DNA of 64,000 bases from an uncultured bacterium. GTDB taxonomy: Bacteria; Patescibacteriota; Saccharimonadia; Saccharimonadales; Saccharimonadaceae. The translations under genes were made by a program, and so were the position numbers. The DNA lies in the NCBI GenBank assembly GCA_937863415.1, contig CALMFC010000005.1, positions 270,322 through 334,321 on the forward strand, in the 5' to 3' direction. This document shows, piece by piece, positions 1 to 64,000 of the stretch. Position 1 is the first letter of the stretch. Each line of letters starts with the position of its first letter. The notes below the pieces were generated by a model. It searched no databases and had not been told where the DNA came from. It saw only the letters and a list, made by a program, of their open reading frames with translations.

Positions 1-1
1 G

Positions 2-295
2 TTATCGATTTTAAAGAAAACCGAAGACCCGTTTAGACTGTTTGCATTACTGACTTCTCAGGCGTTCCAAGTAGCAGTGGCATTCTCGTCAGATAGTGAT
101 GATACGCCAACTAAGGATTTTGTAATACACCCATATGTTTATTCCAAACTCAGTTCGGTCGCAAAGCGACTGGGTAAAAGTGGTGTTACTAAAGTTATCA
201 ATATTTTCGCAGAAGCTGATGATGACATGAAAGTATCCCGCGGTGAACCGTGGGAACTAATAGAACGCGCCCTCATTAAAGTCGCCAATATCTAA
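2..295 (+). CDS. holA: DNA polymerase III subunit delta, C-terminal part
   Basis: The frame is open from the left edge of the window, so this is the 3' end of a gene whose start lies outside. The visible 97 residues include DPFRLFALLTSQ followed by a helical stretch ending EPWELIERALIKV, which resembles the C-terminal helical collar domain of the clamp-loader delta subunit HolA. The stop is five bases from the convergent stop of rpsT, and holA-rpsT adjacency is common in bacteria and supports the call. An in-frame GTG at 77 exists but starting there would cut the conserved segment. Function known from the family: delta opens the beta clamp during loading. Confidence 0.75.
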   Translation, partial: LSILKKTEDPFRLFALLTSQAFQVAVAFSSDSDDTPTKDFVIHPYVYSKLSSVAKRLGKSGVTKVINIFAEADDDMKVSRGEPWELIERALIKVANI

Positions 296-300
296 TGTAA

Positions 301-726
301 CTATTTTTTAGCCGCAGGTTTTTTGACGGCTGGTTTTTTAGCCGCAGGCTTTTTAGCAGGTGATTTTTTAGGGCTGGCAGTAGTCTTTTTTGCAGCTGCG
401 GCTTTTGCTGGTGCTTTGGCAGCAGGTTTGGTAGCTGTTTTTGGAGTAGCTTTTGCAGTTACTTTTTTGGCAGAACCGAGTTTTACGCCAGCGGCTTTAG
501 CGATTTTAGATAAATTAGCTTTACGTCGAGCTGCAGTGTTCTTTTTGATCAAGTTTTTCTTGACTGCAGTGTCGATTTCGCTTTGTGCAGCACTAAGGTT
601 AGCGGCGCTTGGCTTTTCCATAAATGCTTTAACAGCATCTTTGATATCTCGTTTAATTCCAACGTTTCGGTCACGTCGTTTGATAGTTTGTTTAGCGCGT
701 TTAACGGCTGATTTGATGATTGGCAT
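301..726 (-). CDS. rpsT: 30S ribosomal protein S20 with long Lys/Ala/Pro-rich tail
   Basis: The first 85 residues or so are a normal S20: MPIIKSAVKRAKQ start, basic helices, and the SAAQSEIDTAVKKNLIKKNTA segment near residue 45. S20 usually ends at 85-90 residues. Here the protein continues to 141 residues with a tail built from repeated AKKPA/VKKPA/AKKT units, like histone H1-type tails. A Shine-Dalgarno-like AAAGGAAAA lies just upstream of the ATG, behind a promoter at 773-801. S20 binds 16S rRNA early in 30S assembly. The tail is probably disordered and nucleic-acid binding; that role is inference. Confidence 0.93.
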   Translation of the reverse strand: MPIIKSAVKRAKQTIKRRDRNVGIKRDIKDAVKAFMEKPSAANLSAAQSEIDTAVKKNLIKKNTAARRKANLSKIAKAAGVKLGSAKKVTAKATPKTATKPAAKAPAKAAAAKKTTASPKKSPAKKPAAKKPAVKKPAAKK

Positions 727-772
727 TAATTTTCCTTTATTCGTTAAAATTTATAGATACAATCAAGGCGTG

Positions 773-801
773 ATTATAGGGTAAAGTGCGTCTCTTGTAA
801 A
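773..801 (-). promoter_or_regulatory. Promoter for rpsT
   Basis: Read on the minus strand, TTTACA (796-801) and TATAAT (773-778) are separated by 17 bases, a near-consensus sigma-70 arrangement. Predicted transcription start is near 766, giving a leader of about 40 nt with an AAAGGA Shine-Dalgarno before rpsT. Confidence 0.75.
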
Positions 802-862
802 GAGGGAGCCTGTGTCTGAGGCTCAAATTTTGTAATTGTAAACTAATTCGTATACCCGCTTA

Positions 863-892
863 TTGACTGATTGAAGACACTTATGGTATAGT
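863..892 (+). promoter_or_regulatory. Promoter for the DHH-like gene
   Basis: TTGACT (863-868) and TATAGT (887-892) with an 18-base spacer, about 45 bases upstream of the ATG at 937. A short hairpin, GAGCCT (806-811) with AGGCTC (819-824), lies between this promoter and the divergent rpsT promoter. Confidence 0.65.
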
Positions 893-936
893 GGCACCAA
901 ATCTAGACAAAACAAAAACTAGGACAAACACCACAA

Positions 937-2640
937 ATGGAAGACCCAAAAACACAGCAACAAATCGTTGACAAGATAAAATCTTCGACTAATATTTTGG
1001 TTACTGTTAGTCGCGATCCATCGGTGGATGAATTGTCGGCTGCCTTGGGCTTAACCGCGCTTCTAGACAAGCTCGATAAACACGCTACAGCGATATTTAG
1101 TGGTGCGATTCCACCTGCAATTACATTTTTGGACCCGGAAAAGACTTTTGAGAATACTGCTGACAGTTTAAGGGATTTTATTATTGCCCTTAACAAAGAA
1201 AAAGCCGATCATTTGCGCTACAAGGTTGAAGGTGATGTCGTCAAGATTTTTATTACACCTTATCGCACGACCATTACCAGTGACGATTTAGAATTTAGCC
1301 AAGGTGACTATAACGTTGAGTTGGTGTTAGCGCTTGGTGTTGAGAACCAGGCTAATTTGGACGCTGCCCTAGAGGCTCATGGAAGAATACTACATGACGC
1401 AACCGTTGCGACACTGAGTGCTGGCACTCAGGCAAGTAGTTTAGGAAGTATAGATTGGCGCGATGCTACCGCTAGTAGCCTGAGCGAGATGATTATGAGT
1501 ATTGGTGATCAACTTAAGACCGACAAGCCACTAATTGACGACCAGATTGCGACCGCACTTCTGACAGGTATTGTGGCTTCGACCGATAGGTTTAGTAATC
1601 CCAGGACAACATCAAAGGTTATGACGATGGCTGCTCAATTGATGGCAGCTGGTGCTGATCAGCAATTAATTGCGGCTAAGTTGCAAGAATCTCATGAAAT
1701 TGCCTCTCCGGCCGCTGTTAATAATAGCGGTGAGACGGTGATAAGTGAAGACGCAACTGTGAAATTAGGATCAGAATCAACCCTACCTACGAATGACAAT
1801 CTATCAATTGACCACTCCAGCGCTTCGAAACCTGGCGAGGTTACAATTCAGCCACCGGCAGAGTCAACCTTACCTCCAGAGTCGCCCGAGTCGACATTGC
1901 CACCAGAAACACCACCCGTGGTGCCTGTAACGCCGGATGCGGTCGCACCGACACCAGATCTAGCGCCAACTTCGACACTTGCACCGACAAGTACAGTGGT
2001 TGAGTCGCCACAAGCACCTAGTCCAAGTATTGAACCGTCGCTAGGTGGTACGTTAAACGCAACGTCTGAACAAGCTGCCGAAGATGCAAAGAATGCAATG
2101 CTAGATGACCAAAACAAGACTATCTTGACGCACTCATATTTGGATCCAAATACTGCCAGTACGTCACCTATTAACGGGGCTTCTCAATCGGTGGACGAGG
2201 AAAAGCCAGTAGATATTTTTGCAAAACCAGTTAATGCAATTGAACCTCAACAATCAAGTGAAGGGGGCTCTACTTTACCTCCAGCTTCGGAAAGCGCACG
2301 CGATCATGATGATGCGAGGGCTGCGGTTGATGCAGCACTAGGTGGTGCCGCGCAGAGTCCAGCTACTGCTGAGATGCCATTTAATTTACCACCACCACCG
2401 CCACTACCAGACTTTTCGACTTTACCACCACCTCTTCCTGACTTTAGTGCGCCGGCTTCTAATCCGACTACTCAACCAGAGAAGCTTGGTGATATTTTTG
2501 CTCCGCAACCAACTCCTCAGCCAACAACCCCACCGCAACCAGCGTTTAGTCCACCGGTTCCAACCCCACCTAGTTTACCGCCGCAACCAGTCGGTAATGT
2601 AGCAAGTGATCCAAGTCAATTCCACATACCTGGACAATAA
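937..2640 (+). CDS. Degenerate DHH-family (NrnA-like) protein with Pro-rich C-terminal half
   Basis: Residues 1 to about 255 have the layout of DHH phosphoesterases such as NrnA: an N-terminal Rossmann-like segment (NILVTVSRDPSVDELSAALG), a middle segment, and a later LLTGIVASTDRFSNPRTT stretch that matches the helix after the DHH motif. The catalytic residues are not there: the usual H-x-x-P-D-x-D motif reads SRDPSVDELS, and no DHH or GGGH motif is visible. Residues from about 280 to 567 are low complexity, rich in Pro, Thr and Ser, with repeated STLPP units and ending in poly-Pro stretches. No signal peptide or membrane segment is evident. Probably a non-catalytic scaffold or nucleotide-binding protein; function unknown. 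Confidence 0.7.
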   Translation: MEDPKTQQQIVDKIKSSTNILVTVSRDPSVDELSAALGLTALLDKLDKHATAIFSGAIPPAITFLDPEKTFENTADSLRDFIIALNKEKADHLRYKVEGDVVKIFITPYRTTITSDDLEFSQGDYNVELVLALGVENQANLDAALEAHGRILHDATVATLSAGTQASSLGSIDWRDATASSLSEMIMSIGDQLKTDKPLIDDQIATALLTGIVASTDRFSNPRTTSKVMTMAAQLMAAGADQQLIAAKLQESHEIASPAAVNNSGETVISEDATVKLGSESTLPTNDNLSIDHSSASKPGEVTIQPPAESTLPPESPESTLPPETPPVVPVTPDAVAPTPDLAPTSTLAPTSTVVESPQAPSPSIEPSLGGTLNATSEQAAEDAKNAMLDDQNKTILTHSYLDPNTASTSPINGASQSVDEEKPVDIFAKPVNAIEPQQSSEGGSTLPPASESARDHDDARAAVDAALGGAAQSPATAEMPFNLPPPPPLPDFSTLPPPLPDFSAPASNPTTQPEKLGDIFAPQPTPQPTTPPQPAFSPPVPTPPSLPPQPVGNVASDPSQFHIPGQ

Positions 2641-2689
2641 ATTAGATTATAAAATTTTAGAGGATGGCTACTAGAATTAGTCTGCGAGC

Positions 2690-3373
2690 TTACTCCATAA
2701 TCATAAAATAATTCATGCCCAAATCTTTACCGTGTCTAGCAATGTGACCCTCGCCGTCACTACGCTGCGAGTGGTGGGCGCGCATGATTTGTATAATCTC
2801 GTTTTGGTACTTTCTGGCGTCAATTATTTCCCCAATCTCATCTGGTTTACGTCCCGGTTCCATAAATAGCCAGTTCGTGTTTTGGACTGGGATATGTTCA
2901 ATTGGTACGCATGACAAGCGAATGCGCTTGAAGCGCTTGTCTGATTCTTTGAGTTTATAAAAAACGAAACAAGCGGTACGTGCGGCAACGATATGGTCAA
3001 TATGACCCGAAATGCCATTTAGGTCACTCGTCATAAATTCAACTTCCAGATTTTGGTCGCTGTCGATAGTTTTACTAATGATGTCGATAATCTTTTCGCT
3101 AGCTTCTATCATAGCTAGGTTGTTTAGTTGACCGTCTTTGTAGCCCAAGAAGTGGGTGCTAGCGGCGCCGATTAATTTGGCAGCCTGCTTCCATTCTGCT
3201 AGCCGTACTTTACCTAAATTTGGTTGGTTATCTGGATTAGTCCCAGCGTCACCAGCCGTCAGTGTAATTAAGTGTAGCTCGGTGCCACTGCGTGTTTCCA
3301 TAATCAGAGTACCACTGGGGCCAAACGCTTCGTCATCTGGGTGAGCGAAAATTCCAAAAATAATCTTTTTCAT
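2690..3373 (-). CDS. PIG-L/LmbE-family deacetylase
   Basis: 227 residues beginning MKKIIFGIFAHPDDEAFGPSG. The AHPDDE motif and the later SGHIDHIVAAR (the HxxH metal ligand) are the zinc site of the LmbE/PIG-L family, which removes acetyl groups from N-acetylglucosamine-type substrates. Length is normal for the family. Substrate cannot be told from sequence; GlcNAc-linked lipids, thiols such as bacillithiol, or cell-envelope sugars are possible. It is divergent from truB. A -10 sequence (TATACT on the minus strand, 3380-3385) sits six bases before the ATG, so the mRNA is probably leaderless. Confidence 0.85.
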   Translation of the reverse strand: MKKIIFGIFAHPDDEAFGPSGTLIMETRSGTELHLITLTAGDAGTNPDNQPNLGKVRLAEWKQAAKLIGAASTHFLGYKDGQLNNLAMIEASEKIIDIISKTIDSDQNLEVEFMTSDLNGISGHIDHIVAARTACFVFYKLKESDKRFKRIRLSCVPIEHIPVQNTNWLFMEPGRKPDEIGEIIDARKYQNEIIQIMRAHHSQRSDGEGHIARHGKDLGMNYFMIME

Positions 3374-3379
3374 GTCTTT

Positions 3380-3387
3380 AGTATACT
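3380..3387. promoter_or_regulatory. Palindromic -10 shared by two divergent leaderless genes
   Basis: The octamer AGTATACT is its own reverse complement. It provides a TATACT -10 to truB on the plus strand (3382-3387, seven bases before ATG 3395) and to the deacetylase on the minus strand (3380-3385, six bases before ATG 3373). Two polymerases could not occupy it together, so the two genes may compete. Confidence 0.6.
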
Positions 3388-3394
3388 AGGTCAC

Positions 3395-4084
3395 ATGAGC
3401 GACAGCGTAATACTAATTGATAAACCGGCTGGAATGAGTAGTTTTGGTGTTGTAGCGCGTATAAAACGTGTATTGTCCGAACAAGAAGCAGGAAAACCGT
3501 CGGTCGTCCTTAATAAGCGTAGGCGTGTCAAAGTTGGGCATACTGGGACGCTTGACCCGTTTGCGACTGGGTTAATGATTATAGTTACGGGCAAAGAGTG
3601 TAAAAATGCTGGAAATTACAGCAAGCTAGACAAAGTTTATGAGGCGACAATTAGGCTAGGGCAAACAAGTAAGACCGGAGATCCGGAGGGTGAACTGACA
3701 GACGTATCAAAAAATATACCTAGTGATGACGACATAGAAAAGGCTTTAACTAAATTTGTTGGTGAAGTTACGCAGGTTCCACCAATTTATAGCGCTATCA
3801 AAATTGATGGACAGCGGGCATATAAATTGGCTCGTGAGGGTAAGGAGTTTGAGGTCCCAGCTAGAAAAGTCACAATATTTAGCCTGGATTTAGTAGATTA
3901 CACTTATCCAACTCTTAAAATACGCACTCATGTCTCGAGCGGAACATATATTCGAACTTTAGCAGCTGATATCGGAGAAACTTTAGGTGTCGGTGCGTAT
4001 TGTATTGAACTTCGTCGCACGAGGATTGCAAAATGGGACGTGGCTGACGCCAAAAAACTGTCAGATTTCGGGATTGATTCATAA
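3395..4084 (+). CDS. truB: tRNA pseudouridine(55) synthase
   Basis: 229 residues. It has the TruB signature: ILIDKPAGMSSFGVV at the N-terminus and VGHTGTLDPFATGLM near residue 48, containing the catalytic Asp, followed by YEATIRLGQTSKTGDPEG and VPPIYSAIKIDGQRAY. It forms pseudouridine 55 in the T-loop of tRNAs. The start at 3395 was chosen because the longer reading from 3341 would run through the divergent gene and because a TATACT -10 lies seven bases upstream. There is no separate PUA domain beyond the short C-terminus. The next gene is rpsO, as in many bacteria (truB-rpsO-pnp order). Confidence 0.95.
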   Translation: MSDSVILIDKPAGMSSFGVVARIKRVLSEQEAGKPSVVLNKRRRVKVGHTGTLDPFATGLMIIVTGKECKNAGNYSKLDKVYEATIRLGQTSKTGDPEGELTDVSKNIPSDDDIEKALTKFVGEVTQVPPIYSAIKIDGQRAYKLAREGKEFEVPARKVTIFSLDLVDYTYPTLKIRTHVSSGTYIRTLAADIGETLGVGAYCIELRRTRIAKWDVADAKKLSDFGIDS

Positions 4085-4110
4085 AAAGCCTTTGTACCGT
4101 CGTTTAGGTG

Positions 4111-4139
4111 TTGAAACCTGTGCAAAACTTTGCTACAAT
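4111..4139 (+). promoter_or_regulatory. Promoter for rpsO
   Basis: TTGAAA (4111-4116), a 17-base spacer, and TACAAT (4134-4139). The ATG of rpsO begins nine bases after the -10, so the predicted transcript starts within a few bases of the start codon. Confidence 0.75.
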
Positions 4140-4148
4140 GCATACCTG

Positions 4149-4415
4149 ATGATTACACCAGACAACAAAGCCAAAGCTTTCGCTTTGACACAAACACACA
4201 AGACCGACGTCGGTAGCCCACAGGCTCAAGCGTCAGTTCTAACGACTCGTATCAAAGAGATTACTGAACACCTAAAGGAAAACAAGCACGACAATATGGC
4301 TCGTCGCGGACTTATCCAGATGGTGGGTAGGCGTAAAAGACTACTTAAATACCTAGAGCGCAAAGATTTTGACGCCTACAAGGCAACAGTAGCAGCACTC
4401 GGACTCCGCAAATAG
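4149..4415 (+). CDS. rpsO: 30S ribosomal protein S15
   Basis: 88 residues, the usual S15 length. It contains the family segments DVGSPQAQASVLTTRI, TEHLKENKHD and RRGLIQMVGRRKRLLKYL, which bind the three-way junction of 16S rRNA. Start at ATG 4149, placed by the -10 at 4134-4139; a longer frame upstream overlaps truB and lacks S15 similarity. There is almost no room for the long structured leader through which S15 represses itself in E. coli, so autoregulation must work differently or be absent. Confidence 0.96.
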   Translation: MITPDNKAKAFALTQTHKTDVGSPQAQASVLTTRIKEITEHLKENKHDNMARRGLIQMVGRRKRLLKYLERKDFDAYKATVAALGLRK

Positions 4416-4427
4416 CGGGGTTCTTTT
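4404..4427 (+). terminator. Probable terminator of rpsO
   Basis: Stem CTCCGC (4404-4409) with GCGGGG (4415-4420), five-base loop, then TTCTTTT. The hairpin overlaps the rpsO stop codon. Six base pairs with one G-U, so it is modest in strength. Confidence 0.5.
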
Positions 4428-4884
4428 AATTTAATTCGTTATCGATTAACACGGGTAGGTTCGAATTTATGTATGCTGCTATATCAATCTTTGTTAAAAA
4501 GCTTGGCAGGACGTTATGATTTTTTGGATCGATAAATTCAACATCTTGAATTTCGGCCATACCGTGGGTAGTGGACGAGAGGTCTATATCGTGGTAATCA
4601 CTAGCATTTTCAATATGAAAAAAGAACTCAAGTTGCTCTTGGTTTCGAGAACCTCCTTCGAACTGTTGAATGAAAAGTAGTTTTCCAATTTTTGGAGAAA
4701 TGCCGATTTCTTCAACTATTTCACGAGTTAATCCCTGGTGAAGTGATTCTCCTGCATCTAGCCCTCCGCCTGGAGTGCACCAATAATCACGCACTTTCCC
4801 GTCGGCACCGGGTGTTAACTGTTGGCATAACATCTTTCCGTCTTTATAGATAATTCCACGTACGTTGATTCGTCTTGCTGTCAT
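4426..4884 (-). CDS. NUDIX hydrolase
   Basis: 152 residues from ATG 4884. The NUDIX box is intact: GGLDAGE, seven residues, then REIVEEIGI (near residues 45-68), giving the Mg-binding Glu residues. The family hydrolyses nucleoside diphosphates linked to another moiety; the substrate here is not identifiable. An ORF extension to 4971 would reach into the pnp promoter and is not supported. TATACT (4892-4897 on the minus strand) lies seven bases before the ATG, so the message is probably leaderless. Confidence 0.88.
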   Translation of the reverse strand: MTARRINVRGIIYKDGKMLCQQLTPGADGKVRDYWCTPGGGLDAGESLHQGLTREIVEEIGISPKIGKLLFIQQFEGGSRNQEQLEFFFHIENASDYHDIDLSSTTHGMAEIQDVEFIDPKNHNVLPSFLTKIDIAAYINSNLPVLIDNELN

Positions 4885-4908
4885 GTTACTAAGTATACAC
4901 TTTGGTGG

Positions 4909-5038
4909 TATAATTATAGATACACACGCTAGGCGGACTAAGTGGTGGATAGAGCAATTTGCGATATGCAAGTTCCTGTACCCGTTACTTACTCGCTAAA
5001 AAAGAAGAGGCGAGTGCATAAAAGAAGGAGGACATATA
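4909..5038 (+). promoter_or_regulatory. pnp promoter and structured leader
   Basis: A TATAAT at 4909-4914 is followed by about 120 nt of leader. It contains a hairpin formed by ACTCGC (4991-4996) and GCGAGT (5010-5015) and then a strong Shine-Dalgarno, AGAAGGAGG (5023-5031), before ATG 5039. In other bacteria PNPase represses its own message through leader structure after RNase cutting; the hairpin next to the ribosome site is compatible with that, but this is inference. Confidence 0.55.
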
Positions 5039-7150
5039 ATGTCTACTATTAACCCGAGTGGTAAAGAAATTATTTCTGTTACTACTGATTTTTGCGGGCG
5101 CCCATTGACGCTCGAAGTTAACCGCGTCGGTTTTCGAACCACCGCCAGTGTGCTTGTTACTTACGGCGACACTGTTGTACTCGGCACAGCTATGGTCGGA
5201 TCGCGTCCAGTTATAATGGATTATTTTCCGCTTAGTATTGACTACGAAGAAAAATTTTACGCAGCTGGCAAGATTAGTGGCAGCCGTTTTATTAAACGTG
5301 AAGGTCGCCCAAGCGACGAGGCAATTCTTATTGGTCGATTAATCGATCGTCCAATTCGACCGCTATTTCCAAAAGGTTATCGCCAAGAAGTCCAAGTTGT
5401 ATCAAGCGTTTTGTCGTATGACCCAAATTTCCGCCCGGATTCAATTGCGATGATTGCGGCCAGTGCGGCCTTGATGCTCAGCGGTACGCCATTTGACGGT
5501 CCAGTATCTGGGCTTCGAGTCGGTCAAGTTGACGGTAAATTCAAGGCATTTTTGACACCAGAAGAGCGTGACGAAAGTGATTTTGATCTAGTTGTCGCTG
5601 GTATTGAAAGTGGTATTACCATGGTAGAAGCTGGTGCTAATGAAGTTAGTGAAGAGACAATCGCTGATGCGCTTGCCTGGGCCTTCGAGGCTTACCAGCC
5701 TGCAATTGCTCTTCAAAAAGAATTGGCAAAAAAAGTTGCGCCAGTCGCCCTAGATTACGAACTAATCCTACCTGATGAGACGATTCAAGATAAAGTCGAT
5801 CAGTTAATTGCCGATAAACTAGGTAATGCACTTCGCAAACCATATCCAGAACGTAACGAACTAGTATCCACCCTTCGCTGGAGCTTTCATGATCAAATGC
5901 GCACAGAAATCGGCGAAGACGAATACAAAGAACTTTATGACGAATACGACGAAGCCTTTACAATGGCACTACACAAAGATGTTCGCAAAGGTATCGTTGA
6001 GGATCAGCTGCGTCCAGACGGTCGTAAACTAGACGAAATTCGACCATTATCATCAGAAGTGGGAGTGTTACCTCGGACTCATGGTTCGTCAATCTTTACT
6101 CGTGGCGTAACTCAGGGTATGAATATCGTAACTTTGGCACCACTGAGTTACGCACAGATAGTTGACACCATGGAAGTTTCTGACGGTGAGCGTCGTTATA
6201 TGCACCACTACAACGCTCCAGGCTATACAGTTGGCGAAGTCCGACGCCTTGGTTCGCCTGGACGACGTGAAATTGGTCATGGGTACTTAGCAGAACGTGC
6301 GATTATTCCAGTTCTGCCTGACGTCGAAGATTTCCCATACGCTATCCGTAGTGTAACTGAAATTATGAGCCAAAATGGTTCAACTTCGATGGCTGCGACC
6401 TGTAGTTCGGTGCTTGCTTTGATGGATGCTGGTGTGCCACTTAAGGCGCCAGTGTCGGGTATTGCCATGGGTCTAATGATGGATGACGGCAAGCCGTATG
6501 TCCTAAGCGATATTGCTGATGCCGAGGATTTCGCTGGTGACATGGACTTCAAGGTGACTGGTACCGAAAAAGGTATTACGGCTATTCAAATGGATATGAA
6601 AGTTCATGGACTACCTGTCGAAATTCTAAAAGAAGCGTTGGTTGCATCTAAACCCGGTCGTGCATTTATTCTTAAGCACATGCTTGAGACTATTGCCGAG
6701 CCACGTGCAAAACTCAGTAAATATGCGCCAAGGATTGAGAAAATCAAGATTAACCCTGACAAAATCGGTGCGATTATTGGTAAGGGTGGAGAAGTAATAA
6801 ATAAGATTACTGCCGAAACCGGTGCGATGATCGATATCAAAGACGACGGTTTGATTACTGTTGCCGCCGTTGATACGGCCGCAATCGAACGCGCCCTAGA
6901 TTGGATAAAGGGCTTAACTGAAGAGCCAGAAGTCGGAACTGTTTACGAGGGTAAAGTTGTTAGTATTAAGGATTTCGGAGCTTTCGTTAATATATTACCT
7001 GGCATTGACGGTATGGTTCACATTAGCGAATTATCAAACGAGCGAGTCGAAAAGGTAACTGATGTCTTAACCGAAGGTCAAATTATAAAAGTCAAATTGA
7101 TTGGCATTGATGACCGCGGCCGCCTAAGCTTATCTGTCAAAGACGCTTAG
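5039..7150 (+). CDS. pnp: Polyribonucleotide nucleotidyltransferase (PNPase)
   Basis: 703 residues, the normal PNPase length. Domain order: first RNase PH domain (about 1-215, with FPLSIDYEEKFYAAGKISGSR), helical linker, second RNase PH domain (about 320-545), KH domain (about 555-620, with the IIGKGGEVIN loop) and S1 domain (about 625-700, with VYEGKVVSIKDFGAFVNI). The enzyme degrades RNA 3' to 5' using phosphate. It follows rpsO as in most bacteria, with the NUDIX gene inserted on the opposite strand. A strong Shine-Dalgarno eight bases upstream fixes the start. Confidence 0.98.
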   Translation: MSTINPSGKEIISVTTDFCGRPLTLEVNRVGFRTTASVLVTYGDTVVLGTAMVGSRPVIMDYFPLSIDYEEKFYAAGKISGSRFIKREGRPSDEAILIGRLIDRPIRPLFPKGYRQEVQVVSSVLSYDPNFRPDSIAMIAASAALMLSGTPFDGPVSGLRVGQVDGKFKAFLTPEERDESDFDLVVAGIESGITMVEAGANEVSEETIADALAWAFEAYQPAIALQKELAKKVAPVALDYELILPDETIQDKVDQLIADKLGNALRKPYPERNELVSTLRWSFHDQMRTEIGEDEYKELYDEYDEAFTMALHKDVRKGIVEDQLRPDGRKLDEIRPLSSEVGVLPRTHGSSIFTRGVTQGMNIVTLAPLSYAQIVDTMEVSDGERRYMHHYNAPGYTVGEVRRLGSPGRREIGHGYLAERAIIPVLPDVEDFPYAIRSVTEIMSQNGSTSMAATCSSVLALMDAGVPLKAPVSGIAMGLMMDDGKPYVLSDIADAEDFAGDMDFKVTGTEKGITAIQMDMKVHGLPVEILKEALVASKPGRAFILKHMLETIAEPRAKLSKYAPRIEKIKINPDKIGAIIGKGGEVINKITAETGAMIDIKDDGLITVAAVDTAAIERALDWIKGLTEEPEVGTVYEGKVVSIKDFGAFVNILPGIDGMVHISELSNERVEKVTDVLTEGQIIKVKLIGIDDRGRLSLSVKDA

Positions 7151-7254
7151 TTTATTGAACAAAATACCCTATTATCTACCCAGACACTTGAATAACTGGT
7201 TGTTTTATGCTAAGCTAAAAGCACTAAACACTGTCTTGTAATAGGGAAAACGTC

Positions 7255-7848
7255 ATCAATAAGCAATCGATTCTTGAGCAAATTAGGGCGGATATAATAT
7301 TTAATAATATCTGCCCAGATTTGGCCAAGACAGCCAAGAACCTTGTTATGGGTGACGGTAATACAGATGCTGATATTGTTATCATCGGTGAAGCACCTGG
7401 TAAAAAAGAGGACGAACAAGGGTTGCCGTTCATAGGTGCAGCTGGCAAGTTCTTGAACGAAATGCTTGCTAGCGTCAACATGAACAGGAGCGATGTTTAT
7501 ATAACTAATATAGTTAAATATCGTCCACCCGATAACCGAGACCCTTTGCCGGCAGAGAAAAGTGCCTTTTGGCCTTACCTGGTACGTCAACTGGATGTCA
7601 TTCGACCACACATTGTCGTGACATTAGGTAGGCATAGCATGGAATATTTTTTGCCTGGAACAAAGATTTCTGAGGTTCATGGACAGCCACAAAGCGTTAC
7701 CATAGGTGACAGTGAATTGGTCGTCGTGCCACTATATCATCCAGCGGCAGCCTTATATAACGGCAGTCTGAGGCAGACATTAAAGGATGATTTTATGAAG
7801 TTACCAAAAATAATAAAAGTTCTACAAAATGAAAAGGAGAACAAATAA
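7255..7848 (+). CDS. Family 4 uracil-DNA glycosylase lacking Fe-S cysteines, probable ATC start
   Basis: The GEAPGKKEDEQGLPFIGAAG segment and VVVPLYHPAAAL near the C-terminus are the active-site motifs of type 4/5 uracil-DNA glycosylases, which excise uracil from DNA. Family 4 enzymes hold a 4Fe-4S cluster with four cysteines. Here the usual VKCRPP reads VKYRPP, the usual C-x-PYL reads FWPYL, and only one Cys (in NNICPDL) remains, so no cluster is expected. The first canonical in-frame start is TTG 7321, but the frame upstream encodes a fitting N-terminus (KQSILEQIRADI, then CPDLAKTAKNLV), and an AGGGA eight bases before ATC 7255 suggests a non-AUG start. From 7255 the protein is 197 residues, normal for the family. 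It is followed by RNase J after two bases. Confidence 0.8.
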   Translation: MNKQSILEQIRADIIFNNICPDLAKTAKNLVMGDGNTDADIVIIGEAPGKKEDEQGLPFIGAAGKFLNEMLASVNMNRSDVYITNIVKYRPPDNRDPLPAEKSAFWPYLVRQLDVIRPHIVVTLGRHSMEYFLPGTKISEVHGQPQSVTIGDSELVVVPLYHPAAALYNGSLRQTLKDDFMKLPKIIKVLQNEKENK

Positions 7849-7850
7849 TA

Positions 7851-9971
7851 ATGGGTTCACAAAGAATCAAGTCACCGCAGAGTGACGAACCAAACAAACG
7901 ACCGCAAACACAGCGGCCAAAATCAAATAATACAGTGCTAGCTAACACTCAAACCCGCAAGGGTGAAGTGTTCCGCGCGCAACGTCGTACAAGCGAAAGT
8001 GTGAATTTACAAGCAAGCCAGCACATGATTAACGTGCCAGTTAATAAATCTGTTTTTAACGGATATGGCGGACGACAATTTAGCCTTGCTGATCATAAAA
8101 AGCAGCCTCGGACCAGCGGTCCTAAACTGCGCATCATGCCTATTGGAGGTCTTGGTGAAATGGGAATTGGCAAAAACATGATGGCAATTGAATATGAAAA
8201 TGACATAATTGTGATCGATTGTGGGTTTTTGTTCCCGGGTAGTGATTACCCTGGTATTAATTACATTATCCCAGACATAACTTACCTAGAAGCCAATAAA
8301 CATAAAATTCGAGGTATAGCCTTTACTCATGGACACCTTGATCATATTGGTGCTTTTAGGCATATTGCAGAAAAGATTCCTGCACCAGTTTACGCTAGTA
8401 AGTTTACAGTCGGTATGTTGCAACGAACCATGGAAGAATCAAGTAGTGGTTACGAACCTGAATATACCGTGCTTGATCCTGAAGCGCACGAACGAGTCCA
8501 ACTCGGGGATAGCTTTAGTATCGAACTAGTGCGCGTTAATCACTCGATTCCAGACTCTACTGCGGTTGTAATTCGCACACCTCTTGGGGTTTTGATTGAT
8601 ACGGGCGACTGGCGCTTCGAAGACGAGCCGGTTGATGGTAAAAAGTTTGATCTTGAACGCTTAACCGAAATTGCCACCAAAGAAGGAATTTTGATGTTAA
8701 TGAATGAGTCTACTAACTGTGAGTCAGAAGGTACGCATACTCATGGTGAGTTTGATATTCAACGATCGATGGGTCAGGTGATGGATAAATATCCTAATAA
8801 TCGCCTAATTCTTAGCTGTTTTAGTAGCCAGATTCACCGTATGCAAATTATTTTGGATGAAGCTAAAAAGCATGACCGTAAAGTTGCGTTTGCTGGATAC
8901 AGCATGATTCAAAACGTTGAAGTAGCCCTACGCGCAGGTGCCATCAAGGTACCCAAAGATGTAGTTGTCAAAATGGAGGATATAATTAAGTTACCTGACG
9001 GTAAAGTTACAATTGTTTGTACTGGATCCCAGGGAGAATTTAACGCAGTCTTAAATCGTATGGCGTCTGGTTCGCATAAATATATCAAAATCAAGAATTC
9101 TGATGTGATTGTATTTAGCTCTAACCCAATTCCTGGAAATGAAAAATACGTTACTAGGACTGTCGATGGTTTGATGCGTGAAGGTAGTGCTGTAATTCAA
9201 AACGACAAGACACACCTGACCGGGGTTGGTCCATTGCACCTTTCAGGACATGGCTATTACGAAGATCACGTTAAATTAATCAATGCATTAAATCCAAAAT
9301 ACTACATGCCAATTCATGGCGAGTTTCATATGTTGGTTCATAACGCCGAGTTAGCTGAAAAAGAAGCTGGCATCAAACGAGATAATATCTTTGTTTGCGA
9401 TAGCGGTGATGTAGTAGAGATTACAACAGAAGGTGCACGTAAAGCTGGTCGAATTCCAGTTGGCGGTATTATGTACGACGACAGCGGAACGATTGTTTCA
9501 GAGGTAGTCCTAAAAGATCGTATTCACATGGCTACCGAAGGTATGTTTGTAGTTGTACTAACTGTTCAACGTGGTAGTGGCAGGTTAATGACAAGCCCTG
9601 ATATTATCAGTCGCGGGTTTATTTATCTACGCGATAGCGAGGAGTTGATGGGTAGTATTCGGCAATATCTAAAGCAAAAGGTTGCTCGGTCATTTGCCGG
9701 AAAACGCGTAGACCTAGATGTAATCAAAAAGGAATTAAAGGACGAGATTACTCATATTCTTTATGACCAAACCAGGCGAACGCCAATTGTGATTCCTGTT
9801 ATTAATGAAGTCGGCGGAAGTGGTGGTGGTCAACCACAATATCAACCACACTCTAAATCTGAGCCACGTGAACATTTTGTGCGGCCAGTCGCCAAGACGT
9901 TTCCACCCCGACAGGTACCTGACACCGAAGCTATAGTGCCTCGTGTCAAAACTGACAATCGCGGCTACTAA
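7851..9971 (+). CDS. rnj: Ribonuclease J
   Basis: 706 residues. After a basic, low-complexity N-terminal extension of about 95 residues comes the metallo-beta-lactamase core: RIMPIGGLGEMGIGKNM, then THGHLDHIGAF with the zinc ligands near residue 165, a beta-CASP region (SSNPIPGNE) and LHLSGHGYYEDH. The tail after about residue 650 is low complexity. RNase J combines 5'-3' exonuclease and endonuclease activity in mRNA decay and rRNA maturation. ATG 7851 has AAGGAGA nearby upstream. The gene is translationally close to the UDG gene. The long N-terminal extension is longer than in Bacillus and may be a protein or RNA contact. Confidence 0.96.
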   Translation: MGSQRIKSPQSDEPNKRPQTQRPKSNNTVLANTQTRKGEVFRAQRRTSESVNLQASQHMINVPVNKSVFNGYGGRQFSLADHKKQPRTSGPKLRIMPIGGLGEMGIGKNMMAIEYENDIIVIDCGFLFPGSDYPGINYIIPDITYLEANKHKIRGIAFTHGHLDHIGAFRHIAEKIPAPVYASKFTVGMLQRTMEESSSGYEPEYTVLDPEAHERVQLGDSFSIELVRVNHSIPDSTAVVIRTPLGVLIDTGDWRFEDEPVDGKKFDLERLTEIATKEGILMLMNESTNCESEGTHTHGEFDIQRSMGQVMDKYPNNRLILSCFSSQIHRMQIILDEAKKHDRKVAFAGYSMIQNVEVALRAGAIKVPKDVVVKMEDIIKLPDGKVTIVCTGSQGEFNAVLNRMASGSHKYIKIKNSDVIVFSSNPIPGNEKYVTRTVDGLMREGSAVIQNDKTHLTGVGPLHLSGHGYYEDHVKLINALNPKYYMPIHGEFHMLVHNAELAEKEAGIKRDNIFVCDSGDVVEITTEGARKAGRIPVGGIMYDDSGTIVSEVVLKDRIHMATEGMFVVVLTVQRGSGRLMTSPDIISRGFIYLRDSEELMGSIRQYLKQKVARSFAGKRVDLDVIKKELKDEITHILYDQTRRTPIVIPVINEVGGSGGGQPQYQPHSKSEPREHFVRPVAKTFPPRQVPDTEAIVPRVKTDNRGY

Positions 9972-10024
9972 TACAATATACTCAAAGATATAAACTAAAA
10001 ATTTTGGCAAACATAATTTTTTGA

Positions 10025-10030
10025 TACAAT
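10025..10030 (+). promoter_or_regulatory. -10 element for the pilin-RCC1 gene
   Basis: TACAAT seven bases before ATG 10038. A TTGGCA at 10004-10009 could serve as a -35, but its spacing of 15 is short. Confidence 0.5.
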
Positions 10031-10037
10031 TGAGGTT

Positions 10038-11630
10038 ATGTTAAGACGTCAAAAAGGTTTCACGATCGTCGAACTGTTGATTGTCATTGTTATAATTGGA
10101 ATTTTGGCGGCAATTACCGTAGTTAGCTATACAGGCATTGCTCGTCAAGCGTCAGATTCTATTGTAAAAAGTGACGCCAGTAATCTGGCTAGCTCGCTAG
10201 GTCTATATGCGGCTACGCATACTGACCAGTATGTTAGTTGGTTTTCAGGCGACGCTATTCCAGCAGGCGCAAATTTTAAAGTTAGTGCTGACAACTATGC
10301 AGACATTACGACTTCATCTAATTTACAAAAATACTGTATCCGTGTATTTAATACAAAATCATCGTATACATCAGCAGAAACTGCCTACACTGCCGAACAG
10401 CCAGCAGGTGCTTGTTCGGAACTTGATGCATCGGATGCAGCAGTTGCCGTTACAGCTCCGCAGAGTGGATGGCTGGCGTTGGGGGATCATTGCGGTATAC
10501 GTTATGACGGCAAGGGATATTGTTGGGGAGATAACTACTATGGTTGGCTAGGAAATGGAAATAATAATAATTCCGCAACTACTACCGCTGTATATATGTC
10601 AGGTGCCCTAGCGGGCAAAACATTGAAAAGTATATCTGGATCCTGCGCAATAGCGTCAGACAACAACGCATATTGCTGGGGGTATAATCGTGAAGGTAAT
10701 CTTGGTATTGGTACTAGTGGGAGTGGTACTGATTCTAATGTCCCCGTTGCAGTTTCAACAGCTGGTGTATTGGCTGGCAAAACTATTAAGAAAATATCTA
10801 GTAGCGGATCGTCAACTTGCGTCATAGCATCTGACGATAATGCATACTGTTGGGGTTATAATTTGTCAGGTAAACTAGGAGATGGAACAATGACTAATTC
10901 TGCGTATCCCATTGCTGTTGATACATCCGGTGCTCTTGCTGGCAAAACAATTAAGGATATTTCGGTGGGTGCTTATCAAACTTGTGTAATTGCTTCGGAC
11001 GACAACGCTTATTGTTGGGGGGACGATAACTATGGAACTCTTGGTCAAAACGGCACAAACTTTTCATCTGTTCCAGTGGCAGTAAATAGGTCTGGTGCAC
11101 TTGCAGGCAAGACAATTAAAAATATTATAGTTAATGGACTCAGGACTGCTTGTGTAATTGCTTCGGACAATAACGTATATTGCTGGGGCCTTAATTCTTA
11201 TGGAGCGGTTGGCGACGGTACAAATACAACACGGCGTGTTCCTGCACAGGTTATTAATACAGGTGTTCTTGCAGGTAAAACTGTTAAACATATTGCCGGA
11301 GCATCTTCTGGTGCTGTTTGCGCAATTGCATCCGATAACAAAGCCTACTGTTGGGGTAATAATAATATGGGTGGACTAGGCAACGGGACGGCAGGCGGTA
11401 GTTCAAATGTTCCTGTTTCGGTGCAGATGTCAGGAATGATAGGGAACAGAAATCTCAAGGCGTTAAGTGGTGGTGCATCTGCTGTTTGTGCTATAGCCAC
11501 AGACAACACCGGTTATTGTTGGGGCTCTATGGGGGGCTATAGGGGTGCATTCGGCGATAATAGTATGTATGGGGATGATGGCCACGGTAATTATCACGCG
11601 AACGTTCCTGTTCTTGTGCCACAACCATAA
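10038..11630 (+). CDS. Type IV pilin-like protein carrying a seven-bladed RCC1-type propeller
   Basis: The N-terminus QKGFTIVELLIVIVIIGILA is a class III prepilin signal: cleavage after Gly, Phe+1, Glu+5, then the hydrophobic assembly helix. From about residue 155 the protein consists of seven repeats of roughly 50 residues. Each carries a C-x8-C-W-G core (for example CVIASDDNAYCWG), then a G-x-L-G-x-G element; the repeats are separated by GALAGKT-type linkers. That is the RCC1 pattern, and seven copies make one closed beta-propeller. The paired cysteines could form a disulfide in each blade, as expected outside the membrane. It stands alone, about 12 kb from the main pilus locus. A pilus-tip adhesin for host contact is a plausible role (inference). 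Confidence 0.85.
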   Translation: MLRRQKGFTIVELLIVIVIIGILAAITVVSYTGIARQASDSIVKSDASNLASSLGLYAATHTDQYVSWFSGDAIPAGANFKVSADNYADITTSSNLQKYCIRVFNTKSSYTSAETAYTAEQPAGACSELDASDAAVAVTAPQSGWLALGDHCGIRYDGKGYCWGDNYYGWLGNGNNNNSATTTAVYMSGALAGKTLKSISGSCAIASDNNAYCWGYNREGNLGIGTSGSGTDSNVPVAVSTAGVLAGKTIKKISSSGSSTCVIASDDNAYCWGYNLSGKLGDGTMTNSAYPIAVDTSGALAGKTIKDISVGAYQTCVIASDDNAYCWGDDNYGTLGQNGTNFSSVPVAVNRSGALAGKTIKNIIVNGLRTACVIASDNNVYCWGLNSYGAVGDGTNTTRRVPAQVINTGVLAGKTVKHIAGASSGAVCAIASDNKAYCWGNNNMGGLGNGTAGGSSNVPVSVQMSGMIGNRNLKALSGGASAVCAIATDNTGYCWGSMGGYRGAFGDNSMYGDDGHGNYHANVPVLVPQP

Positions 11631-11635
11631 CCCTA

Positions 11636-11664
11636 TTGCAAAATGTGGTAATTTTTGCTATAAT
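11636..11664 (+). promoter_or_regulatory. Promoter upstream of ftsK
   Basis: TTGCAA (11636-11641), 17-base spacer, TATAAT (11659-11664). The leader would be about 130 nt. A second TATAAT (11783-11788), 11 bases before the ftsK ATG, could be a proximal promoter. Confidence 0.7.
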
Positions 11665-11669
11665 GCAAG

Positions 11670-11743
11670 TATTCGAGCGAATAGTCAAGCTTGCTTGTGC
11701 TATGCCGAGAATGCGCAGCATTATATCTTTTAAAGATATAATG
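11670..11743 (+). promoter_or_regulatory. Inverted repeats in the ftsK leader
   Basis: Two perfect inverted repeats: TATTCG/CGAATA around 11670-11683, and an 11-bp arm pair CATTATATCTT (11719-11729) with AAGATATAATG (11733-11743) around a three-base loop. The second lacks a T-run, so it is not a simple terminator; it could be an operator-like site between the two promoters or an RNA hairpin. Confidence 0.45.
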
Positions 11744-11799
11744 AGCGGACATATTAGGGTACTAATTAATATAAAAACTCTCTATAATAGATAACAGTT

Positions 11800-14061
11800 A
11801 TGGCAAAAAAGAAAAAATCCACGCGCAAGAAATCGACTCGCAAATCAGTCAAATCTACAAAAGCGCCCGAACACAGCTTGCCCGAGGGATTTTGGTCCCA
11901 AGTTGGAGCGGTCTTCCTAATAGCAATTTCGATTCTATTCGTTATTGCTTGGTTTAACGCCGGTGGGCCGGTTCTTGAATGGTTGCACGACGCAACACTA
12001 AATACAGTTGGCTATGCGATGTACGTTCTACCTGTATTATTTGTATATGTAGCAGTCGAGATTTTTCGAGCCGAAGATAATCGTCTGCCGTTTGTTATGA
12101 AACTAGCGACTATTTCGGCTATTTTGTGGTTCGCGGCACTTTTTGGACTACTTAAGGACGAAGCTGGTAAGGGAACGGGCGGATATATTGGCGACGTCAT
12201 CAACAGTGGTGTGTTGTCACTAGTGAACGCCAGTATCGCTGCATTCATCTATATATTGTTAATTGCTATAACGCTGTTATTCATTCTTAGAGTTTCGCCG
12301 TTTACGGTTATTAAAAAAATTTGGGAAGTTAGCCGTCGAGACGCGCGTGAGCAAGAGGCCAACGTCAAAGTTATGCGTAATGCCGCTGCAGTTGATGGGT
12401 CTAAGGTTTCGATTGCCGATTTCAAACTAAACGCTGGTGTGCCAACACTTGATGCCGAAGCTAGCAAAAAATCTGCTAAACTATCGTCATTTAAAAGTAG
12501 CGTGCCTCAGGACAAAGCCGCCGAGGAAAAGGCAGCTCTGGTTACCGTTAGTGATCCAAATTGGGAATCACCAAGCCTAGATTTACTCGAAAAGAAACAA
12601 TCGCCAGCAGATGCTGGTGATGTCCAACAGAACGCTCAGATCATCAAAGATACCCTGAGTGAGTTTAATATTGATGTTGATATGGAGGGCGCTAACATTG
12701 GGCCAAAAGTTACCCAATATACCCTGCGACCACCAAGTGGCGTTAAATTAACGCGTATTACAGCACTTGAAACCAACATCGCACTTAATCTAGCAGCTCA
12801 GAGTTTGCGTATTGAAGCGCCTATTCCTGGCCAAAAAGCCGTTGGTATCGAGGTTCCTAACCGCAAGGCTGCTGATGTTCGTTTGCACGCAATAATGACC
12901 AGCAGGCAGTGGCAAGCTAGCCACGAACCTTTGTCATTTGCAATCGGTAAAGATATTTCGGGTGAAGCCGTCATTGGTGAATTAAACCGTATGCCACACT
13001 TGCTAATCGCTGGTCAGACAGGTTCGGGTAAGTCGGTAATGATTAACACATTACTAACGAGCTTGCTGTATCATAATAGCCCGAGTGAAATGAAGTTGAT
13101 TTTGGTTGATCCAAAACAGGTTGAGATGGCCCCATACCAAGACATCCCACACCTACTGACACCTGTAATTACTGAACCAGATAAAACCATTAGCGCACTT
13201 AAATGGGCAGTGAACGAGATGCAACGACGCTATACTTTGATGGCTGAACACCGCGTCAAAGACATTAAATCATACAACCAAAAAATTCAATCTAGCAGCA
13301 AGAAGATTACAGTTGCTGATGAAGATGGTATTCCGCAAGCTCACGAAGATGGCGCGATGCCATACATAGTGATTGTTATCGACGAGTTAGCCGATTTGAT
13401 GATGGTGGCAGCCCGCGATGTCGAGGCGTTGATTGTGCGTCTAGCTCAAAAGGCTCGTGCTGTTGGTATTCACTTGGTACTAGCGACTCAGCGTCCATCG
13501 GTCAACGTTATTACAGGTCTGATCAAGGCCAACATTTCGGCGCGTATCGCCTTTACGGTAGCTTCACAAATCGACAGTCGAACAATTTTGGACGCAGCTG
13601 GTGCCGAGAAGTTGCTTGGCCAAGGTGATATGTTGCTCAAGACTGCTGATATGAGTAAGCCAAAGCGTATTCAGGGTGCGTGGGTAACGGACGAAGAGGT
13701 CCAAAAGATTACGGCGCATCTGCACATGCAATCACCTCCACAATATAACGATGAAGTTGTTAGCCAGCCAGTTCAACTGAATGGAAAGGGCGGAGTTGTG
13801 ATGGACTTCGACACCGATAACGATGACGATATGTACAAAGACGCTGTACGCGTCGTAGTCGACAGCGGCAAAGCTAGCGCTAGTTTGTTGCAACGACGCC
13901 TACGCGTAGGCTACGCCCGCGCTGCACGCTTGATCGAGAACATGGAAGACCAAGGCATCATCGGCCCAGCCGACGGCGCCCGCCCTCGTGAAGTCCTGAT
14001 ATCCAGCGCCGACGAAGCCTTCGGCATCGGCATGCCCGCTGACGAAGAAGACGAGATTTAA
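11800..14061 (+). CDS. ftsK: DNA translocase FtsK/SpoIIIE
   Basis: 753 residues. A Lys/Arg-rich N-terminus is followed by four hydrophobic segments (about residues 30-170), a linker, the alpha/beta motor with Walker A AGQTGSGKSVM (near residue 405) and Walker B IVIVIDELADLM, and a C-terminal winged-helix gamma domain (about 680-740, LLQRRLRVGYARAARLIE) that reads chromosome orientation sequences in other bacteria. It pumps DNA through the division septum so that the terminus is segregated. The last 150 bases are visibly more GC-rich than the rest. The single Xer recombinase at 33744-34667 is a likely partner. Confidence 0.97.
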   Translation: MAKKKKSTRKKSTRKSVKSTKAPEHSLPEGFWSQVGAVFLIAISILFVIAWFNAGGPVLEWLHDATLNTVGYAMYVLPVLFVYVAVEIFRAEDNRLPFVMKLATISAILWFAALFGLLKDEAGKGTGGYIGDVINSGVLSLVNASIAAFIYILLIAITLLFILRVSPFTVIKKIWEVSRRDAREQEANVKVMRNAAAVDGSKVSIADFKLNAGVPTLDAEASKKSAKLSSFKSSVPQDKAAEEKAALVTVSDPNWESPSLDLLEKKQSPADAGDVQQNAQIIKDTLSEFNIDVDMEGANIGPKVTQYTLRPPSGVKLTRITALETNIALNLAAQSLRIEAPIPGQKAVGIEVPNRKAADVRLHAIMTSRQWQASHEPLSFAIGKDISGEAVIGELNRMPHLLIAGQTGSGKSVMINTLLTSLLYHNSPSEMKLILVDPKQVEMAPYQDIPHLLTPVITEPDKTISALKWAVNEMQRRYTLMAEHRVKDIKSYNQKIQSSSKKITVADEDGIPQAHEDGAMPYIVIVIDELADLMMVAARDVEALIVRLAQKARAVGIHLVLATQRPSVNVITGLIKANISARIAFTVASQIDSRTILDAAGAEKLLGQGDMLLKTADMSKPKRIQGAWVTDEEVQKITAHLHMQSPPQYNDEVVSQPVQLNGKGGVVMDFDTDNDDDMYKDAVRVVVDSGKASASLLQRRLRVGYARAARLIENMEDQGIIGPADGARPREVLISSADEAFGIGMPADEEDEI

Positions 14062-14106
14062 ACTTCAGAGCCATTAATTTTACTGGACTTATCCACATAA
14101 AATTGC

Positions 14107-14149
14107 TATAATCAAAGTGTTATCAACTCGGCTTGCGCTAGACGTAAGC
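14107..14149 (+). promoter_or_regulatory. rpsF operon -10 and leader hairpin
   Basis: TATAAT (14107-14112) and then a leader with the stem GCTTGCG (14131-14137) and CGTAAGC (14143-14149), loop CTAGA, followed by a strong Shine-Dalgarno GAGGAGG before ATG 14182. In many bacteria an S6:S18 complex binds an rpsF leader hairpin to repress translation. This one is in the right place; the conserved CCG bulge of that motif was not clearly identified. Confidence 0.5.
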
Positions 14150-14181
14150 ATCCATAATGGATTCCAGAGGAGGAAATCTAA

Positions 14182-14550
14182 ATGAAAGAATATGAACTAA
14201 CTGTTCTAATTCACCCTGATCTAGAAGTAGATCTAGAAACGCCACTAACTAAGGTCCGTGAAATTATCACGAGTGCTGGTGGCTCAATCACCACCGAGGA
14301 CAACTGGGGCAAGAAAAAACTTACCTACAAAATCAATCGAGAAGATTTTGCAGTTTATGTGTATTTTGAACTGTCGCTACCATCCGACGCACCACTTAAA
14401 ATTAGTAGTACACTAAATATTACCGAAGAAGTTCTTCGATACCTGTTAGTTACTGTTGACCACAAAGGCCGCAAGGCACTAGAAGAGGCAAAGGCAAAAG
14501 CTAAAACTTCATCAGAATCAGAATCTGATGATAACAAAGACGAGGAGTAG
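14182..14550 (+). CDS. rpsF: 30S ribosomal protein S6
   Basis: 122 residues. The opening KEYELTVLIHPDLE and the central GGSITTEDNWGKKKLTYKI segment are typical of S6, followed by EEVLRYLLVTVDHKG. The last 20 residues are acidic and Ser-rich. S6 pairs with S18 on the 30S platform. It opens the usual rpsF-ssb-rpsR cluster, with three bases before ssb. Confidence 0.96.
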   Translation: MKEYELTVLIHPDLEVDLETPLTKVREIITSAGGSITTEDNWGKKKLTYKINREDFAVYVYFELSLPSDAPLKISSTLNITEEVLRYLLVTVDHKGRKALEEAKAKAKTSSESESDDNKDEE

Positions 14551-14553
14551 GCT

Positions 14554-14997
14554 ATGGCAAAAAGCATTAATCAAGTTATCCTAATGGGTCGTTTAACACG
14601 TGATCCAGAACAGCGAACCACATCAACTGGCAAGACAATCGCAAGCTTTAGCTTGGCAGTTGACAGGGGTGGAGATAGCGATACCGCAGACTTTTTTGAA
14701 ATTACCGCTTGGGAAAAGCTAGGCGAATTAGTTATTCAATATCTAGGAAAAGGCCGCCGAGTTTTGGTCCAGGGACGATTGCGCCAGGACAGCTGGGACG
14801 ACAAAGAAACCGGTAAAAAGCGTTCACGTGTTGAAGTGACAGCAACTGACGTCACATTCCTTGATGGACCTAGTGACAGCGCCGGCCCATCTGACCGTGC
14901 ATCTAGTGCCCCAAAAAGCGCTAGCAAAAAATCAGACGATGTAGTGATCGAAGACATCGACGACAAACCAATTGATTTAAGCGAGATTCCATTTTAA
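14554..14997 (+). CDS. ssb: Single-stranded DNA-binding protein
   Basis: 147 residues. The OB fold starts SINQVILMGRLTRDPEQR, continues FEITAWEKLGELVIQYLGKGRRVLVQGRL, and a Ser/Lys/Asp-rich linker leads to the acidic tip DLSEIPF, the partner-binding peptide of bacterial SSB. It coats single-stranded DNA in replication and recombination. It sits between rpsF and rpsR, the standard order. Confidence 0.97.
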   Translation: MAKSINQVILMGRLTRDPEQRTTSTGKTIASFSLAVDRGGDSDTADFFEITAWEKLGELVIQYLGKGRRVLVQGRLRQDSWDDKETGKKRSRVEVTATDVTFLDGPSDSAGPSDRASSAPKSASKKSDDVVIEDIDDKPIDLSEIPF

Positions 14998-14998
14998 C

Positions 14999-15121
14999 TA
15001 GAATATAGAATTTAGCTATTAGTAATATAGCTTGAATAAATAATTAATAATTAGAGAGCAGAGAGTAGTTAGCCATTTTCCAATAGCCAACTTCCACCTT
15101 CTACTCCTGAAAGGAGCCGTC
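14999..15121 (+). repeat. Intergenic repeat, copy 1, before rpsR
   Basis: This spacer begins TAGAATATAGAAT and runs on with TTAGCTATTAGTAATATAGCT. The spacer after rpsR (from 15328) begins with nearly the same 33 bases. GAGTAG and CTACTC in this copy form a stem just upstream of the rpsR Shine-Dalgarno (GAAAGGAG), enclosing AATAGCCAA and CTTCCACCTTC elements that have relatives in copy 2. Confidence 0.55.
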
Positions 15122-15325
15122 ATGGCTATTAAAAGATTTAAAAAAGACACCCCAGCATTTTTTGACTACAAAGATGTCAAAACTTTGCAACGATTCATTA
15201 ACATTTACGGTCAGATCGAGCCAATCGGCAAGACTGGCCTGAGTGCTAAACAGCAACGACAACTAGCGACTGCTATCAAACGCGCTCGACACTTGGCGCT
15301 ACTGCCTTTCGTCGCACAAGGCTAA
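15122..15325 (+). CDS. rpsR: 30S ribosomal protein S18
   Basis: 67 residues. It contains [17 protein letters not shown] [14 protein letters not shown] and [25 protein letters not shown], the S18 signature. GAAAGGAG lies six bases upstream of ATG 15122. S18 forms a heterodimer with S6. A 120-base spacer separates it from ssb, much longer than the spacing of the preceding genes, and holds a repeat element. Confidence 0.96.
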
Positions 15326-15327
15326 GT

Positions 15328-15410
15328 TAGAATATAGAATATGGCTATTGGAATATAGCTAGTAGTTTTTGGCTTACAGGCCAATTGCCACCTTCCAAAT
15401 TCCAATAGCT
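15328..15410 (+). repeat. Intergenic repeat, copy 2, between rpsR and efp
   Basis: It starts TAGAATATAGAATATGGCTATT. TATGGCTATTGGAAT near its start can pair with ATTCCAATAGCTATA near its end (15 bp, one G-U), and an inner TTGGC/GCCAA stem lies between. The same ten-base core, in reverse complement, occurs twice at 35401-35410 and 35526-35535. Confidence 0.55.
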
Positions 15411-15429
15411 ATAAAATCGGAGATTTTAT
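15411..15429 (+). promoter_or_regulatory. Hairpin presenting the efp Shine-Dalgarno
   Basis: Perfect 8-bp stem ATAAAATC (15411-15418) with GATTTTAT (15422-15429), loop GGA. The GGAG Shine-Dalgarno lies in the loop and closing pair, and the stem ends at the base before ATG 15430. Confidence 0.5.
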
Positions 15430-15993
15430 ATGTATCAACCAACAGATTTAAAAAAAGGTGTTGTCGTTCAGATTGACGGCAAGCCGTTTAAAGTAATCGA
15501 CTACAACCAAAAAGTCATGGGACGTGGTGGCAGTATTGTTAACGTCAAGTTAAAAAACTTGATTGACGGTAGTGTTATTCCCAAGACTTTTAAGGGCCAG
15601 GAAAAAATCGAACCAGCTGAAGTTACTAACCGCACGGTGCAATATCTGTATTCGGACGGAACTGACTTTCACTTTATGGACCCACAGTCATTCGAACAAT
15701 TTCATTTACCTGCAGGTACTATCGAAGAATCAGCTGGCTACCTAAAAGAGGGCGAAGAATTGGGCCTGCAGTCATTTGAAGGCACGATTATCAACGTTGA
15801 ACTACCTAAAAATGTTTATCTAACGGTTACATATGCTGAAAATGTCACGAAAGGTGATACGTCCAGTAGTGTGCTAAAAGACGCTACTCTCGAAACAGGG
15901 CTAATTGTTAAAGTCCCAGCGTTTATAAAGAACGGTGACGTTATTTCTGTCGATACGGCAACAGGTGAGTACCGCGAACGAAAAAAGGATTAG
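15430..15993 (+). CDS. efp: Elongation factor P
   Basis: 187 residues, the usual EF-P length, with KL N-terminal domain (LKKGVVVQIDGKPFKVIDY) and two OB domains ending in DVISVDTATGEYRERKK. EF-P relieves ribosomes stalled at proline runs, relevant here because the DHH-like protein at 937-2640 has poly-Pro stretches. The tip loop that carries the modified residue reads KVMGRGGS: an Arg sits where many bacteria have Lys34. No earP- or epmA-like gene is in this window, so its modification state is unknown. Confidence 0.96.
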   Translation: MYQPTDLKKGVVVQIDGKPFKVIDYNQKVMGRGGSIVNVKLKNLIDGSVIPKTFKGQEKIEPAEVTNRTVQYLYSDGTDFHFMDPQSFEQFHLPAGTIEESAGYLKEGEELGLQSFEGTIINVELPKNVYLTVTYAENVTKGDTSSSVLKDATLETGLIVKVPAFIKNGDVISVDTATGEYRERKKD

Positions 15994-15996
15994 AAA

Positions 15997-16494
15997 ATGT
16001 CAGAATCTCGCGAAAAAAGTTTCCTAGTCGTGGCTACCCCGGATCCAATTGAGCTTGGGCAAGAATTTCGTAAGATTCCGTTTCATATGACAGTTATAGG
16101 CTGGTTCTCTTTTCCAGACCATAGGCGCACTTTTCTTGATCATGCAATGTCAAATATCTTCCACGACCCAACGTTGTTCGAACGGGCAAAGGGTGGTAAG
16201 AAGGTCATGTTTGGCCCCGAAAATGACATTCCAGCTCGTAAAATATTGAATATTGATGATGCGCCGTGGATTGCACTTCATGCCTTGATTAAAACTATGG
16301 GCAAGTTTCCACCAGAGGATAAATTTAGTGATGTCTTCTCGCCACACATTACAGACACCGACAATCGTAAAGTTGGCTGGCACGAGAAGGTCGCATTTTC
16401 TTCTGTGGCATTATTTGCTAAAACGGCAGTTGACCCCATCAAATATGTTGAAGACGCGTATCAACTTAAACCAAAAGGCAAGTTAAGTGATTAA
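15997..16494 (+). CDS. 2H phosphoesterase (2'-5' RNA ligase-like)
   Basis: 165 residues. Two H-x-T motifs are present: PFHMTVIGWF (near residue 30) and FSPHITDTD (near residue 112), the pattern of the 2H phosphoesterase superfamily. Members cut or join 2'-5' or cyclic phosphodiester bonds in RNA or nucleotides. It overlaps the start of tlyA by eight bases and follows efp by three, so the three genes are probably co-transcribed. Specific substrate not predictable. Confidence 0.75.
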   Translation: MSESREKSFLVVATPDPIELGQEFRKIPFHMTVIGWFSFPDHRRTFLDHAMSNIFHDPTLFERAKGGKKVMFGPENDIPARKILNIDDAPWIALHALIKTMGKFPPEDKFSDVFSPHITDTDNRKVGWHEKVAFSSVALFAKTAVDPIKYVEDAYQLKPKGKLSD

Positions 16495-17212
16495 AACTCG
16501 ACTGGATCAGGCTCTTGTATCACTTCGATTAACCTCAAGTCGTTCGCAAGCAGAAAGTTACATTAAACTCGGTAAAGTTACGGTTGATGGACAGGTAATC
16601 AACAAACCTGGCTATTTCGTCCGGTCTGATTCAAGGATTCTATTAAATGCAGACGAACAGTACGTCAGTCGGGCAGGATTAAAACTCGCCTCTGTCGCTG
16701 ATGTTTTCGGGCTTAAGTTTAAAGATAAAATCGTACTAGATGTTGGTAGCAGCACTGGTGGTTTTACGGATTACGCATTGCGCCATGGGGCCAAAAAAGT
16801 TTATGCAGTTGATGTCGGGACTGATCAACTTCATCCGAGTCTGCGACGCGATAAACGCATAGAACTTCATGAAAAGACTGATATCAGGGACTATTATATG
16901 AAAATTACGCCTGATATTATCGTAATTGATGTTTCATTTATCAGCCTTCGTGAAATTCTGCCACATCTAGTCAATCATTTATCTGACACTTCGACTCAGG
17001 TCGTTGCGATGGTTAAACCGCAGTTTGAAGCCGGCAAAGACCAAACGAACAAAGGAGTTATCAAAAATGATTCGGTCCGCCGCCAAATACTACGCGATTT
17101 CGAAGATTGGTCACGCCAATATTTCGTAATTGTAGACAAACGTGACAGCGACGTTGCTGGTGCCAAAGGCAATCAAGAACGGTTTTATTTACTGAAACCA
17201 CTTGATCGTTAG
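16487..17212 (+). CDS. tlyA: TlyA-family 2'-O-methyltransferase
   Basis: 241 residues from GTG 16487. N-terminal S4 RNA-binding domain (RLDQALVSLRLTSSRSQAESYI, about residues 1-60), then a Rossmann methyltransferase with VLDVGSSTGGFTDYAL and the K-D-K-E-like residues of FtsJ-type enzymes (IVIDVSFISLREI, VKPQFE). TlyA of mycobacteria methylates 16S C1409 and 23S C1920, which gives capreomycin sensitivity. It overlaps the previous gene, indicating coupling. Confidence 0.92.
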   Translation: MIKTRLDQALVSLRLTSSRSQAESYIKLGKVTVDGQVINKPGYFVRSDSRILLNADEQYVSRAGLKLASVADVFGLKFKDKIVLDVGSSTGGFTDYALRHGAKKVYAVDVGTDQLHPSLRRDKRIELHEKTDIRDYYMKITPDIIVIDVSFISLREILPHLVNHLSDTSTQVVAMVKPQFEAGKDQTNKGVIKNDSVRRQILRDFEDWSRQYFVIVDKRDSDVAGAKGNQERFYLLKPLDR

Positions 17213-17230
17213 TGCCATAAATACTCATGC

Positions 17231-17258
17231 TTGCATCTGGGGTGACGGTTGTTATAGT
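17231..17258 (+). promoter_or_regulatory. Promoter for the 17289 gene
   Basis: TTGCAT (17231-17236), 16-base spacer, TATAGT (17253-17258). A GGGAGAAG Shine-Dalgarno precedes ATG 17289. Confidence 0.65.
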
Positions 17259-17288
17259 TAATATAACTTTGTAAACACGGGAGAAGTT

Positions 17289-18269
17289 ATGGCAAAAACT
17301 AAGAAATTTGAAACCGCAAGCTCATATACGTTACTGGACCCAAAAGTCCAGGAGGAGGCGACTCTACTAAATCAGGCATATGACCTAAGGGTGGGCGCTG
17401 ATAAAAAAGAGAAAGATGCCGAGCAATTAAGGGGTGACCGATATCAAGAGTTTAATGATGAAGTTGTGGCTTTGATGGTCGAACAAGATATAATTGATAG
17501 TGACGAATTATTACGAAGATATTATTCTAGTATTTTAAAGTTGGACCAGTCTTCGCTTGAGACTGAACTTTTTAATAAAATGATGGATGTTCGAGCTAGG
17601 CTTAAGCCTGGTGTTTATGTAATGGACGCAAAGGATAGTGTTTGGAAAATTACTAAGAATAACGATAGTGGCGATGCAGACGTTAGGCCTATTCTGGGCT
17701 TTATCGAAACAGACAAGGCTCTTAATACCAGGACTGTAAGTCTACATTGGAGTGCTGTAGTTACAGAGAAAGATGAACGTGTCGATATTTTTGACAATAC
17801 AATCGTAGGGAGAGAGGCGATTCTAAAAGAGTTTAATTTTCATATCGATTTGGTGAAAAATTATCCAGAAGCAATGTCTAGATACATAAGGGCGTACGAA
17901 AAACTTGGCGAATTAGATAAAGCTCAACGGTTTAAAGACATGGCTGTCGAATATTCAAAACAATCTCTGGAAGGTGCTGTTTTTGGGCATGGCATGTCTA
18001 ATCCTGCGAGTGATATACCCTTACATCTAACAATACTTTCTGAGTTTGAAGAGCCAAAGTTCAATCAATTTCTCGATAGAATTAAAAAAGATGCAGCTCG
18101 AAACCTACACAGAAACCTTGTAGAAGAAGTTATCAAGTATGTTGTCAAGACTAAAAAAGAGTCCAAAGGAGATATGTCACATCCGACAGCACTTGAAGTT
18201 GCGCAGGCTAGGGTGGGCTTTATCGAAGAAGGTGAATTACTATTGGCCGCCGAAGAACCGAATAGTTAG
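17289..18269 (+). CDS. Hypothetical protein, helical, 326 residues
   Basis: Not recognised. It is a soluble, charged protein without signal peptide or membrane segment. The N-terminal third is helical (DKKEKDAEQLRGDRYQEF). A stretch around residue 200 (YIRAYEKLGELDKAQRFKDMA) looks like one TPR-type helix pair. The middle (VYVMDAKDSVWKI to LHWSAVV) may be beta-rich. It has its own promoter and Shine-Dalgarno and its stop lies 11 bases from the convergent ychF stop. Confidence 0.75.
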   Translation: MAKTKKFETASSYTLLDPKVQEEATLLNQAYDLRVGADKKEKDAEQLRGDRYQEFNDEVVALMVEQDIIDSDELLRRYYSSILKLDQSSLETELFNKMMDVRARLKPGVYVMDAKDSVWKITKNNDSGDADVRPILGFIETDKALNTRTVSLHWSAVVTEKDERVDIFDNTIVGREAILKEFNFHIDLVKNYPEAMSRYIRAYEKLGELDKAQRFKDMAVEYSKQSLEGAVFGHGMSNPASDIPLHLTILSEFEEPKFNQFLDRIKKDAARNLHRNLVEEVIKYVVKTKKESKGDMSHPTALEVAQARVGFIEEGELLLAAEEPNS

Positions 18270-18280
18270 TTCAGGCTCGT

Positions 18281-19357
18281 TCAAACGTTAAATCTAAATT
18301 CAACTACGTCACCTGGTTGCATAATATATTCTTTGCCTTCGGTACGCATTTTGCCGAGTTTTTTGGCATTTGTTTCTGAGCCTGCGTCAATCAAATCATC
18401 ATAGTCGACAACTTGGGCGGCAATGAAACCACGCTCGAAATCGGTGTGTATTACGCCGGCTGCTTGTGGGGCAGTCGAACCTTTTTTGATTGTCCAGGCT
18501 CGGACTTCTTTGGGCCCAGCTGTTAGGTAACTTTGTAATCCTAGTATGTCATAAGCTGCGTGGATCATTTGGCTTAAACCAGTCTCCTTAACGCCATAAC
18601 TTTCCAGTAGTTCCTGGGCATCCGCCTCTGACAATTCTTTTATTTCGTCCTCTAATTGAGCGCATACAAAAATTGTTCGGGCGGGACTAACAAGCTGTGT
18701 TAGTTCAGTTTGTTTTGCCTTGTCATTTATCTTATTTTCGTCGACGTTAAAGGCATAAATTACTGGTTTTGCGGTCAGTAAATGCAAATCATAAATGTAC
18801 TCTTCGTTAATGGACGGCAAGGCAGAAAGTGGTGTTCCACCATTTAGATGTCGCAGCAGATTTTCTAGATATTCAGCCACTAATTTTTGTTTTGGAAATG
18901 CTTTTGATTCTTTAATGACTTTTGGTAAACGCGATTCGATAGTTTGGATATCTGCGAGTATTAATTCAGTATTTATAATTTCAATATCAGCCTTTGGATC
19001 TATGCGGTCTGATACGTGCACGATGTCGTCGTTTTCAAATGCTCTGACAATATGAACAATCGCATCGCACTGTCGAATATTGGCGAGGAACTTGTTGCCC
19101 AGACCCTCACCCTTACTAGCACCGGCTACAAGTCCAGCGATATCTACGAAAGTAACTGTCGCAGGTAAGAGTTTTTCTGATCCATAAAGCTTGGCAAGCT
19201 CGGCCAGTCGATTATCAGGCACCGCAACAATACCAGTATTAGGCTCGATAGTAGCGAAAGGGTAATTAGCCGCCAAAATATTATTATTGGTCAGCGCATT
19301 AAAAAGCGTCGACTTCCCGACGTTAGGCAGCCCTACAATACCAATTGCTAAACTCAT
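18281..19357 (-). CDS. ychF: Redox-regulated ATPase/GTPase YchF
   Basis: 358 residues. G1 loop [15 protein letters not shown], then [17 protein letters not shown] (G3) and a C-terminal TGS domain with [26 protein letters not shown]. This is YchF/OLA1 of the Obg group, which prefers ATP and binds ribosomes. Length fits the family. TATAAT (19364-19369 on the minus strand) lies six bases before the ATG, so the mRNA should be leaderless. Confidence 0.97.
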
Positions 19358-19501
19358 AACCTTATTATAACAGATAGAATAGTATAAATTTATCTACATC
19401 GATGCACATAATCTGACTATGGCATGATGATGAGTCCATAAACGATTAATTGCCCTATATTGTTAATGGTAATTAAGGCTTAATTTGGTTATAATTTTGA
19501 T

Positions 19502-20020
19502 ATGGCCTTTTTCTTGCGCAAAAAAACAATTATAAGAATTAGTATACTGGTGGGCATATTGGTACTAGGTGCCGCTGCGTTTGTGACGTATAAGCTGGTT
19601 GATTTAAACAATAACTCAAAGGTACAGCCTGTTGATAAAAAGCCAGTCGCTTCGTTAACCGATGCGAAACTAATCAAAGAGAAGCAAGTCAAGGTAGATA
19701 ATTTGATTGCCACTGGTGATGAGAAGTCTATCAAACAGGCGGAAGTAATTGTAAAAGATGATGTCGCCACGGCCAAGGCGAGCGGCAGTCAGACGGCTGT
19801 AGCTAGGACGAGTGTTGATTGGGCTAACGTCTTGATTCAGACGGGCAGAGCACAAGAGGCGCTTGACACAATACTTTTGCCACTGAATAAAGAGTACACA
19901 ACGGTAGATGATTACAAGTACAGTATTTATGGCTCAATAAGTTGGGCATATAGAATGCTTGGTGATTCTGCTAAGTCCTATGAATACCTTGATAGGATAC
20001 CTTCGAAGGGCTGGGATTAA
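19502..20020 (+). CDS. Membrane-anchored TPR-like protein
   Basis: 172 residues. A basic N-terminus, a single hydrophobic segment (about 11-32, ISILVGILVLGAAAFVTY) and an outside domain with helix pairs resembling TPRs (WANVLIQTGRAQEALDTIL, ISWAYRMLGDSAKSYEYLD). TATAAT (19490-19495) six bases before the ATG suggests a leaderless message. It is followed 15 bases later by a secreted surface protein, so it may serve in export or surface assembly; that is only inferred from position. Confidence 0.75.
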   Translation: MAFFLRKKTIIRISILVGILVLGAAAFVTYKLVDLNNNSKVQPVDKKPVASLTDAKLIKEKQVKVDNLIATGDEKSIKQAEVIVKDDVATAKASGSQTAVARTSVDWANVLIQTGRAQEALDTILLPLNKEYTTVDDYKYSIYGSISWAYRMLGDSAKSYEYLDRIPSKGWD

Positions 20021-20035
20021 CGGGGTGGTTAGTAT

Positions 20036-21922
20036 ATGTCAGGGATATTAAAAAGATATTTTTTGAGTCTGACGTTTGCGATACTAGTAGGCGCAGTTTT
20101 TGCTGCTATAGGAACGCAACATGTATCAGCAGAGGCTGGGCCCGGTGGTGGTGGTGGTAGCACTGGCTGTTCGTCATTTAATCACAGTACTTGCTATGGT
20201 GCTATTTGGCGATATTACAAAACTACCAGCAATAGCTATCCAATCAAGAATGTTGGCTCGGGTTATACATACGCAACTGGCTGTAGCGCAAGTGGCGGGT
20301 TTTTTGCATACGTCCTGCCACACAAAAGGATGCCCCACAATCCTGCCGGAGACATGTCCTGGCGTATTGGATCGGCATCAGGTAATTTGACCGACACAAG
20401 TATTTATTTTGGTGGTTATACCAACTACAGAATTTATAGTAAAAGTACAGATCCGATAGTTACCAACCCTGTTGGTGGTGCTGAATATAGCTGGTATTCT
20501 GTTAAGAAAGCGTTTCAAGAGGCTGTTAACCGTGGTCAGGGCAATGGCTATCGGTGGGATCGGTATAGCCAGCTTGGTTGGTTTTGTTATAGTGGCGTAG
20601 ATTATGATTTGACTCCTACAATTACCGGAACGCCAAAATCAACATTCGGTGCTGATACGGCTACTTTGTCACCGACAGTCAACAATACAAAAACTTCGAC
20701 TAGCTCGAATGTAAACTGGCAGGTGGTTAAGTTTGTTGTACAGCCTGGAGTGGCAGTTAAATCAGGGGGTGATTCATCATCCGCACCCGAACAATATTTT
20801 CCGAATGCTAATATTATCAAAAGTGGATCACAAGCATTTCCAAAAAGTATTACAAATCTAGAAAACATTAATCAAGATATTGATGATTATGCCGTTGGTA
20901 CGCACATTTGCTTTGCATTGTCACTTCGACCATATAGTCAGAGCAATAATAATTGGCGCCATAGTAATCCTTTTTGTATTATTGTTGGGGTCAAACCAAA
21001 GGTACAAGTTTGGGGCGGTGACTTGGTAGTTGGCACTAACTTTATTAATCAAACACCATCTGGCACTTCCTCAGATGTGATAACTGGCATATCTACGAAA
21101 GTTGTTGGTGGTGAACGGCGTGCGTTTGGTAGCTGGATAGAGTATGGCATATTTAGCACAGGTGCAATTAGAGGAGCAGGCTCTGAGTCTGCATTTAATG
21201 GCCCAACTGGACTGTCGTTTAGTAATCCGAATGACGCTTGCAGTTACAGTAGCCTGTCTTTTACTAATGTCGACACAGGTTCTGCGCTGTGTATCAATAT
21301 TGGGAATTATTCTGCGGCACAATCTATCCCAGACGTTAGTAGTAGTTTTCCGATTAGTTCATCAACACCTAGACTCAATACAGCCCCCGTAGTTAACGAC
21401 ATAACTGGCGGTGCTGGGTTAAATGGTACCTACACTGCAGACGGTGATGTAATTATTTCATCGAGTAGTAATGTCGCCAAAGGGCGTACTGTTGTAATAA
21501 ATGCTCCAGGTAGAACTGTTACAATTGCAGGAAATATTACATACACGCCCGAGACACTTAATAATATTGGCGATATCCCACAGGTACTTATCATCGCCAA
21601 AGACATCTTGATTGCCGGCAACGTTACTCGAGTAGATGCATGGCTGGTGGCGAGTGGCAAAATAAATACTTGTTCTGACGTCGATGAAAGCGCAAGTCTT
21701 TCGGTTGACCTGTGCCATAATCCACTTACAGTAAATGGTCCAGTTATGGCAGATAAATTGTTTTTACGGCGAACAGCTGGTTCTGGCACTGGTGCATCTA
21801 GTGGTGACCCAGCAGAGATATTTAACTTGAGAGCCGATGCCTATTTATGGTCGGTTAACAGGTCGCTAAATCTTGGTCGGGCCCAAACAGTCTTTAACAC
21901 CGAGTTGCCACCTAGGTTCTAA
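20036..21922 (+). CDS. Large secreted surface protein of unknown function
   Basis: 628 residues. A signal peptide is clear: basic start, hydrophobic core LTFAILVGAVFAAI, and an A-x-A type site HVSAEA near residue 33. The mature part starts with a Gly-rich stretch (GPGGGGGS) and several cysteines. The final 170 residues (NGTYTADGDVIIS to VNGPVMADKLFLRR) are short, regularly alternating beta segments like a parallel beta-helix. No sorting signal or membrane anchor is visible at the C-terminus. It lies directly before pilM but is separated from it by a promoter, so it may be a surface partner of the pilus. Confidence 0.75.
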   Translation: MSGILKRYFLSLTFAILVGAVFAAIGTQHVSAEAGPGGGGGSTGCSSFNHSTCYGAIWRYYKTTSNSYPIKNVGSGYTYATGCSASGGFFAYVLPHKRMPHNPAGDMSWRIGSASGNLTDTSIYFGGYTNYRIYSKSTDPIVTNPVGGAEYSWYSVKKAFQEAVNRGQGNGYRWDRYSQLGWFCYSGVDYDLTPTITGTPKSTFGADTATLSPTVNNTKTSTSSNVNWQVVKFVVQPGVAVKSGGDSSSAPEQYFPNANIIKSGSQAFPKSITNLENINQDIDDYAVGTHICFALSLRPYSQSNNNWRHSNPFCIIVGVKPKVQVWGGDLVVGTNFINQTPSGTSSDVITGISTKVVGGERRAFGSWIEYGIFSTGAIRGAGSESAFNGPTGLSFSNPNDACSYSSLSFTNVDTGSALCINIGNYSAAQSIPDVSSSFPISSSTPRLNTAPVVNDITGGAGLNGTYTADGDVIISSSSNVAKGRTVVINAPGRTVTIAGNITYTPETLNNIGDIPQVLIIAKDILIAGNVTRVDAWLVASGKINTCSDVDESASLSVDLCHNPLTVNGPVMADKLFLRRTAGSGTGASSGDPAEIFNLRADAYLWSVNRSLNLGRAQTVFNTELPPRF

Positions 21923-21936
21923 TATTGAATTTTACC

Positions 21937-21966
21937 TTGCTTTTACGCTTGTGCTTTGAGTATAAT
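21937..21966 (+). promoter_or_regulatory. Promoter of the pilus assembly operon
   Basis: TTGCTT (21937-21942), 18-base spacer, TATAAT (21961-21966). The preferred pilM start is ATG 21977, ten bases after the -10. Confidence 0.7.
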
Positions 21967-21976
21967 GAAAGGTAAT

Positions 21977-23023
21977 ATGGCATTACTTAAAGGCGTGGGC
22001 GACTTTTTTGCACTAGATATCGGCACCAACGCGGTGCGTGTTGTTCAACTCGCCTCGGCTGGAGCTGACAAATGGAGCCTTCAACACTACGGTTATGCAC
22101 CCGTCGACGAAAAGGTAACTAGTAGTGGTTCTGCTGAGGGCCAGAGGCGTCTTGGTGAAGTAATTATGACCGCAGTTGGTCAGAGTGGCATCAAGGAAAA
22201 GAATGTTGTGATTGGCTTGCCGTCTAATAAGACTTTTACTACTGTTATTGAGATACCATCTATGGGCGAGGTTGAGCTACGCAATACAATTAAGTATCAG
22301 ATCGACCAATACATTCCCATGGCGATTGATGAGACTAAGGTTGATTGGGCATTGCTTGGACAGTCTTTGCATGATCCAAAGCAGCAAGAAGTGTTGCTGG
22401 CTAGTACGGCTAATTCATATGCCGAAGAACGGCTAGAGTTTATTGAGAGCTTGGGATTTAACGTTATCGCTGCCGAACCAGATCCACTGGCTATGATTCG
22501 GTCACTTCTGCCAAGTGGCGTTAGTGATGCTAGGTTGATTATTGACGTGGGCGAACAATCAACTGATCTTGCAATTACATATGGTGACACCCCTAGGTTG
22601 GTTCGTACAATCCCGACCGGTCTGCAATCTCTAATTAAAGCAGCAGTACAGAATTTGAACGTTCAAGAAGACCAGGCGCGTCAGTTTATTTTAAAATTTG
22701 GGTTAGCGCCAGACAGGCTAGAGGGTCAGGTTTATCGTGCAATTGAGGCGACGCTGGATAACTTTGCGACTGAACTAGTAAAATCGATTAAATTTTTCCA
22801 GACTCGTTACCCCAACACGCCAGTTGGCGGTATTTTACTTTCGGGATTTTCGGCAGTTGTTCCGCAGTTTGGCGAATATGTTACCGCTAAAACCGCTATT
22901 CCGTCGGCCGTTGCTAATCCATGGCAAAAAGTTCGTGTTGCTCAATCTGATCAGCAACAACTGGGTGGCATTGCGTCTGAGTTCGCAACTGTCATTGGCT
23001 TGGCTCAGAGGAGTAATGGATAA
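21977..23023 (+). CDS. pilM: Type IV pilus assembly protein PilM
   Basis: 348 residues of actin-like ATPase: FFALDIGTNAVRVVQL phosphate-1 loop, LIIDVGEQSTDLAI second phosphate loop and GGILLSGFSAVVPQF near the end. PilM sits on the cytoplasmic face and binds the N-terminal tail of PilN. A TTG at 21956 could also start the frame, but it lies upstream of the -10, so ATG 21977 is preferred. The stop overlaps the pilN start (TAATG). Confidence 0.94.
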   Translation: MALLKGVGDFFALDIGTNAVRVVQLASAGADKWSLQHYGYAPVDEKVTSSGSAEGQRRLGEVIMTAVGQSGIKEKNVVIGLPSNKTFTTVIEIPSMGEVELRNTIKYQIDQYIPMAIDETKVDWALLGQSLHDPKQQEVLLASTANSYAEERLEFIESLGFNVIAAEPDPLAMIRSLLPSGVSDARLIIDVGEQSTDLAITYGDTPRLVRTIPTGLQSLIKAAVQNLNVQEDQARQFILKFGLAPDRLEGQVYRAIEATLDNFATELVKSIKFFQTRYPNTPVGGILLSGFSAVVPQFGEYVTAKTAIPSAVANPWQKVRVAQSDQQQLGGIASEFATVIGLAQRSNG

Positions 23024-23754
23024 TGATTGAAATTAATCTAGTACCTGATGTCAAACAAGAACTCATCAAGGCACAAAGAGTTCGATCAACTGTTATCACA
23101 GCTTCGATTTTGATTGCGATTGCGTCGGCTGCCATTGTAACGCTACTTGCTGTTTATGTCTTTGCAGTCCAAGCAGTTAGGAGTAGTATCGATGATTCGA
23201 CAATCAAATCTGAAACTGCAAAGTTGACCAACGTTGAGGACCTATCCAAGACTTTAACTATTCAAAATCAGTTGACAAAGATCTCGACATTAAATAGCAA
23301 CAAAAAGATTGATTCACGTATTTTCGACGTTCTTGGCGCAGTTATTCCGCCAGCACCAAATAACATTCAGGTTTCTAATTTAACTCTAGATTCGGACGCA
23401 GGTACTATTGTGATTGAAGGACAGGCACCATCAGGCAGTTATGACACAGTCGAAACTTTCAAAAAGACCGTCGAAGGAGCAAAAGTAGAGTTCACAGATG
23501 CCGATAGCAAGAAACAACAGGTGGATATGGCGTCCAATATCAGCATCACGAATACGAGTCTAGGTGAGGATTCGTCTGGAGCAAAGGTACTAAGATTTAC
23601 GATGACGTTTGAGTATGCACCAGAATTATTTTCACCTGCATCCAAGAACGTTAAAGTTGTTATTACAACTGATGGTAACGTAACCGATTCATACCTGGGT
23701 GTTCCAAAGAGCATTTTTGCCGATAGGGCTACGGACGTAAAGGGGGGTAATTAA
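23023..23754 (+). CDS. pilN: Pilus alignment protein PilN
   Basis: 243 residues. It starts MIEINLVPDVKQELIKAQR, the conserved INLxP motif that docks into PilM, followed by one membrane segment (about residues 24-48) and an extracytoplasmic domain with coiled and ferredoxin-like parts. The sequence after the first 60 residues is not closely similar to proteobacterial PilN. Start overlaps the pilM stop. Confidence 0.9.
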   Translation: MIEINLVPDVKQELIKAQRVRSTVITASILIAIASAAIVTLLAVYVFAVQAVRSSIDDSTIKSETAKLTNVEDLSKTLTIQNQLTKISTLNSNKKIDSRIFDVLGAVIPPAPNNIQVSNLTLDSDAGTIVIEGQAPSGSYDTVETFKKTVEGAKVEFTDADSKKQQVDMASNISITNTSLGEDSSGAKVLRFTMTFEYAPELFSPASKNVKVVITTDGNVTDSYLGVPKSIFADRATDVKGGN

Positions 23755-23755
23755 T

Positions 23756-24430
23756 ATGCAACCCAAAGATACAGCCATGCGCAAAAGAACACAGATACTA
23801 AAAGCCAATCGGGTTATGTTTGCATGGGTAGCAATTGTTTCAGTAATCTTGGGATTTACGATTGTCGCTACGATATTCATGGTTCAAATGCTAATGTTTA
23901 ACGAACGCGTTCTTCATGAAAAAGAAAAGACAATAACCATTCTTAAAACGAACAACGGTAATATTGATGAACTTGAGGCTCAGGTACGGGTACTTGATAC
24001 TAATCAGGCCTTATCGACAGTCAAAGCTAATCCAAATGACCAAGCAGTTCAGGTGATTTTGGATGCCTTGCCATCGGATAAAAATGAACTTGCTCTGGGT
24101 GCATCACTTCAAAAGAAGCTGCTTGCTGGTATACCAGGTTTGACTGTGAATACTGTTCAATTTGACCAATCTACCCAAAATTCAAATGTTCAAAATGCGG
24201 CAGGTAATACTGAATCTGGACCATTTGCTATTCCGTTTAGACTATCAGTTAGTGGTGACGAAAACGCCCTTAAGCAGGCGCTGAGTAATCTCGAACGATC
24301 GATACGTACAATAGACATTACTTCGATTCAGATTGAGAGTCAGGGTGCTTCTAGGACTTTGACAATCCAGGCGAATGCGTTTTATGAGCCGGCAGTTGTT
24401 GTAGCGTTAAAGGATAAGGTAATCAAATAA
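23756..24430 (+). CDS. pilO: PilO-like pilus protein
   Basis: 224 residues: short basic cytoplasmic end, one membrane segment (about 22-45), a coiled coil (EKEKTITILKTNNGNIDELEAQVRVL) and a C-terminal ferredoxin-like domain (FRLSVSGDENALKQALSNLERS with SIQIESQGASRTLTIQANAFY), the PilO plan. Position between pilN and pilB supports it. Stop overlaps the next start (TAATG). Confidence 0.82.
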   Translation: MQPKDTAMRKRTQILKANRVMFAWVAIVSVILGFTIVATIFMVQMLMFNERVLHEKEKTITILKTNNGNIDELEAQVRVLDTNQALSTVKANPNDQAVQVILDALPSDKNELALGASLQKKLLAGIPGLTVNTVQFDQSTQNSNVQNAAGNTESGPFAIPFRLSVSGDENALKQALSNLERSIRTIDITSIQIESQGASRTLTIQANAFYEPAVVVALKDKVIK

Positions 24431-24690
24431 TGAAAAAAACTGATGTAGCAATGATTGTTTTTATAGCCTCTATTAGTATATTGATCGCTTATTTTGTGGG
24501 CAAAGCTCTGTTTGGTGATGTTTATGACGGTAGCACCAAGGTTAAAACTATCGACAAAATCGATTCGTCTATTGTTGAACCAGACCCGGCGATATTTAAC
24601 ACCAATGCAATAAACCCAGCTGTCCAAGTGCAGGTGACTGGGACTGATAGTGGTGGAACTGGAGCGGCTGATGTTAAAAAAGACCAATAA
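24430..24690 (+). CDS. Small membrane-anchored protein in pilus operon
   Basis: 86 residues: an N-terminal membrane segment (about 6-24, AMIVFIASISILIAYFVG) and a short, acidic outside tail ending GAADVKKDQ. It takes the place of pilP in gene order but has none of the PilP beta domain. Start overlaps the pilO stop, so it is translated with the operon. Saccharibacteria have a single membrane, so a pilotin-type PilP would not be needed; this may be a lineage-specific part of the alignment complex. Confidence 0.7.
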   Translation: MKKTDVAMIVFIASISILIAYFVGKALFGDVYDGSTKVKTIDKIDSSIVEPDPAIFNTNAINPAVQVQVTGTDSGGTGAADVKKDQ

Positions 24691-24715
24691 TTTTATTTAT
24701 AGTAGGTAGATTGTC

Positions 24716-26479
24716 ATGGCACTCTTAACAGATGACATGCAAGGCAAACTCGTAAATCTGCTGGTAAGCGAGGGTTTAGTAACGGAGTCAATCTTAAAAG
24801 AGGCTCAATCTGAAGCTGCGACGGCTAACAAACCACTTCTTGGACTGTTGACTGAGAAGAATATTGTCGATGATGAGCTGTTGACACACGCAATTGCGCA
24901 GGTTTCGGGCGTTCCTTATGTTGATTTAACCAAAAGTATAATTGATCAGAGTATTTTAGGCTTGCTGCCCGAGGATATTGCAGAACGATTTATGGCAGTT
25001 CCGTTAGCGGAAGTTCAGAACCGCTTGGCTGTAGCAATGATCGACGCCAATAACGTTCAGGCGGTGGATTATTTAGCCAGTCGTATTGAAAGGCCATTAA
25101 AAGTATTTATGGCGTCTGAAGCAGGTGTTCGCCATGTGCTCGATCAGTACAAAACTGACTTATCGAGTGTTGATGAAGCCGCCGAAGCCAGCCAGGCTGA
25201 AGCCAGCCAGGATTCTGACAGCGATGTTAAGACTATTGTTCAAGATTCACCAATCAGCAAGGCACTTAGTACGATTTTGGAGTATGCGGTTAAATCTAGA
25301 GCAAGTGATGTTCATGTTGAACCGCTTGAGGGATCACTTAAAATTCGATGTCGTGTTGATGGAGTGCTTCGCGAGATTATGCAACTTCCAAAGAGTATTG
25401 AACCTGCCCTTGTTAGTCGAATAAAAATTTTATCCAATTTAAAAATTGATGAACACCGCGTACCTCAAGATGGTCAGTTTACTGTTAAAGTTGCCAACAA
25501 AGAAGTTGACCTTCGTATTGCAATTAGTCCTGTAGTTTGGGGTGAACAGGTAGTTATTCGTTTGCTCGATAAGTCTGGTAATACTTTTGATATCGAAGAA
25601 ATGGGCTATGCTGGTCGGGCGCTGAGGGCGATCAGGAAAGGTATTAGGCGCCCGAATGGAATGGTTCTAACGTCAGGTCCAACCGGTAGCGGTAAGACAA
25701 CTAGTTTGTATGCATTAATCAAAGAAATTAAAGACGATACAGTGAATATCGTAACCTTAGAGGATCCGGTTGAGTACAAGATGAATGGAGTTAACCAGAT
25801 TCAGGTTAATGCTGATGTCGGACTAACATTTGCCAGTGGCCTACGTTCAATCCTGCGCCAAGACCCTGACGTTGTTATGGTTGGTGAAATTAGGGATAGT
25901 GAAACAGCCAACCTGGCTGTGCAGGCAGCTTTAACAGGACACTTGGTGTTTAGTACGCTACATACCAATAGTGCTGCTGGCGTGCTACCTAGGCTCCTTG
26001 ATATGGATATAGAGCCATTTTTGATAGCCAGTACGGTCAATACGATAATCGGGCAGCGCTTGGTCAGGCGAGTATCCGAAAAGCGCGACGCCTATCAATC
26101 TAATCCAATCGAAACTCAAAATATTCTAACAACAGTCGGACACTTGTTGCCCAAGACTGCTGCCGACGTAGCCCGAATTTCAGAAGATTTAGGTTATAAA
26201 GACTTGCCACTAGCGGGTCAAACCGCTTATACTTTAGTTAAGGGTCAGGATACTCCGCAGTCGCCACATGGTTACAGTGGACGGGCCGGACTTTATGAGG
26301 TGATGGATGTGAATGAAAATATCCAAAATCTAATAGTCGCCAGAGCAACGAGTGCTGAAATTCAGCGAAAAGCTCAAGAACAAGGTATGGTTACGATGCG
26401 ACAAGACGGTTATCTAAAGGCATTACAGGGTATTACGACACTAGAAGAAGTTAACCGTGTGACAGCAGATACAGCATAA
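24716..26479 (+). CDS. pilB: Pilus extension ATPase PilB
   Basis: 587 residues. N-terminal MshEN/T2SSE-N domain (about 1-150), a second N-terminal domain (SRASDVHVEPLEG), Walker A TSGPTGSGKTTSLYA (near residue 325), Asp box (IVTLEDPVEYK), Walker B region (RQDPDVVMVGEIRD) and His box (TGHLVFSTLHTN). It powers pilin polymerisation. The zinc-binding tetracysteine motif usual between the His box and the C-terminus is absent: the region after IGQRLVRRV has no cysteines and instead an insertion of about 60 residues before GYSGRAGLYEVM. Confidence 0.95.
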   Translation: MALLTDDMQGKLVNLLVSEGLVTESILKEAQSEAATANKPLLGLLTEKNIVDDELLTHAIAQVSGVPYVDLTKSIIDQSILGLLPEDIAERFMAVPLAEVQNRLAVAMIDANNVQAVDYLASRIERPLKVFMASEAGVRHVLDQYKTDLSSVDEAAEASQAEASQDSDSDVKTIVQDSPISKALSTILEYAVKSRASDVHVEPLEGSLKIRCRVDGVLREIMQLPKSIEPALVSRIKILSNLKIDEHRVPQDGQFTVKVANKEVDLRIAISPVVWGEQVVIRLLDKSGNTFDIEEMGYAGRALRAIRKGIRRPNGMVLTSGPTGSGKTTSLYALIKEIKDDTVNIVTLEDPVEYKMNGVNQIQVNADVGLTFASGLRSILRQDPDVVMVGEIRDSETANLAVQAALTGHLVFSTLHTNSAAGVLPRLLDMDIEPFLIASTVNTIIGQRLVRRVSEKRDAYQSNPIETQNILTTVGHLLPKTAADVARISEDLGYKDLPLAGQTAYTLVKGQDTPQSPHGYSGRAGLYEVMDVNENIQNLIVARATSAEIQRKAQEQGMVTMRQDGYLKALQGITTLEEVNRVTADTA

Positions 26480-26493
26480 GAAGGGTGGAAAGT

Positions 26494-27564
26494 GTGAATA
26501 ATCAAGAATTAAGAATCGAAGTCCTGCTAGAAGAAGTTGTGCGTAAGCGTGCATCCGACCTTCATATTCAGGTGGGGTTGCCTCCAATGCTACGTATTGA
26601 TGGCTCTTTGACTCCGGTGATGGGATATAATCCACTTGATGAACAGGCTGTCGAGACATTAATTTTTGCAATTTTAGACCAAGACCAGCGTCAAATATTA
26701 CTAAAAGATAAGGAATTTGATTTTAGTTTTGCGTTCGGTACTTTGGGACGATTCCGGGTAAATGCTTATCACGAACGTGGTAATCTGGCGGCTGCACTTC
26801 GTTTGATTCCAAATGAAATTAAATCTGTTACAGAGCTCGGCATGCCAAATGTCGTTATGAACTTTACTGAATACCCACGTGGCTTAGTACTGGTAACCGG
26901 TCCAACTGGTAGCGGTAAATCCACAACACTAGCTGCGCTAGTCGACAAGATTAACACCGAACGATCGCAACATATTATCACGGTGGAAGACCCAATTGAA
27001 TTTACGCATAAGTCCAAAAAATCGGTTATTGTTCAGCGTGAAGTTCACTATGACACCTATAGCTTTAGTGCGGCACTAAGGTCTGCTCTACGCCAAGACC
27101 CTGACGTTGTGTTGATTGGTGAGATGCGTGATCTTGAAACTATCAGCGCTGCCATTACTATTGCCGAGACTGGTCATCTAGTTTTTGCAACACTTCACAC
27201 TAACAGCTCGGCACAGTCGATTGATCGTATGATTGATGTATTTCCGCCACATCAGCAACCTCAAATTAGAGCACAGCTGTCTAATATTTTGATGGCAATC
27301 GTTTCACAGCGTCTAGTGCCAGCGATTGGTGGTGGTCGTGTCGTTGCAGCAGAGGTTTTGGTTGCAAACCCAGCCGTTCGTAATATTATTCGAGAAGGCA
27401 AAGCTCATCAGCTTGATGCGGTAATTCAGACCGGTGCAGATCAAGGTATGCAGACAATGGACAGAACCCTAGTGAGTTTAGTTCAGAGTGGAACTGTTAC
27501 TTATGACAACGCAAGGGAATTCGCAGTCGACCTAGCTGAATTTGAAAGATTAATGAGAGGCTAA
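26494..27564 (+). CDS. pilT: Pilus retraction ATPase PilT
   Basis: 356 residues. EEVVRKRASDLHIQVGLPPMLRIDG at the start, Walker A VTGPTGSGKSTTLAALVD, Asp box (ITVEDPIEF), Walker B region RQDPDVVLIGEMRD, His box TGHLVFATLHTNSS and AEVLVANPAVRNIIREGK near the end. It depolymerises pili and powers twitching and probably DNA uptake. GTG 26494 is preferred over GTG 26485 because AAGGGTGG then lies at proper spacing. It follows pilB by 14 bases. Confidence 0.95.
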   Translation: MNNQELRIEVLLEEVVRKRASDLHIQVGLPPMLRIDGSLTPVMGYNPLDEQAVETLIFAILDQDQRQILLKDKEFDFSFAFGTLGRFRVNAYHERGNLAAALRLIPNEIKSVTELGMPNVVMNFTEYPRGLVLVTGPTGSGKSTTLAALVDKINTERSQHIITVEDPIEFTHKSKKSVIVQREVHYDTYSFSAALRSALRQDPDVVLIGEMRDLETISAAITIAETGHLVFATLHTNSSAQSIDRMIDVFPPHQQPQIRAQLSNILMAIVSQRLVPAIGGGRVVAAEVLVANPAVRNIIREGKAHQLDAVIQTGADQGMQTMDRTLVSLVQSGTVTYDNAREFAVDLAEFERLMRG

Positions 27565-27567
27565 TCG

Positions 27568-28779
27568 ATGAAGAAGTTCGCATATGAAGCGCGTGATCAG
27601 GCTTCGGGCAAGATTACCAAAGCTACTGTGCAGGCTGACTCTGAGAGTGCTGCTGCTAAGTTACTAATAGATCAAGGTTTTACACCACTGAACATCAAAG
27701 AGCAGTCCGAAGATAGTAATATCATTGCTCGTTTGTCGGGTCGTATTACTACCAAAGATAAAATCGTCTTTACTCGCCAGCTAGCTACGCTAATTGGTGC
27801 TGGTTTGCCCCTAACTCAAAGTTTGCATACAGTTTTAGAACAAACCGAGAATAAGAAACTACAATCTATCATCCAAGATATTACAGCATCGGTTGAAGGT
27901 GGTAAGAGCTTGTCTGATTCATTCGGTAAACACCCGGAAGTTTTTGACCCGGTTTTTTTGGCACTTGTTTCAGCTGGCGAGGTGTCGGGAACATTAGATG
28001 AATCATTGCAACGCGTAGCAAATCAACAGGAAAAAGACGCCGCCACCATGAGCAAAATCAAAGGCGCATTAACGTATCCTATTATTGTACTTTTTGTGAT
28101 TTTTGGTGTTATGGCTTTTATGCTTTTTACAGTTGTACCTCAGGTAGAGAAGCTATACCATGATTTAAAGCGTGATTTACCAGTTCTGACTAAAATAATG
28201 GTAGATGTGGCTAGTTTCCTGACACATTTTTGGTGGATCGCTATTTTGGTAATTGGGGTTGCTGTTTATTTCATAATTCAATATTTAAAAACCGACGCTG
28301 GTATCAAGATGAGCGATACATTAAAGTTAAATTTCCCGATTTTTGGTAAATTGTTTCAAAAACTTTACATGGCGCGCTTTGCCAGGACTGGCCAGACCCT
28401 ACTTAGTACCGGTGTTAGTATGCTTGATATGTTAAAGATTACATCCAAGGCGGTTAACAATACGATTATCGAAAAAAGTATCGTCCGAGCAATCGAAAAA
28501 GTGAAAGGTGGAAAGGCCTTGTCGGCATCAATTCAACCAGAACAATATATACTGTCGCTAGTACCGCAGATGATTAAAATTGGCGAACAATCTGGGCGTA
28601 TTGATGAGATGATGGGAAAGACCGCTCAAGTGTATGAGGATGAGTTGGATGAGACCATCAAGACTATATCGACATCTATCGAGCCAATCTTAATGGTTAT
28701 TCTAGCAATTGTAGCTGGTGGTATGGTCGGAGCGATTTTGTTACCAATTTACAGCCTAGTTAACGGCGTAAATGTCTAG
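27568..28779 (+). CDS. pilC: Pilus inner-membrane platform protein PilC
   Basis: 403 residues with two GspF domains (about 70-190 and 270-395), each with helical bundles and the FTRQLATLIGAGLPLTQSL and ARTGQTLLSTGVSMLDMLK segments, and three membrane segments (IIVLFVIFGVMAFMLF near residue 172, WIAILVIGVAVYFIIQ near 225 and ILMVILAIVAGGMVGAILL near 375). It is the platform that couples PilB and PilT to pilin assembly. ATG 27568 lies three bases after the pilT stop. Confidence 0.95.
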   Translation: MKKFAYEARDQASGKITKATVQADSESAAAKLLIDQGFTPLNIKEQSEDSNIIARLSGRITTKDKIVFTRQLATLIGAGLPLTQSLHTVLEQTENKKLQSIIQDITASVEGGKSLSDSFGKHPEVFDPVFLALVSAGEVSGTLDESLQRVANQQEKDAATMSKIKGALTYPIIVLFVIFGVMAFMLFTVVPQVEKLYHDLKRDLPVLTKIMVDVASFLTHFWWIAILVIGVAVYFIIQYLKTDAGIKMSDTLKLNFPIFGKLFQKLYMARFARTGQTLLSTGVSMLDMLKITSKAVNNTIIEKSIVRAIEKVKGGKALSASIQPEQYILSLVPQMIKIGEQSGRIDEMMGKTAQVYEDELDETIKTISTSIEPILMVILAIVAGGMVGAILLPIYSLVNGVNV

Positions 28780-28865
28780 ACAGGACGAGTGCCTTAGAGT
28801 ACTATAAACATAAGCGTTAAATTACGCATTAATATTTGTTCATACGAAAGGTGGAAATAATTCTT

Positions 28866-29348
28866 ATGAACGTTCAACAAAAAGAAAAAGGTTTCACAAT
28901 TATCGAAGTAGTCTTGGTTTTGGCCATCGCTGGTTTGATTTTCTTGATGGTTTTCATAGCATTACCGGCACTCCAGAGGTCGCAGCGTGATTCGCAGCGT
29001 AAAAACGATCTAAGTCGTGCTCAGACAGCGCTAACTAATTACTCATCGGTCAATAGGGGGACTGTTCCGAAGGCGACCGTGTCTGACTTAAATAATTTCA
29101 CAACTAGTTTCCTTAAGTCTGAAGGTGATAGTTTTGCCGATCCTTCTGGAAGCGATTACATATGGGATGTATCAAAAAGCCCTAAAGATACGATTGATGC
29201 TTCATTTTCGAATGATAGTCCAAAGATCTACTACATACTAGGCGCAAAATGTGGGTCAGACGGTGCTCAGACAGAGAGTGCTGGTTCAAGAATTGCATCA
29301 ATGCAAATGGTACTTGAAGGTGGTGGTGTAGCCTGTGTTAATAATTAG
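28866..29348 (+). CDS. Type IV pilin (probable major pilin)
   Basis: 160 residues from ATG 28866. Prepilin signal KEKGFTIIEVVLVLAIAGLIFL (Gly/Phe cleavage, Glu+5), then a globular part with a pair of C-terminal cysteines (CGSDG and GVACVNN), the usual disulfide-bounded loop. The frame is open upstream to TTG 28836, but AAAGGTGG and the normal short leader favour 28866. A strong terminator follows, so this is the last gene of the operon from pilM. The 86-base spacer before it may hold an extra promoter, as expected for a highly expressed pilin. Confidence 0.88.
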   Translation: MNVQQKEKGFTIIEVVLVLAIAGLIFLMVFIALPALQRSQRDSQRKNDLSRAQTALTNYSSVNRGTVPKATVSDLNNFTTSFLKSEGDSFADPSGSDYIWDVSKSPKDTIDASFSNDSPKIYYILGAKCGSDGAQTESAGSRIASMQMVLEGGGVACVNN

Positions 29349-29361
29349 AAATTGATTATTG

Positions 29362-29400
29362 AAAATCCCTGGCATATTTAACACCAGGGATTTTTTATTT
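29362..29400 (+). terminator. Strong intrinsic terminator after the pilin
   Basis: Eleven-bp stem AAAATCCCTGG (29362-29372) with CCAGGGATTTT (29383-29393), ten-base loop, in a run of T. It ends the pilM-pilin operon. Confidence 0.92.
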
Positions 29401-29428
29401 GTACTTAATACCTGCTATCATAGTGCTT

Positions 29429-30307
29429 ATGGAACAAACAATTATATATGTTACGTTGGTATTATCGGGGCTCATTTTGGGTAGTTTTGCAGGCGCGACG
29501 GTGTGGCGTCTTAGGGCTAGGCAACTACGAGATGACAAACATCATGGCGAGCTTGTCGACACATCAGAATATAAGCAACTAGAGAAATTGACCAAATCAT
29601 CAATCGCGGACGATAGATCACAGTGCCTTCATTGCGACTATAAACTTAAATGGTATGACATGATACCTGTTCTGAGCTGGGTGTTTCTGGGTGGTAAGTG
29701 TAGGAATTGTCGAAAATCTATTGGGCTCATGGAGCCATTATTAGAATTAGGTATTATGACATTCTTTGTATTGTCGTATGCGTTTTGGCCGTACACAATG
29801 ACAAGTGGCATTGAAGTTACGATGTTTATTATATGGCTAGTTGCTGGTGTTGGTCTGGCTATTTTGTTTGCATACGATAGCAAGTGGTTTATTTTGTCTG
29901 ATAAAGTCAATTTTATTGTAATTGGTCTTGGTATTTTGTATTCCATCTTGGTCGTCGTGATTGCGTCCGATAAACTATCGGCTATTTTGAGTATTGTAGG
30001 TTCGGCTTTGATACTTAGCGGGTTGTATTTAGTCTTGTACTTCATTTCGCGCGGTAAGTGGGTGGGGTTTGGTGACATTAAACTAGGGCTTGGGTTAGCT
30101 TTACTGTTGGCGGACTGGAGGCTGGCGTTTATAGCACTTTTCGCAGCTAATTTGGTAGGCACCATAGCTGTTCTACCTGGCATAATAACAGGCAAACTAA
30201 AACGCAACACACACGTTCCGTTTGGTCCGTTACTTATTATCGGTCTAGTAATCGCACAACTGAGCGGTGGGTACATCGTAAGTATGTATTTTTCAAGTCT
30301 GCTATAG
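29429..30307 (+). CDS. pilD: Prepilin peptidase/N-methyltransferase PilD
   Basis: 292 residues from ATG 29429, seven bases after a TATCAT -10 (29416-29421). It has two CxxC pairs in the cytoplasmic loop (CLHC near residue 66, CRNC near 92), the two catalytic aspartates (FAYDSKWFILSDKVN and GFGDIKLGLG) and seven or eight hydrophobic segments. It cuts the prepilin leader and methylates Phe+1. An insertion of about 25 residues after GATVWRLRARQL carries charged residues not usual in the family. Confidence 0.93.
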   Translation: MEQTIIYVTLVLSGLILGSFAGATVWRLRARQLRDDKHHGELVDTSEYKQLEKLTKSSIADDRSQCLHCDYKLKWYDMIPVLSWVFLGGKCRNCRKSIGLMEPLLELGIMTFFVLSYAFWPYTMTSGIEVTMFIIWLVAGVGLAILFAYDSKWFILSDKVNFIVIGLGILYSILVVVIASDKLSAILSIVGSALILSGLYLVLYFISRGKWVGFGDIKLGLGLALLLADWRLAFIALFAANLVGTIAVLPGIITGKLKRNTHVPFGPLLIIGLVIAQLSGGYIVSMYFSSLL

Positions 30308-30355
30308 GACTTAACAGGTTATTTGGTTAATGTGCTTATGCTATAATTATGGCAA

Positions 30356-31171
30356 ATGAGCATATCACGCAACGCTGGGTTTACCATTATTGAAACGATG
30401 CTTTTCTTGGGTATTTCAGGGCTACTTGTGGTTGCATTGCTGGTGGGGACTGGTGCGTCAATTAATACCCAGCGCTATAGAGATAGTGTCAGCACTTTTA
30501 TGGCATTTCTCCAGCAACAATATTCGGACGTTAATAATGTCAGCAACGATCGAAGTGGTGATTGGTCTTGTGGTAGTGATGGAGCGCAGACAAAACAGGG
30601 TGGTAGTTCAGTGGTACCAAGAGGGCAAAGTGATTGCTTTATCGCCGGACGATTTATAATGGTTGATAAGGATGGTGGTATTACTACTTTACCAGTTACC
30701 GGTCTTCAGACTGGTACAGCCGAAGGTAGCGACGTTTCGATGTTGACAGATAATTACGCATTTGATTTATCAACGGTTGGTGAAGAAAAGTCTAGTTTGG
30801 AGTGGGGGGCTAAACTTTCATGGCCAGTTGCTGATGCTGGGCCAAGTACTAAGCCTGCTGGAACACCTAGGGCAATTTGGATATTAATTATTCGCTCACC
30901 TGATAGTGGTTCGGTTTATACTTTTACATATGATCCTAGCACTGATACTGACACGCCAATCGAGAATATAACTTCAGATTTTATTAAAAACCAGATAATG
31001 AAGCCGTCTGGCAGCCAGTCTAGACGTACTATATGTATTGACTCAGCTTCGGGCGTTGCGCCAGGCAGCAAGCTTGCGGTTTTCATAAGCGACAATGCAT
31101 CAAACGCTAGTGCTATCGAAACCAGGTCTTATCAAACAATTCTTTCGATGGGTGGTGGTCCAAAATGTTAA
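30356..31171 (+). CDS. Minor pilin-like protein 1 (GspH-like)
   Basis: 271 residues. Prepilin signal RNAGFTIIETMLFLGISGLLVV with Phe+1 and Glu+5. The pilin body is large, with cysteines near residues 68 and 86 and a final pair near the C-terminus (RTICID and GPKC). TATAAT (30342-30347) eight bases before the ATG suggests a leaderless message. It begins a run of four overlapping genes and probably belongs to the priming complex at the pilus tip, by analogy with GspH/FimU. Confidence 0.85.
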   Translation: MSISRNAGFTIIETMLFLGISGLLVVALLVGTGASINTQRYRDSVSTFMAFLQQQYSDVNNVSNDRSGDWSCGSDGAQTKQGGSSVVPRGQSDCFIAGRFIMVDKDGGITTLPVTGLQTGTAEGSDVSMLTDNYAFDLSTVGEEKSSLEWGAKLSWPVADAGPSTKPAGTPRAIWILIIRSPDSGSVYTFTYDPSTDTDTPIENITSDFIKNQIMKPSGSQSRRTICIDSASGVAPGSKLAVFISDNASNASAIETRSYQTILSMGGGPKC

Positions 31172-31812
31172 AAACCAAGAAATTTGAACGGGGCGATACA
31201 CTAATCGAAGTGCTTTTCGCTGTTACTGTATTTAGCTTAGTTGCAATTGGTGCAATATCGATTATGAATCAAGGCACAGCTGCAGCACAGCGCTCGCTCG
31301 AAATAACTTTGGTTAGACAACAAATAGACGCTCAAGCAGAGACGTTAAGATTTTTGAATGCTTCATACGTTTCGGCTTATTCTAACGGAGTAACTTTCGC
31401 GGCTGACACTCCAGCAGGACAGTGGCAACAAATTCGAAATTATATTTTGTCTCGTGGCAATAGTGATGTTTCGGCCTTTGGAACAGATGGAGGCGTTTGT
31501 AAATCCACACCACCTGAAGGCAGTTTTATTATGAATACGAGTGGTGCAAAACTTGAAAAACTAGACGGCGATAAATATAAGCCAGCTGTCACCTACTCAC
31601 AGGTTAGATATGTAGATACGGGATCGACAAAGTCTTTGGCTGATGCAGAAGGAATTTGGATTGAAGGGGTTGTGTCAAAGACTTTTGCGGGCGATAACCA
31701 GGGTAATGCTGGGTATGTAGATTTTCATATTCGAGCCTGTTGGGACAGCCCCGGATTAGCTGTGCCTATGACTATTGGTACGATTGTGAGGTTATATGAA
31801 CCACGTGGTTAA
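31165..31812 (+). CDS. Minor pilin-like protein 2 (GspI/PilV-like)
   Basis: 215 residues. Signal FERGDTLIEVLFAVTVFSLVAIG: the +1 position is Asp rather than Phe, with Gly-1 and Glu+5 kept, as in several PilV/GspI-type proteins. It overlaps the previous gene by seven bases and the next by 17. Confidence 0.82.
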   Translation: MLKTKKFERGDTLIEVLFAVTVFSLVAIGAISIMNQGTAAAQRSLEITLVRQQIDAQAETLRFLNASYVSAYSNGVTFAADTPAGQWQQIRNYILSRGNSDVSAFGTDGGVCKSTPPEGSFIMNTSGAKLEKLDGDKYKPAVTYSQVRYVDTGSTKSLADAEGIWIEGVVSKTFAGDNQGNAGYVDFHIRACWDSPGLAVPMTIGTIVRLYEPRG

Positions 31813-32515
31813 TAAAAAACACGGATTTACATTGATTGAGCTGTTACTTGCTATGAGTTTTATTTCAGTGTTATTGATTGCTATCGCTATGACAGTGATT
31901 CAAATTAGCAATGTTTATAATCGCGGTATAACGCTCAAGGATGTGAATCAGGCGGGACGGTCAATTTCGGCCGAAATTACCCGTAGTGTTGGTGAGAATC
32001 CAGCTTTTAGTATAGACCCTGGCCCGGGCGACCATTTTATTAAACAGGATTGGGGTGGACGATTGTGTGTTGGGCAGTATAGTTATATTTGGAATTTTGG
32101 CTCAGCACTTAACAAGAATGTGGGGACTGAGCTAAATATCTATGATCCCAATATACCGACCACTAAAACTGTGCCGCGATTCGTGAAAGTGCTTGATCCT
32201 CGCTCTTCGTATTGTCAAACGCCTAGCAAGGACATCAATCCTAATGATGCGGTTGAACTATTAAATGTTGGTGAGCATAATTTAGCGATGCATAACTTTA
32301 CGATAAGCACAGAACCAACTGCAGTTGATCCCAAAACAGGACAACGGTTATATTTAATTGATTTTACGCTAGGAACAAATGATCAAGAAGCTTTGTCCTT
32401 TGACTCTGGTCTTGATACTTCTTGTAAACCTCCTGGCGAGTCAGGTTCCGATTTGAATTATTGTGCTGTGAATAACTTTGCGTTAACAGTAAGAGCGGGC
32501 AATTCAATTAAATGA
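31796..32515 (+). CDS. Minor pilin-like protein 3 (PilW/GspJ-like)
   Basis: 239 residues. Signal KKHGFTLIELLLAMSFISVLLIA, Gly/Phe site, Glu+5, then VIQISNVYNRGITLKDVNQAGRSI, which is a typical PilW/GspJ helix. Four cysteines in the outside part. It overlaps both neighbours. Confidence 0.85.
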   Translation: MNHVVNKKHGFTLIELLLAMSFISVLLIAIAMTVIQISNVYNRGITLKDVNQAGRSISAEITRSVGENPAFSIDPGPGDHFIKQDWGGRLCVGQYSYIWNFGSALNKNVGTELNIYDPNIPTTKTVPRFVKVLDPRSSYCQTPSKDINPNDAVELLNVGEHNLAMHNFTISTEPTAVDPKTGQRLYLIDFTLGTNDQEALSFDSGLDTSCKPPGESGSDLNYCAVNNFALTVRAGNSIK

Positions 32516-33735
32516 TAGAATTAAGTTGTATGAATAAGAATAAACAATATGGGGCGGTGTCGCTGTTTGTGGTAGTGTTTGCTGCACTTTTAATTACAGT
32601 TGTAACCGTAAGTTTTGTACGTATTATGCTCCAGGATCAAAGACAGGCGTCGTCAACCGATTTATCCCAGAGTGCTTATGATTCTGCCCAGGCCGGGGTC
32701 GAAGACGCTAAACGTGCTTTGGTTAGGTACCAGTCTATATGTGCTGGTTCAGATGCTAGTGCATGTGCTGACGCAAAGGCTAAACTAGACTCGAGTACTT
32801 GCAACGAAGCCGTAAACGGGCTAAAGGATGTGGACATCAACGACGGAGAAGTGAAGGTCCAAGAGGGAAGTGCCAATAAACTAAATCAGGCGTATACCTG
32901 CGTTAAAATTATCTTGGATACTGTTGATTACTTGGGAGCACTGGCTGTTGATGGCTCCAAGCTTATCCCTCTTGAATCCGGACCGGACAATTCGTTTAAC
33001 ACCATAAAAATTGAATGGTTTAGCAAGAACAATTTACCTGACAGTGCTTCAGATGACGTAGTTTTGCAGCCAACTTCTAGTCAGTTACCATTACTTCCTC
33101 AAAGCGGAACTGGCGCTTGGCAACAAAAAACTCCGTCTATTATGCGTGCTCAACTAGTGCAGATTGGTTCAAACGGATTTAGTTTAGGCGATTTTGATAG
33201 TGTGGTGGATCCTAGCGGTCAAAGTAATGCGAATACATTGTTTCTATACCCTGTAGGTATTACAGGCCAACCTCCAAGTTTTAGCTCTGACCTATCATTT
33301 AGTAATGATACGCGCAGGAATTCAACTACTAGACCACGAGTGTTGTTGCCGGTTCAGTGTTCGGGAACACTAGCTGACGGTGGCTATGCATGTTCAGTAA
33401 CTATAAAGTTACCAGACCCAGTAGGCGGCGGAAAGCGTACTGCATTCTTGAGGTTAAGTTCGCTATACAACAAGGCAAACTACAGAGTAACTATGTTTAA
33501 TATCGATTCGGCAAATGGTGTTGATGATTCAATTAACTTTAATGCCGTTCAACCTGAAATCGATTCAACCGGTCGGGCCAACGATTTGTTCAGACGAGTT
33601 AAGGTGCGAGTCGAGCTATCAGACGTCAACTTCCCTTATCCTGATGGCGCCATAGACATATCAGGAAACTTCTGCAAAGATTTCATGGTAACCGATGACG
33701 TCGCAGATTACGACCCTGGTACTTGCAAGCCGTAG
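32512..33735 (+). CDS. Minor pilin-complex protein 4 (PilX/GspK-like)
   Basis: 407 residues. The N-terminus KNKQYGAVSLFVVVFAALLITVVTVSF resembles PilX/GspK: Gly-Ala-Val at the site, no Glu+5, and a hydrophobic helix followed by a helical AQAGVEDAKRAL stretch. GspK-type proteins lack Glu+5 and cap the tip complex. The large outside domain has eight cysteines and no recognised fold. Either ATG 32512 (overlapping the previous stop) or ATG 32530 may be used. Confidence 0.8.
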   Translation: MIELSCMNKNKQYGAVSLFVVVFAALLITVVTVSFVRIMLQDQRQASSTDLSQSAYDSAQAGVEDAKRALVRYQSICAGSDASACADAKAKLDSSTCNEAVNGLKDVDINDGEVKVQEGSANKLNQAYTCVKIILDTVDYLGALAVDGSKLIPLESGPDNSFNTIKIEWFSKNNLPDSASDDVVLQPTSSQLPLLPQSGTGAWQQKTPSIMRAQLVQIGSNGFSLGDFDSVVDPSGQSNANTLFLYPVGITGQPPSFSSDLSFSNDTRRNSTTRPRVLLPVQCSGTLADGGYACSVTIKLPDPVGGGKRTAFLRLSSLYNKANYRVTMFNIDSANGVDDSINFNAVQPEIDSTGRANDLFRRVKVRVELSDVNFPYPDGAIDISGNFCKDFMVTDDVADYDPGTCKP

Positions 33736-33743
33736 ATACCGCT

Positions 33744-34667
33744 CTAACTGCTTTTTTTGGTGTCGCTATGAAACTGTTCGTGCACCTCACGTAAACGCTC
33801 ATCTGTTACGTGAGTATATATTTGGGTAGTACTGATGTTGCTGTGTCCTAGCATAACCTGAACACTTCGTAGATCAGCACCGTTAATTAGTAGGTCTGTC
33901 GCGAAGCTGTGTCGCATTGTGTGTGGACTTACGTGCTTGGTTATACCAGCCAGCTTCGCGTACTTACCGATAATACGTTCAATACTACGCGGGGTTAGTC
34001 GCCTAAAATCTCCACTTGTCGAGGCGACGCTGTTACGGCTATAGCTTATAAACAGCGGGACTAGATTGTCGTTTCGTGCATCTAAATAATTATTAACTCG
34101 ATCTGCAGCTGTTTGGCTAATAAAAACAGGTCTGTCTTTTTGGCCCTTACCTCTGACCATAAATTCTCTGCGTTTTGTGTTAATGTGATCTCGGTTCAAA
34201 TTTACTAGTTCAGATACACGCAGTCCACTGGAAAAAAGTAGTTCAATAATTGCCCTGTCGCGCATACCAGACTCGGTTGTGATGTCGATTTGCTCGAGCA
34301 GGCGCTCTACTTCATCAAAATGTAAAAATGTAACTTGTTTACGTGATGTTTTGGGCAATTCGATTTTTTCAGGAGTTAAGCTGGGTATATCGCGTTTCGA
34401 TAGGTAGCGCAGAAAACCTCGAAGAGCGATAAGGTGGTAACTTTGCGTTAATGTAGATAATTCGTCATCGTTGTTGTTTTTGTAACGGTTCAACCATAGT
34501 CTATATTTGCGCACTAGCTCTGATGTTATTTTGTCAACAGTAATATCACCACTAAATTCTACGAATCGCTCTAGGTATTGAGCGTAATTTTCGGCAGTAC
34601 GTGCAGCACGTCCACCCTCAACCTCTAGGTGTTCGACATAATCTAGTAATAATTCAGACATGTACAT
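33744..34667 (-). CDS. xerD: Tyrosine recombinase, XerC/XerD type
   Basis: 307 residues. N-terminal SAM-like domain (about 1-90) and catalytic domain with all residues: Arg in SSGLRVSELV, Lys in VRGKGQKDR, HTMRHSFAT, GHSNISTTQIYTHV with His and Tyr. It resolves chromosome dimers at dif with FtsK. Only one xer is visible here, so it may act alone as XerH/XerS do. No attachment sites or phage genes flank it, so a chromosomal rather than mobile role is likely. TATGCT (34674-34679, minus) is six bases before ATG 34667. Confidence 0.9.
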   Translation of the reverse strand: MYMSELLLDYVEHLEVEGGRAARTAENYAQYLERFVEFSGDITVDKITSELVRKYRLWLNRYKNNNDDELSTLTQSYHLIALRGFLRYLSKRDIPSLTPEKIELPKTSRKQVTFLHFDEVERLLEQIDITTESGMRDRAIIELLFSSGLRVSELVNLNRDHINTKRREFMVRGKGQKDRPVFISQTAADRVNNYLDARNDNLVPLFISYSRNSVASTSGDFRRLTPRSIERIIGKYAKLAGITKHVSPHTMRHSFATDLLINGADLRSVQVMLGHSNISTTQIYTHVTDERLREVHEQFHSDTKKSS

Positions 34668-34823
34668 ACTAATAGCATAGCTTAAAACGCGCGTAGATTG
34701 TACTATAACCTAATAAATAATTAACAGAGAATAGTTTTGGATGTTATTACTTCGCCGTAACGGTTATTGTCGTGGTTTTAGTCATGTTGTTTGGTACAAT
34801 GTAGGTATAAACTAAGGAGAAAC

Positions 34824-35330
34824 ATGACAACAATAGTTCAAAAGACACTTGTAATATTTAAGCCTGATGCTGTACAACGCGGAATTGTTGGTGAAATTCT
34901 AACTCGATTTGAACGAGTTGGACTTAAAATAGTAGGCACCAAGATGATTTTTCCTACCAGAGAACAATATTATAAACACTACGAAGAAATTGGCAAGATG
35001 GTGTCAAGACGTGGAGAGCACGCTTTTGGTGTAACACTTGATTTTATGACGCAGGGGCCAGTTATAGCGATGGTATTTGAGGGTGTCGAGGCCGTTGCAT
35101 TAGTCCGCAAGTTAGTCGGTCCAACCGAACCAAAAGCAGCCGAAATGGGCACGATACGTGGTGACTTTTCGCATATGAGTTTTGGTTATGCAGACGTAGA
35201 GGATAAAGGTATTCCTAACCTCATCCATGCCTCAGGAGATCCAGAAGAAGCCGAAAAAGAAATCGATCATTGGTTTGCAGACTCTGAGCTTTATGAGTAT
35301 CAAGCCCTACACGAAAAATTCACTCGTTAA
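34824..35330 (+). CDS. ndk: Nucleoside diphosphate kinase
   Basis: 168 residues from ATG 34824, fixed by AAGGAG five bases upstream; the TACAAT -10 is at 34795-34800. It contains KTLVIFKPDAVQRGIVGEIL and the catalytic His in PNLIHASGDPEEAEKEI. The family balances NTP pools by phosphate transfer. At 168 residues it is longer than the usual 140-150, with the extra residues in the DFSHMSFGYADVEDKGIP region just before the His. The usual H-G-S-D reads H-A-S-G-D. Confidence 0.95.
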   Translation: MTTIVQKTLVIFKPDAVQRGIVGEILTRFERVGLKIVGTKMIFPTREQYYKHYEEIGKMVSRRGEHAFGVTLDFMTQGPVIAMVFEGVEAVALVRKLVGPTEPKAAEMGTIRGDFSHMSFGYADVEDKGIPNLIHASGDPEEAEKEIDHWFADSELYEYQALHEKFTR

Positions 35331-35333
35331 TAA

Positions 35334-35438
35334 ACAGTTGGTAAACTCTATCCTGTTCACACTTATGACAACATGTCCGCTATCTTCTAGTAGCCAAATA
35401 CTATATTCTAGTTATATAACTCGGTAGCTCAATTGCCT
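35334..35438 (+). repeat. Duplicated tRNA-Arg promoter with tRNA 5' remnant
   Basis: About 100 bases here recur 125 bases downstream, directly before and into tRNA-Arg. Shared blocks include ACTCTATCC, GCTATCTTCTAGTAG, CTATATTCTAGTTATAT and CTCGGTAGCTCAATTG. The last is the acceptor and D-arm of the tRNA, after which this copy diverges, so only a 5' tRNA fragment (35418 to about 35436) is present. Confidence 0.7.
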
Positions 35439-35542
35439 GAGCGAAGCGATAAGATTAAATAATCAGTAGACTCTATCCAATTATCTATTACGTCAACAAG
35501 CTTGCTATCTTCTAGTAGCTAAATGCTATATTCTAGTTATAT

Positions 35543-35619
35543 GCCTCGGTAGCTCAATTGGATAGAGTAGATCCGTCCTAAGGATAAGGTTGCAGGTTCG
35601 AGTCCTGCCCGGGGTACCA
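35543..35619 (+). tRNA. tRNA-Arg (anticodon CCT)
   Basis: A 77-nt cloverleaf: acceptor GCCTCGG with CCGGGGT (two G-U pairs), D-arm GCTC/GAGT, anticodon loop GTCCTAA, T-arm GCAGG-TTCGAGT-CCTGC, discriminator A and encoded CCA. The first pair of the anticodon stem is mismatched. A TATATT -10 lies at 35527-35532 in the duplicated upstream block. Confidence 0.92.
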
Positions 35620-35626
35620 AAACTGT

Positions 35627-35632
35627 TATAAT
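35627..35632 (+). promoter_or_regulatory. -10 between tRNA-Arg and the PH-domain gene
   Basis: TATAAT six bases before ATG 35639 and eight bases after the tRNA CCA. The matching -35 region would lie within the tRNA gene. Confidence 0.55.
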
Positions 35633-35638
35633 AAAACT

Positions 35639-36175
35639 ATGGTTAAAAAGAACGATAAACAGCCGGAACTTGACTTCGACGGACAGCGTGAGGGTGAAGA
35701 ATTGTTGTTCGTGTTTCGACGTCATATTTTGGCGATGCGAAAAGGGTTTTATTCGCTTTTGATTCCACTTGTAATTACTGCTTTGCCTGTATTAATTTGG
35801 CAACATAACATAACTCTATACTGGCTGCCGCTAGCTGGTTTTGCGATCGGACTTTTGCTGTTTTTCTATCATTTTATACTGTGGTATTTTACGATTTATA
35901 TTGTGACCAATCAACGACTAAGGCAGGTTACACAAAGAGGGCTATTCGGTAAGGATGTTATCGAACTTCGGCTGTCCAAGATTCAAAACATAAGCTATAA
36001 TGTACCAGGGTTTACGGGTGAAGTTTTTAAGTTCGGAACCATAGTTATCCAGACATTTGTTGGTGATTTGGTGATTCACAAAGTTGAACATCCCGACAAG
36101 ATATATAACCAGTTGCAGAATGTAGTAAACAATATCGCTGAAGCCGAAGGAGAGCATGAAGAAGTTATTGCATAA
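35639..36175 (+). CDS. Membrane protein with bacterial PH domain
   Basis: 178 residues. Two hydrophobic segments (about 38-80) followed by a PH-like domain (bPH2/YdbS type) from about 85: YIVTNQRLRQVTQRGLFGKDVIELRLSKIQNISYN, then GTIVIQT. Such proteins are widespread in Gram-positive-type bacteria and their function is unclear. The gene overlaps the next by 20 bases, so the two are co-translated; association of the PH protein with the foldase is possible. Confidence 0.82.
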   Translation: MVKKNDKQPELDFDGQREGEELLFVFRRHILAMRKGFYSLLIPLVITALPVLIWQHNITLYWLPLAGFAIGLLLFFYHFILWYFTIYIVTNQRLRQVTQRGLFGKDVIELRLSKIQNISYNVPGFTGEVFKFGTIVIQTFVGDLVIHKVEHPDKIYNQLQNVVNNIAEAEGEHEEVIA

Positions 36176-37217
36176 ATTAAAGCCTCGTAGAGACAGCACC
36201 TCGTCATCATCGCGTATTACGAATGATACGGTTGCCGAACATCGTGAGCGTATTTTAGCGGGTGGTCGTAAGTTTAAATATCCTATACAGTATGCACGTC
36301 ACAGGCTAGTGTTTAATGCGATTTTGATTAGCGTGGTGGCGCTTATCATAGTTGTTCTAATTGGTTGGTGGCAACTATATCCTGCACAAAATACCAGCGA
36401 ATTTATGTACCGCGTCACCAAGGTTATTCCAGTTCCAGTTGCTTCTGTTGATGGCCAACCGGTTCTTTATAGCGACTATTTAATGAAATATCGTAGTTCG
36501 ATTTATTATTTAGAGCAGAAAGAACAGGTAAGCCTAAAAACCGAAGATGGTAAAAGACGCGTTGAATACACTAAACAGCAAGCAATGCAGGATTCAATTG
36601 CTGATGCCTATGCTATGAAGCTTGCTAATCAAATGGGGCTATCGGTAAGCGATGTTGAATTAGAGGCTTTCTTAAAGTCACAGCGTCAGTCTAGTGATGG
36701 TGAAATATCTGAACAGACATATGATTCGGTAATTGCCGATTATTACAACTGGAGTCCAAGTGAATATCGCCATGCAACCAAGAATAAATTATTGCGCCAA
36801 AAGGTAACCTATGCAATCGATAAAGATGCAAAATCGCTGTCCGACCAGGTTGCTGCAATTTTACAAAAGACTCCTACAACTAACCTAAAAGATTTAACTA
36901 CACAACTAGCAGGTAGTAGCCATAAAGCCATATATGGCGCACCGGGCTGGGTGTTAAAGACTAATCAGGACGGTGGTTTGTCTACTGCAGCCGCTAAGTT
37001 AAAGAAAGGTGAAGTCTCGACCGTAGTTAAGTCTATATCTGGTGATGGGTATTATTTCGTGAGATTAATTGACGTCAATCAGACTCAGGTTAGCTATGAA
37101 TACATCGAAATTCCACTAACAACTTTTGACACTCAGTTAAAGAAAATTATCGATAGCAATAAGGTCCAAGAATACATCGATATTCCAAAATCGGCAACAA
37201 CTAAACAGAAGGGTTAA
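36156..37217 (+). CDS. Membrane-anchored SurA/PpiC-type foldase
   Basis: 353 residues: basic cytoplasmic end (about 55 residues), one membrane segment (about 51-75), then the SurA-N/PrsA plan: VASVDGQPVLYSDYLMKYR, a helical chaperone region, and a parvulin-like region (APGWVLKTNQDGG, VVKSISGDGYYFVRLID). It would help fold exported proteins on the outer face, such as the surface proteins and pilins encoded here. The parvulin core is short and its catalytic residues are not evident, so isomerase activity is uncertain. Confidence 0.8.
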   Translation: MKKLLHKLKPRRDSTSSSSRITNDTVAEHRERILAGGRKFKYPIQYARHRLVFNAILISVVALIIVVLIGWWQLYPAQNTSEFMYRVTKVIPVPVASVDGQPVLYSDYLMKYRSSIYYLEQKEQVSLKTEDGKRRVEYTKQQAMQDSIADAYAMKLANQMGLSVSDVELEAFLKSQRQSSDGEISEQTYDSVIADYYNWSPSEYRHATKNKLLRQKVTYAIDKDAKSLSDQVAAILQKTPTTNLKDLTTQLAGSSHKAIYGAPGWVLKTNQDGGLSTAAAKLKKGEVSTVVKSISGDGYYFVRLIDVNQTQVSYEYIEIPLTTFDTQLKKIIDSNKVQEYIDIPKSATTKQKG

Positions 37218-37221
37218 ATAA

Positions 37222-37827
37222 ATGTACAAATTACCAGACCTAGGCTATGACTACGCAGCACTTGGCGAGTACATAAGTCGCGACATAATGATGTTGCATC
37301 ATGACAAGCATCATCAGGGTTACGTTGATAAGTTTAACGCTGCCCTGGATCAAGCACCAGAACTAAAAGAAAGGTCGCTTGATGACTTGCTGACTGGTAT
37401 TAATGAATTACCCGAATCAGTCCGTACAGCTATCCGAAATAATGGCGGCGGTCATTATAACCATTCGCTATTCTGGCAGTGGATGTCACCTGATGGAGGA
37501 GGTGAGCCAACTGGTGAGTTAGCGGAGGCAATTAATGCTAGATACGGCAGCTTTCAGTCTTTTGTTGATGAATATACAACAAAATCTCTTGCTGTATTTG
37601 GTAGCGGATGGTCGTGGTTACAACCGGATATGGAGATTGTCATAACGCCACTACAAAATACTCCGATCATGGACGGACAAGCAGCTCCAATTTTAGGACT
37701 AGATGTCTGGGAGCATGCTTATTACCTAGACTATAAGAATAAACGAGACGATTATGTCAAAGCTTGGTGGAACGTAGTGAATTGGGACTTTGTTGCCGAG
37801 CGATACAGATCATCGGTCAATAATTAA
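37222..37827 (+). CDS. sodA: Superoxide dismutase, Mn/Fe family
   Basis: 201 residues. Metal ligands are in LHHDKHHQGYV, HYNHSLFW and LDVWEHAYYLDY. The GGGHYNHSLFW segment, with Gly at the position that is Gln in iron enzymes, and the Gln in LQNTPIM suggest a manganese type; this is a family rule, not proof. It protects against superoxide, fitting contact with oxygen or host defences. It follows the foldase by four bases. Confidence 0.95.
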   Translation: MYKLPDLGYDYAALGEYISRDIMMLHHDKHHQGYVDKFNAALDQAPELKERSLDDLLTGINELPESVRTAIRNNGGGHYNHSLFWQWMSPDGGGEPTGELAEAINARYGSFQSFVDEYTTKSLAVFGSGWSWLQPDMEIVITPLQNTPIMDGQAAPILGLDVWEHAYYLDYKNKRDDYVKAWWNVVNWDFVAERYRSSVNN

Positions 37828-37845
37828 TATTAATATATAAAAAGT

Positions 37846-38003
37846 ATGGATTTCGACCGGATTATCGCTCGTCGCTTGCAAGCGACGAGCTCTTCCGCTT
37901 GCTTATTGTCTCAAAAGCGAGCTTTCAGACAATTTCACTGCGCTACAAGACCCGGCGCCCTTTGGGCTAGCCAGTTAGAATCCGCGTCTGGCCTCTATCA
38001 AGT
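37846..38003. other. GC-rich inverted-repeat element beside tRNA-Asp
   Basis: A stretch between sodA and tRNA-Asp with a perfect 24-base palindrome (37867-37890; arms GCTCGTCGCTTG/CAAGCGACGAGC) and a second stem ATTGTCT/AGACAAT. Its left part holds TCGACCGGATT, which is repeated in the T-arm of the tRNA-Asp gene (38044-38054). No supported reading frame: the 76-codon frame runs antisense through the tRNA. It may be an integration remnant or a small RNA. Confidence 0.35.
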
Positions 38004-38031
38004 AAAAACGCTATCAGATGATAGCGTTTTT
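38004..38031. terminator. Terminator of tRNA-Asp (works in both directions)
   Basis: AAAAACGCTATCA (38004-38016) and TGATAGCGTTTTT (38019-38031), 13 bp. On the minus strand it directly follows the tRNA-Asp CCA and ends in a T-run. Confidence 0.88.
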
Positions 38032-38034
38032 ACT

Positions 38035-38110
38035 TGGCGGGCTCGACCGGATTTGAACCGGCGATCTCCTCCGTGACAGGGAGGCGTGATAACCCCTTCA
38101 CTACGAGCCC
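38035..38110 (-). tRNA. tRNA-Asp (anticodon GTC)
   Basis: 76 nt on the minus strand: acceptor GGGCTCG, anticodon loop CTGTCAC with GTC, T-arm GCCGG-TTCAAAT-CCGGT, encoded CCA (38035-38037). Confidence 0.94.
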
Positions 38111-38175
38111 GTATGATAGGTTTAACTTTGGTATGATACCAGTTTTGACGTTTGGTTGCAACAGGGGAGCGACGT

Positions 38176-38203
38176 TTGTTTTAAGGCTCTAGAGTGCTAT
38201 AAT
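38176..38203 (+). promoter_or_regulatory. Promoter of tRNA-Thr
   Basis: TTGTTT (38176-38181), 16-base spacer, TATAAT (38198-38203), about 22 bases before the tRNA. Confidence 0.75.
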
Positions 38204-38225
38204 AACACTTGATCTACTCCAGCTT

Positions 38226-38301
38226 GCCGCTGTAGCTCAGTTGGTAGAGCGGCGCTTTCGTAAAGCGTAGGTCTCCGGTTCAACCCCGGACAGCGGCTCC
38301 A
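38226..38301 (+). tRNA. tRNA-Thr (anticodon CGT)
   Basis: 76 nt: acceptor GCCGCTG/CAGCGGC, D-arm GCTC/GAGC, anticodon arm GCGCT-TTCGTAA-AGCGT, T-arm TCCGG-TTCAACC-CCGGA, encoded CCA. The next gene starts 11 bases after the CCA. Confidence 0.95.
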
Positions 38302-38312
38302 CTTAATTAGAT

Positions 38313-38690
38313 ATGAAATCAACTATTATTGAATCACTTAAACAGCTAGTAGCCGACAGATATCTTGTCGTACTTCTTTCATTTTTGGTATTATTGGCAA
38401 TCGGTTTCTTGATTTATATTGGGATATCGGTACGCCCAAGTGAACTACAGACAGTCACACACTACTCCGCTTTTGGCGTTAGGCACCTATACACCAGTCA
38501 ATGGTTTTATTTATATGTATTTGGTTTATTTGGGCTAGTTGTAGCCGCCGCCCATACTGTTCTTTCGATTAAAATATTAATAGTAAAAGGCAGGTCTTTG
38601 GCTATTATGCTGGCGTGGCTGGGAGTTGGCATACTGGTGCTAGGCTGGATTACGGCTTACATGGTTATAAATGTCAGAATGATGCTTTAG
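38313..38690 (+). CDS. Small membrane protein with three membrane segments
   Basis: 125 residues with hydrophobic segments at about 18-38, 66-88 and 98-118. Not recognised. It starts 11 bases after the CCA of tRNA-Thr with no clear promoter between, so it is probably transcribed with the tRNA and released by tRNA 3' processing. It precedes the glycosyltransferase by four bases and may form a complex with it. Confidence 0.75.
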   Translation: MKSTIIESLKQLVADRYLVVLLSFLVLLAIGFLIYIGISVRPSELQTVTHYSAFGVRHLYTSQWFYLYVFGLFGLVVAAAHTVLSIKILIVKGRSLAIMLAWLGVGILVLGWITAYMVINVRMML

Positions 38691-38694
38691 GTCT

Positions 38695-40371
38695 ATGATT
38701 GATTTAGAGATACCACTTGGCAAACGGACACTAAAATACAGGTTATTTGAGATGCTGCCAGCGACTCTTAGCTATGGGGCGCTTATTTTATTGATTGTTT
38801 TGTCAATTATTAGTCCAATTCTAGCTGCAATTTATGTCATGTTAGTAATAATAACCCTAGTAGTCAAGGCAGTTGGCATAGCTATACACACCATTGGTGG
38901 TCGTAGTCGTCTTGATAAAGCTCAAAAAGTTAACTGGAGCGAGCGCTTAGCTGACCTAGAAAATCCAGACAAGTCGTATGAAGATCTAAAATCAACCAAA
39001 TCGAAAGCTTTTGGTGCGTTGCTTCATGTCGATAACCTACGCCTGATAACGGCTGATCCTGAACTCTTTCCTAAACCGTCTGCGCTATATAATGCCGTAA
39101 TCATTGCTACCTATAACGAAGATTACGCTGTATTGGCGCCCACAATTCAATCAGTAATTGATACGTCTTATGATAATAAAAAAATTATATTAACTATTGC
39201 TTATGAACAAAGGGGTGGAGAGGCCATAAAGCAGACGGTAAATGAGCTAAAAAAAGAGTTCGGTAAACACTTTTTGGCTTTTCATTTAGTAGAACATCCT
39301 AGTGATTTACCGGGTGAGGTTATAGGTAAGGGGGGTAACATTACCCATGCTGGACGATTTTTGAAGCAGTGGCTGATTGATCAAAAAATTGATAGCAAAA
39401 ATGTTATCGTAACGACACTAGATAGCGACAACAGGCCGCATAAAACCTATTTTGATTATGTAACTTATGAATACATCGTAAACGAAGACCGTAAACACCT
39501 GTCGTATCAGCCTGTGTCGCTGTTTATGAATAATATTTGGGATGTTCCAGCGCCGATGCGCGTCATAGCCACTGGTAATTCGTTTTGGAATATCATCAGC
39601 TCTATGCGACCGCATACTTTGCGCAATTTTGCATCTCACTCACAACCAATGGATGCACTAGAAGAAATGGATTTTTGGAGTACTCGCACTATAGTTGAGG
39701 ACGGGCATCAGTATTGGCGCAGCTATTTCTATTTTGGGGGTAATTATTCAGTTTTACCGATATATGTTCCGATTTATCAAGATGCAGTGCTGTCTAATAC
39801 TTACGGCAAGACACTAAAGGCGCAGTTTGTTCAGCTAAGACGATGGGCTTATGGCGCTTCAGACGTTCCGTACGTTGCAACGAGGATCTTTACGCATAAG
39901 CGTAACGTTCCGCTTTACGGGGGCATTGCGCGCTTTGTAAGGCTGCTAGATGGGCATGTAACGCTAGCTAGTGTGTCTTTGCTTGTTGCTTTTGGTGGTT
40001 GGGTGCCGCTTTGGATTAATAGTGATGCTGCACGTAGTATTCCGGCTCACCAATTACCAGATGTAGTTAGCGTGATTCAGCAAATCGCCATGATAGGTTT
40101 ATTTATAACAGTATTTTTATCGTTCAAAATGCTACCACCTAGACCAGAGCGCTACAAGAGGCGACGCAATGTATTGATGCTAGCTCAGTGGGTGTTGATG
40201 CCCCTTACGGCCATAATCTATAGTGCAATTTCAGCGCTTTATTCTCAAGGGAGGCTTTTTACGGGGCGATACCTTGATAAGTTTGACGTAACCGACAAAG
40301 CGACTCATGATTCAGCCTTGGTTGCGCGTAAGCAGTCACGAAAGCAAAAGAAATCAAAACAGACTGATTAA
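38695..40371 (+). CDS. Membrane glycosyltransferase, family 2
   Basis: 558 residues. Two N-terminal membrane segments (about 20-65), a GT-A domain with VIIATYNEDYAVL, the DxD-like TTLDSDNRPH, acceptor ED in IVEDGHQYW and QLRRWAYGA (the QxxRW motif of processive enzymes), and two or three C-terminal membrane segments. It probably makes or modifies a surface polysaccharide. Between the GT2 motifs there is an unusual insertion (KHLSYQPVSLFMNNIWDVPA onward). The tail is Lys-rich. A strong hairpin follows at 40387-40417. Confidence 0.88.
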   Translation: MIDLEIPLGKRTLKYRLFEMLPATLSYGALILLIVLSIISPILAAIYVMLVIITLVVKAVGIAIHTIGGRSRLDKAQKVNWSERLADLENPDKSYEDLKSTKSKAFGALLHVDNLRLITADPELFPKPSALYNAVIIATYNEDYAVLAPTIQSVIDTSYDNKKIILTIAYEQRGGEAIKQTVNELKKEFGKHFLAFHLVEHPSDLPGEVIGKGGNITHAGRFLKQWLIDQKIDSKNVIVTTLDSDNRPHKTYFDYVTYEYIVNEDRKHLSYQPVSLFMNNIWDVPAPMRVIATGNSFWNIISSMRPHTLRNFASHSQPMDALEEMDFWSTRTIVEDGHQYWRSYFYFGGNYSVLPIYVPIYQDAVLSNTYGKTLKAQFVQLRRWAYGASDVPYVATRIFTHKRNVPLYGGIARFVRLLDGHVTLASVSLLVAFGGWVPLWINSDAARSIPAHQLPDVVSVIQQIAMIGLFITVFLSFKMLPPRPERYKRRRNVLMLAQWVLMPLTAIIYSAISALYSQGRLFTGRYLDKFDVTDKATHDSALVARKQSRKQKKSKQTD

Positions 40372-40386
40372 AGGGACTTAGGAACC

Positions 40387-40417
40387 ATTAATACCCCGCA
40401 AAATGCGGGGTATTAAT
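40387..40417. terminator. Hairpin between convergent genes
   Basis: ATTAATACCCCGCA (40387-40400) and TGCGGGGTATTAAT (40404-40417), 14 bp with an AAA loop. It lies between the glycosyltransferase stop and the stop of the small minus-strand gene and could end both. It lacks a long T-run. Confidence 0.7.
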
Positions 40418-40434
40418 GTAATCGAATCTAAGTG

Positions 40435-40569
40435 TTATCTAAATGTTCTGATGCGAACATCACGCTTAACTTGCTGCAAAGTCTTATCGTACTCAAACCC
40501 AAGCGTAAAACGATCAAGTTGAGATGTAGTGCTAGTGTCGATGGTTTGAATCTGTTGTTTCTGAGCCAT
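40435..40569 (-). CDS. 44-residue microprotein with near-consensus promoter
   Basis: Frame starting MAQKQQIQTIDTSTTSQLDRF and ending VRIRTFR, 44 residues then TAA. It is rich in Gln, Thr and Arg, hydrophilic, without membrane segment or cysteines. The case for a real gene is the upstream sequence on the minus strand: TTGACA, exactly 17 bases, TAATAT, then six bases to ATG, the leaderless layout used by many genes here. A 14-bp hairpin follows the stop. Function unknown; the net positive C-terminal half could bind nucleic acid or a ribosome. Confidence 0.65.
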   Translation of the reverse strand: MAQKQQIQTIDTSTTSQLDRFTLGFEYDKTLQQVKRDVRIRTFR

Positions 40570-40575
40570 GTATTG

Positions 40576-40604
40576 ATATTAGCATAATCGGCATGAATTG
40601 TCAA
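40576..40604 (-). promoter_or_regulatory. Promoter of the 44-residue gene
   Basis: TTGACA (40599-40604) and TATTAT-like TAATAT (40576-40581), read on the minus strand, separated by 17 bases. The -35 is a perfect consensus match, the only one noted in the window. Confidence 0.8.
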
Positions 40605-40702
40605 TAGAACACACTATCACTCAATATTACATCCATGATATATGACGACTAACACGTAGCGTAAATTGCTAGTGGAAAACTGCACATATCAGTGGGTAAA
40701 CG

Positions 40703-40726
40703 AAAATCACCCCCGTAGGAGTGATT
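40703..40726 (-). terminator. Probable terminator of tRNA-Val
   Basis: On the minus strand AATCACTCC pairs with GGGGTGATT (one T-G pair), loop TACG, followed by TTTT. It is about 40 bases downstream of tRNA-Val. Confidence 0.65.
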
Positions 40727-40765
40727 GTCTTCTGTATTTAAGTAGTTATATTACATTTGCTAACT

Positions 40766-40842
40766 TGGTGGGTCCTAGAGGATTCGAACCTCTCACCTCC
40801 ACAACGTCAATGTGGCGCTCTAGCCAAATGAGCTAAGGACCC
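40766..40842 (-). tRNA. tRNA-Val (anticodon GAC)
   Basis: 77 nt on the minus strand: acceptor GGGTCCT/AGGACCC, D-arm GCTC/GAGC, anticodon arm CCACA-TTGACGT-TGTGG, T-arm with TTCGAAT, discriminator A and encoded CCA (40766-40768). Confidence 0.94.
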
Positions 40843-40904
40843 GTACCTGGTGTAGTTTATCAGAAACGGGGGTGATGGGCAATATTCGTGATAAAATAGC
40901 TGAT

Positions 40905-42719
40905 ATGGATGAACAAACACTACATGCAATGCGTCATAGCTTGGCGCACATAACCGCAGCCGCGGTTCAAAAATTGTGGCCTGATGCCAAATTTGGGGTT
41001 GGACCAGTGGTAGAAAATGGCTTTTACTACGATATTGACCTAGGAGAACTAAAAATCTCGGAAGCTCAGTTCGGTAAAATCGAAAAAGAGATGCGTCGAA
41101 TCATTGGTGCATCTCAGGATTTTGAAAAATTCAGCATGCCAATTGACCAAGCAATCGATTGGGCGCGCCAAAACAACCAACCATATAAAGAAGAACTACT
41201 AAACGATCTGAAAAGATCTGGCACGACTGTAGCAAAGGACCTAGATGCAGCCGAACTGGGCACAATTACAGATTCAGAAGCGGCAGTTGATGAGGTGACC
41301 TTTTATAAGAACGGTGATTTTGTTGATTTGTGTCGTGGTCCGCACGTTACTAACACTAAGGACGTTGGAGTGTTTAAGTTATTACGGGTTGCTGGTGCAT
41401 ATTGGCGTGGTAATGAGAAAAACGCCCAAATGCAGAGGTTATATGGTGTAGCGTTTGCTACCCAGCAAGAATTAGATGACTACCTCGAAATGCTAGAGCA
41501 GGCTAAACTGCGCGACCATCGTAAATTAGGTAAAGAACTGGATCTATATACAGTCTCGAACTTAGTTGGTGGTGGGTTGCCACTATTTACCCCAAGAGGA
41601 ACGGTTTTGCGTGATGTTATGGCTAATTACTCTAATCAATTGCGGCAGAATTTCGGTTTTGAAAAAGTTTGGACACCACATATTACTAAAAAAGAGCTCT
41701 ATGAGACATCTGGGCACTGGGCGAAATTTGGCGATGAACTTTTCTTGGTCACAAGCCAAGAAACTAGTGATGAATTTGCACTTAAACCTATGAACTGTCC
41801 GCATCATAGTCAGATTTATGCCAGTAAACCACGCAGTTATCGCGATATGCCAGTGCGATATCTAGAGACCACGACTGATTATCGTGACGAAAAGACTGGT
41901 GAATTGGGCGGGTTAAATCGGGTTAGGGCGCTCACTCAAGATGATAGCCACGTTTTTTGTCGTCCAGATCAAATTGAGACCGAGATAAATAATTTATTAT
42001 CTAGTGCTAGGGAGCTTTATCAGACCTTAAATATGAAGTTACGTGTTCGTTTATCATATCGTGACGAGGGCGATGGTTATTTGGGTGATCAACCTCTTTG
42101 GGATAGTGCTCAAGAGCAGTTAAAGTCTGCGGTTATTTCTAATCAGTTAGATTATTTTGAGCAAGATGGCGAGGCAGCATTTTACGGTCCCAAAATTGAT
42201 TTCATGGCAACAGACGCGATAGGGCGCGAACATCAGGTGGCGACGGTTCAGCTAGATTTCGTGCAACCAGGTCGGTTTGGCTTAGAATACGTCGATGCAG
42301 ACGGTAAATCGCAGACTCCTGTTATGATTCATTGTGCACTTCTGGGTTCAATTGAGCGATTTTTGAGCGTGTTTATTGAACACACAGCTGGTTGGTTTCC
42401 GATTTGGACGGCGCCAGAGCAGGTCCGTATTTTGACTATTAATGATGCGGTAATGGATTATGTTCAAGAGGTTGAGGAAATACTAAGTAGTTTTGTGTTT
42501 ATGGAGCCCGTAAAATATAACGAGCTAAGATATAGTCGAGATGATCGAAACGAATCGCTAGGAAAAAAGATACGTGAGGCTACTAATTATAAGATTCCGT
42601 TGCAGATAATTATTGGTCCCAAAGACAAAGAAGCCCGGGAAGTCAGCGTTCGGACAGTGGACACGGAAGAAAAAATCAAGCTTGATAATCTAAGTGCTTA
42701 TATCAAGTCCCTTGCGTAG
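40905..42719 (+). CDS. thrS: Threonyl-tRNA synthetase without TGS domain
   Basis: 604 residues from ATG 40905. It begins directly with the editing domain (MRHSLAHITAAAVQKLWP, HxxxH), continues with FVDLCRGPHV, then the catalytic core: zinc ligands in MNCPHHSQIY, HVFCRPDQI and the IH before LLGSIERF, and the anticodon domain at the end. The N-terminal TGS domain of about 60 residues is missing. GTG 40872 and ATG 40875 are in frame, but TAAAAT (40892-40897) seven bases before 40905 favours the short form. The Arg normally after the third zinc His (HRA) reads Cys (HCA). Confidence 0.94.
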   Translation: MDEQTLHAMRHSLAHITAAAVQKLWPDAKFGVGPVVENGFYYDIDLGELKISEAQFGKIEKEMRRIIGASQDFEKFSMPIDQAIDWARQNNQPYKEELLNDLKRSGTTVAKDLDAAELGTITDSEAAVDEVTFYKNGDFVDLCRGPHVTNTKDVGVFKLLRVAGAYWRGNEKNAQMQRLYGVAFATQQELDDYLEMLEQAKLRDHRKLGKELDLYTVSNLVGGGLPLFTPRGTVLRDVMANYSNQLRQNFGFEKVWTPHITKKELYETSGHWAKFGDELFLVTSQETSDEFALKPMNCPHHSQIYASKPRSYRDMPVRYLETTTDYRDEKTGELGGLNRVRALTQDDSHVFCRPDQIETEINNLLSSARELYQTLNMKLRVRLSYRDEGDGYLGDQPLWDSAQEQLKSAVISNQLDYFEQDGEAAFYGPKIDFMATDAIGREHQVATVQLDFVQPGRFGLEYVDADGKSQTPVMIHCALLGSIERFLSVFIEHTAGWFPIWTAPEQVRILTINDAVMDYVQEVEEILSSFVFMEPVKYNELRYSRDDRNESLGKKIREATNYKIPLQIIIGPKDKEAREVSVRTVDTEEKIKLDNLSAYIKSLA

Positions 42720-42731
42720 AGTTAGTTTTCC

Positions 42732-43046
42732 ATGGCTACTATAAACGGCGATTTTCGAACCAAGGTAGAGGAATTAATGTCGTTAGTTCCTAGTGGCCAA
42801 GTGACTACCTACGGTGATTTAGCGGCATTAGCTGGGCACGCTTATGCATCCAGGGTTGTGGGTGGAATTGCCCACTTTGGAAATCCCGAACTACCATGGC
42901 ATAGACTAGTTAATAGGTTTGGTGGTCTAGCCAGTGGCTATCATGGCGGTCGCGAAGAACAAGCTAAAATGTTGGCGTCCGAAGGAGTAACCTGTACTGA
43001 TTTTATTGTCGATAACTTTAAGGATTTACGATGGTGTCATCCATAG
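42732..43046 (+). CDS. Alkyltransferase-like protein (ATL)
   Basis: 104 residues of the O6-alkylguanine-DNA alkyltransferase DNA-binding fold: VPSGQVTTYGDLAALAG, SRVVGGI and then PWHRLVNRFGGLA. The reactive Cys of the PCHR motif is Trp here, so the protein cannot transfer alkyl groups. ATL proteins with this change bind O6-alkylguanine and hand it to nucleotide excision repair. Start ATG 42732; it overlaps miaA by 16 bases. Confidence 0.9.
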   Translation: MATINGDFRTKVEELMSLVPSGQVTTYGDLAALAGHAYASRVVGGIAHFGNPELPWHRLVNRFGGLASGYHGGREEQAKMLASEGVTCTDFIVDNFKDLRWCHP

Positions 43047-43945
43047 CTAAAGACCGTCTACCGTCTACAACCTACCACCTACCACTTGTAGTTATTGTCG
43101 GTCCAACAGCTAGTGGCAAAACAAGTCTAGCGATTAAAATAGCTCAGGATTTTGGTGGCGAAATTATTTGTGCTGATTCGCGTTCTATTTATAAGGGTCT
43201 AGATATTGGCACAGCCAAACCAACCGTCGGAGAGCAACGAGAAGTTAAGCATTGGGGGCTGGATTTAGTGGGTCCGGGCGAGCGATTTACGGCTGCAGAC
43301 TTCAAAAAATATGCTAATGAGGCAATTGATGACATACGCTCCAGAGGTAAGATACCATTTATAGTTGGTGGCACGGGCCTATATATTGACGGTGTGATAT
43401 TAGATTATAAGTTTACGTCTAGCGAAGTGGGATTCAACAGGGGTAGCTTTGAGTCATTGTCGATCGATGAATTGCATGATTATTGTCGGAAAAACAACAT
43501 ATCTTTACCTGAAAACAGTAAAAATAAACGATATGTGATACGAGCAATTGAAAGAAACGGTATAAATAACACTAGAAATGCTAAACCAAACAGCAATACT
43601 ATCGTTGTAGGAATATCAACTGAAAGAAATCTTCTCAGACAGAGAATTAAGCTGCGAATTGAACAAATGTTTAACAATGGAATTGTCGACGAGACCAATA
43701 AATTGGGCGAATTATATGGTTGGGACTCAGAGCCACTAACTGGCAATGTATATCGTATTGTTCGTGAGTTTATTGATGGAAGGGTAAGCTTAGAGGAGGC
43801 AAAAATAAAAGCAGAAATTCAAGACTGGCGACTAGCAAAACGACAAATTACTTGGTTCAAAAGGAATTCATTTATTAAATGGTGTAGTCTTGACGTTGCA
43901 GAGGTATATATAGGGGAAATACTCGCCAAGCAAGCCCGGTCATGA
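43031..43945 (+). CDS. miaA: tRNA dimethylallyltransferase
   Basis: 304 residues. P-loop VIVGPTASGKTSLAI (near residue 20), then ICADSRSIYKGLDIGTAKPT, PFIVGGTGLYIDGV and RQITWFKRN near the end. It adds a dimethylallyl group to A37 of tRNAs reading UNN codons. It needs DMAPP, which Saccharibacteria are thought to obtain rather than make; no isoprenoid genes are in this window. The first 15 residues are low in similarity, and no Shine-Dalgarno is evident, so the exact start is uncertain. Confidence 0.93.
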   Translation: MVSSIAKDRLPSTTYHLPLVVIVGPTASGKTSLAIKIAQDFGGEIICADSRSIYKGLDIGTAKPTVGEQREVKHWGLDLVGPGERFTAADFKKYANEAIDDIRSRGKIPFIVGGTGLYIDGVILDYKFTSSEVGFNRGSFESLSIDELHDYCRKNNISLPENSKNKRYVIRAIERNGINNTRNAKPNSNTIVVGISTERNLLRQRIKLRIEQMFNNGIVDETNKLGELYGWDSEPLTGNVYRIVREFIDGRVSLEEAKIKAEIQDWRLAKRQITWFKRNSFIKWCSLDVAEVYIGEILAKQARS

Positions 43946-43981
43946 TATGATAGAACACGAAAGTTACCCGGAGTAAAAATA

Positions 43982-44584
43982 ATGATTGACGCACTATTTG
44001 GTTCAAAAACACGAGTGAAGTTGTTGCATCTCTTCCTGAATCATCCAGGTCAACCATTTTATGTACGCGAGATAACGCGCAAAATTGAAGAACAAATTAA
44101 TTCAGTTCGTCGTGAACTGTCAAATATGCTAGAAGTTGGAATTATTACTAGTGATAGTGCGGATAATAAACTGTATTATCAAGTTAATCAACGTTATGAG
44201 TACTACGTACCACTAAGGGCGATTTTTGCCGATGCTAAAGACGACGTCAAGATTATTCAACCGGTTGAAGTAGCTACGAATAAGGTTTATGAGTCAGAAC
44301 TTGCTGGTATTACGGGGCTTCGAGTTGCAATAGCGGCTGGTGTTTTAGTTAAAGGCTCTGTTTCGCCAGTTGACCTTATTCTAGCTGGCAACGTATCTAT
44401 GACCAAAGTTAAAGCAGTTATAAGAATGATTGAAAAACAAGAGGGACGGGACGTTAATTATAGCGTTCTGCCATACGAAGAGTTTTACTACAGATTAAGT
44501 ATTAGGGATAAATTCATTACCGAGATACTAGATAGCAACCACAGTGTTGTTATCGACAAAGACAATGTACTGACAAAAGAATAG
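43982..44584 (+). CDS. Winged-helix regulator with nucleotidyltransferase-like domain
   Basis: 200 residues. A winged helix (about 1-70: SKTRVKLLHLFLNHPGQPFYVREITRKI, NSVRRELSNMLEVGII) is followed by a domain that resembles the MNT nucleotidyltransferase fold (LVKGSVSPVDLILAGNVSMTKVKAVIRMIEKQ). The catalytic G-S-x-A-x-G-x-x-x-x-S-D-x-D-L pattern is not intact, so this part is probably a ligand-binding or dead domain. Shared layout suggests a transcription factor; regulated gene may be the next one, 12 bases downstream. Confidence 0.7.
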   Translation: MIDALFGSKTRVKLLHLFLNHPGQPFYVREITRKIEEQINSVRRELSNMLEVGIITSDSADNKLYYQVNQRYEYYVPLRAIFADAKDDVKIIQPVEVATNKVYESELAGITGLRVAIAAGVLVKGSVSPVDLILAGNVSMTKVKAVIRMIEKQEGRDVNYSVLPYEEFYYRLSIRDKFITEILDSNHSVVIDKDNVLTKE

Positions 44585-44596
44585 GAGATGTGAATT

Positions 44597-45232
44597 ATGT
44601 TTGAAATTGAATATAAAGGTGGTAATACAGTTGTGCTTTCTACGAAAAAGCACACGGTTGTAATTGATCCAAAACTATCCATAGTAGGTTTGAAGGATTT
44701 AATCATTAGGGGTGCAGTCGAGATCGCAACCGAGCAACGGTTTTCAGTTAATGGTCAGGATGCCCAGCTAGTAATTGATGGACCGGGCGAGTATGGTGTT
44801 GGTCCATTTGATATTCACGGTATTCCAGCTCAAAGACACTTAGATACTGAAAGTGATGAACCAATATCAACAATATATCGGATAGAAGTTGGCGATGTTC
44901 GTATCGGCGTTATTGGTAATATTTATGAAAAACTATCAGACACTCAGTTTGAAGAACTAGGTTTGATTGATATTTTGATCCTACCCGTGGGTGGCGGAGG
45001 CTATACACTTGATGCAACTGGCGCTGTTAATCTAGTTAGATCAATAGACCCAAGAGTCGTAATACCCGTTCATTATGCCGATAAAGGACTTAAGTATGAG
45101 GTTCCACAAGATAATCTAGAGACTTTCGTGTCTGAACTAGGTGCGCCAAAAGAAGTGGTGCAAAAGTATAAAATTAAACAACCAGCCTCGATACCTGCTA
45201 CTTTGACGATTATCAAACTAGAACGTTCTTAA
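44597..45232 (+). CDS. MBL-fold (UlaG-like) protein with degenerate metal site
   Basis: 211 residues with the beta-lactamase fold order: MFEIEYKGGNTVVLSTKKHTVVIDPK, VIDGPGEYGVGPFDIHGIPA, ILILPVGGGGYTLDATGAVNLVRSIDPRVVIPVHYAD. This resembles UlaG/YtkL-type hydrolases. The HxHxDH motif is not present; only later His and Asp residues remain, so metal-dependent hydrolysis is doubtful. Shine-Dalgarno-like GGAG lies about 10 bases upstream. Terminator 45247-45276 follows. Confidence 0.75.
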   Translation: MFEIEYKGGNTVVLSTKKHTVVIDPKLSIVGLKDLIIRGAVEIATEQRFSVNGQDAQLVIDGPGEYGVGPFDIHGIPAQRHLDTESDEPISTIYRIEVGDVRIGVIGNIYEKLSDTQFEELGLIDILILPVGGGGYTLDATGAVNLVRSIDPRVVIPVHYADKGLKYEVPQDNLETFVSELGAPKEVVQKYKIKQPASIPATLTIIKLERS

Positions 45233-45246
45233 TCGATTAGCGAGTT

Positions 45247-45276
45247 AAAAATACCCGTCATAAGCGACGGGTATTT
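45247..45276. terminator. Bidirectional terminator between MBL gene and rpmB
   Basis: AAATACCCGTC (45249-45259) and GACGGGTATTT (45266-45276), 11 bp. On the minus strand it ends in TTTTT, so it serves rpmB best; on the plus strand TTTG follows. Confidence 0.85.
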
Positions 45277-45297
45277 GTTAGGTCTAGGTCGATGTTA

Positions 45298-45492
45298 TTA
45301 GGCTAAGATGCCTTTTTTCTTGAGCGTTCGTATAGCCTGGGTACTTAGTACCATTGTGATTTTCTGACCATCAAGTTCGAAGGTCTTTTTTTGCAGGTTA
45401 GGTTTAAAGGCGCGTTTTGTACGACGCAAAGAAAAGCTCACATTGTGGCCGAATTGTTTACCTTTTCCAGTTAGTTCGCAGCGTGCTGCCAT
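45298..45492 (-). CDS. rpmB: 50S ribosomal protein L28
   Basis: 64 residues from ATG 45492 (MAARCELTGKGKQFGHNVSFSL), the standard L28 start; the longer reading from 45519 adds non-conserved residues. RTKRAFKPNLQKKTFELDG follows. A TGGAAG Shine-Dalgarno lies seven bases upstream. Located on the large subunit near the exit site. Confidence 0.95.
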   Translation of the reverse strand: MAARCELTGKGKQFGHNVSFSLRRTKRAFKPNLQKKTFELDGQKITMVLSTQAIRTLKKKGILA

Positions 45493-45586
45493 AATTAGAC
45501 TTCCATTTATTTTTAACAATCTGTATCAGTATACAGTTTACACCCCTATACGTCAAGGGGTCTATATGTCAAAGTGCTTTAGCTGA

Positions 45587-45592
45587 TATACT
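45587..45592 (+). promoter_or_regulatory. -10 element of the M50 protease gene
   Basis: TATACT, seven bases before ATG 45600. No clear -35. Confidence 0.5.
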
Positions 45593-45599
45593 AAACTAG

Positions 45600-46244
45600 A
45601 TGACTATTGATATTGTTCATATTTTAATCGTGATAGGCGTAATATTGTTTTCAATGACGCTACACGAGGCAATTCACGCTTTCGTTGGCTACTGGCTTGG
45701 AGATGAGACTGCGAAGTTACAGGGTAGGCTGAGTTTGAATCCAATTAAACACATTGACCCCTTTTTAACACTATTGCTACCTATAATTTTGGCTATAATT
45801 GGCGCTCCTATCTTTGGTGGGGCAAAGCCTGTACCGTTTAACCCCAACAATATTAGGTGGGGTGAGTGGGGTGCTGCGCTGATCGCTGTCGCCGGGCCGT
45901 TAACTAACTTATTTATCGCATTTATAATGTTCGGAATTTTTGCAGTGATTGGTGCGCCTGCGTCAGGTCTAGCGGGACAGATTTTGATGACGGCAGTATT
46001 AGTTAATCTAGGGTTCTTTGTATTTAATATGATTCCTATACCTCCACTTGATGGATCCAGGGTGCTTTATGCCTTAGCGCCTGAATTCGTACGACGTGGC
46101 ATGGAGGCAATCGAAAGGTTTGGTATAGTGTTGATCTTTCTTATTATTATGGTGGGTAGTAGTTTAGTCGGTACATTTATGATTGCGATAATCACATTCT
46201 TCATTCAGGTGTTCGGCCAGATCTTTGGTCTTTCAGTGTTATAA
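45600..46244 (+). CDS. Site-2 protease, M50 family
   Basis: 214 residues, about five membrane segments. The zinc motif is MTLHEAIHAFVGY (HExxH, near residue 22), and the third ligand lies in MIPIPPLDGSRVLY (NxxPxPPLDG type). It cuts membrane proteins within the membrane. No PDZ domain, so it is of the compact YwhC/Rip type. Possible targets are anti-sigma factors or signal peptides. The 3' end overlaps the promoter of the downstream RNA. Confidence 0.92.
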   Translation: MTIDIVHILIVIGVILFSMTLHEAIHAFVGYWLGDETAKLQGRLSLNPIKHIDPFLTLLLPIILAIIGAPIFGGAKPVPFNPNNIRWGEWGAALIAVAGPLTNLFIAFIMFGIFAVIGAPASGLAGQILMTAVLVNLGFFVFNMIPIPPLDGSRVLYALAPEFVRRGMEAIERFGIVLIFLIIMVGSSLVGTFMIAIITFFIQVFGQIFGLSVL

Positions 46245-46402
46245 TAGAAGTGTCCAGGGTAAACCTAGGCGTGCATGATTTTCCTGAATATCATATAGAT
46301 AGGGAGTTCAAATTATTCATTTCCGTGGAAATGTTTTGAGGACACCCACCTTGCCTTTACGGTAGGGAATATCGAGCGTCAAAAGTAAGCCCTGGGCTTT
46401 TT
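46240..46402 (+). ncRNA. ssrS: 6S-like structured RNA
   Basis: A TATAAT (46240-46245) at the end of the M50 gene would start RNA near 46252. The 5' end GTCCAGGG (46252-46259) pairs with CCCTGGGC (46390-46397) just before a T-run, so the molecule is closed as one long hairpin of about 150 nt. Inside are CATTTCC/GGAAATG (7 bp) and a 3'-side hairpin ACCTTGCC-GGTAGG after GACACCCACC, a layout like 6S RNA, which binds RNA polymerase. The match is judged by shape only, so the identity is tentative. There is no coding frame. Confidence 0.55.
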
Positions 46403-46462
46403 GATTCGAAGTGCAGATGTTAATATAGACACAAGCGAAAACAGAAAAACAGAAAGAGATAA

Positions 46463-47359
46463 ATGAAACAACGGGTTGTCGTCCAAGCAATTATTCAGAG
46501 GAAGGGAAAAACTCTACTTTTGAGGCGTAGTCTTGGCCGGCCTGAATTAATAGGGAAATATGAGCTGCCTGGCGGCAGGCTGGATACGAACGAGCAACCC
46601 GAAGATTCAATTAGACGTAGATTGCAGTCTGACACTGGATTATTTGCTAAAAATATTCGTCTTTTTGATGTCGTATCGTTATTAGATGATGAAGAAGGAA
46701 ACGTACAGCACGTTTTGCTGGTTTATTTAGTTGAAGTTGAGTCGAATATTAAAGCAATAAAGCTAGGTAGTAGCTATGATAAATACGAATGGCTAAAGAT
46801 AAGCGCTATGAATGGAACCTTGTTGCGTGATAGCGCTAGGGTAATTCTAGGGTTGGTTGCACAAGATAAGGCCGAGACTACTAAGCCGTCTCCTGGCGAG
46901 AGTGCTGAGTCGAGTGACGATATTACAAAACCAAAAATCGATAAGTCGCACGTAACCGTCTATTCAGATGGTGGATCGCGCGGTAATCCAGGTCCATCGG
47001 CAGCTGGGTTTGTAATTTTGGACCAAAATGAGAATGTAATAGATCAAGGAGGGGTGTTTCTTGGTGTTACTACAAACAATCAGGCCGAATATCATGGAGT
47101 TCAATTAGGGCTAGAACATGCACTAGCGATGGGGGCTAGGTTCGTAGAGTTTAATATTGACAGCATGCTAGTAGTAAATCAAATGAATGGTATTTACAAG
47201 ATAAAAAACCGCGAACTTTGGCCGATACACGAAAGAATTCGTGATTTGTCATCTAAGTTTGATAAAGTTAGCTTCACTCATGTTCCACGCGAACTCAATC
47301 GGCTTGCTGATGGTATGGTTAACAAGATACTTGATGAGCATCAGTCAGATAGTCTTTAA
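46463..47359 (+). CDS. rnhA: NUDIX-like domain fused to ribonuclease HI
   Basis: 298 residues. Residues 1 to about 135 are NUDIX-like (VVVQAIIQRKGKTLLLRRS, YELPGGRLDTNEQPEDSIRRRLQSDTGL), but the REUxEE core reads RRLQSD, so hydrolysis is doubtful. After a Ser/Glu-rich linker, residues 160-298 are RNase HI with the four acidic residues: VYSDGGSRGNPG, TNNQAEYHGV, FNIDSMLVVN and NRLADGMVN. RNase H removes RNA from RNA-DNA hybrids. It lies between the 6S-like RNA and rnpB. Confidence 0.88.
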   Translation: MKQRVVVQAIIQRKGKTLLLRRSLGRPELIGKYELPGGRLDTNEQPEDSIRRRLQSDTGLFAKNIRLFDVVSLLDDEEGNVQHVLLVYLVEVESNIKAIKLGSSYDKYEWLKISAMNGTLLRDSARVILGLVAQDKAETTKPSPGESAESSDDITKPKIDKSHVTVYSDGGSRGNPGPSAAGFVILDQNENVIDQGGVFLGVTTNNQAEYHGVQLGLEHALAMGARFVEFNIDSMLVVNQMNGIYKIKNRELWPIHERIRDLSSKFDKVSFTHVPRELNRLADGMVNKILDEHQSDSL

Positions 47360-47365
47360 CTTTGG

Positions 47366-47371
47366 TATACT
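47366..47371 (+). promoter_or_regulatory. -10 element of rnpB
   Basis: TATACT eight bases before the predicted 5' end of RNase P RNA. Confidence 0.6.
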
Positions 47372-47378
47372 AATATAC

Positions 47379-47711
47379 GGTAGTTCATTAGATGATCGCC
47401 AGACATCTTTGATGTTTGGAGGAAAGTCCGGGCAGTGTAGGGCAATAACAGTCGCTAACGGCGACCGGAGGCAACTCTAGGGAAAGTGCCACAGAAACAA
47501 AACTACCCTTTATAGGGAAAAGGTGAAATGAGTGGGGTAAGAGCCCACAGCATATCACGGTGACGTGGTATGACGGTAAACCCTGTTAACTGCAAGGAGA
47601 TCTGTATAAGGGCGGCCCGTCCGCAGGTCGATATCCGCTTGACCTTATAGGCAACTACTAGGCTAGATAGATGATCATCCACGACAGAACCCGGCTTATA
47701 GATGAACTGCC
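47379..47711 (+). ncRNA. rnpB: RNase P RNA (bacterial)
   Basis: About 333 nt. It contains the invariant GAGGAAAGTCCGGGC near the 5' end, GTGCCACAGAAAC in the middle and CACGACAGAACCCGGCTTA near the 3' end. The ends pair as stem P1: GGTAGTTCAT (47379-47388) with ATGAACTGCC (47702-47711). It cuts the 5' leader from tRNA precursors. Confidence 0.95.
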
Positions 47712-47715
47712 AAAC

Positions 47716-47748
47716 AAAATAATCGCTACCATGTGGAGCGATTATTTT
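47716..47748. terminator. Bidirectional terminator between rnpB and rplT
   Basis: AAAATAATCGCT (47716-47727) and AGCGATTATTTT (47737-47748), 12 bp with a nine-base loop; T-rich on both strands. Confidence 0.88.
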
Positions 47749-47768
47749 GATTTAACACTATAGTCAAC

Positions 47769-48113
47769 TTAGTTTTCTACAGATTTAACGATTTCTGCAA
47801 ATGCTTTTGGTTCGTTTACTGCTAATTCTGATAAGACTTTACGGTCTAGTTCAATGTTTGCAGCCTTTAGGCCAGCAATTAACTTACCATAAGTAGTTCC
47901 TAGTTCTCGAGCGGCTGCGTTAATTCTGGTAATCCATAGACCACGCAAATCGCGTTTTTTGTTGCGACGATCGCGGTACGAATATTGCAGAGAACGGATA
48001 ACCGCTTGTTTAGCTAGCCTGTACGAACGCGTGCGGTTATGCTGCATTCCTTTTGCTAGCTTTAGGATTTTCTTGTGTTTTGCCCTTGCTGGGACGCTTC
48101 TTTTTACTCGCAT
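47769..48113 (-). CDS. rplT: 50S ribosomal protein L20
   Basis: 114 residues: [55 protein letters not shown] and [17 protein letters not shown]20 is an assembly protein for the large subunit. Last gene of the infC-rpmI-rplT operon; three bases after rpmI. Confidence 0.97.
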
Positions 48114-48116
48114 TAT

Positions 48117-48311
48117 TTAAATTCCTAACGCTCTTTTAACGTTTTTTGCCATTGCTCCAGTAACTGTAGCATTGGATTTGATATTGCGCTTGCGGCTTTT
48201 ACTTTTCTTTGCAAGCATGTGGCTTCCAAAGGCTCGACGACGGGTCAGTTTACCTGTGCTGGTAATCTTGATCCGCTTGGCGGTTCCTTTGTGTGTCTTC
48301 ATTTTAGGCAT
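48117..48311 (-). CDS. rpmI: 50S ribosomal protein L35
   Basis: 64 residues, PKMKTHKGTAKRIKITSTGKL and HMLAKKSKSRKRNI, the L35 signature. Its start shares one base with the infC stop (TAATG), so translation is coupled. Confidence 0.96.
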   Translation of the reverse strand: MPKMKTHKGTAKRIKITSTGKLTRRRAFGSHMLAKKSKSRKRNIKSNATVTGAMAKNVKRALGI

Positions 48312-48817
48312 TATTTACTCCTTACTACTATGCTCAGATTGCGCCCGGCCATCTGAGGTGTTTGCTCAATTATCGCATCATTTTCTAGAGCAGTAATAAT
48401 CTTCTCGATCATCTCATACCCTAGTTCTTGATGTGCCATTTCTCGTCCTCTAAAGAAGATTAAAATCTTTACTTTGTTACCTGCGACCAGGAACTCACGA
48501 ATTTTACGTAGTTTTATTTCAAGGTCGTTAGCTCCAATTTTTAATCCCATACGCATCTGCTTTAGCTCGGCTGCTTTGGCATTCTTGCGGTTCTTTTGTT
48601 GCTCTTTCATCTTTTGGTACTGGTATTTTCCCCAGTCAACGACTTTTGCAACAGGAGGGTCAGCATTTGGAGAGATTTCGATTAAGTCGACACCGGCTTC
48701 TTCGGCTACTTTTAGTGCATCTGATAGGTTCATTATACCTAATTGTTCACCGTCGGGGCCAATAACTCGCAGTTTTTCAGCTCGGATTTCTTGATTGATT
48801 CGAATTGATTTACTGAT
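48311..48817 (-). CDS. infC: Translation initiation factor IF-3 with ATC start
   Basis: 168 residues when read from ATC at 48817-48815. The first in-frame ATG, at 48733, would cut the conserved N-terminal domain; the frame upstream continues KSIRINQEIRAEKLRVIGPDG, exactly the IF-3 N-terminus. AAGGAG lies seven bases upstream of the ATC. In E. coli infC starts at AUU, and IF-3 then represses its own synthesis; ATC here suggests the same control. The linker and C-terminal domain (KYQYQKMKEQQKNRKNA, KEIKLRKIREF-like EIKLRKIREFLVAGNKVKI, FRGREMAHQELG) are normal. Confidence 0.93.
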   Translation of the reverse strand: MSKSIRINQEIRAEKLRVIGPDGEQLGIMNLSDALKVAEEAGVDLIEISPNADPPVAKVVDWGKYQYQKMKEQQKNRKNAKAAELKQMRMGLKIGANDLEIKLRKIREFLVAGNKVKILIFFRGREMAHQELGYEMIEKIITALENDAIIEQTPQMAGRNLSIVVRSK

Positions 48818-48887
48818 CGCGTGTCTCCTTAACTTAGTCTCATAGTTTGAGCGTTTACTCGCTAACTATTCTACCAGATACGGCACA

Positions 48888-50411
48888 CTAGTTCAAGGGT
48901 TGATTCAGGCGGTACTGCAGAGCTTCGCTAATGTGTTCGGGTAAAATGTCAATGTCGCCAGCTAGATCTGCAATCGTACGAGCAACTTTTATGATTTTAA
49001 AGTAGCTTCTAGCGCTAATCGAGAGTTTTTCGGAAGCGTTTTTTAGTAGCTCGGTTGCGGCAGAAGATACCTTAATGTATTTTTTTACGCCTGTACTGTC
49101 AATTGATGCGTTGTATATAGTACTACTATCATATCTGTCGGCTTGCATATTTTGAGCCATTCTTATAATTTGTTCTGCTGATTTTTGTTGTGATTGTTTC
49201 AACGATGTGTTGTTCAGTAATGTTTCATTTGGTACTTTTGATACGTTGATAACCAAGTCAATTCTATCTAGAAGTGGTCCGGATAACTTCTTTTGATACA
49301 TTAAGATTTGAGATGCGCTACAGTTACATTCCTTTTTACTGTCTCCTAAATATCCGCATGGACAAGGGTTCATCGTGGCAACTAACATAAAATCAGCTGG
49401 GTAAATTACATTGCCGTTTGACCTAGATATACTGATCTGTTTGTCTTCTAGGGGCTGTCTGAGCGACTCTAGAGTCGAACGTGAATATTCGGGCAATTCG
49501 TCTAAGAAAAGAACACCTGTGTGCGAGAGGCTAATTTCACCAGGTTTTGGTCGTACTCCACCGCCAGTGATCGATATCTGGCTAGCTGTATGATGTGGAG
49601 ACCTAAACGGTCGTTTAACTGCAACTACACCTTCAGTCTCTCCGGCTAGACTATATAACTTGGTGACTGCTAGTTGCTCATCGGTGCTTAGGGGTGGCAA
49701 GAGATTAACCAAAGCCTTGGCAAGCATCGACTTGCCCGACCCTGGTGGCCCAGTCATGAGTATATTGTGGTGCCCGGCAGCTGCAATAGTTAGCGCACGC
49801 TTAGCTTGCTCCTGTCCGAGAACGTCATCGAGCGTCGGTGGGTTGACTGTCTTTTCGCTAATATTAGGTTTCTGATTGGGGGTGTATGCTGTGACCAGCG
49901 CTTCTTGCTTTAGGTGAAGGTAAAGTTGCTTGAGAGAGTCAACGGGGTAAATCTCTACATCCTTTATTAAACATGCTTGATTTGCGTTCAACGAGGGTAA
50001 GTATATTCGGGAAATGCCTGCATTTTTTGCTGATTCGGTGATATTTATGATTCCTCTTACTGGTCTAATCGTTCCATCAAGCGCTAGTTCACCTATAAAC
50101 AGAGAGTCGCTTAACTCGCTTTGATGTAGCTGACCACTGGCGCATAGTATTGAAAGCGCAATCGGCAGATCATAATGTGTGCCGTCTTTGGGTAATTCAG
50201 CTGGTGCAAGATTAATTATAACTTTATTAACAGGAAACTCTAAGAATGAATTTGTAATAGCACTCCTCACGCGTTCTTTTGCTTCGTCGATGGCTTTATT
50301 TCCTAGACCAACGATTTGTAGAGAGGGGAGTCCTTTTTTTGTATCGCTTTCGACTTCGATAATCTGTCCATCGAAGCCGACAGGAGCTGCTGTTAAAACT
50401 CTTGCGACCAT
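48888..50411 (-). CDS. comM: ComM/YifB-family Mg-chelatase-like helicase
   Basis: 507 residues from ATG 50411 (MVARVLTAAPVGFDGQIIEVE). N-terminal Lon-protease-like domain, P-loop LMTGPPGSGKSMLAKAL (near residue 215), a zinc-type CPCGYLG with CNCS motif, arginine finger in a AAA+ core and a C-terminal Mg_chelatase_C domain (SARSYFKIIKVARTIADL). ComM is a branch-migration helicase that integrates incoming DNA in natural transformation. With the pilus and PilT nearby in the genome this supports competence, as reported for Saccharibacteria. A longer start at 50450 is possible. Confidence 0.95.
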   Translation of the reverse strand: MVARVLTAAPVGFDGQIIEVESDTKKGLPSLQIVGLGNKAIDEAKERVRSAITNSFLEFPVNKVIINLAPAELPKDGTHYDLPIALSILCASGQLHQSELSDSLFIGELALDGTIRPVRGIINITESAKNAGISRIYLPSLNANQACLIKDVEIYPVDSLKQLYLHLKQEALVTAYTPNQKPNISEKTVNPPTLDDVLGQEQAKRALTIAAAGHHNILMTGPPGSGKSMLAKALVNLLPPLSTDEQLAVTKLYSLAGETEGVVAVKRPFRSPHHTASQISITGGGVRPKPGEISLSHTGVLFLDELPEYSRSTLESLRQPLEDKQISISRSNGNVIYPADFMLVATMNPCPCGYLGDSKKECNCSASQILMYQKKLSGPLLDRIDLVINVSKVPNETLLNNTSLKQSQQKSAEQIIRMAQNMQADRYDSSTIYNASIDSTGVKKYIKVSSAATELLKNASEKLSISARSYFKIIKVARTIADLAGDIDILPEHISEALQYRLNQPLN

Positions 50412-50457
50412 AACCAATATAAGTAAACCACGACTAGTAAATGTGTGCAAATTATAG

Positions 50458-50463
50458 TATAAT
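50458..50463 (+). promoter_or_regulatory. -10 element of ssrA
   Basis: TATAAT 14 bases before the mature 5' end of tmRNA. Overlapping TATACT/TATAAT-like sequences on the minus strand may serve comM. Confidence 0.6.
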
Positions 50464-50477
50464 CAATCTGTTACGTT

Positions 50478-50880
50478 GGGGCTGACTTTAGCTTTGACGG
50501 AAGGATTTTAACAGATTATCTTGCAAGTCGATCGTGGACGTAATCCACAAAATTTAATTGCAAACAAACTTGCATCAGCATTTGCATCAGTGAAAGAGGC
50601 TTTTAGCTTCCGTAGCTTTGCATTTGCGCCAGCCGTAGCCTAAACGCTATAGCCGTCATATATTGCAGGCGACATAGACTGTATATGGTGTTATAAAACA
50701 TGTCGATCACTAGTTTTATGGGGAGCAGCGTGAGACTAGGACAATTTACTGCGCGACAACTTTAGCGTTTTTCGTTTGACCTTGAGTTAATGATGTCGTT
50801 AAGACCTAGGACAGACTAAACTTGTAGACAGATAATCGGTTACCTTTCGGACCGGGGTGCGATTCCCCGCAGCTCCACCA
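50478..50880 (+). ncRNA. ssrA: tmRNA
   Basis: 403 nt. The ends form the alanine-tRNA-like acceptor GGGGCTG with CAGCTCC, including the G-U pair read by AlaRS, followed by encoded CCA, and the T-arm GGGGT-GCGATTC-CCCGC-like. The tag frame starts at GCA 50560 and ends at TAA 50641: 27 residues beginning ANKLASAF, ending FAFAPAVA. That is a long tag, and the end is AVA instead of the usual LAA/ALAA. tmRNA rescues stalled ribosomes and marks the chain for proteolysis. Confidence 0.95.
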
Positions 50881-50888
50881 ACGACGCG

Positions 50889-50985
50889 AATACCCCAGCC
50901 GTAAAGTTGGGGTATTGACGTTAATAGTGGACGAAAGCAATAAGTTTAGAAAATAAAACAACCGCCTGCGAGGAACGGTTGTTTT
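50889..50985 (+). terminator. Two hairpins after ssrA
   Basis: First AATACCCCA (50889-50897) with TGGGGTATT; then AAAACAACCG (50955-50964) with CGGTTGTTTT (50976-50985) followed by TG. The second has the form of an intrinsic terminator; the first may be the 3' trailer hairpin. Confidence 0.7.
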
Positions 50986-50989
50986 GTGT

Positions 50990-51740
50990 GGAGTTTTTTA
51001 TGTCTTGTTTATTTTTGGCTCCTGTATAATTTATTTATTCAGAAGCTACCCCTATAGTAAGCCGTTATCGTGCTTATGTCAATGGTTATTATGAAAAATC
51101 ATTAGTAAAATATACTACATATTTTTGGATGATTAGGCGGTCTGTTGATTAATTCTGACGAACGAAGCCTACCTAGAGTGATCGTAATAAGCCTAGTGCA
51201 ACAAGCCAGTGTTTGTTGTTGGCGAATTTAGGTAACTTACATAAACGACTCATTGACCTACCGTAGGCAAATTTAAGATTCTGAATTCCTATGCTGCGTA
51301 GACAATCAATTTGAAATGCCCAAAAAAATTAAATAAATATGTACTTGAAATTAACCAGAAAGCAAAACCAAACAATATTAATTATTAGGCACGTAGGAGC
51401 TAGGTTGTGTATACGTAAACGATAAATTGTATTAATAAAGAAATCCTAGACGCTAAAATCATTCAAAAATTATTTGAAAACAACCAAGCTATAATCATAG
51501 ACGATTAGGAAGATTAAAACAGAACACGTTAGATAAATATATAAATATTAATGATTTAAGTAGACATGTAACACATTTAAGTAAAGAAAAAGATAAAAAT
51601 AAATGAAAATATCACAACGTTGTGAAAATCGCATTAGTGTTTAATTTACACCTTAGAATACTAAAAATAGTCTATATAGTGTTAAAACAACATCAGAATT
51701 ATACGCATTTATAATTGACCAGATACGATGCTTATGCTAA
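50990..51740. other. AT-rich gene-poor spacer
   Basis: No gene is supported. 51120-51290 has several pairing elements (TAGGC/GCCTA, CAACAA/TTGTTG at about 51208-51227, CCTACCGTAGG), so it may hold another structured RNA. 51400-51610 is very AT-rich, with two short frames without start codons (about 26 and 34 codons) in different phases; they could be remains of a decayed gene but no similarity is recognised. Confidence 0.4.
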
Positions 51741-51743
51741 GAT
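51715..51743 (+). promoter_or_regulatory. Candidate promoter for the structured RNA
   Basis: TTGACC (51715-51720), 17-base spacer, TAAGAT (51738-51743). Confidence 0.45.
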
Positions 51744-51749
51744 TACATA

Positions 51750-52140
51750 TAAGCTTTTACAAAAACAAAAACAAAGCTCAACACATTAACAATTAAAACA
51801 GTAACTGACCGTCGCCTTGACGGAAACTCGGTAACGACAGACTGGTACTGATAAGATGATTTGCCTATGCAAGTCACGAACCTTTGTACCATAATTGGCG
51901 TTACCGATGCTCCGCCAACGCGTGAGCGCGTATGCTTAGTACCGGTGTGCCTTGTTTTCGATCCAGTGGTGTTGGACCGAAAACTAGGCACATTGAGGAA
52001 CCGCAAACAAGGACTATATGCTCTGGGTTTCCTAGAGCGGTCAGTCAAACAGCCTGCAGCGGCAGGGTCTTGTGGTTCACACGCCAAATATTTTTATTAG
52101 CGGCGTTTGCTGCAACCCAGGCATAACTTGTCGCTCGGGC
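51750..52140 (+). ncRNA. Strongly structured RNA candidate, unknown family
   Basis: A GC-rich island in an AT-rich spacer with at least eight local helices in series: CCGTC/GACGG (51809-51823); TGGTAC/GTACCA enclosing TTGC/GCAA (51843-51891); TTGGCG/CGCCAA (51895-51918); CGCG/CGCG (51919-51930); a long arm GTGCCT, GTTTTCG, CCA against TGG, CGAAAAC, AGGCAC (51947-51991); AGGAACC/GGTTTCCT (51996-52033); CCTGC/GCAGG (52053-52066); ACGCC/GGCGT (52081-52106). The overlapping reading frames (114 residues minus, 79 and 64 plus) have no start signals or recognised domains. A promoter candidate lies at 51715-51743; no clear terminator is seen. It is not SRP RNA, RNase P RNA or tmRNA. Confidence 0.55.
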
Positions 52141-52184
52141 TTGTTCCAACTCATATGTTTAAATGATATAGTCTGTAGTTAACA

Positions 52185-52571
52185 ATGTTAAAGAAATTCG
52201 TTATTATTATTACGCTACTAGGCCCCTGTCTGTTAGCCATATTACTCAACGTCACAACGCCAGCAACAGCTGGCCCTTTTGGTATTCTGGCTATTTTTGT
52301 TTTTGCCTATCTGTCGTCTTTGGGTTTAACTACGATCATACTATTTGGCGTAAGTAGGGGTTTTGCTAAGCTATCTCATATCTTTATGGCTAGGAAACCG
52401 ATTACACCTATTACCCTAAAGATGTCATACAATTACTCAACCGTCATTGCTTTTGCTCCGATAATACTAATAGGGTTTCAGTCAGTGGGCGAGATCACAA
52501 TATATGAACTGCTTTTACTAGTACTTTTTATTATTATCGGCTGTATTTATGTTGCAAAAAGAATCAGGTAA
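52185..52571 (+). CDS. Hypothetical membrane protein, about four membrane segments
   Basis: 128 residues, hydrophobic segments at about 5-24, 31-60, 82-100 and 104-123. Not recognised. TATAGT (52167-52172) lies 12 bases before ATG 52185. The next gene, 44 bases on, has its own -10. Confidence 0.7.
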   Translation: MLKKFVIIITLLGPCLLAILLNVTTPATAGPFGILAIFVFAYLSSLGLTTIILFGVSRGFAKLSHIFMARKPITPITLKMSYNYSTVIAFAPIILIGFQSVGEITIYELLLLVLFIIIGCIYVAKRIR

Positions 52572-52602
52572 ATTATTAGGCTTATGCTTCATAAAGTCAT
52601 GG

Positions 52603-52608
52603 TATAAT
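52603..52608 (+). promoter_or_regulatory. -10 element of the acidic-protein/ATPase operon
   Basis: TATAAT seven bases before ATG 52616. Confidence 0.6.
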
Positions 52609-52615
52609 TACAGAT

Positions 52616-53041
52616 ATGAAACCAGAATCTCCGAAGACACATCAAGGCCCAGAGACTGCTCATCTTAGTGAGCATGCTTTTAGTCCCGAAAAGTCGGTCG
52701 AATTAAATAATCCTGAGGTAGATATAGATAGAGGCGCAGAACAATTTGAAAAACGAGCCGAAAGTAGCGCAGCAGTAGCAGATGTTGGAGTTGCAACAAC
52801 CTTACCAACACCTGTTATAGACGATCAAGTTAGTGATGACAATAATACAACAGCTACTACTGTCGACGCACCATTAGTTGCCGGAGACGACGATTTAATT
52901 GAGAAAGAATGGGTTGATAAGGCAAAGAAAATAGTTGCTGAAACCAAGAACGATCCATACATGCAAGAGGAACGAGTTAATAAACTTCAAGTTGATTATC
53001 TTAAAAAGCGATTTGGAAGGGAACTCGGTGCGGCAGATTAG
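52616..53041 (+). CDS. Acidic protein upstream of the T4SS-like ATPase
   Basis: 141 residues. The first 95 are disordered and rich in Glu, Asp, Thr and Pro; the last 45 (IEKEWVDKAKKIVAETKNDP, VNKLQVDYLKKRFGRELG) are helical and look like the conserved part. No membrane segment. Directly upstream of a conjugation-type ATPase, so it may be a substrate adaptor or regulator of it; function unknown. Confidence 0.75.
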   Translation: MKPESPKTHQGPETAHLSEHAFSPEKSVELNNPEVDIDRGAEQFEKRAESSAAVADVGVATTLPTPVIDDQVSDDNNTTATTVDAPLVAGDDDLIEKEWVDKAKKIVAETKNDPYMQEERVNKLQVDYLKKRFGRELGAAD

Positions 53042-53071
53042 CAATCTACTAAGTGGGGATAGGTAGGTATA

Positions 53072-55810
53072 ATGAGTTTTTGGATTACAGCAGGTATTGT
53101 TTTTATCTTGGGCATCTCGGTGTCTGTGTTTATTTTTTTGCAATACCGTAAAACCCTTCGCGAGGCAAAGAACTACGAACGCGGCCTCAAAATGGTGTCT
53201 TTATACATTCACATACCACCCTCGGGCGATGACTTAGAGGCTAATGGTCGAGATGAACGCGACGTAACTGAAGAGGTGTTGTCTCAGGCTCAGGTTATGT
53301 ACAATATTATTTCTAGTACTACACAAAAGGGATTTAAGAGTCGAATGTACGGGCAGCGACATATATCTTTTGAGATAGTTGCGCACGATGGTTTAGTGCA
53401 CTATTACGTAGTTGTTCCAACGGTGTTGATTGACGTGGTGCGTCAAGCTGTGGCATCTGCCTATCCATCAGCGAGACTTGAAGAGGTGGAAGATAAAAAT
53501 ATTTTTAGCCAGACCGGTAAAATTAGTGGCACAATTGGTGGCGAGTTTACGCTTAAGAAGAGTTTCGTTTATCCAATAGCAACCTATCAAGAGTCAAAGC
53601 GTGACGCCGCCAGAGCACTTTTGAACGCTCTTTCTACTGTCACTAAAGATGATGGTGTATCGGTTCAGCTATTGATGAGGCCGGCACCAGAGGGTTGGAC
53701 TAAAAGTTCTATTTTTACAGCCAATCAAATCAAAAAAGATAAGGGTGTTAAGAAATCAAGCATCGGGTCAACACTTAACCCAAAAGATTTACTGGGGGCA
53801 CTTTGGAAACCACCAGAAACATCTGAGGTAAAGCCCGAAGATAAGCAGTTATCGTCACTTGAGCAGGGGTTAGTTGAATCTATCGAAGAGAAAACTCGTC
53901 ATCCGGGTTACGAGGTGTTAGTTAGGGTGGTGGTATCATCAAATACAACAGCCAGGTCACAGGCGATACTAAAGAATATTATTGCCGCTTTTTCTTTATT
54001 TGATTCTACAACCAACAACGGCTTTAAATTCAGCATATCAAAAGACATCGAAGAGCTTGTTACTGCTTATATATTTAGATTTTTTCCACAAAGCGTGACT
54101 CAGAATATTTTAAATAGCGTTGAACTAGCAACACTATTCCATCTGCCAGATCAAAGTAGTATTCCAACATCGCAAGTACAGAGACAGATGGCTAAACAGG
54201 TTGATGGGCCAACGCAAACGATGGAAGAAGGATTTTTGCTGGGTTATAACGAGTTTCGTGGAGTCAAAAAGCAGATTAGACTTAGTTCAAACGACCGACG
54301 CAGACATACTTATATGATTGGTCAAACCGGTACAGGTAAGTCTGGGCTGCTAGAGAATTTGGCATTCCAGGACATGATGGATGGTCGTGGCTTCGCTTTT
54401 ATTGACCCACACGGTGATTCTGTTGAGAAGTTACTTGGAATGGTTCCAAAAGAGCGCGTTGAAGACGTTATCTACTTTAACCCAAGCGATATGGAAAATC
54501 CTATCGGATTGAATCTTTTCGAGTTTGAAACCGAAGATCAACAAGATTTCTTAATTCAAGAATCAATTTCTATGCTATATAAACTGTACGATCCGGGGCA
54601 TACAGGTATTATTGGTCCGCGTTTTGAATCGTGGTTTCGTAATGGTGCCAAAACTGTAATGAGTGATCCAGCTGGTTCTTCATTCTTAGACGTCCAACAG
54701 GTCTTTATCGATCAGTCATTCACTGATGAGAAGATGAAATATATTACTAATAGAGTAGTGTTGGATTTCTGGAACAAGGAAATGGCACAAACACCCGACT
54801 CTGCGAAGGGTGAGATTTTGGGCTGGTTCGCCAGTAAATTCGGCGCGTTCCTAGGGAATGACACACTACGAAATGTCATTGGTCAGACCAAGAGTGGCTT
54901 TAATTTAAGAGACATTATGGACAACAAAAAGATTTTACTTGTTAATTTATCTAAAGGTCGATTGGGCGAGCTTAACTCGCAGTTACTGGGGATGGTTTTT
55001 GTAATGAAATTCCAGGCAGCGGCAATGGGTAGAGCAAATATGCCAGAGGATCAACGCGAAGACTTCTCGTTATTTGTTGATGAGTTTCAGAATTTTGCGA
55101 CCGATAGCTTTGAGTCGATTTTGTCCGAGGCGCGAAAATATCGATTGAATCTGGTATTAGCTAATCAGTTCATGACCCAATTAACAGACAATATCCGAGA
55201 GGCGATTTTAGGAAATATCGGCACTGTAATTAGTGGACGAATTGGTATAACTGATGCGGAAGTTCTTCAGAAGAAGTTTTTGCCTACATTTGATGCCGAA
55301 GATTTAACTAAATTGCCCAACTATCAAACTATTACGTCAGTTATGATTAATGGCGTGCCGTCTGCGGCGTTTAGTATGTCGCTCATTCCTCCGATGGGGA
55401 CATCAAATACTCAGTTAGCTGATGCATTAAAGCGGTTGTCCGCAGCAAAGTATGGACGTCCTCGTGCGGTTGTAGAGTCAGAGATATTTACGCGACTTGG
55501 TTCGGGTGACGCAGCCAAAAAAGCCAAGATGGAAGCTTTAAAGAAAGCTCAACAAGAAAGAATGAACACAATGCGCACGGGGCCTGTGCAGGGTGCTCCT
55601 GGAGGTGGTGGGGCTTCGTTTTTGGATGAATGGCTAGCTAAGCGTCAGCAGATAGCATCGACAGGGTCTAGTGGCCCCGCTACTCCAACTAAGCGTAATG
55701 ATGGTATAGAACAAAAGGATAGTAACGTAGCCTCACAAGATAACACAGATCAGTTCCAAGTTAAATCATCCGACAAGTCAGATGATGAAGTGTCTATAAA
55801 ACTTCGATAA
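53072..55810 (+). CDS. Type IV secretion-type (VirD4/TraG-like) membrane ATPase
   Basis: 912 residues. One N-terminal membrane segment (about 4-25, ITAGIVFILGISVSVFIFL), then a large domain (about 30-400) of no known fold, Walker A MIGQTGTGKSGLLENLA (near residue 416), AFIDPHGDS, Walker B LFVDEFQNF (near 668), and ANQFMTQL as in TraG/TraD/VirD4 couplers. The tail is Gly, Pro and Ser rich. Such genes occur in Saccharibacteria without a full conjugation apparatus. It could move protein or DNA across the envelope in contact with the host. No relaxase or VirB genes are in the window. Confidence 0.85.
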   Translation: MSFWITAGIVFILGISVSVFIFLQYRKTLREAKNYERGLKMVSLYIHIPPSGDDLEANGRDERDVTEEVLSQAQVMYNIISSTTQKGFKSRMYGQRHISFEIVAHDGLVHYYVVVPTVLIDVVRQAVASAYPSARLEEVEDKNIFSQTGKISGTIGGEFTLKKSFVYPIATYQESKRDAARALLNALSTVTKDDGVSVQLLMRPAPEGWTKSSIFTANQIKKDKGVKKSSIGSTLNPKDLLGALWKPPETSEVKPEDKQLSSLEQGLVESIEEKTRHPGYEVLVRVVVSSNTTARSQAILKNIIAAFSLFDSTTNNGFKFSISKDIEELVTAYIFRFFPQSVTQNILNSVELATLFHLPDQSSIPTSQVQRQMAKQVDGPTQTMEEGFLLGYNEFRGVKKQIRLSSNDRRRHTYMIGQTGTGKSGLLENLAFQDMMDGRGFAFIDPHGDSVEKLLGMVPKERVEDVIYFNPSDMENPIGLNLFEFETEDQQDFLIQESISMLYKLYDPGHTGIIGPRFESWFRNGAKTVMSDPAGSSFLDVQQVFIDQSFTDEKMKYITNRVVLDFWNKEMAQTPDSAKGEILGWFASKFGAFLGNDTLRNVIGQTKSGFNLRDIMDNKKILLVNLSKGRLGELNSQLLGMVFVMKFQAAAMGRANMPEDQREDFSLFVDEFQNFATDSFESILSEARKYRLNLVLANQFMTQLTDNIREAILGNIGTVISGRIGITDAEVLQKKFLPTFDAEDLTKLPNYQTITSVMINGVPSAAFSMSLIPPMGTSNTQLADALKRLSAAKYGRPRAVVESEIFTRLGSGDAAKKAKMEALKKAQQERMNTMRTGPVQGAPGGGGASFLDEWLAKRQQIASTGSSGPATPTKRNDGIEQKDSNVASQDNTDQFQVKSSDKSDDEVSIKLR

Positions 55811-55813
55811 AAG

Positions 55814-56386
55814 CTAAGACTTTTTACCTGTAATAAGTATACGAAGATAGTCGTATAGGATTCCGATGGTCCATCCTACAATAAATGCTGCGATTGTTTC
55901 AAAACCAGACAGTCTGTAGCCGATTGTTTTGGCTACTATATATACAGCTAGTGTTAGGATGAAGGCTGATACTGCGCCGGATAATACTGCATTTGGTCTT
56001 GCGACTGTGCTACCGACTACGTCGCTAACTTTCTCGACAGTCTTGTTGTGTATCACTTTGCTAAATACACGTTTAGCTAGAGGCAGTTCGCTTTGAACTT
56101 GTTTCATTGTACGTTTGAAGCTGTCGTTTTTTTGCCTTTTACTAATAGGTCCACGTCGACTGGTAGATTTTGGCTGTTTTTCCGCCTTGTTATTATCGGT
56201 TTCTATTTTTGCGGCAGATTCAAGAGCTTCTGACTTTGCCCGTTCAGCAGCAGCATCCGCATCTCTTTCGGATAACTCTGCTTGTTTTTCGATATCGTCT
56301 TTGGCTTTTTCAAGTTGTTCAGATGAAGCCTCGATGGATTCAACCTTAGCCTCTTGATTGTTGTCTAATTGTTCAGGACTACTCAT
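55814..56386 (-). CDS. Membrane protein with Glu/Lys-rich coiled N-terminus
   Basis: 190 residues. The first 75 are a charged helix (EASSEQLEKAKDDIEKQAEL, DADAAAERAKSEALESAAKI), then a basic linker and two or three hydrophobic segments (VLSGAVSAFILTLAVYIVAK, FETIAAFIVGWTIGILYDYLRI). GGTGGAAAT before ATG is a Shine-Dalgarno. The stop faces that of the ATPase at three bases. Unknown function; similar long-helix membrane proteins may act as envelope spacers. Confidence 0.75.
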   Translation of the reverse strand: MSSPEQLDNNQEAKVESIEASSEQLEKAKDDIEKQAELSERDADAAAERAKSEALESAAKIETDNNKAEKQPKSTSRRGPISKRQKNDSFKRTMKQVQSELPLAKRVFSKVIHNKTVEKVSDVVGSTVARPNAVLSGAVSAFILTLAVYIVAKTIGYRLSGFETIAAFIVGWTIGILYDYLRILITGKKS

Positions 56387-56412
56387 ATTTCCACCCTTTC
56401 AGATCGTAATTT

Positions 56413-57681
56413 CTATATTGACCCAGCGTTAACGTTGCGTCGTACCAGTCTAACTTCCTCACGTACTTGGCGTGTTCTAGCGTAAAAGAACGTTGCAATG
56501 GCTAGAACTATACCTGCGAAAATCATGTTTTCGGTTGGGCCGGTGTGAGGCAGTTCTTTGACGACTTTTTCGATAACTTTTGGAGCGGGGCAGTCGACGT
56601 TAATGTTTATCGAGTTGCCGTAAGTGTTGGTCATTATACAGTCAAATGATGCATTGTCGCTACTGCCTTGTGCGGTAGCAGGTATGGTGTCCGGAAGACG
56701 AACAACGAATGTTCTGGTTTGTTTAGCTCCTGGGTCTAGTTTTACATCACCCCAAGATAAAACTTTCGTATCCTTATCGAGTGTGCCGCCACCATTATCA
56801 ACTAAGCTTGCGTAGTCTAACACATCAGATAGATTCTCTTCTAGTGGTGTTGTGGTTGGGCTAAGCCCCGTGTTAGATATGCTAATAGTGTAGCTGATTT
56901 GGTCACCAGCATGAGCGGTCTTGGTAGATGCGTCAACAAAACCTTGAGAAGTATTTGTTGCTGTTTTTGATTTTTCGATGTGAGGGATACACGATTTATC
57001 ATTAATCCACAAAGATTCGTTGCCTGGACATGGTTGACATTCTTTGCTGCTGGCTAGTATTTCTGAATTAACGACACATTTAGGTGGTGGTGGGGGCGGC
57101 GGAACAATATCAGTGACCAAGTTGCCGCAGGCTTGCATAATAGCGAACCAACCAACCTTTTTGGAATAGCCGACCCAACCCCATATACGTGCATTGGATC
57201 CTTCAGATAGTTTGAGCGGCCTAGAGTACACTGTAGTTACAATATTTCCGTTTGAGTCAGGTATGCTGTATTGCCTTTCGCCCTGTGCATAACTAAAACG
57301 TGGCCCAAAACCCCACGATAACTTGTCACCAGCAATCCAAGATGTGAAGGTTGTTGCGGCAATCTCAGCCCTAGTTATGCCGACATAGTTCATGGTATCT
57401 TTGAGGTGTTTTGTGTTGGCGTCATAGGGTACGAGAAAGTTATTGAGCGATCTATTGGCGCCGAGGCCCAAGCCCCCAGAAACCATGTCTCTTGGGCTAG
57501 ATGCATTAGCTGATTCAGGCGGTTGAAATACAGCCAAAGACTGAACCACCAGGGCTAAGACAACAAAAATTAGACCAATTCGCCTGGTTGCTTCTTCTTT
57601 ACGTAGTCGCTTTGCGTAAAAGCCAAGCTGACCAACTAACGCTGGACTGAACGGTAGATTTGATACTATTTTTCGAAACAT
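56413..57681 (-). CDS. Surface protein with DUF11-type repeat and LPxTG-like anchor
   Basis: 422 residues. A signal anchor at about 35-55 (IGLIFVVLALVVQSLAVF), a unique domain, then six cysteines after a poly-Pro run (IVPPPPPPPKCV), then one DUF11/Big-type beta domain (about 245-345: KTAHAGDQISYTISISNTGLSPTTTPLEE in pieces), then ELPHTGPTEN, a hydrophobic stretch and an Arg-rich tail, a sortase-type C-terminus. It is likely a wall- or membrane-anchored adhesin. The motif is LPHTG, so a sortase must exist elsewhere. Confidence 0.82.
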   Translation of the reverse strand: MFRKIVSNLPFSPALVGQLGFYAKRLRKEEATRRIGLIFVVLALVVQSLAVFQPPESANASSPRDMVSGGLGLGANRSLNNFLVPYDANTKHLKDTMNYVGITRAEIAATTFTSWIAGDKLSWGFGPRFSYAQGERQYSIPDSNGNIVTTVYSRPLKLSEGSNARIWGWVGYSKKVGWFAIMQACGNLVTDIVPPPPPPPKCVVNSEILASSKECQPCPGNESLWINDKSCIPHIEKSKTATNTSQGFVDASTKTAHAGDQISYTISISNTGLSPTTTPLEENLSDVLDYASLVDNGGGTLDKDTKVLSWGDVKLDPGAKQTRTFVVRLPDTIPATAQGSSDNASFDCIMTNTYGNSININVDCPAPKVIEKVVKELPHTGPTENMIFAGIVLAIATFFYARTRQVREEVRLVRRNVNAGSI

Positions 57682-57749
57682 AGTTTTTTATTTTTTGTTA
57701 TACCTCTTGTAGAACACTTTAGCATAACAAATATGTTCAGCGCAATAGC

Positions 57750-57778
57750 TTGAGTGAACACAAATTGTTCGCTATAAT
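57750..57778 (+). promoter_or_regulatory. Promoter of gyrB-gyrA
   Basis: TTGAGT (57750-57755), 17-base spacer, TATAAT (57773-57778). A 6-bp inverted repeat TGTTCA/TGAACA surrounds the -35. Confidence 0.75.
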
Positions 57779-57791
57779 AGTAATATTGTAA

Positions 57792-59810
<2,019 letters not shown>

Positions 59811-59812
59811 TC

Positions 59813-62329
59813 ATGGACGATGAAGAAAATACAACACTAAACGAAGGACAACTACCAGAAATACCTCAGACCCATTCTCGTTTGGTTGAGAAACGAACTG
59901 TTGAAGATGTCATGGAAGATAGCTTTTTCCGTTATTCAATGAGTGTTATCATTGAGCGTGCTTTACCAGATGTGCGAGACGGCCTAAAACCTGTACATCG
60001 TCGAATCCTGTATTCTATGGGTCAGCAAAACTTACGTCCAGGTAGCAAGTTTAGTAAAAGTGCGCGTATTGTCGGTGATGTTATGGGTAAGTATCACCCG
60101 CATGGTGATTCATCTATCTATGATTCAATGGTCCGTTTAGCTCAAGATTGGGTTATGCGCTACAAATTAGTAGATGGTCAGGGTAACTTTGGATCAATGG
60201 ATGGTGACCCAGCTGCTGCTAGCCGTTATACAGAGGCTCGACTTGGCCGGGCCGGTAATGAGTTATTAACTGATCTGGATAAAGATACAGTAGATTTCAG
60301 GGATAACTATGATGGCTCTGAGACTGAACCTTCAGTTTTGCCTTCAAAACTTCCGAACATCTTACTAAACGGCCAGATTGGTATTGCGGTAGGTATGGCT
60401 ACCAGCATCCCACCACATAACCTTGGGGAGTTAGTCGATGCAACCGTACATATGATTGACAATCCAGAACACACATTGGACGACTTGATGAAATATATCA
60501 AAGGTCCAGATTTTCCAACTGGTGCAATAGTTTATGGTGGGTCGCCAATGCGACAAGCTTATCAAACGGGGCGCGGTAGTGTTACGATCCGTGCCGTAAC
60601 AACAATCGAAGAGACCAAAAAAGGTCGTAGTCAAATTGTCATCACTGAAATGCCATTTGGTGTAAATAAAGCAACACTTATAGAGAAGATTGCTGAACTG
60701 CATAAAGATAAAAAGATAGTCATAAGCGATTTACGTGACGAAAGTGCACGCGGTAAAGTCCGTGTTGTGATTGAACTACGCAAGGATTCTTATCCAAAGA
60801 AAATATTAAATCAGTTGTTCAAGATGACAGCCATGCAGACAAACTTCAATTACAATATGCTGGCATTAATTGATGGAATTCAACCAAAAGTTTTGGGCCT
60901 ACAGGAGATTTTGACTGAATTTGTTAAACACAGGCAAGTTGTAGTAAGGCGTAGGACTGAGTTTGAGCTAAAGGCTGCTAAAGCTCGTGCTCATATACTA
61001 GAAGGCTATAAAATTGCGCTCGATCACATAGATGAGGTCATTAAGTTGATCCGTGCAAGCCAAACATCAGAAGCTGCTCAAGAAGGGTTGATGAAGAAGT
61101 TCGGGCTATCTGAAATACAAGCTCAGGCAATTCTAGCCATGCAGCTGCGTCGTTTGACTGGGTTAGAGCGCGATAAGATTGAAAGTGAACTCGCAGAACT
61201 ATTGGCAATGATTGCTGAGTTCGAACGAATCCTAGCTAATGAAAGCGAAATTTTGCGCATTATCAAAGAAGAGCTTTTGGAAATGAAGGAAAAGTACGGC
61301 GATGAGCGTAGGTCAAAGATAATCAATAGTGAGCTCGGCAAGTTTAGTGACGAAGAGTTAATACCAGAAGAAGATTCAGTTATATTACTTACAACCGAGA
61401 ATTACATTAAACGAACGCTCGTTAGCGAATACCGTAGGCAACATCGAGGAGGCAAGGGCAAGCGTGGTATGACAACCAAGGAAATGGACGTCATTGATCA
61501 GTTAATTCCTGCAACGACACATGATTGGCTGCTGTTCTTTACGAATAAGGGTCGTATCTTCCGTCTAAAGGCTTACGAAGTTCCGGCAGCTAGTTTGGCG
61601 GCTAAGGGTGTTGCTGCTGTTAACCTACTGCAACTCCAGCCAGAAGAAAAAATTACATCAATAATTAGACATGAAAAAGATGCTAGCGAAGATGGATTCC
61701 TATTTATGTCAACGATAAGAGGTACGATAAAGAAAACTCCGCTTAAGGATTACGCAAATATTCGGACTAATGGTCTTATAGCTATTAGGTTAGATGAAGG
61801 TGATGAGCTGCGATGGATCCAAAAAACATCGGGAGAGAACGACGTAGTTATTTCAACTTCAGCAGGTCAAGCAATTAGATTCAACGAAAAGGACGCTCGA
61901 CCAATGGGTCGAACCGCCAGGGGCGTACGAGGTGTTAGGTTGCGCCCACACGACAAGGTTGTTGGTATGGATATTGTTGACGATGATAGTCAAAAATTAC
62001 TTGTCATTAGTGAAAATGGCTACGGTAAAGTTACAAAGGTTTCGAACTTCCCGACTCATAAGCGTGGTGGTGTGGGTATTAAGGCTGCTGTAGTAACTGC
62101 AAAGACCGGTCCTATTATTTCGGTTCGAACACTTGAACCAGATGCAAGCGAAGCTTTACTTATATCTGATAAGGGTCAGGCAATTAGGGTTGGGCTAAAG
62201 GATATTCCTACTTTGGGTCGGACAACCCAGGGTGTGCGTGTTATGCGTATGAGCGATGGCGACAAGGTTGCTTCGCTAGGATTAATGCCAGAGCAGACAA
62301 AAGATGAAGAAAAAGAAGAAGAGGCGTAG
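59813..62329 (+). CDS. gyrA: DNA gyrase subunit A
   Basis: 838 residues. Winged-helix domain with [20 protein letters not shown] (Ser at position 83 and Asp at 87 in E. coli numbering, quinolone-sensitive form), catalytic Tyr in [10 protein letters not shown], coiled coil, and a C-terminal propeller with the GyrA box as [10 protein letters not shown]. The box with Arg-Gly-Gly-Lys-Gly makes it gyrase rather than topoisomerase IV. Confidence 0.98.
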
Positions 62330-62773
62330 TTGATCAACCTGAATTTAATATCCCCATATATTATTGCTATAACAGCAGGTTGGTTAATTTCTCACGTCAT
62401 AAAGTACTTTGTTAGTAGATTGAGAGGTGAGAACCTACAATCAGCACAAGTGTATTTACTGAGGTCGGGTGGAATGCCATCAGCACATACAACTGCCGCA
62501 TTTGCACTTTTAACTGTTATTGGATTAATAGATGGTGTCAGTAGTGGCTTGTTTGGGGTATCTTTATTGTTTGCGTTGATTGTAATGCATGATGCCATAA
62601 GGGTCAGGCGATCATCAGGTGAACAGGGGTTGGCTCTCCGCAAATTATTAACAGATCTAAAAAGCAAGATACCTTTACCGCGTGCTGCACAGGGCCATAC
62701 GCCACTTGAGGTATTGCTTGGTGCGGTCTTGGGTGTAATAATTGGCTTAGTTGTGTTTTTTGCAACAAGGTAA
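62330..62773 (+). CDS. DUF212 (divergent PAP2-like) membrane protein
   Basis: 147 residues from TTG 62330, directly after the gyrA stop. The segments LLRSGGMPSAHTTAAFAL and HDAIRVRRSSGEQGLALRKLL, GHTPLEVLLGAVLG, are those of the YuiD/DUF212 family, which resemble acid phosphatases of the PAP2 type. Four membrane segments. Possibly a lipid phosphatase. Part of the gyr transcript. Confidence 0.88.
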   Translation: MINLNLISPYIIAITAGWLISHVIKYFVSRLRGENLQSAQVYLLRSGGMPSAHTTAAFALLTVIGLIDGVSSGLFGVSLLFALIVMHDAIRVRRSSGEQGLALRKLLTDLKSKIPLPRAAQGHTPLEVLLGAVLGVIIGLVVFFATR

Positions 62774-62786
62774 CAGAATAATACTC

Positions 62787-62816
62787 TTGACTAATCAGTA
62801 GGGATTGGGGTATTCT
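62787..62816 (+). promoter_or_regulatory. rRNA operon promoter
   Basis: TTGACT (62787-62792), 18-base spacer, TATTCT (62811-62816). Leader about 200 nt to the 16S gene. Confidence 0.65.
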
Positions 62817-62872
62817 GGATACCAGTCTGGTCGCACGAATTGAACAAAACAATGTGGAGTTGCAACAGATAA

Positions 62873-62889
62873 TGGTCTTTAACAATTTA
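62873..62889 (+). promoter_or_regulatory. rrn boxA antitermination site
   Basis: TGGTCTTTAACAATTTA is nearly identical to the E. coli rrn boxA (TGCTCTTTAACAATTTA), the RNA site bound by NusB and S10 to prevent premature termination. Confidence 0.8.
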
Positions 62890-63002
62890 GTTGTGCAAAT
62901 CATCGTCAGTTTATGTCACGACCAATTGGACGCAGATTCAAATTTATTTGTTTCTTGCTAAATGCGGAAGTGAGATCTCTTAGGAGATATTGAGTATATG
63001 AT

Positions 63003-63024
63003 TGTATCGATTTATCGATACATT

Positions 63025-63029
<5 letters not shown>
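63003..63029 (+). terminator. Terminator-like hairpin at the 16S 5' boundary
   Basis: TGTATCGA (63003-63010), loop TTTA, TCGATACA (63015-63022), followed by seven T. It has the form of an intrinsic terminator but lies within the rRNA leader, immediately before the mature 16S start. The boxA upstream would allow read-through; it may be a processing signal or an attenuator. Confidence 0.55.

Positions 63030-64000
<971 letters not shown>

Follow-up and report, generated by a model that had tools for sequence, protein, structure and literature searches.

A 64,000-nucleotide stretch of DNA from an uncultured Saccharimonadaceae bacterium (hereafter the window) carries a promoter and a structured element that together span positions 51,715-52,147 on the + strand. 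The element is conserved in relatives, covaries among them and has no match in Rfam, and these results support the initial annotation, which had described an undescribed structured RNA at this site. The reading that we tentatively favour, with confidence somewhat short of even, is that of a stand-alone RNA gene (51,750-52,147) whose product would act in trans and would be bound by the protein encoded downstream, MP128, as a membrane ribonucleoprotein. Searches of open-licence papers on RNAs of Saccharibacteria, Patescibacteria and the Candidate Phyla Radiation returned no title or abstract that describes this RNA.

The features of the locus are collected in Table 1. The promoter had been read as TTGACC-N17-TAAGAT, and rightly so: both boxes recur in the alignment of 30 loci recovered at the blastn level (26 of the window's genus and 4 of other genera), and they predict an RNA start near 51750. 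Both ends of the RNA are predicted from such signals, the 5' end from the promoter and the 3' end from the U-rich stretch past the 3' rod. No strong separate terminator was seen in the window itself, where only the weak U-rich CTTGTTCC follows the rod. Upstream, the approximately 750 bases between the tmRNA region and the RNA promoter (50962-51714) are free of listed ORFs of at least 40 codons.

Table 1. Positions of the RNA, its predicted parts and neighbouring genes in the window.
Feature	Position	Strand	Sequence, basis or remarks
RNase P RNA	47380-47714		Rfam
tmRNA gene	50478-50880		ARAGORN and Rfam; sole tmRNA in the window
RNA promoter	51715..51743	+	TTGACC 51715-51720, 17-base spacer, TAAGAT 51738-51743, extended -10 (TGC); TGCTAAGAT
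Predicted non-coding RNA, expanded form	51750..52147	+	~400 nt; fold, blastn homologues, models R1, R2, R3
5' hairpin	51752..51778	+	AGCTTT/AAAGCT, A-rich loop; sequence; A-rich leader also in the 30-locus alignment and compact loci
ACTGACC	51804..51810	+	exact complement of GGTCAGT 52039-52045; possible long-range helix; sequence, alignment
5' rod	51817..51918	+	TTGACGGA 51817-51824 with TCCGCCAA 51911-51918; TCGGTAACGACA 51828-51839 with TGGCGTTACCGA 51896-51907
Long arm holding the previously noted stem	51944..51994	+	fold, alignment; variable, missing in several relatives
Hairpin, then nearly invariant GGTCAGT	52020..52045	+	GCTCTGG..CCTAGAGC; alignments A1, A3
3' rod	52052..52140	+	base GCCTGCAGCGGCA 52052-52064 with TGTCGCTCGGGC 52129-52140; AU-rich apical loop
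U-rich stretch after 3' rod	52140..52147	+	CTTGTTCC; possible weak intrinsic terminator; variants in alignment
TATAGT, putative -10 box of the MP128 gene's own promoter	52167..52172	+	12 bases upstream of the start codon
MP128, 128 aa, proposed partner	52185..52571	+	ORF; helices consistent with four membrane segments

Folding of the region 51790-52160 gave -144.4 kcal/mol versus -107.7 +/- 5.4 kcal/mol for 100 dinucleotide shuffles, none of which folded as well (z = -6.8), and the predicted fold consists of several separate hairpins and rods, with no single bubbled rod. From 5' to 3', the 30-locus alignment displays the promoter, the A-rich hairpin leader, the 5' rod, a variable middle arm, the hairpin with GGTCAGT, the 3' rod and a TATAGT-type box. 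The conserved core is composed of the 5' rod, the one hairpin with GGTCAGT and the 3' rod, and the hairpin ahead of GGTCA keeps its pairing in other families. The GC-rich island described initially is indeed structured, but the element reaches further 5' and includes the A-rich hairpin leader at 51752-51778. The long stem that had been singled out within it does have three segments (22 pairs in the predicted fold versus the 16 counted at first), but it is the most variable part, and since the arm that holds it is variable or absent in relatives, it is placed outside the core. The possible helix between ACTGACC and GGTCAGT lies beyond a covariation test, its 3' side being nearly invariant. A contact between A-rich and U-rich loops was also considered and set aside, being simple sequence to which no covariation test can be applied. 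Changes in the length of the element are frequent among relatives; in one of them (L028, 1495-1680) the 3' strand of the 3' rod carries an extra hairpin insertion of ~50 nt.

The initial annotation had expected covarying pairs if the RNA were genuine, and these were found. In the 3' domain, 24 of 37 pairs are changed on both sides with pairing kept (alignment A1; 28 of the 30 blastn-level loci, without L012 and L028), and alignment cells with such changes number 107, versus 27.9 in shuffles and 13-23 in slid controls. For the 5' rod (A2; 27 of the 30 loci, without L015, L021 and L030), 6 pairs and 15 cells are changed on both sides, versus 1.9 and 4.6 in shuffles; here the case is weaker, because 7 of the 19 pairs never vary, and one pair is an A.C mismatch in 26 of 27 sequences. 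The shorter, compact relatives (A3; 14 sequences out of 19 candidates, without L123, L133, L103, L100 and L107) gave 24 cells versus 7.7 in shuffles; further pair types, a weaker measure, were reached by 36 of 500 shuffles. An order-wide alignment of 58 matches (A4, including one antisense match, L205 at 19.1 bits, next to the true one) gave 92 cells versus 23.2, a comparison that is somewhat favourable as the alignment was fitted to the model; the tally of 9 pairs with changes on both sides, again a weaker measure, was reached by 9 of 500 shuffles.

By blastn, homologues were found in 31 of 99 genomes, corresponding to 26 of the 28 genomes of the window's genus (counting its own) and five further genomes of the family; the exact core motif is present in 14 named public contigs, whose titles read Saccharibacteria, Saccharimonas, Patescibacteria or just bacterium. 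Covariance searches employed model R1, built on the 3' domain, and model R3, built on the compact form. R1 matched 53 of 246 genomes of the order and 12 of 286 genomes of the phylum, all belonging to the same order. Its weak matches in other families occupy the same site, upstream of the genes for P141 and an ATPase and mostly downstream of comM or IF3, and these loci resemble a shorter form of the RNA. R3 hit 164 of 294 genomes from the order at E<=0.01, the best at E 2.2e-21. Taken together, the two models cover 32 of the 37 family labels that were listed for the order; no match was listed for f4, f20, f23, f30 and f37. A compact version of ~130-260 nt is typical of the other families, versus ~400 nt for that of the window. 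That most families of an order with such small genomes share a structured RNA makes the latter a candidate for some basic role in the cell.

At the level of the phylum, R3 matched 14 of 332 genomes. Beyond the order, R3 picked out G374, which belongs to a different order of the class (E 1.6e-5), and, weakly, three loci of family f73 from another class (34.9, 31.4 and 22.1 bits). The three f73 loci each precede an MP128 homologue encoded on the same strand, and they came to light only when the search was confined to the stretches surrounding MP128 homologues. Matches in three genomes of other classes (G340, G434 and G371; R3 E 2.6e-4 to 0.008), whose stretches hold no MP128 homologue, were treated as chance, and E-values near 0.001 are thus unsafe alone. 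A search of phages and viral contigs for the RNA gave no match.

The predicted model of MP128 has a mean pLDDT of 95.6 and its helices fit four membrane segments, a topology that comes from the model only. The net charge of the family is +7.0 on average (91 members), with 88 of 91 members at +3 or more; positive charge is usual at the inner face of membrane proteins. The window's MP128 belongs to no Pfam or NCBIfam family, and a search at E<=0.001 detected relatives in 72 of 249 genomes of the phylum (alignment A5 comprises the window's protein and 37 of 77 references). An ORF of the MP128 family follows the RNA on the same strand in all 87 loci retained for analysis of gene context, with the ATPase following in 86, P141 in 81 and comM upstream in 72. 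The ORF starts no more than 175 nt past the RNA end, or before it, in 83 of the 87 loci, and 278-551 nt past it in the other four; six ORFs start more than 60 nt ahead of the RNA end, presumably where the first possible start codon was taken. The initial annotation had placed the RNA between tmRNA and a membrane-protein gene, which is true of the window, but what stays next to the RNA throughout is the downstream membrane-protein gene and not tmRNA.

The 87 loci were drawn from 99, and the others (L101, L102, L104-L106, L111, L112, L114, L116-L119) were left out for an absent or weak match to R1 or R3 (11.0 bits for L101, 12.3 bits for L106), some of them holding tmRNA away from the block. Loci L080-L099, L120-L137 and L180-L219 had been picked by their match to the RNA and not by the protein, while eight (L100, L103, L107-L110, L113 and L115) were entered via tmRNA; four of the latter (L100, L103, L107 and L108) have a weak R1 match only (E 0.006-0.04) and owe their inclusion in part to position. 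Iteration of the MP128 profile used the same 87 loci, and likely close relatives (L123/L124, L082/L090 and L107/L108) are counted separately in that number.

In the reading that we favour, the RNA gene would be transcribed from its own promoter as a discrete unit and the RNA would likely act in trans; MP128 would bind it through its basic cytoplasmic face, and the resulting complex would sit at the cell membrane. A housekeeping or stress role is our guess for this complex, because the RNA is widely conserved among genomes that are small (listed sizes of 0.4-1.6 Mb). Among known systems, the nearest analogue is the OLE RNA-OapA pair of Bacillota, which the RNA and MP128 resemble in a likeness that carries no evidence of homology. 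According to PMC12265935, oapA is the usual immediate downstream neighbour of ole, and OapA, an OLE RNA-binding protein, is predicted to have four transmembrane helices with positive charges clustered on the cytoplasmic side. The two systems share a structured RNA directly upstream of a gene for a small basic membrane protein with four predicted helices (PMC12265935 and PMC11332333 for OLE), the gene order of OLE type being found in every one of the loci above, with the helices taken from the model.

The differences are also clear. OLE measures ~600 nt, versus ~400 nt in the window or ~130-260 nt in compact loci, and it occurs in other organisms; the pair described here is predicted from sequence. 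Rfam, whose 4227 families we take to include OLE, gave no OLE match at gathering score in the window, at E<=5 over the element or at E<=3 in ten compact loci. A fold search with MP128 returned no match to the CNNM/CorB-like fold reported for OapA, a result that is not evidence that the folds differ. Judged by model match and length, the RNA is not an OLE RNA. If it is true that the RNA works with MP128, the pair would be an independent second membrane RNA complex of OLE-like type, in organisms with pared-down genomes. A wider claim, that Patescibacteria possess a second, OLE-independent membrane RNA machine, made of a structured RNA and a dedicated four-helix membrane protein, that predates the divergence of the window's class from that of f73, compact in many lineages and ~400 nt long in the window's family, we consider unlikely, at about one step below the central proposal. 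Since Saccharibacteria are now transformable (PMC10633639), removal of the RNA or of MP128 could test the pairing directly.

The main rival is that of a stand-alone housekeeping or regulatory RNA unrelated to MP128 and linked to it by shared gene order only, a serious possibility although we would hesitate to adopt it. Most of the block formed by RNase P RNA, IF3, comM, tmRNA, the RNA, MP128, P141 and the ATPase is conserved, and in the window both tmRNA and RNase P RNA lie nearby. Because nearly the whole neighbourhood is conserved within the order, independent tests of the linkage are few, and they come from L176, L202 and the f73 loci. L176, which comes from a different order of the class, has the RNA together with MP128, and none of the other five neighbour families was found in its 9-kb stretch; in L202, P141 lies ~2.4 kb away, with MP128 at +81; and in L251, from another class, a 31.4-bit R3 match lies ~64 nt upstream of the MP128 match. 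Retention of the pair where neighbours are lost or displaced, and its presence in another class, argue against a link by gene order only. At two of the three f73 loci, a further ORF separates the RNA from MP128, and the distance between them is ~1.2-1.5 kb. On the side of the rival, R3 matches at E<=0.01 are absent from 28 of 32 loci with MP128 homologues outside the order, including L235 and L238 of the same class, where MP128 may not need the RNA, or the RNA may have diverged.

An RNA unrelated to MP128 might act by pairing with mRNAs, or have some other protein as its partner. CACCUU in the 5' half could bind AAGGUG-like ribosome-binding sites, which we treat as a lead only: [GA]CACCTT is frequent in the window's family (20 of 30 loci, 1.2 expected), but among the compact loci CACCTT is rare (5 of 56, 0.65 expected).

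Within the block, the ATPase (53072-55810 in the window) matches the type IV coupling-protein domains TraG-D_C and TrwB_AAD_bind.

The RNA could also be a cis-acting leader, that is, the 5' part of an MP128-P141-ATPase transcript that it would control in the manner of a riboswitch or attenuator. Its unvarying position upstream of MP128 on the same strand would fit this arrangement, but the signals around the RNA speak rather for a separate unit, and we judge a leader to be improbable. Among 56 compact loci (L124, a near twin of L123, being excluded from these and from the CACCTT counts), a TTGAC-N17/18-TRNNNT promoter lies upstream of 48 (1.0 expected) and a separate intrinsic terminator follows within 85 nt of the RNA in 34 (2.3 expected), both expectations being taken from mononucleotide shuffles, which preserve base composition only. 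A few of the 34 terminators extend into the start of the MP128 ORF. The other 22 compact loci have no separate terminator by the criteria used, and they, like the window with its weak U-rich stretch, would be compatible with a leader. A TATA[AGC]T box, aligned in relatives, is found within the last 110 nt in 29 of 30 blastn-level loci (a count without shuffle control), near the start of MP128, and would provide the latter with a promoter of its own. With promoter and separate terminators in its compact relatives, the RNA looks like the product of a stand-alone gene, which is the reading that we prefer. The distance between promoter and 3' domain is 52-183 nt in the 48 compact loci, and the compact RNA would therefore measure ~130-260 nt, typically ~155 nt, up to the end of the rod; an A-rich motif is present in 31 of the 56 (4.7 expected).

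A highly diverged version of a known RNA that is missed by Rfam models, such as SRP RNA or 6S RNA, is very unlikely. None of the 4227 Rfam families reaches its gathering score over the element, where E<=5 brings up only implausible sub-threshold hits, and in ten compact loci (E<=3) and twelve MP128 loci (E<=0.5) the only hits are rRNA, RNase P, tmRNA and tRNA or similarly implausible. These scans agree with the first reading of the sequence, which had seen no likeness to tmRNA, RNase P RNA, SRP RNA or 6S RNA, tmRNA and RNase P RNA being encoded elsewhere in the window (Table 1). Neither SRP RNA nor 6S RNA was found in the genome by Rfam, which leaves room for a diverged form of either, and the compact form presumably overlaps 6S RNA in size. 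However, 6S RNA (RF00013) is a single bubbled rod, unlike the separate hairpins here, and has no match around the element (E<=5) or in the ten compact loci. SRP RNA is likewise hairpin-rich, the membrane link of the RNA here being hypothetical, but neither RF00169 nor RF01854 matches around the element or in the ten compact loci at these permissive E-values, and RF01854 has no match in the window's own genome at E<=10. In a broader survey, RF00169 matched 0 of 116 Patescibacteria genomes at E<=0.001, with 11 of 14 controls positive. The SRP54 M-domain (PF02978) was absent from the window's own genome (0 of 1), versus 14 of 14 controls, so that a candidate SRP RNA would be left with no recognised partner.

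An identity with tmRNA (RF00023) was considered and rejected. Although tmRNA adjoins the RNA in the window, has a similar length and also contains an A-rich part, the element shows neither tRNA-like ends nor a tag frame, and ARAGORN and Rfam find in the window only the tmRNA listed in Table 1. tmRNA is a separate gene that in some genomes lies far from the RNA, ~333 kb away on the same contig in G134 and ~348 kb away in G092. The raiA-motif RNA (ModT), ROOL and GOLLD are structured bacterial RNAs whose biochemical role is mostly open, a trait that they share with the RNA described here; they occur in other organisms, and none has an Rfam match here.

That there is no RNA gene at all, but a decayed gene or a chance GC-rich island, is suggested by the three ORFs of 64-114 codons that overlap the element, but we regard it as next to negligible given the folding z-score, covariation far above shuffles and slid controls and frequent length changes in relatives, results that bear out the initial view of a stem density beyond chance and unlike that of a decayed gene.

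A few observations were made upstream of MP128 homologues elsewhere. In three loci (L241, L242 and L243), the homologue lies directly downstream of an ORF, with no R3 match; by eye, we take this ORF to resemble a diadenylate cyclase of DisA/CdaA type. In L240 and L251, from two other Patescibacteria lineages, MP128 is preceded by a TTGACA promoter, by AAAACAAAAAYAAA and then TTGCACCTT, and by GC-rich hairpins. L251 matches R3 and L240 does not, and the RNA may have a longer form in these lineages.
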